This document shows positions 1 to 24,267 of a stretch of 24,267 nucleotides of DNA, one piece after another (the first letter of the stretch is position 1; every line of letters starts with the position of its first letter). The stretch lies in IMG/VR virus record IMGVR_UViG_3300010354_007419, positions 1 to 24,267 of that record; one strand, written 5' to 3'. The translations under genes were made by a program, and so were the position numbers. The stretch comes from a virus. The notes under the pieces were generated by a model that was not told the DNA's origin, searched no databases, and worked only from the letters and a program-made list of their open reading frames with translations.

Positions 1-867
1 AAAAGCTTTATCTGCTCAGGAAATCTGGTTAAGAACGCACAAGAACAAGGTATATATGTTATTCTTATCGATACTGAAAACGCACTCGACGAGGCCTGGC
101 TTCACGCACTCGGCGTCGATACTGCTGAAGACAAGCTTCTCAAACTCAACATGGCAATGATTGATGATGTTGCTAAAATGATCACTGAGTTTGTTAAAGA
201 GTATAAAACACTACCTGAAGATCAACGTCCTAAAGTGTTAATTGTATTAGACAGTCTAGGTATGTTACTAACACCAACTGATGTTAACCAGTTCGAAGCA
301 GGTGATTTAAAAGGTGACATGGGTCGTAAGCCCAAAGCACTGACCGCCTTGGTTCGTAACTGTGTGAACATGTTCGGCAGCTTAAACATCGGGTTGGTTG
401 CCACAAATCATACCTACGCAAGCCAGGACATGTTTGATCCTGATGACAAGATCTCAGGTGGACAGGGTTTTATCTACGCCAGTTCTATTGTTGTTGCTAT
501 GCGTAAGTTGAAGTTAAAAGAAGATGAAGATGGTAACAAGATTAGCGAAGTAAAAGGTATTCGTGCAGCATGTAAGATTATGAAAACACGTTATGCTAAA
601 CCATTTGAAAGTGTACAAGTCAAGATTCCTTATGAATCTGGTATGAATCCATATTCAGGCCTTGTAGACATGTTTGAAGCCAAAGGTTTATTAAGCAAAG
701 AAGGCAACAGTCTTAAATACACGCTAGCAGACGGTACAGTAATCAAGCAGTTCCGCAAAGCATGGGAACGCAACGACGATGGGACTCTTGATAAAGTTAT
801 GGCAGATTACGCTGCTAACCCACATGGTGCCGCTATTCAACAACCAGAAGAGGAAACTGAAGAATGA
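1..867 (+). CDS. uvsX: UvsX/RecA-like recombinase, 5'-truncated by window edge
   Basis: ATP-dependent strand-exchange recombinase that would coat single-stranded DNA and drive homologous pairing in phage recombination, replication and repair. The reading frame is open from base 1, and the first two codons (Lys-Ser) fit the end of a Walker A GKS motif, so the N-terminal part lies outside the window; 288 residues are visible. Walker B is VLIVLDS at about visible residues 79-85. Next comes a segment with ATNHTY and the L2-like SGGQGFIYASS. Further on, NPYSGLVDMFEAKGL matches the PYSGL.DM block of T4 UvsX. The C-terminus is acidic (EEETEE), as is usual for RecA/UvsX. It overlaps the next gene by 4 nt, and a UvsY-like gene follows. 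The choice of UvsX over cellular RecA rests on that partner and on the PYSGL block. Confidence 0.9.
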   Translation, partial: KSFICSGNLVKNAQEQGIYVILIDTENALDEAWLHALGVDTAEDKLLKLNMAMIDDVAKMITEFVKEYKTLPEDQRPKVLIVLDSLGMLLTPTDVNQFEAGDLKGDMGRKPKALTALVRNCVNMFGSLNIGLVATNHTYASQDMFDPDDKISGGQGFIYASSIVVAMRKLKLKEDEDGNKISEVKGIRAACKIMKTRYAKPFESVQVKIPYESGMNPYSGLVDMFEAKGLLSKEGNSLKYTLADGTVIKQFRKAWERNDDGTLDKVMADYAANPHGAAIQQPEEETEE

Positions 868-1085
868 GTATTGATGTAGAAATTCTAATAGAAACTTACA
901 CTATTCTTAAAGAATATGTTCCAGCAAAAGAACGTCAAGCCGCCAGTGACAATCTAGTTAGTATGTTAGCTGACACATTAAGCGAAAAAGAACTAAAGGA
1001 GTTTGGTTCAACTGACTCTTATACTAAACGTAGCATTGAAGAATATCTTGACGACGAAGAAGACGATCTAGATTACGAAGAATAA
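864..1085 (+). CDS. small acidic protein between uvsX and uvsY-like genes
   Basis: 73-residue protein I do not recognise. It starts in an ATGA overlap with the uvsX stop, and its own stop shares a base with the next start, so the three genes are almost certainly translated as one unit. It is helical and strongly acidic at the C-terminus (a run of D and E from about residue 59 to the end). It contains no Cys, no membrane segment and no catalytic motif that I can see. Position suggests an accessory role in recombination, but this is inference only. The acidic tail could mimic DNA or bind a protein partner. Confidence 0.75.
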   Translation: MSIDVEILIETYTILKEYVPAKERQAASDNLVSMLADTLSEKELKEFGSTDSYTKRSIEEYLDDEEDDLDYEE

Positions 1086-1537
1086 TGTGGTACAATAAAA
1101 TTGTAGCAGACCTTGGGAATATCCCGGACTTCATTGATTACTATGAACGGGAACTCCAGCAGGCAAAATATGATACAAATATTAAAGGAAACCTGGAAAA
1201 GTCCACCGCCGCCTTACCGGGCGTTACGGAGCATAGGTTCAACCAGCTGCAGGAAATTGAAGCTGTACTTAATTACCTTAATATACAACTTCGTAAGATA
1301 CGACGCAAACACTTTCAGAAATACCTTGAAGCCTACGCTCGTTCGTTGTCATCCCGGGACGCGGAAAAATATACCGATGGCGAGGATGAGGTTATTGATT
1401 TTGAGACTATCATTAACGAAGTTGCTCTGCTTAGAAACAAGTGGCTGGGTGTAATGAAAGGTCTAGAAAGTAAAAACTTTATGTTAGGACATGTTGTTCG
1501 TTTAAGAACAGCAGGAATGGAAGATATTACACTTTGA
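1085..1537 (+). CDS. uvsY: UvsY-like recombination mediator
   Basis: 150-residue, mostly helical and basic protein that I read as the UvsY-type mediator, which loads UvsX on ssDNA covered by gp32. T4 UvsY is 137 residues. Similar features are a central charged block (SSRDAEKYTDGEDEV, compare the T4 segment around SEMKTVLSADKDV). The C-terminal block MKGLESKNFMLGHVVRLR also resembles the T4 tail block with IKSRGFAIKHIQDMR. This resemblance is by eye and not a search result. Genetic context supports it: the gene lies 217 nt downstream of uvsX with a TAATG stop-start overlap. Its base composition looks somewhat richer in GC than the genes that follow. Confidence 0.72.
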   Translation: MWYNKIVADLGNIPDFIDYYERELQQAKYDTNIKGNLEKSTAALPGVTEHRFNQLQEIEAVLNYLNIQLRKIRRKHFQKYLEAYARSLSSRDAEKYTDGEDEVIDFETIINEVALLRNKWLGVMKGLESKNFMLGHVVRLRTAGMEDITL

Positions 1538-1573
1538 TGGATTATAAAGAAATTGCAGTTGAGGTCTTATAAA

Positions 1574-2326
1574 ATGGGTCTATTTAACAATATCACACAG
1601 AGCCACCAACATACTCAATCTCTTAGAGATTTATTGTATCAGTATGATAGTTTTTTAGATAGTCTTGAGGTTATAGCCGATTTTGGTTGCGGTTCCGGGT
1701 TGGATATAGAATGGTGGGCAAAATTAGAAACCAGAGATGACCCTCCAGAACCGAGGAACTATCTTTGTTATGCAGTTGATAAAAATATTAAACAAATAAA
1801 ACCACACATATTAGAATTACCAAACGTCAAAGCAATAGAATGCGATTTAGAAGATGATCGTTTCATTCCTAGGCAAATAGACCTTGTATGGTGCCATGAT
1901 GTATTTCAATACATGACTAATCCAATTTACACTTTGTCTAAATGGAATGAAATGATTAACGAGAATGGTATGTTGATTTTATCTGTACCGCAGTCAAATT
2001 TTTTCAGTTACAACAGACCGCAAAATATAAGTTATAATGGTTGGTATTTTAACCATAATATAGTAAACTTAATGTACATGTTAGCAGTTAATGGTTTCGA
2101 CTGTCGAGATGCCTATTTTTACAAAGAACCAAACACTATGTGGTTGCACGTAGCAGTTTATAAAAGTCAGATTCCTCCAATGAATCCTAAAACTTCTACC
2201 TGGTTTGATATTGTTGATGCCAATTTAGTAAATGATAGTGTCGCGGAGTGTCTAAATCAATATGGATATGTTAAACAAGACTCTATAATAACAACTTGGT
2301 TAGATAAAGATAATTATAGACAATAA
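1574..2326 (+). CDS. class I SAM-dependent methyltransferase
   Basis: About 250 residues. The glycine-rich SAM motif I is DFGCGSG at residues 36-42. A later acidic strand (AVDKN) would hold the ribose hydroxyls, and IDLVWCHDVFQYM corresponds to motif IV of Methyltransf_11/23-type enzymes. I chose ATG 1574 because GAGG at 1561-1564 is correctly spaced; a TTG codon at 1553 in the same frame has no better site. The stop shares its last base with the start of the nucleotidyltransferase-cupin gene. The substrate is unknown. The linked sugar-nucleotide gene suggests a sugar or glycan, possibly O-methylation. It could also modify a small molecule or protein. Confidence 0.8.
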   Translation: MGLFNNITQSHQHTQSLRDLLYQYDSFLDSLEVIADFGCGSGLDIEWWAKLETRDDPPEPRNYLCYAVDKNIKQIKPHILELPNVKAIECDLEDDRFIPRQIDLVWCHDVFQYMTNPIYTLSKWNEMINENGMLILSVPQSNFFSYNRPQNISYNGWYFNHNIVNLMYMLAVNGFDCRDAYFYKEPNTMWLHVAVYKSQIPPMNPKTSTWFDIVDANLVNDSVAECLNQYGYVKQDSIITTWLDKDNYRQ

Positions 2327-3105
2327 TGAAAATAGTTTTGGCTACCGGAGGATTTGATCCGGTTCATAGCGGTCATATATCCTATCTCAATCACGCTGAT
2401 CATTTAGGCGATTGGCTTGTAGTTGGTCTAAACTCGGATGCATGGCTTGCACGTAAAAAAGGAAGACCGTTTATGACATGGCACGAACGCATGACGGTGC
2501 TCGATAACCTGCACATGGTAGATCGTGTGATTGAGTTTGATGATACAGATGGAACTGCATGCGATGCTATACGAAAAGTCAAAACTATGTTTCCTGAAGG
2601 AAAAATTGTGTTTGCCAATGGCGGAGATAGGACCCAAGATAATATTCCTGAAATGATTTTTGACGATGTAGAGTTTGTGTTTGGTGTCGGCGGAGAAAAT
2701 AAACTAAACAGCAGCAGTGATATACTCCGGCGCTGGACTTCTATAGAAGTTGAACGTGCATGGGGAAGTTACACTGTTCTAAATGAAATACCTGGCGCCA
2801 AAGTCAAAACCTTAACTGTACAGCCTGGCCAAACCCTGAGCATGCAACGACATCAGCATCGCAGCGAGTACTGGATGGTAACTGAAGGAACATGCATGAT
2901 CAACATGGCTCTACCAGGCGATCTAAATAATCCGCCAAAAATACTTTCAAAGTACGATGAATGGCGTGTTCCTAAAAACACCTGGCATCAACTTACTAAT
3001 CCTTTTACACGACCGTGTACCATCGTTGAAATACAATACGGCGAGCAATGTGTGGAAGAAGATATTGAGAGATTAGATACCGCAAGTCAAGCAGCGCAAA
3101 TATAA
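2326..3105 (+). CDS. nucleotidyltransferase (HxGH family) fused to a phosphomannose isomerase-type cupin
   Basis: 259-residue two-domain protein. Residues 1-137 are a cytidylyltransferase-like Rossmann domain: GGFDPVHSGH with HSGH at 14-17, the RPFMTWHERMTVLDNL helix region, and NGGDR at 98-102. Such domains join a nucleotide to a sugar- or polyol-phosphate. Residues 139-250 resemble the type II phosphomannose isomerase/ManC C-terminal cupin. ERAWGSYTVL opens it, and HQHRSEYW (H176, H178, E181) with H221 supplies likely metal ligands. It follows the methyltransferase with a 1-nt overlap. The combination suggests a sugar phosphate isomerised or epimerised and then activated by one polypeptide, but nucleotide and sugar cannot be read from sequence. 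No frameshift is visible, so the fusion looks genuine. Confidence 0.83.
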   Translation: MKIVLATGGFDPVHSGHISYLNHADHLGDWLVVGLNSDAWLARKKGRPFMTWHERMTVLDNLHMVDRVIEFDDTDGTACDAIRKVKTMFPEGKIVFANGGDRTQDNIPEMIFDDVEFVFGVGGENKLNSSSDILRRWTSIEVERAWGSYTVLNEIPGAKVKTLTVQPGQTLSMQRHQHRSEYWMVTEGTCMINMALPGDLNNPPKILSKYDEWRVPKNTWHQLTNPFTRPCTIVEIQYGEQCVEEDIERLDTASQAAQI

Positions 3106-3156
3106 ATCTGCTTGACGTTGCCTTGCTTCTATTATGGCTTGAATAAATCCGCGCAT
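3073..3156 (-). CDS. possible very small basic peptide
   Basis: 27-codon reading frame starting MRGFIQAIIEARQRQADLYL. It shares a TAATG stop-start junction with the upstream 55-residue gene on the same strand. Its 3' end runs antisense into the last 33 bases of the nucleotidyltransferase-cupin gene. The amphipathic helix rich in Arg, Gln and Ala and the coupling to an upstream frame are the only support. It is too short for a confident call and may be chance. Confidence 0.3.
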   Translation of the reverse strand: MRGFIQAIIEARQRQADLYLRCLTCGI

Positions 3157-3323
3157 TATAAGCCCCTCATAAATTGTTGATTGTAAATGTATTGTCTTAT
3201 GCAGTGCTCTACATCGGCTGCATTTTTAGGTTGTTGACTCTCAACGTAACGCTCAATATCGCTTTGTGGGCGATACTGTGGAAATATTTCGCGTAAACGT
3301 TCGATTAGACTAGTCCAGTCCAT
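3156..3323 (-). CDS. small hypothetical protein, 55 residues
   Basis: Reads MDWTSLIERLREIFP and continues to residue 55 (ending NQQFMRGL). A good Shine-Dalgarno (AGGAG, reverse complement of ctcct at 3332-3336) sits 8 nt before the ATG. An AATAAATA box (3351-3358, minus strand) lies at a suitable distance for transcription. It fills most of the otherwise empty 303-bp stretch between 3106 and 3408 and is the only minus-strand gene between blocks of plus-strand genes. It has a mixed-charge helical composition with one Cys and no recognised domain. Function unknown. Confidence 0.6.
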   Translation of the reverse strand: MDWTSLIERLREIFPQYRPQSDIERYVESQQPKNAADVEHCIRQYIYNQQFMRGL

Positions 3324-3350
3324 TTTGATTTCTCCTTTTGGGTGTACTGG

Positions 3351-3358
3351 TATTTATT
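3351..3358 (-). promoter_or_regulatory. AATAAATA octamer before the 55-residue minus-strand gene
   Basis: On the minus strand the sequence reads AATAAATACC. The initiation point expected for a T4-type late promoter would give a leader of about 20 nt carrying AGGAG before ATG 3323. The rest of 3324-3408 holds only the leader of the plus-strand gene at 3409, for which I see no convincing -35/-10 pair. Confidence 0.35.
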
Positions 3359-3408
3359 GCATTGCAACATGAATTAACAGAATATAGAAAACCGGTAAAT
3401 ATGTTATT

Positions 3409-4590
3409 ATGCGCGAACTAATAAACATTATCACTGAAGAAGTAACCAAAACTGAGCTACAAGATGTATTAGCTCAAAATGGGTATACAGATTTAAAAGT
3501 ATCTGGCAATAAGATTGCTGTATTGGTACAAATACCTGGCAAAGAAAAGAAAGATTCTTTTAGAATCAAAGTATTACAGGATCTGTTATCTATTTTAAAT
3601 TCGCAAGCCCCGGACATGGCAGCAACATTTAACCCGGATCCAAAAATCAGCAGCATTGGTAGTATTGCGTTTCAAGACAGTGCTGTTAAACTGCTAGTTA
3701 AAGATGTCGGAGTACAGGGAGAAAAAAGTTCTGGTGTTGCTAACGAAATTGAGTTAGCTGGTATTTTACAAAGTGTAGTTGATTCTTATGGATCAGCTCA
3801 TGTAACTTTTGTTGACCCAAGAGGAAAATCTTTAACAATTAACAATTGTACCAAAGTTGATATTGCCGGCCGGGATTCTAAAGGCAGAAAAAAAGCCGAT
3901 GTGGTACTAATTAGCCCAGCAAGAAATCTTCCTATATCCATTAAAAAATTAAATGCACAAGCTTGGGAAAGTGCAGACAACTTATTTGGACAAAAAGCAA
4001 GAGGAATAATTGAAAAGTTGGTTGACGACGGTGTAGTCAAATTAGATAAACATAAATCCTATACAGATGCAGCACCTGTGTTTGCCCTGAGCAAGGAAAT
4101 TGTTGTTGAACCCACTGAAGAAGAGGCACTGAATGCTATCTTTGGTAGCGATTTAAATCCCGAAGGTGGTATTGTTATACAAACATTTAGACCCGAGCAT
4201 TTTGTTCAAGATGGTAACGAAGTTCGAGTGGAATGTCATGCAGTTATTACTAATAAAGAAGAAATTCCAGAAAGCCATTTAATGGTTTGGTTATTGCGTA
4301 ACGACAGTAGTAGAAATAGTAAATCGTTGGGTATTCCGGGTATTCGAATCATGGCCGTGACACTGGCTAGAGGGATCGGCGAATCTGGTAAAAAGGATGT
4401 TATCCTGGTAGATGAAAACGGAAACGTCAAAGAAAGACACTTTGACCCAAGCGACGAACAAGATCAAGAAGTGACAACTAAGCAGTTAAAACAATTTGAT
4501 CCAGAAAAAACTCGTGCCCAAATAAAACCTAAGGGTCGTCGTGCAGAACCCAGAGATAAAGATACTACACCTCGACAAAAAAGAGATTGA
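3409..4590 (+). CDS. hypothetical protein with capsid-targeting-like N-terminus and possible PD-(D/E)XK-like core
   Basis: 393 residues, not recognised as a named family. The N-terminus MRELINIITEE resembles T4 head-targeting leaders (internal proteins, Alt), which the prohead protease cuts after an (L/I)xE motif; here ITE would fit. A conserved-looking central block has an acidic helix (NEIELAGIL, about residue 114), then KADVVLI (about 164) and LPISIKKLN (about 176). That order resembles an E...D...xK restriction-endonuclease-like fold, with Ser-Ile-Lys in place of the usual (D/E)xK. The last 70 residues are charged and Lys/Arg rich and probably disordered. There is no clear Shine-Dalgarno at ATG 3409. 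It could instead be an ordinary structural protein; function is inference. Confidence 0.7.
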   Translation: MRELINIITEEVTKTELQDVLAQNGYTDLKVSGNKIAVLVQIPGKEKKDSFRIKVLQDLLSILNSQAPDMAATFNPDPKISSIGSIAFQDSAVKLLVKDVGVQGEKSSGVANEIELAGILQSVVDSYGSAHVTFVDPRGKSLTINNCTKVDIAGRDSKGRKKADVVLISPARNLPISIKKLNAQAWESADNLFGQKARGIIEKLVDDGVVKLDKHKSYTDAAPVFALSKEIVVEPTEEEALNAIFGSDLNPEGGIVIQTFRPEHFVQDGNEVRVECHAVITNKEEIPESHLMVWLLRNDSSRNSKSLGIPGIRIMAVTLARGIGESGKKDVILVDENGNVKERHFDPSDEQDQEVTTKQLKQFDPEKTRAQIKPKGRRAEPRDKDTTPRQKRD

Positions 4591-4615
4591 TTTTTTTTAG
4601 TTTATGTAGTATAAT
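4587..4615 (+). promoter_or_regulatory. sigma70-like promoter of leaderless type for the MazG-like gene
   Basis: TTGATT at 4587-4592 and TATAAT at 4610-4615 are separated by 17 bp. The -35 box contains the TGA stop of the preceding gene. The predicted start of transcription (about 4622) coincides with the ATG at 4622, and no ribosome-binding site is present. The T-run at 4591-4598 lies within the spacer and has no GC-rich stem before it, so I do not call a terminator. Confidence 0.72.
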
Positions 4616-4621
4616 TATTAC

Positions 4622-4891
4622 ATGAATGATAAACAAAGAGAAATTCTTGTAATTACACAAGAAGAATGTGCAGAGGTTATTCAAGAAATATCTAAAATAT
4701 TTAGATTTGGTATCAATGACACACACAAAGACGGAATGCTACATCAAGAAAAACTAGAAACTGAAGTTGGTGATTTGCTTTGTATGATCAACTTGATGAC
4801 TCAACATGGACTTGTAAGATCAGAGAAAGTAACCGCAGCCGTTGAAAACAAACAAATTAAACTAAAGCAATGGAGTAAAATTTATGACTGA
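4622..4891 (+). CDS. MazG-like nucleotide pyrophosphohydrolase
   Basis: 89-residue all-alpha NTP pyrophosphohydrolase-like protein, which would hydrolyse nucleoside triphosphates (or a signalling nucleotide) to the monophosphate and pyrophosphate. The metal-binding signature is visible: EECAE at residues 14-18 and ETEVGD at 46-51 (ExxD with E48, D51), followed by the LLCMINLM helix. The length fits the short phage MazG-type proteins. It is probably translated from a leaderless mRNA (see promoter at 4587). It overlaps the next gene by 8 nt. Phage MazG proteins are thought to adjust nucleotide pools during infection; the exact substrate is not visible. Confidence 0.8.
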   Translation: MNDKQREILVITQEECAEVIQEISKIFRFGINDTHKDGMLHQEKLETEVGDLLCMINLMTQHGLVRSEKVTAAVENKQIKLKQWSKIYD

Positions 4892-5231
4892 GTTGTATCG
4901 TGGTTTATTGGAAATTTTGGTAATTCGTTGTATTGAACAAATTGAATCGTTACGAGGTCACATTAGATCGCACAACTCAGGACGTGCGGAAAATTTTGAA
5001 TTAGATATTGGCGTCACTGGTTTTTGGAATCTTATGTTAGAAACAGTGTTTACCATGTTCTCGATACTGTTTTTAATAACCGGTGTTAGTTTAGCTGCGA
5101 CATTAGCAGTTGTTTCGTATCCATTTGCTGCATTTATCAATTACGGAGCATGGTTATTAAGCAATACCAAAAATCCAAAAGATGAAAGCCCAATCATAAT
5201 GAAACAAACCAATGAGCAAGAAAAAAAGTAA
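4884..5231 (+). CDS. small membrane protein
   Basis: 115 residues with a soluble, charged N-terminal half and a long hydrophobic stretch at about residues 49-90 (FWNLMLETVFTMFSILFLI continuing through GVSLAATLAVV). This could form one long or two closely spaced transmembrane helices, with a charged Lys-rich C-terminal tail. No signal-peptide cleavage site is evident. It overlaps the MazG-like gene upstream by 8 nt and the DUF2452-like gene downstream by 20 nt, so it is co-translated with them. It has no recognised family. A role at the inner membrane (superinfection exclusion or lysis timing) is possible but unsupported. Confidence 0.7.
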   Translation: MTELYRGLLEILVIRCIEQIESLRGHIRSHNSGRAENFELDIGVTGFWNLMLETVFTMFSILFLITGVSLAATLAVVSYPFAAFINYGAWLLSNTKNPKDESPIIMKQTNEQEKK

Positions 5232-5715
5232 CGTAGCCAAAGGCAAAGACAGCTACGATGCAGAAATAGGCGGCGAATTAGTCGCCTTTTTTAATAAAAA
5301 CATTACACCATACGCCACTGAAGTTGGCGGCCCTGCTTTTGATTTAATTCCCGTACAAAAACAAAAAGACATTATGGTCAATGTTGCTCGCATGCATGCC
5401 GAGCAAGAATACAATCGAATAATGGATTTAGTAAAGGTTTTGCAAAAACAGGCCGATGATATTAAACGCAGATTATACATTACCGATGCAGTGCATGCAG
5501 CTGAATATCAGTTTCAGATATACCACGGACAAACGTATTGGCTATGCTTTGATAGTAAGATAAATCGAACTAGACTGTGCCATCAAGGTCCCAATGATTG
5601 GACTACTGGTGCGCCTGAACATTACAGTTACATTGCACCAGTTAAATGGCTAGGCGATTATACGTGGATTGAAGTTACCACACAAACGTCTGAGAATAAT
5701 ACTGAACAATCTTAG
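5212..5715 (+). CDS. DUF2452-like protein
   Basis: 167 residues. From memory the central region resembles the uncharacterised family DUF2452. Features are a long helix (about residues 44-90) rich in Lys, Gln and Asp, then a compact Trp/Tyr-rich domain with YQFQIYHGQTYWLCF, GPNDWTTGAPEHYSYIAPVKWLGDYTW. The function of that family is unknown to me. The gene starts inside the end of the membrane-protein gene (20-nt overlap). Its last 41 bases are antisense to the end of the minus-strand dehydratase gene at 5675, so two operons converge with coding sequence overlapping on both strands and no terminator between them. Confidence 0.7.
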   Translation: MSKKKSNVAKGKDSYDAEIGGELVAFFNKNITPYATEVGGPAFDLIPVQKQKDIMVNVARMHAEQEYNRIMDLVKVLQKQADDIKRRLYITDAVHAAEYQFQIYHGQTYWLCFDSKINRTRLCHQGPNDWTTGAPEHYSYIAPVKWLGDYTWIEVTTQTSENNTEQS

Positions 5716-6631
5716 CTAATTCTACTTCAAAGATTGCGTTGGGTTGCCATCCAAGCGCCTTTAACTTATCATCATTAATACTATATCTAACATCTTGTCC
5801 AGGTCTAGTTATATCTAAGTTCAAATAAGATTCATAACTTAGAATTTTTTCCGAACAAAACATATCAATAATTTGCATTGCGATCATAATATTTTGTTCT
5901 TCGTGGTTGCCGCTTATGTTGTAAATTTCGTTCTGAACACCAGATTCAATAATTTTAATAATTGCAGATGCAGTGTCACTAACGTGCAGCCATGTTCGTC
6001 TTGGCAAGCCAGCATCATGCAGTGCAATAGGCCTACCTAATTGCAAATGCTTTATGCTTTTTGGAATAAATTTTTCTGTGTATTGACCAATACCGTAGTT
6101 GTTAGTTGGCCTAACAATTACGTAAGGAACTTTGAACGTTCTTGCCCATGCTAGAATCAATTGATCTGCTGCTGCTTTGGTAGCTGAGTAAGGATTACTT
6201 GGTTTAAGGAGATCTGTTTCAAAATGGCTGCCTTCTTCAATGTCTCCATATACTTCATCTGTACTAAAATGTAACAGTGTTGGCATCTTAAAGCGATGAC
6301 GTTCTTTAATCAAGTTAAGCAAATGATGCACGCCGTTTACATTACTACGCAAGAACACATCACTACTCACAATACTGTTATCGACGTGTGTTTCTGCTGC
6401 GGTATTGATAATATAGTCGCAATCGTATAACATGTCCAGATCATTGATATCGGACTCAATAAACTTGAACTGATCTTTATATTCTATCAGTTCAGGAAGG
6501 AATTGTACATTTGCTGCATAGGTTTTCTTGTCAACTCCGATAACATAGTATCCTTGTGCTAGGCATCTTTTGGTTACGTGGTAGCCAATGAATCCTAAAC
6601 ATCCTGTAACATAAACTACTTTTGTTGTCAT
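5675..6631 (-). CDS. dTDP-glucose 4,6-dehydratase-like NAD-dependent enzyme
   Basis: 318-residue short-chain dehydrogenase of the extended type. The NAD-binding motif is TGCLGFIG (9-16), followed by TAAETHVDNS (78-86), the RmlB signature STDEVYGD (123-130) and the catalytic NPYSATK (Y148, K152). The C-terminal TRPGQDVRYSINDDKLKALGW is typical of RmlB. It would convert an NDP-hexose to the 4-keto-6-deoxy sugar; the Asp-Glu pair after Thr-125 supports dehydratase chemistry. RmlB proteins are about 340-360 residues, so this one is slightly short. It is the last gene of the minus-strand operon and overlaps the transketolase gene by 4 nt. No RmlA-type thymidylyltransferase is in the window. Confidence 0.85.
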   Translation of the reverse strand: MTTKVVYVTGCLGFIGYHVTKRCLAQGYYVIGVDKKTYAANVQFLPELIEYKDQFKFIESDINDLDMLYDCDYIINTAAETHVDNSIVSSDVFLRSNVNGVHHLLNLIKERHRFKMPTLLHFSTDEVYGDIEEGSHFETDLLKPSNPYSATKAAADQLILAWARTFKVPYVIVRPTNNYGIGQYTEKFIPKSIKHLQLGRPIALHDAGLPRRTWLHVSDTASAIIKIIESGVQNEIYNISGNHEEQNIMIAMQIIDMFCSEKILSYESYLNLDITRPGQDVRYSINDDKLKALGWQPNAIFEVELAKIVQYYSQTFVW

Positions 6632-7110
6632 ATTTTTCTTGTAAGGTTAAGATATGCAGGTTCTTTTGAACCAATAAACACAGGCCAAATATCTTCTAAT
6701 TCAGCAATTGATTTAGGTTTATATAATTTAATATTTGGTAGAGCAGCAAGCACTTGTTCGTCGTCGTGTGCCCAATGGCTAATGCCATCATGGCTGTAGT
6801 CTCTATCTCTACCACTACCAATTAGTTTAACTGGTATACATTCATAATTCACATAATTGCGTAAGAATTCAAAAGGCCTATACAACAAGAAGCTGCTCAT
6901 CGAATAACACACAGGTACCAGATCTTCTTGTGCCATTCCTATTGCAGCACCTATCATTAGTTGTTCTGCTGCACCTACATTGTAAAAGCGTTCTGGGAAA
7001 GCATTGCGAATTTGATCTAGGACACCAAACCCAAGATCGGCAGTGACAACTCTGATGTTGTCAGCATTGACCATGCTTTCTAGTAATAGACTAGCACATT
7101 CTTTTCTCAT
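6628..7110 (-). CDS. transketolase-like, pyrimidine-binding subunit
   Basis: 160 residues that match only the pyrimidine-binding (middle) domain of transketolase-type ThDP enzymes. The activating glutamate is in NVGAAEQLMIGAAIGMA (E49). A His-rich active-site loop SHDGISHWAHDDEQ (H107, H112) matches the HDG.TH...ED loop of two-subunit transketolases. The usual third, C-terminal domain is missing. It is encoded right after the ThDP diphosphate-binding subunit with a 4-nt overlap, so the two should form one enzyme. Expected chemistry is transfer of a two-carbon ketol unit between sugar phosphates. In this context it may supply a heptulose phosphate or extend a sugar; substrate is inference. Confidence 0.85.
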   Translation of the reverse strand: MRKECASLLLESMVNADNIRVVTADLGFGVLDQIRNAFPERFYNVGAAEQLMIGAAIGMAQEDLVPVCYSMSSFLLYRPFEFLRNYVNYECIPVKLIGSGRDRDYSHDGISHWAHDDEQVLAALPNIKLYKPKSIAELEDIWPVFIGSKEPAYLNLTRKI

Positions 7111-7721
7111 TCAATGATCTCCCGATAGTCTTGTTCTTTAAGAACATAATAATGAGTTAGTAGATCTTTGGCAAATGACCATTTAGGCGGATAACTAAAT
7201 CTAATATTAATTCGTGGAAGAAACGCTACAAGTCTGTGACTTAAAGTCATGCTATCAACCATATCATAAGCACCCATGCCGTTTAGATTAGCGTATACAT
7301 GTAAATTATCTACCTTGTTGTCGTGAATAAAACGCAGAGATTCCCATATACTTCCTTCAGCTGCTTCGCCATCGCTAATCATACAGTAAACATTTTTATT
7401 AGGAGTAGCTAAAGCATGCCCGATAGCAATAGGCAATCCGGAACCAAGACTGCCAGTAGAGCAGTACAAATGATTTTCAAGATCTCTGCCTGGATGGATT
7501 CCATGCTTATGCAGCATAGCAACTGGATCAACTCCGTAATATTTTTCAAGCACTACGTATAGAGCAAGTCCTGCATGACCGTTGCTTAAAATAAAAACCT
7601 CATCGTTTTGACGATGCTCGTAAATTTCTTCGATAATAGGTAACGCACTTAATGTAGAACTAAGGTGACTTAATCGTTCTTGATAGGTTATATCAATTAA
7701 TCTACGTTTAGTTGGTGTCAT
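7107..7721 (-). CDS. transketolase-like, ThDP diphosphate-binding subunit
   Basis: 204 residues covering the N-terminal domain of transketolase. Recognisable parts are LSNGHAGLALYVVL (H49, compare LSKGHA in transketolases), GIHPGRDLENHLYCSTGSLGSGL (75-95) and the ThDP/metal motif beginning SDGEAAEGS (116-124) and ending with the Asn of YANLNGMG (N145, N147). The usual N-domain is about 270-280 residues, so this one is trimmed. It pairs with the overlapping downstream gene (7110-6628) as a split enzyme. It follows a methyltransferase gene with a 1-nt overlap, so it is part of the minus-strand sugar operon. Confidence 0.85.
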   Translation of the reverse strand: MTPTKRRLIDITYQERLSHLSSTLSALPIIEEIYEHRQNDEVFILSNGHAGLALYVVLEKYYGVDPVAMLHKHGIHPGRDLENHLYCSTGSLGSGLPIAIGHALATPNKNVYCMISDGEAAEGSIWESLRFIHDNKVDNLHVYANLNGMGAYDMVDSMTLSHRLVAFLPRINIRFSYPPKWSFAKDLLTHYYVLKEQDYREIIE

Positions 7722-8290
7722 TAGATGCCTTTAAAAAATAAAACTTGTGTCGTACCACCTGCGTCATCTTCTTTTATGATTCTATCAGAAAATTTTTCTT
7801 TAAATTCACGATAAGCCCGCCCGACACCTACTACATCAGTGTCGTCAACCACAATACGACCGCCTTGTTTTAATAGTCGAACTGCAATTCCAAAGTCGAC
7901 TACTACATGTTCATAATGATGGTTACCATCAATGGTAACTGCAGATATGTTCATTTCATTGATTTGTTGATCGGTCAATTGATTGGCAAAATCTGTGCTA
8001 GTCATTTCAAACAATGTAATATTATCTAAATCTTTTGTATTTTCTAAAAAATTTTGTTTTTGTTGATTTAGATACGATCCAGTGCTGCTACCAGAACTTG
8101 CATTAGTGTGCCCATCTTCAATGAACGGATCGACTGCATAACATTTTTTTCCTGAATTTTCTCTAGCTACTCTAGCGAATCCTGCGCCGTTAAACACACC
8201 AATTTCAAAATAGTTTCCGTCAATTGTTGGTAACTCTCTGCACACATAATCGTATACTTGTCCACTTAATACACTCATGCTTATTTCCAT
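7721..8290 (-). CDS. class I methyltransferase (Methyltransf_24-like)
   Basis: Up to 189 residues. SAM-binding motif YFEIGVFNGAGFAR at 27-40, an acidic strand (CYAVDPF), and the family signature ITIDGNHHYEHVVVDF (written here as TIDGNHHYEHV) with GGRIVVDDTD after it. Such enzymes are common in bacterial cell-surface sugar clusters and probably O-methylate a sugar. Two starts are possible: ATG 8290, which overlaps the upstream gene by 10 nt, or ATG 8278, which has a GGAA-type site before it and begins MSVLSG. I give the longer form. Acceptor unknown. Confidence 0.8.
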   Translation of the reverse strand: MEISMSVLSGQVYDYVCRELPTIDGNYFEIGVFNGAGFARVARENSGKKCYAVDPFIEDGHTNASSGSSTGSYLNQQKQNFLENTKDLDNITLFEMTSTDFANQLTDQQINEMNISAVTIDGNHHYEHVVVDFGIAVRLLKQGGRIVVDDTDVVGVGRAYREFKEKFSDRIIKEDDAGGTTQVLFFKGI

Positions 8291-8988
8291 GCAAAAAGTT
8301 GATCGTGAATTACCAATTCAGTCTGATAACCATGTCGTTGGAACAGTTCTGCCAATTGTTGTCTATTGCTGTCTAGATTGCCGGGCCATGCATTTTCTTT
8401 TACGTCTGTTTGGTGTACTTCTACGAACCAGAACTTAACCTTGTCGGCAATTGGTCCAAGAGTAGTGTCGGTTAGAGCTTGCATCTCAGATCCTTCGATA
8501 TCACACTTGATAAAGTCAACTTGGTTCAATCCTTGCATGTGTAGCAAGGTTTCTAATGTCATACACTGCACTTGAGTTTCAGTCCCGTTACGATCAAGCA
8601 TACTGTTTGTGGTGCTGTTCTCGTTAATGAAAAAAGAAATCATTTCGTTGTGCGGTCCGATGGCCAACTGCAACGGCGTAATGTTATTATGATCTTGAAC
8701 AATTTCTTGTAGTACACTAAATGTTTTTGGTGTCGGTTCCACTGCAATTAATTTTTTGCAACTGTCTGCTGCATACAAACTAAACAATCCGCAATTTGCA
8801 CCAAGATCGAGTACAGTCATGTCGCTGTGATTGGCAAATATAGGATCGTACATACGATCCTCGTTGATTTGTTGTAAAATGACATCGGTGTGATTTTGTG
8901 TGTTGTTAAACCATGCTACAACATCAGGATGCTGGCTTTGATATATGTAATTGTTTTGTTTACTGGTTTTAATTTGTCGTTCTATCAT
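8281..8988 (-). CDS. FkbM-family methyltransferase
   Basis: 235 residues. SAM motif VLDLGANCGLFSLYAA (59 onwards), AVEPTPKTFSVL after it, and the FkbM hallmark VDFIKCDIEGSEMQAL near residues 156-171 in which the Asp-Ile-Glu-Gly segment lines the active site. FkbM enzymes O-methylate hydroxyl groups on sugars and polyketides and are frequent in glycan clusters of bacteria and phages. It overlaps the upstream epimerase gene by 20 nt. It is one of four methyltransferases in the window, so the final glycan is probably heavily methylated. Confidence 0.85.
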   Translation of the reverse strand: MIERQIKTSKQNNYIYQSQHPDVVAWFNNTQNHTDVILQQINEDRMYDPIFANHSDMTVLDLGANCGLFSLYAADSCKKLIAVEPTPKTFSVLQEIVQDHNNITPLQLAIGPHNEMISFFINENSTTNSMLDRNGTETQVQCMTLETLLHMQGLNQVDFIKCDIEGSEMQALTDTTLGPIADKVKFWFVEVHQTDVKENAWPGNLDSNRQQLAELFQRHGYQTELVIHDQLFAWK

Positions 8989-9811
8989 ATTTTGCCTTTA
9001 ATAAAAAATCTCTGATACCTGTTTCTAAGTCGTATTCGCAATCAAAACCAAGTTTAAATGATTTGGCTATATCGCATACCCATACGTTGTTCTCGAATGC
9101 TTTTCGCATTTCTGCTACTTTAGCTACCGGAGCATCTGTGTTATCAGTAACCTTTGTCCATATATCGAGTAAATCAAAATTACTTGTCTGCAATCCACTG
9201 CCAAAATTAACAATTTCCCCGGGCGCTAAATCCCAAGTTTGTAATACCAGATCAATTCCGCGAACAAAATCATTTATATAAATGAAATCGTGATGACCTT
9301 GATATAAAGTCATTGGTTCGTTGTAATTAAACGCACGATACAATCTTGGGAATAATCTATGCGGTCTTTCTCCTGGACCATAAACACTGTACGGTCTTAC
9401 GATCCAAACGGGCAAGTTGAAAAATCTGGCCCAGCCCTGGCACATCAATGTTGCAGCACCTTTGGTAGCTTGATAGTAATCAACCGGCTTCAGTAAATCT
9501 GTTTCAGCAGTAGAATGATCAGTTGGCCCATATTCACTGCTAGAACCAATTTGAATTAAACGGCAGTATTGATCACATTCGCGAACATATTCTAATACAG
9601 TCTGAACCATCGCAATGTTTGGTTCGAACATGTGTTCGGGATCGTATATCTCGGCTGCTGAGTTAATTATAGCATCAGGTTGGAATTGACGCAAGCATTC
9701 GCGTAATTGTTCATTTCTACGGAACGCATAGACTTCGTGACCGCGCTTAGAATAATACTCTACTAGGTTTTGTCCGACAAAACCCGTGGCGCCTGTTATG
9801 AATATTCTCAT
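8969..9811 (-). CDS. NAD-dependent epimerase/dehydratase
   Basis: 280-residue extended short-chain dehydrogenase. NAD motif TGATGFVG (6-13), SAAEIYDPEHM (51-61), the active-site strand IGSSSEYG (88-95) and the catalytic YYQATK (Y113, K117). It lacks the Thr-Asp-Glu triad of 4,6-dehydratases (Ser-Ser-Glu here), so it is better read as a reductase or epimerase of a nucleotide sugar, for example acting on the 4-keto product of the dehydratase in the same operon. It overlaps the glycosyltransferase gene by 4 nt (ATGA). Exact reaction unknown. Confidence 0.83.
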   Translation of the reverse strand: MRIFITGATGFVGQNLVEYYSKRGHEVYAFRRNEQLRECLRQFQPDAIINSAAEIYDPEHMFEPNIAMVQTVLEYVRECDQYCRLIQIGSSSEYGPTDHSTAETDLLKPVDYYQATKGAATLMCQGWARFFNLPVWIVRPYSVYGPGERPHRLFPRLYRAFNYNEPMTLYQGHHDFIYINDFVRGIDLVLQTWDLAPGEIVNFGSGLQTSNFDLLDIWTKVTDNTDAPVAKVAEMRKAFENNVWVCDIAKSFKLGFDCEYDLETGIRDFLLKAKYDRTTN

Positions 9812-10449
9812 CTGACCAGATTTGATAGGTGATAATTGGCTCTACTTATGCGAGTGGGTTTGTATGTTCCGGGCCAATGCACAATCCAATCTCCCGATTC
9901 CCATGCACCGCTGTTACCAAAGATATCAAACCTTGCGTCGCAGTAATCGTAAATTTCAGGCTCGTAACTATTCATATATTTTTGTGGTACAATTTTTACT
10001 ATACCAGAATATTCTTCAATGGTGTCGATGATCACTTGCTGTTCGGCCCACTCAACATCTTTGTAAGCTTCTTCTTGGTCAATGATCATTTGCAAATATG
10101 CACGACCTGGCTCACTGTTGCGAGCTAGAAAGTTACCAGAATTGATATTTAAACGGTCAACTGGCACAATAAAATGATAATCGTTATCCACACGATCTTC
10201 GATCCTGACAGAGAGGTTAGTTATAGTAGCATCGCACTCGCTGAATAGTAGCCATTCAATGTCTGGATGTTGTTTGAACAAATCTAATGTAAAATGAATT
10301 TTGTTAAATCCGGTGATTGTGCTATACTTCATTTTGTCTAGCACAAAAAATTTGTATCCGTGTCGCTCACAATATTCTTGTTTGGGGGAGTTAGTTAGTT
10401 CTGCTAAATCAGCATAGTTTGCGTCGTGTAGACTGGCAACGGCGTGCAT
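9808..10449 (-). CDS. GT34-like (GMA12/MNN10-type) glycosyltransferase
   Basis: 213 residues with a GT-A-type layout like the galactosyl/mannosyltransferase family GT34. There is an N-terminal start without signal peptide, the strand before the metal site as IEWLLFSECDATITN (64-78) where ECD stands for the usual DxD, NSGNFLARNS for the conserved N(S/T)G.FL.R block, and a late SGDWIVHWPG. GT34 enzymes are best known from fungi and plants but occur in bacteria and viruses. It heads the minus-strand operon, with AAGGA as ribosome-binding site close before the ATG. Donor and acceptor cannot be read. Confidence 0.78.
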   Translation of the reverse strand: MHAVASLHDANYADLAELTNSPKQEYCERHGYKFFVLDKMKYSTITGFNKIHFTLDLFKQHPDIEWLLFSECDATITNLSVRIEDRVDNDYHFIVPVDRLNINSGNFLARNSEPGRAYLQMIIDQEEAYKDVEWAEQQVIIDTIEEYSGIVKIVPQKYMNSYEPEIYDYCDARFDIFGNSGAWESGDWIVHWPGTYKPTRISRANYHLSNLVR

Positions 10450-10500
10450 AGAATTCCTTGAAAATCAATTTGTTGAGTATTTATTATACTAAGTATTGCT
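10450..10500. promoter_or_regulatory. divergent promoter region between two glycan operons
   Basis: 51-bp intergenic region feeding the minus-strand operon (start 10449) and the plus-strand operon (start 10501). On the minus strand TATAAT (10488-10483) overlaps an AATAAATA octamer (10485-10478) that resembles a T4-type late box. On the plus strand TATACT (10485-10490) lies 10 nt before ATG 10501, which has no Shine-Dalgarno. No good -35 hexamer at 17 bp is visible on either strand. The two -10 boxes overlap, so the two directions may compete. Confidence 0.45.
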
Positions 10501-11346
10501 ATGAAAATATACGATTGTTTCACCTTTTATAATGAATTTGATCTATTAGATCTTAGAATTGCCGAAATGTACGATCATGTGGATTACATGGTGCTAGTAG
10601 AAGGCAACACTACATTCCAAAATCAACCAAAAGATTTTAATTTTGCCAAACGCTCAAAAGACTACGAACATCATACCAAATTGATATACATTGGCATCGA
10701 AGACATGCCTATGAGCGCAGATCCTTGGGAAAATGAACGATATCAAAGAGACTCTATCATGCTAGGAATAGAGGATGCCCACGATGATGATTTGATAATC
10801 ATCAGCGATATTGATGAAATACTGCGTCCTGAAACTATAGCTGAACTGAGAAACAACCAAGCCGACATATACGGGTTCAGGATGCCTTTGTTTAATTTTA
10901 AATTCAATTACATGTTGTCTACACAAGACAAGTATTCGGTATGGTCTGGCGCACTTAAAAAGAAATTACTCAACTCACCTGAGGAATTTAGGCGTCAACG
11001 ACATGCGCTAAACAATCTAGATTGGCAATATCATGATGGCACAATTAAAATTGTAGAACATGCTGGCTGGCATTTTACTTACCTGGGCAACAGCGATTTT
11101 GCCAAAAACAAAATTCAAAGTTTTGCACACGCCGATGACAATAAACCGGAAATATTAAATCAAATCAATATTGAAGAAAGTATTCAATTGGGCCGAGGTA
11201 TCAAGTTAGATAATCCAGATTATTTGTTTACACCTGTTGCGGTAGACAATTACTTGCCCGATACTGTGATTAAAAATCAAATTAAATACAAAGACTATTT
11301 ACTTACTGAGGCCACTCAAAGTGCAAGAAACCTATTACCGCAATAA
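10501..11346 (+). CDS. GT17-like glycosyltransferase
   Basis: 281 residues resembling family GT17 (beta-1,4-N-acetylglucosaminyltransferase, MGAT3-like). The N-terminus MKIYDCFTFYNEFDLLDLR is characteristic. VEGNTTFQNQPKDFNF follows (33-48), then a metal-binding IISDIDEIL (D103, D105) and an EHAGWHFTYLG block (about 186-196). Animals use such enzymes on N-glycans; bacterial and viral members also occur, with unknown acceptors. It has no signal or membrane segment, so it is cytoplasmic. It overlaps the radical SAM gene by 26 nt, which implies translational coupling. Confidence 0.85.
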   Translation: MKIYDCFTFYNEFDLLDLRIAEMYDHVDYMVLVEGNTTFQNQPKDFNFAKRSKDYEHHTKLIYIGIEDMPMSADPWENERYQRDSIMLGIEDAHDDDLIIISDIDEILRPETIAELRNNQADIYGFRMPLFNFKFNYMLSTQDKYSVWSGALKKKLLNSPEEFRRQRHALNNLDWQYHDGTIKIVEHAGWHFTYLGNSDFAKNKIQSFAHADDNKPEILNQINIEESIQLGRGIKLDNPDYLFTPVAVDNYLPDTVIKNQIKYKDYLLTEATQSARNLLPQ

Positions 11347-12211
11347 CACAAGCAGACCTACACTAGAAATTACAACCATGATTGGTTGTCCATTGATGTG
11401 CAATTATTGTCCTCAAGACAACCTAAGAGATGCATATGGTGATGATATCAAATATATGCAACTAGAAGACTTTAAAATAATAATAGACAAACTTCCTAGA
11501 GACGTTAGACTTGACTTCAGCGGACAGTCGGAACCATGGGTCAATCCTGACTGCACTGACATGGTAGCACATGCCCTTGCTCAAGGTTTTAAACTGGCCA
11601 TTTTTACTACACTGTATAATTGGGACGAAAACACTGTGCATAGAATGGGCGAACTACTGCTACAGTATGCAGATCAAATTGAAATTTTTAAGATACATTT
11701 CCCAGATGAAAAAGGAAACATGCGTGGATGGAAACCTAGTGCCGATTGGGAATATGCCTACATAGGTATGCGTACAATTTTACAAAAAGTAGGCATTCAT
11801 TATGAAGCAATGACTATGAGTGATGATGGAGTACATCCTGCTATTAGACACCTACCAGGAGTAGTAGTTAGTCATAGCTGGTCAGTGGCAGCCCATGATC
11901 GAGCAGGTACACTGGATACCGATCAAGTCAAGGAACAACCAATCAAGTTTTCGCCCAAACATCAACAGCCTATAAAATGTAGTAAAACAGAGTTATACAA
12001 TCAAGGAGTACTATTGCCAAATGGTGAGGTATTATTATGTTGTATGGATTACGATAAAAAACACGTAATGGGTAATTTGTTAGAACATGAGTACAAAAAT
12101 TTATACACCAACCCAGAAATAAACAAATTGAAAAAATTAAATGCGTTGTCCGAATATACAGACGAATCTTTATGTAAAAGTTGTGTGGATGCAGTTGTTG
12201 ACAACAGCTGA
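11321..12211 (+). CDS. radical SAM/SPASM-domain enzyme
   Basis: 296 residues. The cluster-binding CxxxCxxC is C23, C27, C30 in GCPLMCNYCPQ near the N-terminus. A C-terminal SPASM-like region has IKCSKTELYNQG, PNGEVLLCCMDYD and LCKSC, which could hold an auxiliary iron-sulfur cluster. Such enzymes carry out radical chemistry on peptides, sugars or alcohols. I chose GTG 11321, since GAGG at 11308-11311 is well spaced and the first in-frame ATG (11378) falls just before the Cys motif. It lies inside the glycan cluster after GT17, which suggests sugar dehydrogenation or epimerisation, though peptide modification is possible. Confidence 0.85.
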   Translation: MQETYYRNNTSRPTLEITTMIGCPLMCNYCPQDNLRDAYGDDIKYMQLEDFKIIIDKLPRDVRLDFSGQSEPWVNPDCTDMVAHALAQGFKLAIFTTLYNWDENTVHRMGELLLQYADQIEIFKIHFPDEKGNMRGWKPSADWEYAYIGMRTILQKVGIHYEAMTMSDDGVHPAIRHLPGVVVSHSWSVAAHDRAGTLDTDQVKEQPIKFSPKHQQPIKCSKTELYNQGVLLPNGEVLLCCMDYDKKHVMGNLLEHEYKNLYTNPEINKLKKLNALSEYTDESLCKSCVDAVVDNS

Positions 12212-12227
12212 TTGACCGTGTTACAAT
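12198..12227 (+). promoter_or_regulatory. sigma70-like promoter for the 12255 gene and perhaps the long glycan operon
   Basis: TTGACA at 12198-12203 and TACAAT at 12222-12227 with 18 bp between. The -35 lies inside the end of the radical SAM gene. Transcription would start near 12234, leaving a leader of about 20 nt with GGAG at 12244-12247 before ATG 12255. Confidence 0.55.
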
Positions 12228-12254
12228 TACGATTCAACTAATCTGGAGTCAACT

Positions 12255-12404
12255 ATGTTTGAATCAATCGAAATTCGTAAAGTAGCAAATGGTTTCGTGG
12301 TTACTGTTCATCTCGAGGATGAGACCATGGAATATGTGTTTGATACTGCTCGCAAAGCAATGAGTCATATTAAACAATTCGTAGCGCCAAAGGCCGGCGA
12401 ATAA
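12255..12404 (+). CDS. small conserved-looking phage protein, 49 residues
   Basis: Reads MFESIEIRKVANGFVVTVHL and continues EDETMEYVFDTARKAMSHIKQF to residue 49. The pattern of a beta-strand pair (ANGFVVTVHL, EYVFD) followed by one helix looks like a small single-domain protein with many relatives in phages, as I recall, but I cannot name its function. Start supported by GGAG 8 nt upstream. The AATAAATA box at 12400-12407 overlaps its stop codon. A frame on the opposite strand over 12264-12476 is rejected because this one has a promoter and ribosome-binding site. Confidence 0.7.
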   Translation: MFESIEIRKVANGFVVTVHLEDETMEYVFDTARKAMSHIKQFVAPKAGE

Positions 12405-12407
12405 ATA
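12400..12407 (+). promoter_or_regulatory. AATAAATA octamer, T4-late-promoter-like
   Basis: AATAAATA lies 28 nt before the ATG of the 4,6-dehydratase-like gene at 12436, leaving room for a short leader with GAGG at 12428-12431. T4 late promoters are TATAAATA and have no -35. The same octamer precedes the minus-strand genes at 3323 and 10449. No late sigma or coactivator gene is in the window, so function is inferred. Confidence 0.35.
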
Positions 12408-12435
12408 TAAGAAATTCAATAATCTCTGAGGTAAA

Positions 12436-13470
12436 ATGTCAAAAACAGTATTAATCACCGGCGGCGCCGGTTTCATTGCACATCATGTAATCGATTTAAT
12501 TCTTAAAACAACAGAGTGGAAGATCGTCTGCCTTGACCGGCTTGATATTTCTGGTAATCTAAATCGATTACACGATATGCTGCAAGACCATGATTCTAAA
12601 ATGGTCAGTCAACGCTTGCGTATTGTGTTTCACGATCTCAAAGCAGAGATCAACAGCCAAATTGTACATGACATTGGTCCAGTAGACATTGTTCTACACT
12701 TGGCTGCAGGCAGTCACGTGGATCGTTCAATCGCCTACCCCATGGAGTTTGTACAGGACAATGTGGTTGGCACAGTTAATATGTTAGACTATGCAAGGAA
12801 GAACTTACCTAATTTGGAGAAGTTTGTATATTTTTCCACCGACGAGATATTTGGCATTGCACCGCCTGGTGTTTCATATCGCGAGTATGATCGATATAAC
12901 AGTACCAATCCCTACTCCGCGTCTAAAGCGGCAGCGGAAGAGTTTTGCGTGGCGTATGAAAATACTTACAAAATGCCTATTGTTGTTACGCATACCATGA
13001 ATGTATTCGGCGAACGACAGCATCCGGAAAAGTTTATTCCGGCAACTATTCAGAAAGTGAGAGATGGGGAAACAGTCATCATACACAGTGATCCAACCCG
13101 AACCGTGGCAGGTTCGCGAATGTACATCCATGCCCGAGATGTTGCTGAAGGTCTTATGTTCATACTCGGTCTTGAGAATTATACTCACACCGGTGACTAC
13201 GGCCACGCCCACTGTCCGAAGTTTAATCTTGTTGGCACAGAAGAAATTGATAACCTTACCCTAGCACAAATGATTGCTGCGGCTGTAGGTAAAGAATTAA
13301 AATATGAAATGACTGACTTCCATACCAGCCGCCCCGGCCACGACATGCGTTATGCACTAGACGGTGGATTGTTAAAGAGCCTAGGTTGGGAACCCAAGAT
13401 CAAATTGAGCGAACGTATCACAGAAATGGTTAAATGGACATTACATAACGAAAGATGGTTAAGCAAATGA
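12436..13470 (+). CDS. NDP-sugar 4,6-dehydratase-like enzyme
   Basis: 344 residues, RmlB/CapD-like extended SDR. NAD motif TGGAGFIA (8-15; the last Gly is Ala), LAAGSHVDRS (89-98), STDEIFG (134-140), NPYSASK (Y160, K164), and C-terminal TSRPGHDMRYALDGGLLKSLGW. The Thr-Asp-Glu triad argues for 4,6-dehydration of an NDP-hexose. It differs from the 5675 enzyme in length and in base composition: it looks richer in GC than the neighbouring glycosyltransferase genes, which hints at separate acquisition. Ribosome site GAGG at 12428-12431. It overlaps the next gene. Confidence 0.84.
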   Translation: MSKTVLITGGAGFIAHHVIDLILKTTEWKIVCLDRLDISGNLNRLHDMLQDHDSKMVSQRLRIVFHDLKAEINSQIVHDIGPVDIVLHLAAGSHVDRSIAYPMEFVQDNVVGTVNMLDYARKNLPNLEKFVYFSTDEIFGIAPPGVSYREYDRYNSTNPYSASKAAAEEFCVAYENTYKMPIVVTHTMNVFGERQHPEKFIPATIQKVRDGETVIIHSDPTRTVAGSRMYIHARDVAEGLMFILGLENYTHTGDYGHAHCPKFNLVGTEEIDNLTLAQMIAAAVGKELKYEMTDFHTSRPGHDMRYALDGGLLKSLGWEPKIKLSERITEMVKWTLHNERWLSK

Positions 13471-14177
13471 TCAAACACGGTTTTGTAGTTACTTCTGCTG
13501 TTAATAGTAAATTTGGAGTATATAGTCCCGAAGAAAGACTAGCACAAACTGTCATCACTCTGCAGAATATTAGATTTCGAGTACCGGATGCAAAAATCAT
13601 TGTGATGGAATGTGCTGGTACAGCACTGACAGAATCACAAAGCAATACACTGGAACAAAATTGTGATTTACTTTTGGACTTCAGTCGCGACCCTGATGTA
13701 TTGGCTATCTACCAAAGTGACAATTGGGATGTGGTTAAAAATAGTACAGAGATTATGTGCTTTTCTCGAGCATTGCGTATGTGCAAAGATGACGGTGACT
13801 TCGCGGGGCTAGATAGAATACATAAAATGTCAGGTCGGTATATACTAAATGACGAATTCAGTCTTGGAGTCTACGAAGAATATCCAGACCGTATTATTAT
13901 TGGTCCTAAACACAAAAGTCAGTTTCCATACCATGTGACTGGAATTGAATTACAATACATGGCTAGACTTTGGTCCTGGCCTGCTGATCAGACCGAACGT
14001 GTAATTCAAGTGTATAATGATAGTCTAAGCTATATAGGACAACGAGTAAGCCAAGGCGGATACGCAGATATCGAGCATGTATTATATAAATTCTTACCTG
14101 TAGAATTAGTGCAGGAACTACCTGTTCTTGGTGTAGAAGGATTTATTGCACCAAACGGTATACCTATTAAAAACTAA
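13455..14177 (+). CDS. hypothetical protein of the glycan operon, possible glycosyltransferase
   Basis: 240 residues (236 if translation starts at ATG 13467, which makes an ATGA overlap with the previous stop; neither start has a strong Shine-Dalgarno). No clear family. The block LDRIHKMSGRYILNDEF (about 117-133) is like the K.SGRY.L segment seen in several phage and viral glycosyltransferase-like proteins, and the N-terminal VVTSAVNSKFGVYSPEERLAQT suggests a nucleotide-binding strand-loop. Its place between a dehydratase and a C-methyltransferase gene supports a sugar-related role. There is no membrane segment or signal peptide. Confidence 0.68.
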   Translation: MVKQMIKHGFVVTSAVNSKFGVYSPEERLAQTVITLQNIRFRVPDAKIIVMECAGTALTESQSNTLEQNCDLLLDFSRDPDVLAIYQSDNWDVVKNSTEIMCFSRALRMCKDDGDFAGLDRIHKMSGRYILNDEFSLGVYEEYPDRIIIGPKHKSQFPYHVTGIELQYMARLWSWPADQTERVIQVYNDSLSYIGQRVSQGGYADIEHVLYKFLPVELVQELPVLGVEGFIAPNGIPIKN

Positions 14178-14178
14178 C

Positions 14179-15390
14179 ATGAAAAATTGTCAAGAATTAA
14201 CAGAATGTTTAGCATGTGGCGGAAAAAATTTATTATCTGCTATTAATTTAGGCAATCAGCCATTGGCGAATAATTTTTTAAAAGAACCTGACAAAAATCA
14301 ACAATACCCACTGGCAGTAAATCAATGTGCTGATTGTTTTCATTTACAACTAACTCATGTGGTTGATCCTGCTGTAATCTATCAAAATTATGCATACGTC
14401 AGTGGAACAAGCCAGACTTATTTAGATTATATGTTTTGGTTTGCTAAATGGACAAGAGAATACAGTAATATACAATTTGGAAGTGTACTGGATATTGGTT
14501 GTAATGATGGCAGTCAACTGGATTATTTTGAAAAATTAGGCTACCTTACTTACGGAGTAGATCCAGCACAAAATCTTCATCCTACTAGTACGGCCAAAGG
14601 CCATCGAGTTGTGTGTGGATTTTGGGACGAACAGTCTATAGGGAATCTGGACAACAGGCAATTTGATATAGTAGTGGCGCAAAATAGTTTTGCTCACAAC
14701 CCAAATCCACTCACATATCTCAAATTATTACGACCGTTGATGAAATCAAACGGTTTATTTTTCGTTCAAACTAGTCAGGCCGACATGGTACGTAATGGTG
14801 AATTTGATACCATTTATCATGAACATGTAAATTTTTACAATGTCAATTCCATGAACAAACTGTGTCAACGAGCTGGATGGGAGTTAATTGATGCGGTTAA
14901 AACACCTATTCACGGAACCAGCTATGTGTTTGTACTTTCTCCTTCTCGAACTCGTCGTGAGCATGTGGCAAATCTAATTAGTATAGAAGCTGACTTGCTT
15001 AATAATGACACATATCGCGCATGGGCTGCTCGTGCGAGAAAAATCGCTAGTGAATTCAGTTCAAGAATCACGATGTTCAAAGAACAGGGATACCATGTTG
15101 TGGGATATGGTGCTGCGGCCAAAGGAATGACTTTACTTAATTTTGCAGATGTTGCGTTGGATTATATCATTGATGACAATCCAAACAAGCAGGGCACATA
15201 TAGCCCAGGTCAAGATATTCCTGTAGTATCTATTGATCATTTGTCTGGCTATAACGACAGTGATAAAATTTTATTTGTTCCACTGGCCTGGAACTTTTTT
15301 AAAGAAATCAAAGGCCGAATACAGAAACAAAGAAACAACAGCAACGACCGTTTTCTAAAATATTTTCCGGAGGTGGAAGTTGGAATTTAA
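14179..15390 (+). CDS. sugar C-methyltransferase (Methyltransf_13/23/14 architecture)
   Basis: 403 residues. N-terminal zinc-binding domain with C10, C13 and C50, C53 (ECLACGG and QCADCFHLQ). The SAM motif is LDIGCNDGSQLDYF (104-117). The catalytic-region EHVNFYN block follows (YHEHVNFYNV near 225-234). The C-terminal domain contains VGYGAAAKGMTLLN. This is the layout of TylC3/NovU-type enzymes, which add a methyl to carbon of a 4-keto-deoxy NDP-sugar, making branched sugars. Such a substrate would come from the 4,6-dehydratases here. I chose ATG 14179, one base after the previous stop, over an in-frame TTG at 14146. Confidence 0.87.
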   Translation: MKNCQELTECLACGGKNLLSAINLGNQPLANNFLKEPDKNQQYPLAVNQCADCFHLQLTHVVDPAVIYQNYAYVSGTSQTYLDYMFWFAKWTREYSNIQFGSVLDIGCNDGSQLDYFEKLGYLTYGVDPAQNLHPTSTAKGHRVVCGFWDEQSIGNLDNRQFDIVVAQNSFAHNPNPLTYLKLLRPLMKSNGLFFVQTSQADMVRNGEFDTIYHEHVNFYNVNSMNKLCQRAGWELIDAVKTPIHGTSYVFVLSPSRTRREHVANLISIEADLLNNDTYRAWAARARKIASEFSSRITMFKEQGYHVVGYGAAAKGMTLLNFADVALDYIIDDNPNKQGTYSPGQDIPVVSIDHLSGYNDSDKILFVPLAWNFFKEIKGRIQKQRNNSNDRFLKYFPEVEVGI

Positions 15391-15733
15391 ATTTCCTGTA
15401 ATGGAGCTGGTTGATCGTTACGCTATTGCACAGGTTAAGCATGATCGCACAGGTGGAGCCAATCAAAACGAACTAGAGTTTTACGAGCAACAAATGTTGG
15501 GAATTGATAAAACCGTGATTTGGCAAGAATTACAGGCATTTAAAATTTTACATGATAAAATTTGGAGCCTAGAAGATGATTTTAAAAAATGTAGAATTGA
15601 TGGAACAGATCTAGCTGAAATAGGGCGTCGTGCATTGGAAATTAGAGACTACAATAATTTTCGTGTACAATTAAAAAATACTGTGGCCGAAAAACTAAAT
15701 GATCCTGTTAAAGAAGTAAAAACAAATGTATGA
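15380..15733 (+). CDS. small helical protein of the glycan operon
   Basis: 117 residues, helical and charged, no recognised domain. The start codon is TTG 15380, supported by a strong GGAGG at 15369-15373; the next in-frame ATG (15401) is too far from that site. It begins MEFKFPVMELVDRYAIAQVK. A similar style (short opening, then E-L-(I/V)-D helix) is seen in small uncharacterised proteins of LPS clusters. It overlaps the genes on both sides (11 and 8 nt). An accessory or scaffold role for the neighbouring glycosyltransferases is a guess. Confidence 0.72.
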   Translation: MEFKFPVMELVDRYAIAQVKHDRTGGANQNELEFYEQQMLGIDKTVIWQELQAFKILHDKIWSLEDDFKKCRIDGTDLAEIGRRALEIRDYNNFRVQLKNTVAEKLNDPVKEVKTNV

Positions 15734-16796
15734 CACTGGTGAATATGATGTACATTTAGATATACCCACTGACAATTATGTAGTTCGTAATTTATATCCC
15801 GTTCATTTAGAATCCGTTGTTGACTATGTAAAACAAATTCCTGTTCGGGACAAAAATACATTAATAATTTTGCTTGGTGCATTTCAATGCATACAGGAAA
15901 GGGATTTTTGGATAATACCGTTAGATAATTTTTGTAAATCTATATCAAATCCAGTAATTGTGTTTACGGGAAAATTAATTGACGATTCTGAATATCAATT
16001 GCCGCAAATTAACTTTGCTTACTGTCGCATCGGTATGTTTGATTTGGTTAGCAACTTGCATTGGAATCGAAGAATAGAAAATCAATCTCGAGACTGGCAA
16101 GAAGATTGTTATAACAAAAGAAAATATAAATTCTACTGGGCAAGCAGTAAAGATTGGTACACCAGAAGATATATACTTGCTGGTTTGATTAACAATCAAT
16201 TATTAGATTCTGGTTTGGTTAATTACAAATGTGTACACACCGACATTCCCGGTCCGTGGATACAACATCATATAGAATCAACTTGGGCTGCACATATCGA
16301 TCAAGAATGTTATTCTATTGCTGATAAAATTCCGTTACCGGCTATTGATAACACCATTGAATTTACACAGACTGATGTAAATTTTTATCTTGATAGTTAT
16401 TTGGGAATAGTCATTGATACATTCTTTGATAATGGTGTTTTTGTAAGCGAAAAAGTTTTTAATGCAATGAATTATCAGCAGTTGTTTTTTTATGTAGGGT
16501 ACCAAGGAACATTACGATATTTGCGCGAACAAGGATACCAAACATTTGATGATATTATTGATACCAGTTATGATAGCATTGTAGATCCCGGAGCACGGTT
16601 AGTAGCTGCTAGAAAAAGTTTACTTGATTTTTTAAACCAGCCTATAGACGCAATTGCAGTGGCCTACGAAAAAAGTCAGCCAGCAATAAAACATAATAAA
16701 CAATTAGTACAGCAACAAAGACCTGACATACAATTTACTCAAAATATTCAAGATTATTTAAATGAACATCGAAAGACCACAACAGATATTAGTTAG
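15726..16796 (+). CDS. putative glycosyltransferase
   Basis: 356 residues, A/T-rich gene. The C-terminal half carries FVSEKVFNAMNYQQLFFYVG (about 238-257), followed by YLREQGYQTFDDIIDTSYD. The order S-E-K...Q.F...G....L...GY.TF....YD is what bacterial and phage glycosyltransferases of the GT10/exostosin-like group show at the nucleotide-sugar site. The N-terminal part is diverged. I am confident of a protein, less so of the exact family. The ATG at 15726 overlaps the previous gene by 8 nt; the 3' end overlaps the GT9 gene by 35 nt. Confidence 0.72.
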   Translation: MYDTGEYDVHLDIPTDNYVVRNLYPVHLESVVDYVKQIPVRDKNTLIILLGAFQCIQERDFWIIPLDNFCKSISNPVIVFTGKLIDDSEYQLPQINFAYCRIGMFDLVSNLHWNRRIENQSRDWQEDCYNKRKYKFYWASSKDWYTRRYILAGLINNQLLDSGLVNYKCVHTDIPGPWIQHHIESTWAAHIDQECYSIADKIPLPAIDNTIEFTQTDVNFYLDSYLGIVIDTFFDNGVFVSEKVFNAMNYQQLFFYVGYQGTLRYLREQGYQTFDDIIDTSYDSIVDPGARLVAARKSLLDFLNQPIDAIAVAYEKSQPAIKHNKQLVQQQRPDIQFTQNIQDYLNEHRKTTTDIS

Positions 16797-17649
16797 ACGC
16801 AGAGCTGCCCTTGGTGATGTGATTATGAGCACCGGAGTTGTGCGTGAGCTCAAACGCAAATACAATTGTGAAATTGATGTAGCAACAGAATTTCCCAATG
16901 TGTACGACAATAATCCGCATGTAAGAGCTATCTACCACACTGATGCAACTCCTGATATAAAAAATTATGATCTCTATATTAATTTGGATGATGCCTACGA
17001 GTACAATCCCGTTAATCATTACGTGGATAGTTATTTCTATCGCGCTTTTGGCACATCAGCAATGGATAACAAGTCTGTAGAATTATTCACAACTGAACTC
17101 GACAAAGATATTGTTAACTCTTTCTGTCAAGACAACGAGCTAGATCGATACATTGTGATTCATATTAGACAATGGTATTGGGAACTAAAAAACATGGCAT
17201 GGGCCACTTGGTTTGCTGTGTTTGAACGATTATTTACTGAACGCACAGACTTTAAAATTGTTTGTGTGGGTAGCGAACGTGATGGCTCGGTTGATCATCC
17301 TTTGTTTGTTGATGCTAGAGGTCGGCTTTCCATTCAACAACAAAAATTATTAATGGATCGTGCCCGGTGTTTTGTAGGAATAGACAGCGGACCATTTCAT
17401 GTTGCAGCAGCAAGCAACACTCATATTATCGCATTACAAACACATTTACAACCAGAAAGAATATTACCTTATCGCAAAGAAGTGTTTGGGCACAATACTA
17501 CTGTGATCATGAGCAATGTTGACTGTGTGGGTTGTAATGACAATCAACAGAGACCTGTTAGACAGGTCGTATGCAAACATGGCGATTTCCGCTGCAAAGA
17601 TAGCTTTAGTGCCGAACGTATTGCCAATAATATTTTAGAAATACTATGA
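16762..17649 (+). CDS. GT9-family (heptosyltransferase-like) glycosyltransferase
   Basis: 295 residues with the GT-B layout of family GT9, whose members transfer heptose from ADP-heptose to LPS core. N-terminal RRRAALGDVIMSTGVVREL (12-30), the IVIHIRQWYWELKNMAW strand at the domain junction, and the nucleotide-site CFVGIDSGPFHVAAASNT (about 203-220), where the DSGP.H.AAA signature is nearly intact. Two later Cys pairs (VDCVGCNDNQ and VCKHGDFRCKD) may bind zinc or be structural. Its location next to HldE/HldD-like genes fits ADP-heptose as donor. It could use another nucleotide sugar. Confidence 0.85.
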   Translation: MNIERPQQILVRRRAALGDVIMSTGVVRELKRKYNCEIDVATEFPNVYDNNPHVRAIYHTDATPDIKNYDLYINLDDAYEYNPVNHYVDSYFYRAFGTSAMDNKSVELFTTELDKDIVNSFCQDNELDRYIVIHIRQWYWELKNMAWATWFAVFERLFTERTDFKIVCVGSERDGSVDHPLFVDARGRLSIQQQKLLMDRARCFVGIDSGPFHVAAASNTHIIALQTHLQPERILPYRKEVFGHNTTVIMSNVDCVGCNDNQQRPVRQVVCKHGDFRCKDSFSAERIANNILEIL

Positions 17650-18395
17650 TTTATAAACATTCAGGAACTTTTGGTGACCTAATTTACGGTCTCAGTGTAA
17701 TTAAAAAAATGGGCAGCGGCACTGTGGCTGTTGCATTGGGTAACATTGAAAAGTGTGTGGCTGAATACGGTTACAGACCCGACGAAGTAGATCCCATGCA
17801 CAAGGGTCGTTTTCGTAATGCAGATTTTGATATTTTGAAACCATTACTAACCAGGCAGTCCTACATAAACCAAGTTACTGTATGGACCGGTGATCACGAT
17901 GTTGACTTAGATCGTTTTCGTGGAGTATTGTTTCGTGGATTTGAAGGCAACTATGTGCAAGCATATCATATGACTTTTGGATTGCCTTTCGCCCCCGAAG
18001 TACTTGACGAAACATGGTTAGAAGCTGATGCCAAGACCATTGCTCCAGTTGTGATCAATCGTACATTTAGGTATCGTTGTCCTAACGGTACAGGCACTTG
18101 GCAAAATCTATTAGAGCAAGCCAACATCTCACAAAACGGAATTTTTGTCGGCACACAAGAAGAACATGAAGATTTTGAGAAAAGTACTGGGTTTCATGTA
18201 CAATATTATCCAGTGCAAGATTTTAAAGAACTAGCTGATGTGATTGCTGGTGCAGACTTATTCATGGGCAATCAAAGTGCTGCTTACAGCGTTGCAATGG
18301 GACTTGGAAAAAGTTCTGTGCTAGAAACAATTAAGATTAAACCATTACAAAACAATGAGTGCTACTTCCCTAGATCCAACTGTCAATACTTCTAA
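17646..18395 (+). CDS. divergent GT-B/GT9-like protein
   Basis: 249 residues, ATGA overlap with the GT9 gene. The N-terminal HSGTFGDLIYGLSVIKKMG looks like the GDxI..L....K entry of GT9. The C-terminal ELADVIAGADLFMGNQSAAYSVAMGLGKSSVLE resembles the nucleotide-binding region of GT9, with GNQSA in place of DSGP. The middle is reduced. It may be a second transferase of the same pathway or a non-catalytic partner. Its end overlaps the kinase gene by 41 nt. Confidence 0.7.
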   Translation: MIYKHSGTFGDLIYGLSVIKKMGSGTVAVALGNIEKCVAEYGYRPDEVDPMHKGRFRNADFDILKPLLTRQSYINQVTVWTGDHDVDLDRFRGVLFRGFEGNYVQAYHMTFGLPFAPEVLDETWLEADAKTIAPVVINRTFRYRCPNGTGTWQNLLEQANISQNGIFVGTQEEHEDFEKSTGFHVQYYPVQDFKELADVIAGADLFMGNQSAAYSVAMGLGKSSVLETIKIKPLQNNECYFPRSNCQYF

Positions 18396-19128
18396 AGTGC
18401 GAATACTTTTAATTGGTGACAACGGTATTGATCAGTATCAATACGGAACAGTGACTAGAATCAGTCCCGAAGCACCAGTGCCTGTGGTCAATTATACACA
18501 CACTGTGACCAAGCCAGGCATGGCAGCAAATGTAAAAGAAAATTTAGAGGCATTGGGTTGTGAAGTGGATTTTGTGCATGGAATTAAAACCTGTATTAAG
18601 ACTCGAGTAATTGATTCAAGAACAAAACAACACCTAGTAAGGATAGATCAAGACTCACCTAGTCGTGCCGTAAAAGTTGACTATAACAACATAGACCAGT
18701 ACAATGCAATAGTTGTCAGCGATTACAACAAGGGAAGTGTAGATTATGAGACCATTGAACAGCTTAGAAAGAATTATACTGGTCCTATTTTCGTTGACAC
18801 AAAAAAATACGACTTGGCCAGATGTGAAGGTTGCTACGTTAAGATTAACCAATTGGAATTTGAAGCTGCTAAAACTTTCCCTACAGAACTTATTGTCACC
18901 CTCGGAAGAGACGGTGCCCGGTACAAAGAACATACGATTTCTGCTCCACAAGTAGAGGCGTTTGATGTATGCGGGGCAGGTGATACTTTTTTATCTGCTC
19001 TCGCATACAACTACGTTTTATCACAAGACATTTTATCAGCAATTGAATTTGCCATTCGGGCGTCTAGCATAACTGTGCAGCACATTGGTGTGTATAGCCC
19101 AACATTAGAGGAAATTGAACAGGTATGA
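18355..19128 (+). CDS. hldA: HldE kinase domain-like heptose 7-phosphate kinase (compact)
   Basis: 257-residue PfkB-family sugar kinase closest in motif pattern to the N-terminal kinase of HldE, which phosphorylates D-glycero-D-manno-heptose 7-phosphate at C1. GDNGIDQYQYGTVTRISPEAPVPVV (21-45) is the strong HldE signature. The substrate loop KPGMAANVKENLEALG (53-68) has Met where the usual second Gly occurs. KTRVIDSRTKQHLVRIDQ, VSDYNKGSV and GAGDTF (207-212, with catalytic D210) follow. The HldE kinase domain is about 310-320 residues; here about 50-60 residues seem missing after residue 68. It is a separate gene from the adenylyltransferase. Start ATG 18355 overlaps the previous gene and lacks a clear Shine-Dalgarno. 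Confidence 0.85.
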   Translation: MSATSLDPTVNTSKVRILLIGDNGIDQYQYGTVTRISPEAPVPVVNYTHTVTKPGMAANVKENLEALGCEVDFVHGIKTCIKTRVIDSRTKQHLVRIDQDSPSRAVKVDYNNIDQYNAIVVSDYNKGSVDYETIEQLRKNYTGPIFVDTKKYDLARCEGCYVKINQLEFEAAKTFPTELIVTLGRDGARYKEHTISAPQVEAFDVCGAGDTFLSALAYNYVLSQDILSAIEFAIRASSITVQHIGVYSPTLEEIEQV

Positions 19129-19493
19129 CAAGACTAGAAGGATTTGTAGAAAAAGGTTGGGGTAACGAATTTATATTTGCTACCAATGACAAATACTGTG
19201 GCAAGATAATGAAGTTCAACGCAGGTGCAAGATTTAGTATGCACTTTCATGCCGAAAAAGATGAGACTTGGTATGTATTAGATGGACGTTTTGAAGTGAT
19301 ATGGATTAACACCAAGGATGCGTCAAAGGACAGTAGAATTCTGAATGCTGGTGACACATGGCGTAATGAACCGTTGTTTCCGCATCAATTGATTTGTATA
19401 GAAGAAGGTAATATAATAGAAGTTTCAACACCAGACTCAGTAGAGGATAATTATCGTGTACAGCCCGGGGATAGCCAGAAGAATAATAGTTAA
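19125..19493 (+). CDS. small cupin, sugar isomerase/epimerase-like
   Basis: 122-residue single cupin. EKGWGNEFIFATN opens the domain. Metal site SMHFHAEKDETWYVLDG (H58, H60, E64 or nearby) and the later PHQLICIEEG complete it. It resembles the phosphomannose isomerase-like/WbuC-type cupins of sugar clusters. It sits between the heptose kinase and adenylyltransferase genes with overlaps of 4 and 38 nt, so a step on heptose phosphate or its nucleotide is plausible, but the reaction is not visible. Confidence 0.78.
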   Translation: MTRLEGFVEKGWGNEFIFATNDKYCGKIMKFNAGARFSMHFHAEKDETWYVLDGRFEVIWINTKDASKDSRILNAGDTWRNEPLFPHQLICIEEGNIIEVSTPDSVEDNYRVQPGDSQKNNS

Positions 19494-19875
19494 CGGTACC
19501 TTTGATATCTTGCATCGTGGGCATATTGAAATGCTGAACTTTGCACGTAGTCAAGGAACCTATTTGTTGGTGTGCATTGATAGTGATAGACAGGTACGAG
19601 AATTAAAAGGCGAGAGTCGCCCCGTTAATAATCAAGAGGATCGTAAATTTGCACTAGACAATTTAAAGTGTGTAGATGCTGTTTGGATTTTTGATACACA
19701 AGCGGAGCTTGAACACATTTGTAAATTGTATCGCCCGGATCTAATGGTCAAAGGTTCAGACTATAGAGGTAAAACAATAACAGGCGCACAATATTGTGGC
19801 GACATTAAATACTATCCACTAGTACAAAATTATTCAACGAGTAAAATAATTGAAAATATTAATAACAGGAAGTAG
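19456..19875 (+). CDS. hldC: HldE-type heptose 1-phosphate adenylyltransferase
   Basis: 139-residue nucleotidyltransferase of the RfaE2/HldC type, which would join ATP and heptose 1-phosphate to give ADP-heptose. NGTFDILHRGH with HRGH at 20-23, CIDSDRQVRELKGESRPVN, ADP-heptose-synthase-like MVKGSDYRG (about 95-103) and the ATP-site YSTSKII (126-132). Full length for a stand-alone C-terminal HldE domain. Translation start is GTG 19456, supported by GAGG at 19443-19446 and lying within the cupin gene. The nucleotide preference (ATP or CTP) cannot be proved from sequence. Confidence 0.87.
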   Translation: MYSPGIARRIIVNGTFDILHRGHIEMLNFARSQGTYLLVCIDSDRQVRELKGESRPVNNQEDRKFALDNLKCVDAVWIFDTQAELEHICKLYRPDLMVKGSDYRGKTITGAQYCGDIKYYPLVQNYSTSKIIENINNRK

Positions 19876-20635
19876 AGGCTTCATCGGCAGTCATGCTGTA
19901 AGTTTTTGGCAAAAGATGGGAGTCCATGAAATCTACACATACGAGTGGGATGAGCGTGTTCTACCTAGAATCGAAGGACTAGACTGGGTGTTTCATTTTG
20001 GTGCTATTAGTAGCACTACAGAACGTGATGTTGCCCGAGTCATGCGCCAAAATGTAGACTTCTCTATTTGGTTATACGAGGAATGTAGGAAACATGATGT
20101 TAATCTTCAATGGTCAAGCTCGGCGAGCGTGTATGGCCTTGGCACAGATTTTAGAGAATCCGCACCCGTGGATCCTCGCAGCCCGTATGCGTGGTCAAAA
20201 TATCTATTCGAACACTATGTTGAAAAGAATCCGACGCATGTTCGGTGCCAAGGATTTAGATACTTTAATGTGTATGGTGCAAACGAAATGCACAAAGGAA
20301 CACAAGCTAGCCCATACTATCAGTTTGCTGTTCAAGCACAGTCAACCGGAGTTATAAAAGTTTTTGAAGGCAGTGACCGCTTTCGTAGAGATTTTGTTAG
20401 TGTAGACCGAGTACTAGATGTACAATTTGAATTTATTTACAACGATATTGAAGAAAACGGTATTTGGAATATTGGTACCGGAAAGACTCGATCGTTCTTA
20501 GACGTAGCACAAGAACGAGCTAAACAGTATGGCGCCTTAATTGAACAGATCCCGTTTCCCAAGCATTTAGAATACAGTTATCAGACTTATACTTGTGCAG
20601 ACTTAACAAAATTGCAACAAACTCTCAGTGGTTGA
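19850..20635 (+). CDS. hldD: HldD-like ADP-heptose 6-epimerase
   Basis: 261-residue SDR with the pattern of HldD/RfaD, which converts ADP-D-glycero-D-manno-heptose to the L-glycero form. TGSRGFIG (6-13), WVFHFGAISSTTERD (46-60), SSSASVYG (89-96), SPYAWSKYLFE (Y113, K117), GFRYFNVYGANEMHKG and FEGSDRFRRDFVSVDR. Each of these matches HldD closely. It is shorter than the usual ~310 residues. The likely start is TTG 19850, overlapping the previous gene; the ribosome site is weak. It closes the heptose operon; the TGA stop lies within the -35 of the next promoter. Confidence 0.87.
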   Translation: MKILITGSRGFIGSHAVSFWQKMGVHEIYTYEWDERVLPRIEGLDWVFHFGAISSTTERDVARVMRQNVDFSIWLYEECRKHDVNLQWSSSASVYGLGTDFRESAPVDPRSPYAWSKYLFEHYVEKNPTHVRCQGFRYFNVYGANEMHKGTQASPYYQFAVQAQSTGVIKVFEGSDRFRRDFVSVDRVLDVQFEFIYNDIEENGIWNIGTGKTRSFLDVAQERAKQYGALIEQIPFPKHLEYSYQTYTCADLTKLQQTLSG

Positions 20636-20660
20636 CCTATAACTATAAATTCGCTATAAT
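20632..20660 (+). promoter_or_regulatory. sigma70-like promoter, leaderless type
   Basis: TTGACC at 20632-20637 and TATAAT at 20655-20660 separated by 17 bp. The TGA stop of hldD is inside the -35. ATG 20669 lies 8 nt after the -10, with no Shine-Dalgarno, so transcription should start about at the start codon. Confidence 0.75.
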
Positions 20661-20668
20661 AGTCGACT

Positions 20669-21145
20669 ATGAAATATTTTGCTTACGGAATGAATACTAG
20701 TTTGGACCAGATGGCCACTCGCTGCCCGGGTGCTGTTTGTCTTGGTCCTGCTTGGATAGACGATTACGAATTTGTTTTTCGTGCCCATGCAGACATAGCC
20801 GAATCAGCCGGTAGTGTCTGCTACGGAGTTCTTTGGGATATCAACGAAAAGCATTTGCAATCTTTGGATGCATTAGAAGGATATCCATATTACTATACTA
20901 GATTCTTGGTCAAAGTAAATACCGGTGACTACTTTATTTTTGCATTAACCTATCAGATGAACGATCAAAGCGGCTTGCAAGAACCCGGTGCTGGATATTT
21001 AGAAATGGTCACAGAAGGCTATCAACAAAACGGTGTACCTACCAATCAAATTGATAGAGCTATAAATATGGTATGCTCTTCATCGATCGCGACGAACACG
21101 GAACTTGTCAGTACTTGGTTACCAACGACGCAGGACTATGCCTAA
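20669..21145 (+). CDS. gamma-glutamylcyclotransferase-like (AIG2/GGCT) protein
   Basis: 158 residues. The GGCT fold signature is visible: MKYFAYGMN (Y6-G7-x-N9, usually YGSN), RCPGAVCLGPAWI, VLWDINEKHLQSLDALEGYPYYYTR with the likely catalytic E70, and the EMVTEGYQQNG block (about 111-121). The family cleaves gamma-glutamyl amines or dipeptides, giving 5-oxoproline, and is found in phages with unknown roles. It is expressed from its own leaderless-type promoter, separately from the glycan operon. Its last 73 nt overlap another frame. Confidence 0.82.
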   Translation: MKYFAYGMNTSLDQMATRCPGAVCLGPAWIDDYEFVFRAHADIAESAGSVCYGVLWDINEKHLQSLDALEGYPYYYTRFLVKVNTGDYFIFALTYQMNDQSGLQEPGAGYLEMVTEGYQQNGVPTNQIDRAINMVCSSSIATNTELVSTWLPTTQDYA

Positions 21146-21291
21146 TTCGAACCAGTAATAGAAAAATCGCCGACTATGTAAATTACTATAGCTATGGTGC
21201 TCCCCTAGATGCACAAATAGCAGTAGGCGGTGATCGTAATCACCCCGAAATTGGTCCTATATGGCGCTTTAGCCGTAAAGTTAGCAAATAA
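21073..21291 (+). CDS. small hypothetical protein overlapping the GGCT gene
   Basis: 72 residues beginning MLFIDRDEHGTCQYLVTN. It overlaps the GGCT-like gene by 73 nt in another frame and has no convincing Shine-Dalgarno, so its start is uncertain. The body has a balanced composition typical of a real protein (YYSYGAPLDAQIAVGGD). No family recognised. Confidence 0.5.
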   Translation: MLFIDRDEHGTCQYLVTNDAGLCLIRTSNRKIADYVNYYSYGAPLDAQIAVGGDRNHPEIGPIWRFSRKVSK

Positions 21292-21313
21292 ACAATTGCT
21301 ATTCTAGCAACGA

Positions 21314-21372
21314 TTGACCATAATTCTCCATTTTGCTATAATTTTGGTATTGTAATTAACAAGGAGCAACAA
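21314..21372 (+). promoter_or_regulatory. sigma70-like promoter plus leader with AAGGAG
   Basis: TTGACC at 21314-21319, TATAAT at 21337-21342, 17-bp spacing. The leader of about 25 nt carries AAGGAG at 21361-21366 before ATG 21373. The block from about 21317 to 21375 is nearly the same as 22359-22419, which controls another gene. Confidence 0.78.
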
Positions 21373-21597
21373 ATGGAACTAGCAATTGGCACCCGAATTC
21401 AATACACTAGTGCAGCCGGTGTCCGTGATGCTGTAGTTCGTAATATCAAAATCGCTCCCACTGCCCGGCCCGGTTTCTTGAATACTTGGCTCACGCTGGA
21501 ACTTCCAGTACAGGACGGTGTCAAGTTTGCAACCCGACTGCAAATTCCTGGGGACAATGCCAGTCTCAAAATGTTTAAAGTTTTAATTGCCGATTAA
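21373..21597 (+). CDS. small hypothetical protein, 74 residues
   Basis: Beta-rich small protein (MELAIGTRIQYTSAAGVRD, later WLTLELPVQDGVKFATRLQ) with no recognised domain. A strong Shine-Dalgarno and near-consensus promoter indicate high expression early in infection. The following gene shares its transcript (10-nt gap). The SH3-like pattern of short strands is only an impression. Confidence 0.75.
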   Translation: MELAIGTRIQYTSAAGVRDAVVRNIKIAPTARPGFLNTWLTLELPVQDGVKFATRLQIPGDNASLKMFKVLIAD

Positions 21598-21607
21598 GGA
21601 GAATGTG

Positions 21608-21778
21608 ATGAAAGTATCTACAATGGGTGTATTGGGTGGCTGGCAAACCGAACTGGTATTTGCTGATGGATCGACTGCTCTTGTGGGTCCAGTGTGCAAT
21701 CGCTGTAGTGATGTCTGGGATTGGCAGAGAGCAAATCTGTTCAATGTTGTTGACGAGTATAAGTTAGCCGCTGTATAA
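21608..21778 (+). CDS. small protein with CxxC motif
   Basis: 56 residues. I chose ATG 21608 with AAGGAG just upstream (about 21596-21601); a TTG 21 nt earlier in frame is less likely. CNRC near residue 30-33 may bind metal or be redox-active. The rest is hydrophobic/acidic (ELVFADGSTALVGPVCNRC). Its 3' end contains the promoter of the next gene (TTGACG...TATAAT). Confidence 0.68.
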   Translation: MKVSTMGVLGGWQTELVFADGSTALVGPVCNRCSDVWDWQRANLFNVVDEYKLAAV

Positions 21779-21779
21779 T
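21750..21779 (+). promoter_or_regulatory. sigma70-like promoter inside a coding sequence, leaderless type
   Basis: TTGACG at 21750-21755 and TATAAT at 21774-21779 with 18 bp between. ATG 21785 is only 5 nt after the -10, and no Shine-Dalgarno precedes it. The -10 overlaps the stop of the previous gene. Confidence 0.65.
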
Positions 21780-21784
21780 ACGGT

Positions 21785-22048
21785 ATGAAAAAACAAACTG
21801 TATCAATGACCCCCGAAGGCGGGAACTGGTGGCGGATGCGTGTCGCCCACTGGAGTATCCTGTCTGTAATGTTTCTGCCTATCTTGGTTATACTCTGTCT
21901 ATTCTTGCTGAACCCGTTGTGGTTCAGAGATGACTTGCTAATCTGGTTTGAAAACAAAATCAATGCCTTTAGCGTGTGGCGCAATAAGTTGTTGTACCGA
22001 ATTTACCTGGGCATGGATCCTGAAGTTTGGCATGCTCTTAAGGATTAA
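21785..22048 (+). CDS. small single-pass membrane protein
   Basis: 87 residues with a basic-aromatic N-terminus (NWWRMRVAHW) and one hydrophobic segment (about residues 24-43, ILSVMFLPILVILCLFLLNP), then a helical charged part. The topology may be N-in by the positive-inside rule. No known family. Leaderless-type expression from the promoter at 21750. It may act at the inner membrane during takeover of the host, but nothing in the sequence shows how. Confidence 0.72.
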   Translation: MKKQTVSMTPEGGNWWRMRVAHWSILSVMFLPILVILCLFLLNPLWFRDDLLIWFENKINAFSVWRNKLLYRIYLGMDPEVWHALKD

Positions 22049-22062
22049 TAAAAAAGCAACAG

Positions 22063-22121
22063 TTGCCCATAATGGTCCTTTTTGTTAAACTGTAATTACA
22101 GTAGATAGAAAGGAGAACAAA
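22063..22121 (+). promoter_or_regulatory. sigma70-like promoter plus leader with AAAGGAG
   Basis: TTGCCC at 22063-22068 and TAAACT at 22086-22091, 17-bp spacing, which is weaker than its neighbours. It aligns with them along the whole CCATAAT...TCC.TTTTTG block. AAAGGAG at 22110-22116 precedes ATG 22122. Confidence 0.6.
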
Positions 22122-22313
22122 ATGTCCGAAGTCCGAATTGGTAGCCTATATAAAGTTACAATGACAGAATACGAGCGTGGTTGGGGACAGCGCCCAATGG
22201 GTGAGAAGTTCTTTACTACCGAAGCGGAAGCCAAAGAATTCTGTTACAATTATAACAACCCGCCCGGTGACCCGGACTGCTACTACCGTGCAAGTTATAC
22301 AAAAGTTGCATAA
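22122..22313 (+). CDS. small hypothetical protein, 63 residues
   Basis: Starts MSEVRIGSLYKVTMTEYERG and contains aromatic residues and charged patches (FFTTEAEAKEFCYNYNNPPG). Strong AAAGGAG site. The sequence pattern of strands with a single helix (EAEAKEF) resembles small conserved phage proteins, but I cannot name a function. It is followed by a clear terminator. Confidence 0.74.
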   Translation: MSEVRIGSLYKVTMTEYERGWGQRPMGEKFFTTEAEAKEFCYNYNNPPGDPDCYYRASYTKVA

Positions 22314-22324
22314 TTGTTAACTCC

Positions 22325-22353
22325 AAGTGTTGCTTTTTGGCAACACTTTTTTT
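22325..22353 (+). terminator. rho-independent terminator
   Basis: AAGTGTTGC (22325-22333), loop of six bases, GCAACACTT (22340-22348), then a T-run to 22353. It ends the transcript of the 63-residue gene just before the next promoter. Confidence 0.8.
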
Positions 22354-22355
22354 GG

Positions 22356-22416
22356 TAGACCATAAAGATCCATTTTGCTATAATATTGGTATAGTAACTA
22401 ATAAGGAGCGTGACAA
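22356..22416 (+). promoter_or_regulatory. sigma70-like promoter plus leader with AAGGAG
   Basis: TAGACC at 22356-22361 and TATAAT at 22379-22384, 17-bp spacing; AAGGAG at 22402-22407 precedes ATG 22417. Nearly identical along about 58 bp to the unit at 21314-21372. Confidence 0.75.
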
Positions 22417-22767
22417 ATGGCTTATATGTCCCAAGAACACAAAGCAAAGTTGGCACCCACTATCAAGGCTATTTGCAAAAAATACAACATCAAAGCTAGC
22501 CTTGCTGTTCGCAATCATTCCACGCTGGTGCTGACTGTCAAACAAGGCGATATTGACTTTGGTAGTAACCGTGACCAAGTTAATCCGTACTGGTACCACG
22601 AACACTTTACTGGCCGCGCCAAGGACTTTCTTGCAGAAGTTATCCCAGCGATGTATGGTCCGGATTACTTCGACGAATCGGATGCAATGACAGATTACTT
22701 TCACTGCTCACATTATATCAGTGTTAACATTGGTAAATGGAATCAACCTTATGCTCTGGTCAAGTAA
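22417..22767 (+). CDS. conserved phage/plasmid-type hypothetical protein
   Basis: 116 residues starting MAYMSQEHKAKLAPTIKAIC. From memory this N-terminus (MAYMSQE.KAK) and the SLAVRNHSTLVLTV block are shared with uncharacterised proteins found in many phages and plasmids. The layout is a helix, a beta hairpin, and a Tyr/His-rich C-terminal region (WYHEHFTG, DYFHCSHYISVNIGKW). Function unknown. Strong ribosome site and own promoter. A competing frame at 22337-22534 lies in the terminator and leader and is rejected. Confidence 0.78.
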   Translation: MAYMSQEHKAKLAPTIKAICKKYNIKASLAVRNHSTLVLTVKQGDIDFGSNRDQVNPYWYHEHFTGRAKDFLAEVIPAMYGPDYFDESDAMTDYFHCSHYISVNIGKWNQPYALVK

Positions 22768-22770
22768 TAC

Positions 22771-22842
22771 TTGACCATAATTGAGCAATATTGTATAATA
22801 TTAAAAATAACAATAATATTTCAACTTTAATAAGGAGCTTGT
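22771..22842 (+). promoter_or_regulatory. sigma70-like promoter with long A/T-rich leader for the AAA ATPase
   Basis: TTGACC at 22771-22776 and TATAAT at 22794-22799, 17-bp spacing. The leader of about 37 nt repeats AATATT elements and carries AAGGAG at 22832-22837 before ATG 22843. The -35 lies 3 nt past the stop of the previous gene. Confidence 0.78.
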
Positions 22843-23871
22843 ATGAGTAATTCATTCGTTCGTATCAAAGCTGGTGCATATCGTACTACTGATGTATCCG
22901 GTCGTGTTTTTCAATTGGTAGATCAATTCCGTAGTGGCGCCAAAGGCGGTTATGTTACTGTCAAAAATGGCGGCCAATTTCCTGGCTTTCCTGAAGACAT
23001 CCGTGTCAAAGTAAACACAATGAGTGATTATGAATTCGTCACCGAAGGTGATGTAGCCATTCCTGAATGTATCCAAGTAGAGGCAGCTAGTCAACAGACT
23101 GACGAAGAACGTATGGCCGAGATTGCTGAACGTTTTGAAATACTCACCGAGATGACCAAGGCTGCAACCAGTGGTGACATCCGTGCCATGATTGTGTCGG
23201 GTCCTCCGGGTGTGGGCAAGAGCTTTGGTGTTGAGCTTGAGATTGAAAAAGCTACCTTGCTGGACCAGATTGCCGGACGCCGACTCAGGGCTGAGGTTGT
23301 AAAAGGTTCGGCCACTGCAATTGGCCTGTACCAAGCCCTGTACAAGTATTCGGACCCAAACTGCGTTATCGTGTTCGATGACTGCGATAGTATCTTGCTT
23401 GACGATGTGTGCCTTAACTTGCTTAAAGGTGCGTTAGACTCGGGCAAGAAGCGCAAGATTTCGTGGTTGAGTGACAGTCGTATCCTTCGCAGCGAAGGTA
23501 TTCCGGACAGCTTCGAATTCAAAGGTAGTGTAATCTTTATTACTAATTTGAAGTTCGACAAGATGAAGAGCCAAAAGCTCAAGGATCACTTGGATGCTTT
23601 GCAGTCGCGCTGCCACTACTTGGACCTTACACTGGACACCATGCGTGACAAGGTCCTGCGTATCAAACAGATTGCTAGATCAGGCGAACTGTTTGCGGAT
23701 CTTGAACTCGGCGAAATTGCACAAGACGAGATCATTGGGTTTATGGACGACAACAAGAACCGCTTGCGCGAGATGAGCTTGCGTATGGCAATCAAGATTG
23801 GTCAGCTGTACAAGAGCTTTCCTACCAAGTGGCAGGCACTGGCTCAGAGCACTTGTATGAAGAGTGCATAA
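22843..23871 (+). CDS. AAA-family ATPase
   Basis: 342 residues. Walker A GPPGVGKS at 120-127, Walker B CVIVFDDCDSIL (VIVFDD at 175-180), a sensor-1-like Asn in GSVIFITNLKFD (about 226-237). A C-terminal helical domain follows with RCHYLDLTL and RLREMSLRMAIKIGQL, the kind of lid used by replication and DNA-remodelling ATPases. The first 110 residues lack a recognised domain. A role in phage DNA replication or chromatin remodelling is possible; I cannot choose a specific family. Base composition is richer in GC than the glycan genes. The stop shares an A with the next small gene. Confidence 0.83.
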   Translation: MSNSFVRIKAGAYRTTDVSGRVFQLVDQFRSGAKGGYVTVKNGGQFPGFPEDIRVKVNTMSDYEFVTEGDVAIPECIQVEAASQQTDEERMAEIAERFEILTEMTKAATSGDIRAMIVSGPPGVGKSFGVELEIEKATLLDQIAGRRLRAEVVKGSATAIGLYQALYKYSDPNCVIVFDDCDSILLDDVCLNLLKGALDSGKKRKISWLSDSRILRSEGIPDSFEFKGSVIFITNLKFDKMKSQKLKDHLDALQSRCHYLDLTLDTMRDKVLRIKQIARSGELFADLELGEIAQDEIIGFMDDNKNRLREMSLRMAIKIGQLYKSFPTKWQALAQSTCMKSA

Positions 23872-23963
23872 TGGTTTGGTTCTTTGCAATACTGCTATTG
23901 CTAGCCGGTCAACCTTTACTGGCGTTTGCTTTAGCAGCAATTGCCCTAATGATAAAGAGTTAA
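23871..23963 (+). CDS. very small hydrophobic peptide, 30 residues
   Basis: Starts at ATG 23871 in a TAATG junction with the ATPase stop. Reads MVWFFAILLLLAGQPLLAF and ends ALAAIALMIKS. Almost wholly hydrophobic with one Lys near the end, so a single transmembrane helix is likely. The coupling to the upstream gene and a terminator just downstream support it. Function unknown; it could be a membrane anchor or regulator. Confidence 0.5.
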   Translation: MVWFFAILLLLAGQPLLAFALAAIALMIKS

Positions 23964-23971
23964 GTTTTTAC

Positions 23972-24002
23972 CCGAAGTTTTTGTTAGCTCCTTTTACTTC
24001 GG
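23972..24002 (+). other. RNA hairpin upstream of terminator
   Basis: CCGAAGT (23972-23978) pairs with ACTTCGG (23996-24002) across a 17-base loop containing AGCTCCTTTT. Its 3' arm is directly followed by the strong terminator stem at 24008. The loop has a pyrimidine-rich anti-Shine-Dalgarno-like CTCCTTTT. May stabilise the 3' end of the ATPase mRNA. Confidence 0.45.
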
Positions 24003-24007
24003 TTTCG

Positions 24008-24034
24008 AGCCCTACTTAGGTAGGGCTTTTTTTT
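24008..24034 (+). terminator. rho-independent terminator
   Basis: AGCCCTAC (24008-24015), loop TTAG, GTAGGGCT (24020-24027), then eight T to 24034. It ends the ATPase transcript. Its last Ts form the first bases of the next -35 (TTGACT, 24033-24038). Confidence 0.9.
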
Positions 24035-24061
24035 GACTTTGAATTTACAACATGCTATAAT
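24033..24061 (+). promoter_or_regulatory. sigma70-like promoter, leaderless type
   Basis: TTGACT at 24033-24038 and TATAAT at 24056-24061 with 17-bp spacing. ATG 24068 follows the -10 by 6 nt, without Shine-Dalgarno. The promoter begins within the T-run of the upstream terminator. Confidence 0.75.
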
Positions 24062-24067
24062 ATGTAT

Positions 24068-24267
24068 ATGAAAACATTTACCTATGTCGAAGATTATCTA
24101 GAAGTTATCAACGGTGACCGTGATCCACACACGGGTAAAATTTACGGACTGTTTGATAGCACTCAACCCATTGTGAGTCTGGCCAGATACGATGTGCAAG
24201 TGTTGGCCAGTATGAGCGCAGCTACACAAAGCGGTCGAGCGCTGACTGACCGTCAGGCTGAATTGGC
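24068..24267 (+). CDS. hypothetical protein, 3'-truncated by window edge
   Basis: The first 66 residues are visible, beginning MKTFTYVEDYLEVINGDRDP and ending ALTDRQAEL. The final segment looks like the T-x-R-Q-A helix start seen in some phage helicase or replication proteins, but this is a weak impression and I do not assign a function. Expressed from its own near-consensus leaderless-type promoter. An out-of-frame ATG at 24062 leads nowhere long. Confidence 0.7.
   Translation, partial: MKTFTYVEDYLEVINGDRDPHTGKIYGLFDSTQPIVSLARYDVQVLASMSAATQSGRALTDRQAEL

Follow-up and report, generated by a model that had tools for sequence, protein, structure and literature searches.

The locus analysed here raises the question of how a phage that encodes a heptose kinase, an adenylyltransferase and an epimerase might carry out the first step of the pathway, the isomerisation of sedoheptulose 7-phosphate by GmhA. 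The source record is a virus fragment of 24,267 bases, the whole of which is referred to as the window in this paper. With uvsX and uvsY at its left end, the phage falls in the T4 superfamily; the closest relatives of its UvsX are those of jumbo phages, among them GAP32, CBB and XbC2, at an identity of about 66-67%. A glycan island lies between about 1.5 and 21 kb of the window, and encodes methyltransferases, sugar dehydratases and epimerases, GT17- and GT34-type transferases and a C-methyltransferase, as well as dTDP-sugar dehydratases and several glycosyltransferases. Phage-borne heptose genes have been published for the cyanophage SynMITS9220M01 (PMC7378029), and a pelagimyophage study places an rfaE gene in a glycan island, for which host-surface remodelling was proposed (PMC7029224). 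As heptose is absent from cyanobacterial LPS according to a review (PMC4390846), the purpose of heptose genes in cyanophages is puzzling. Judging from the protein families, the preserved catalytic residues, the gene linkage and the lack of GmhA in the scanned viral records, we consider it fairly probable that the operon is a phage NDP-heptose cassette within the glycan island, and that in place of GmhA its cupin acts as a non-orthologous sedoheptulose-7-phosphate isomerase.

The six open reading frames (ORFs) given in the preliminary description of this DNA are present, all on the + strand and arranged end to end with short overlaps. They are listed here together with a fused gene outside the operon:

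16762..17649, + strand: GT9-type glycosyltransferase, heptosyltransferase-like (295 aa; PF01075, 41 bits)
17646..18395, + strand: conserved protein, called 'GT9-like' in the preliminary description (249 aa; no family match)
18355..19128, + strand: compact PfkB-family D-glycero-D-manno-heptose-7-phosphate kinase, HldE N-domain-like (257 aa; TIGR02198, PHROG 8133)
19125..19493, + strand: cupin, predicted aldose-ketose isomerase replacing GmhA (122 aa; linkage, fusion, PDB profiles, residues)
19456..19875, + strand: HldE C-domain-like adenylyltransferase (139 aa; TIGR02199, PHROG 7878)
19850..20635, + strand: HldD-like ADP-heptose 6-epimerase (261 aa; TIGR02197)
2326..3105, + strand: fused HldE-C-like nucleotidyltransferase and type II phosphomannose-isomerase cupin (outside the operon)

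Compared with their relatives, all six ORFs have dN/dS ratios of about 0.04-0.22, which are rough values as dS is saturated in many pairs. All six are thus under purifying selection, and since their synteny is also kept in about two dozen relatives, chance is ruled out. The fused protein at 2326..3105 matches both TIGR02199 (83 bits) and PF01050 (84.9 bits; cut-off 23.6), and is a parallel nucleotidyltransferase-isomerase pairing, separate from the heptose operon.

The best curated matches of the kinase, the adenylyltransferase and the epimerase are the HldE-N, HldE-C and HldD models, respectively. The kinase scores 144.7 bits against TIGR02198 (E 3e-42; curated cut-off 345), the adenylyltransferase 129.2 bits against TIGR02199 (E 1e-37; cut-off 181.5), still its best NCBIfam match, and the epimerase 207.4 bits against TIGR02197 (E 3e-61; cut-off 274.6); as these scores stay below the NCBI curated cut-offs, we call the proteins 'like' these enzymes rather than certified equivalogs. 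The kinase has a PfkB fold with an intact GAGD catalytic motif and a RISPEAPVP motif, and its AlphaFold model (pLDDT 91) has Burkholderia HldA (4e84) as its best PDB match (Z 27.4, rmsd 2.2, 244 residues), ribokinases scoring lower (Z 24.7). It is compact, lacking about 60 residues relative to the cellular HldE kinases, with three gaps in the alignment: some 29 columns following residue 77, some 9 following residue 111 and some 17 following residue 176; 23 positions are conserved at at least 93% in both compact and full-length forms, and the catalytic positions are kept. The adenylyltransferase sequence has the HRGH and VKGSDY motifs, and the epimerase matches PDB 1eq2 (E 3.5e-43) with the catalytic YxxxK and the HKG lysine aligned. 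The ADP-heptose reading first given to these three proteins is therefore upheld by their families, their intact motifs and a kinase model nearest to HldA. The operon shares the kinase, nucleotidyltransferase (NT) and epimerase steps with the cellular HldE/HldD route, from which it differs in that HldE is split into two genes, the kinase is of the shorter form, a cupin is added, and neither GmhA nor GmhB is present in the window, where we found no phosphatase gene.

Upstream of the kinase, the protein at 16762-17649 is a GT9 transferase as initially described, scoring 40.9 bits against PF01075 (gathering cut-off 22), mainly over its C-terminal half. It also weakly matches the RfaQ, WaaC and WaaF models, and its GIDSGPxH motif is invariant in nine relatives. 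On the other hand, the protein at 17646-18395, which had been taken for a second GT9-like protein, matches none of the profile families, and the label is not supported by its profile-profile comparison with the GT9 family (hhalign), which was not significant; its dN/dS is 0.05-0.08. The GT9 protein and its neighbour had no match among 50,697 records of isolated phages. In three relatives (L067, L078 and L079) the pair occurs without a kinase within the fetched stretch, which implies that the donor need not be phage-made ADP-heptose.

The kinase is encoded at 53 viral loci, in almost all of which an NT and a cupin adjoin it. Several gene orders occur, including kinase-cupin-NT-epimerase as in the window, NT-kinase-cupin, cupin-NT-kinase and epimerase-NT-kinase-cupin-HAD, and an HldD-like epimerase is linked in most cassettes. 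The cupin is linked to the kinase as tightly as the NT is, whatever the gene order, and in one case (L052, 6210-6977) cupin and NT are fused. A midpoint-rooted FastTree tree built from 103 cluster representatives puts the compact kinases in a clade of their own, apart from the cellular full-length HldE kinases. With clusters assigned following the tree (L084 counted as compact and L239 as full-length), 35 of the 41 compact clusters have a cupin at most 6 kb from the kinase, one has GmhA, and five have neither (L038, L053, L082, L083 and L085), only one of these five being explained: the L085 cupin is about 13 kb off, apparently on the same contig. No cupin was found near the kinase in any of the 62 full-length clusters; GmhA lies within 10 kb in 23 of these 62, a count biased upward by clusters that were fetched through GmhA, a bias of which the cupin count is free. 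Of the 50,697 phage records, 35 have the cupin, each of them a cyanophage or a marine virus, and comparison of the two match lists shows that these take in all 31 marine phage records with a compact kinase; five further kinase matches in the collection are other, more distant records.

Neither GmhA (TIGR00441) nor SIS_2 was matched in any of the 32 cassette-bearing viral records, which reach 364 kb and include several fragments, and a GmhB-like match was found in only one (L081; 90 bits, under the cut-off). Bellamy likewise had no GmhA match. In another contig (L229; 24.6 kb), which encodes a compact kinase, a HAD protein, an NT and GmhA and no cupin, GmhA stands in the place of the cupin in the operon. 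Furthermore, a 1.4 Mb genome (L150) encodes the NT, cupin, kinase, epimerase and HAD protein and has no TIGR00441 match; its sole SIS_2 match lies in a 300-residue frame, which by its size is presumably MurQ. Each of the 21 genomes selected for a full-length kinase has GmhA, and a cupin of this kind occurs in only 2 of 201 relatives within the order of L150. A strict exclusion of cupin and GmhA at the level of the genome was rejected, because three records carry both in separate clusters: in SynMITS9220M01 a second HddA-like kinase has a GmhA-like SIS protein next to it, and in L188 and L208 GmhA is close to an HddA-like kinase with the cupin elsewhere. The 'phosphoheptose isomerase' of P-SSM2 was also rejected as a GmhA, since it has a DxDGT motif and matches HAD phosphatases. 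The cyanophage proteins bearing this label (P-SSM2_311 and SSM2_207) are small HAD proteins with a DIDGT motif, whose best match is the capsule phosphatase model TIGR01689, below its cut-off, and this mini-HAD could serve the GmhB step. The cyanophage labels 'phosphoheptose isomerase' for the HAD protein and 'nucleotidyltransferase' or 'cysteine dioxygenase' for the cupin look wrong.

The cupin itself had been listed without a role, and its context marks it as a likely isomerase. The window protein matches PF07883 (32.8 bits), and its fold differs from the SIS fold of GmhA. When a profile of divergent cupins was used, the top PDB matches were D-lyxose/D-mannose isomerases (7nzo, 3e-9; 2y0o, 2e-8) and the L-ribose isomerase 5avp (3e-6); when the profile was dominated by window-type cupins, oxalate decarboxylases and quercetinases outranked the sugar isomerases. 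The gathering cut-off of PF07385 (20.8) is not reached by the cupins of the window (13.2 bits), P-SSM2 (17.4), L150 (18.2) or SynMITS9220M01 (18.9). In fold comparison the model of the cupin finds many cupins at similar strength, including KdgF, ectoine synthase, CapF and the isomerases, and this comparison alone does not single out the isomerases. In the Thermofilum D-lyxose isomerase, the sugar or metal is contacted by K62, H75, H77, K86, E88, H143, E156 and D163 (PMC8378251). The first seven of these correspond to K27, H40, H42, K45, E47, H87 and E99 of the window cupin, its predicted active site. Of 50 distinct cupins, 48 retain all seven; the other two are a protein truncated at a contig end and a divergent second copy. 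For D163, the eighth contact, there is no residue in exact register, a conserved D108 lying two residues further on. The cupin has in common with the D-lyxose/D-mannose (7nzo, 2y0o) and L-ribose isomerases the cupin fold, the YCxK, HxH and KxE motifs, the motif-2 His and a Glu near the C-terminus, and differs from them in its shorter length (about 120 aa) and its proposed substrate, a heptose phosphate. D-lyxose isomerases act on free, unphosphorylated sugars, and D-lyxose and D-mannose have the same C2-C3 configuration as D-glycero-D-manno-heptose.

Further evidence comes from the GDP branch of heptose synthesis. In Bellamy, SynMITS9220M01 and AG-345-E15, an HddA-type gene and an HddC-type gene flank the cupin, the arrangement in the last being based on tblastn with Bellamy genes only; the HddA-type kinase matches NF049969 with E down to 3e-85 and the HddC-type guanylyltransferase matches NF049965, both below the cut-off. 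The ADP-beta and GDP-alpha heptose branches have only the GmhA and GmhB steps in common. Since the cupin occurs in both branches and is unlikely to be a phosphatase, it is likely to be the isomerase, and its linkage, the replacement in L229, the GmhA-less L150 genome, and its family relationships and active-site residues point to the same conclusion. The evidence leans towards the cupin being a second, non-homologous sedoheptulose-7-phosphate isomerase family, metal-dependent and D-lyxose-isomerase-like, which would replace GmhA in viral and a few cellular cassettes of the ADP and GDP branches, and would enable phages to make heptose in hosts without the pathway.

In the proposed route, the pentose phosphate pathway would supply sedoheptulose 7-phosphate, the cupin would convert this to D-glycero-D-manno-heptose 7-phosphate, and the compact kinase would phosphorylate the product to the 1,7-bisphosphate. 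The 7-phosphate would then be removed by a phosphatase, a host enzyme here and the phage mini-HAD in some relatives, before the adenylyltransferase forms ADP-heptose, which would be epimerised by the HldD-like enzyme. The heptose is probably then transferred by the GT9 enzyme, most likely onto a host surface glycan. We infer each of these reactions, the substrate of the cupin, the source of the phosphatase and the acceptor from the genes.

A rather unlikely alternative is that the cassette makes ADP-heptose with isomerisation by a host GmhA, the cupin being an accessory protein that epimerises, trims or regulates the nucleotide-heptose. Gram-negative hosts usually have GmhA, and the jumbo phages nearest to the window in UvsX infect such hosts; moreover, sugar loci often contain cupins, whose functions vary widely, and the model of this one resembles not only isomerases but also KdgF, ectoine synthase and CapF. 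However, an accessory role fits poorly with a linkage as tight as that of the NT, with a cupin shared by the HddA/HddC branch and replaced by GmhA in L229, and with an isomerase-type active site, and if cyanobacterial LPS is heptose-free as reported (PMC4390846), cyanophage hosts may not supply GmhA. That the enzymes serve a different NDP-sugar route derived from HldE/HldD relatives seems improbable: scores under the curated equivalog cut-offs and the divergent subfamilies of kinase and cupin would allow it, but the HldD-like epimerase is linked in most cassettes with its HldD residues aligned, and the cupin also accompanies HddA/HddC-type genes, which are heptose-specific by profile.

The remaining alternative concerns only the destination of the sugar, and its chemistry is compatible with a cupin acting as the isomerase. 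Decoration of the virion or the phage DNA, rather than the host surface, is suggested by GT9 relatives that include protein O-heptosyltransferases (weak TIGR04414 match); we regard it as unlikely, since the dTDP-sugar dehydratases, C-methyltransferase and glycosyltransferases of the island are typical of surface polysaccharide, and the pelagimyophage study favours O-chain modification (PMC7029224).

Phage heptose cassettes are already known, and it is the substitution of a cupin for GmhA that would be new; among open-licence papers, we found no report of a cupin acting in heptose synthesis. Like the window, the cyanophages P-SSM2, S-CAM1, S-SM2 and SynMITS9220M01 carry a compact kinase, an HldE-C-like NT and the cupin in one island, and the first three also an HldD-like or nucleotide-sugar epimerase. 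These cyanophages add a mini-HAD phosphatase, whereas the window has no HAD gene and, unlike their heptose islands, has a GT9 gene upstream; the SynMITS9220M01 cupin, again unlike that of the window, is paired with HddA/HddC-type genes. The pelagimyophages resemble the window in having an HldE-type gene in a glycan island, and the portion of that study used here describes no cupin or full cassette (PMC7029224). If our reading is true, many aquatic phages would gain the missing first step of their heptose cassettes, annotations in familiar cyanophage genomes would be corrected, and the predicted enzyme function would be directly testable. Furthermore, phages would be able to produce heptose where the LPS of the host is reportedly heptose-free, as in cyanobacteria, and the sugar would then have to serve a purpose of the phage.

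The full compact heptose cassette was also found in a cellular genome of 1.4 Mb (L150:7005-11858), the record title of which, 'Bifidobacterium breve MAG', is doubtful, and no match to GmhA, the standard first heptose enzyme, was detected in the 1.4 Mb of this genome. In L053-L055 and L038, which encode the compact kinase, no cupin, the predicted isomerase, was detected on the whole contig (96 kb in L053 and 46 kb in L038), and in L053 no nucleotidyltransferase was seen near the compact kinase either.

Small HAD phosphatase-like proteins were found behind the cyanophage label 'phosphoheptose isomerase' (L003:9746-10427; L254:7026-7337 and 8667-9333), and in the same regions the gene labelled 'nucleotidyltransferase' downstream of one such HAD gene in fact encodes a cupin; both labels in P-SSM2, S-SM2 and relatives are probably annotation errors.

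Outside the operon, the window contains the following features:

2326-3105, plus strand: HldE-C-like nucleotidyltransferase and type II phosphomannose-isomerase cupin in one fused protein (PF01050, 85 bits)
6628-7721, minus strand: miniature transketolase split in two within a single operon, the pyrimidine domain measuring 160 aa and the TPP domain 204 aa
12436-15390, plus strand: dTDP-glucose 4,6-dehydratase-like gene and C-methyltransferase (Methyltransf_13/14)
20669-21145, plus strand: gamma-glutamyl cyclotransferase-like gene, downstream of the epimerase

In L208, a nucleotidyltransferase of similar appearance is encoded by a separate gene, and the next gene specifies a cupin from the same family as that of the operon. 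Transketolase-like genes also lie in the vicinity of the cassette in S-SM2 and L150, and many relatives likewise carry the gamma-glutamyl cyclotransferase-like gene after the epimerase.

As the GT9 protein and its neighbour are paired in L067, L078 and L079, where the heptose kinase is absent within the stretch examined, the sugar donor of these two proteins may have another source. The dTDP-glucose 4,6-dehydratase-like gene and the C-methyltransferase suggest that the same island makes a branched deoxysugar.
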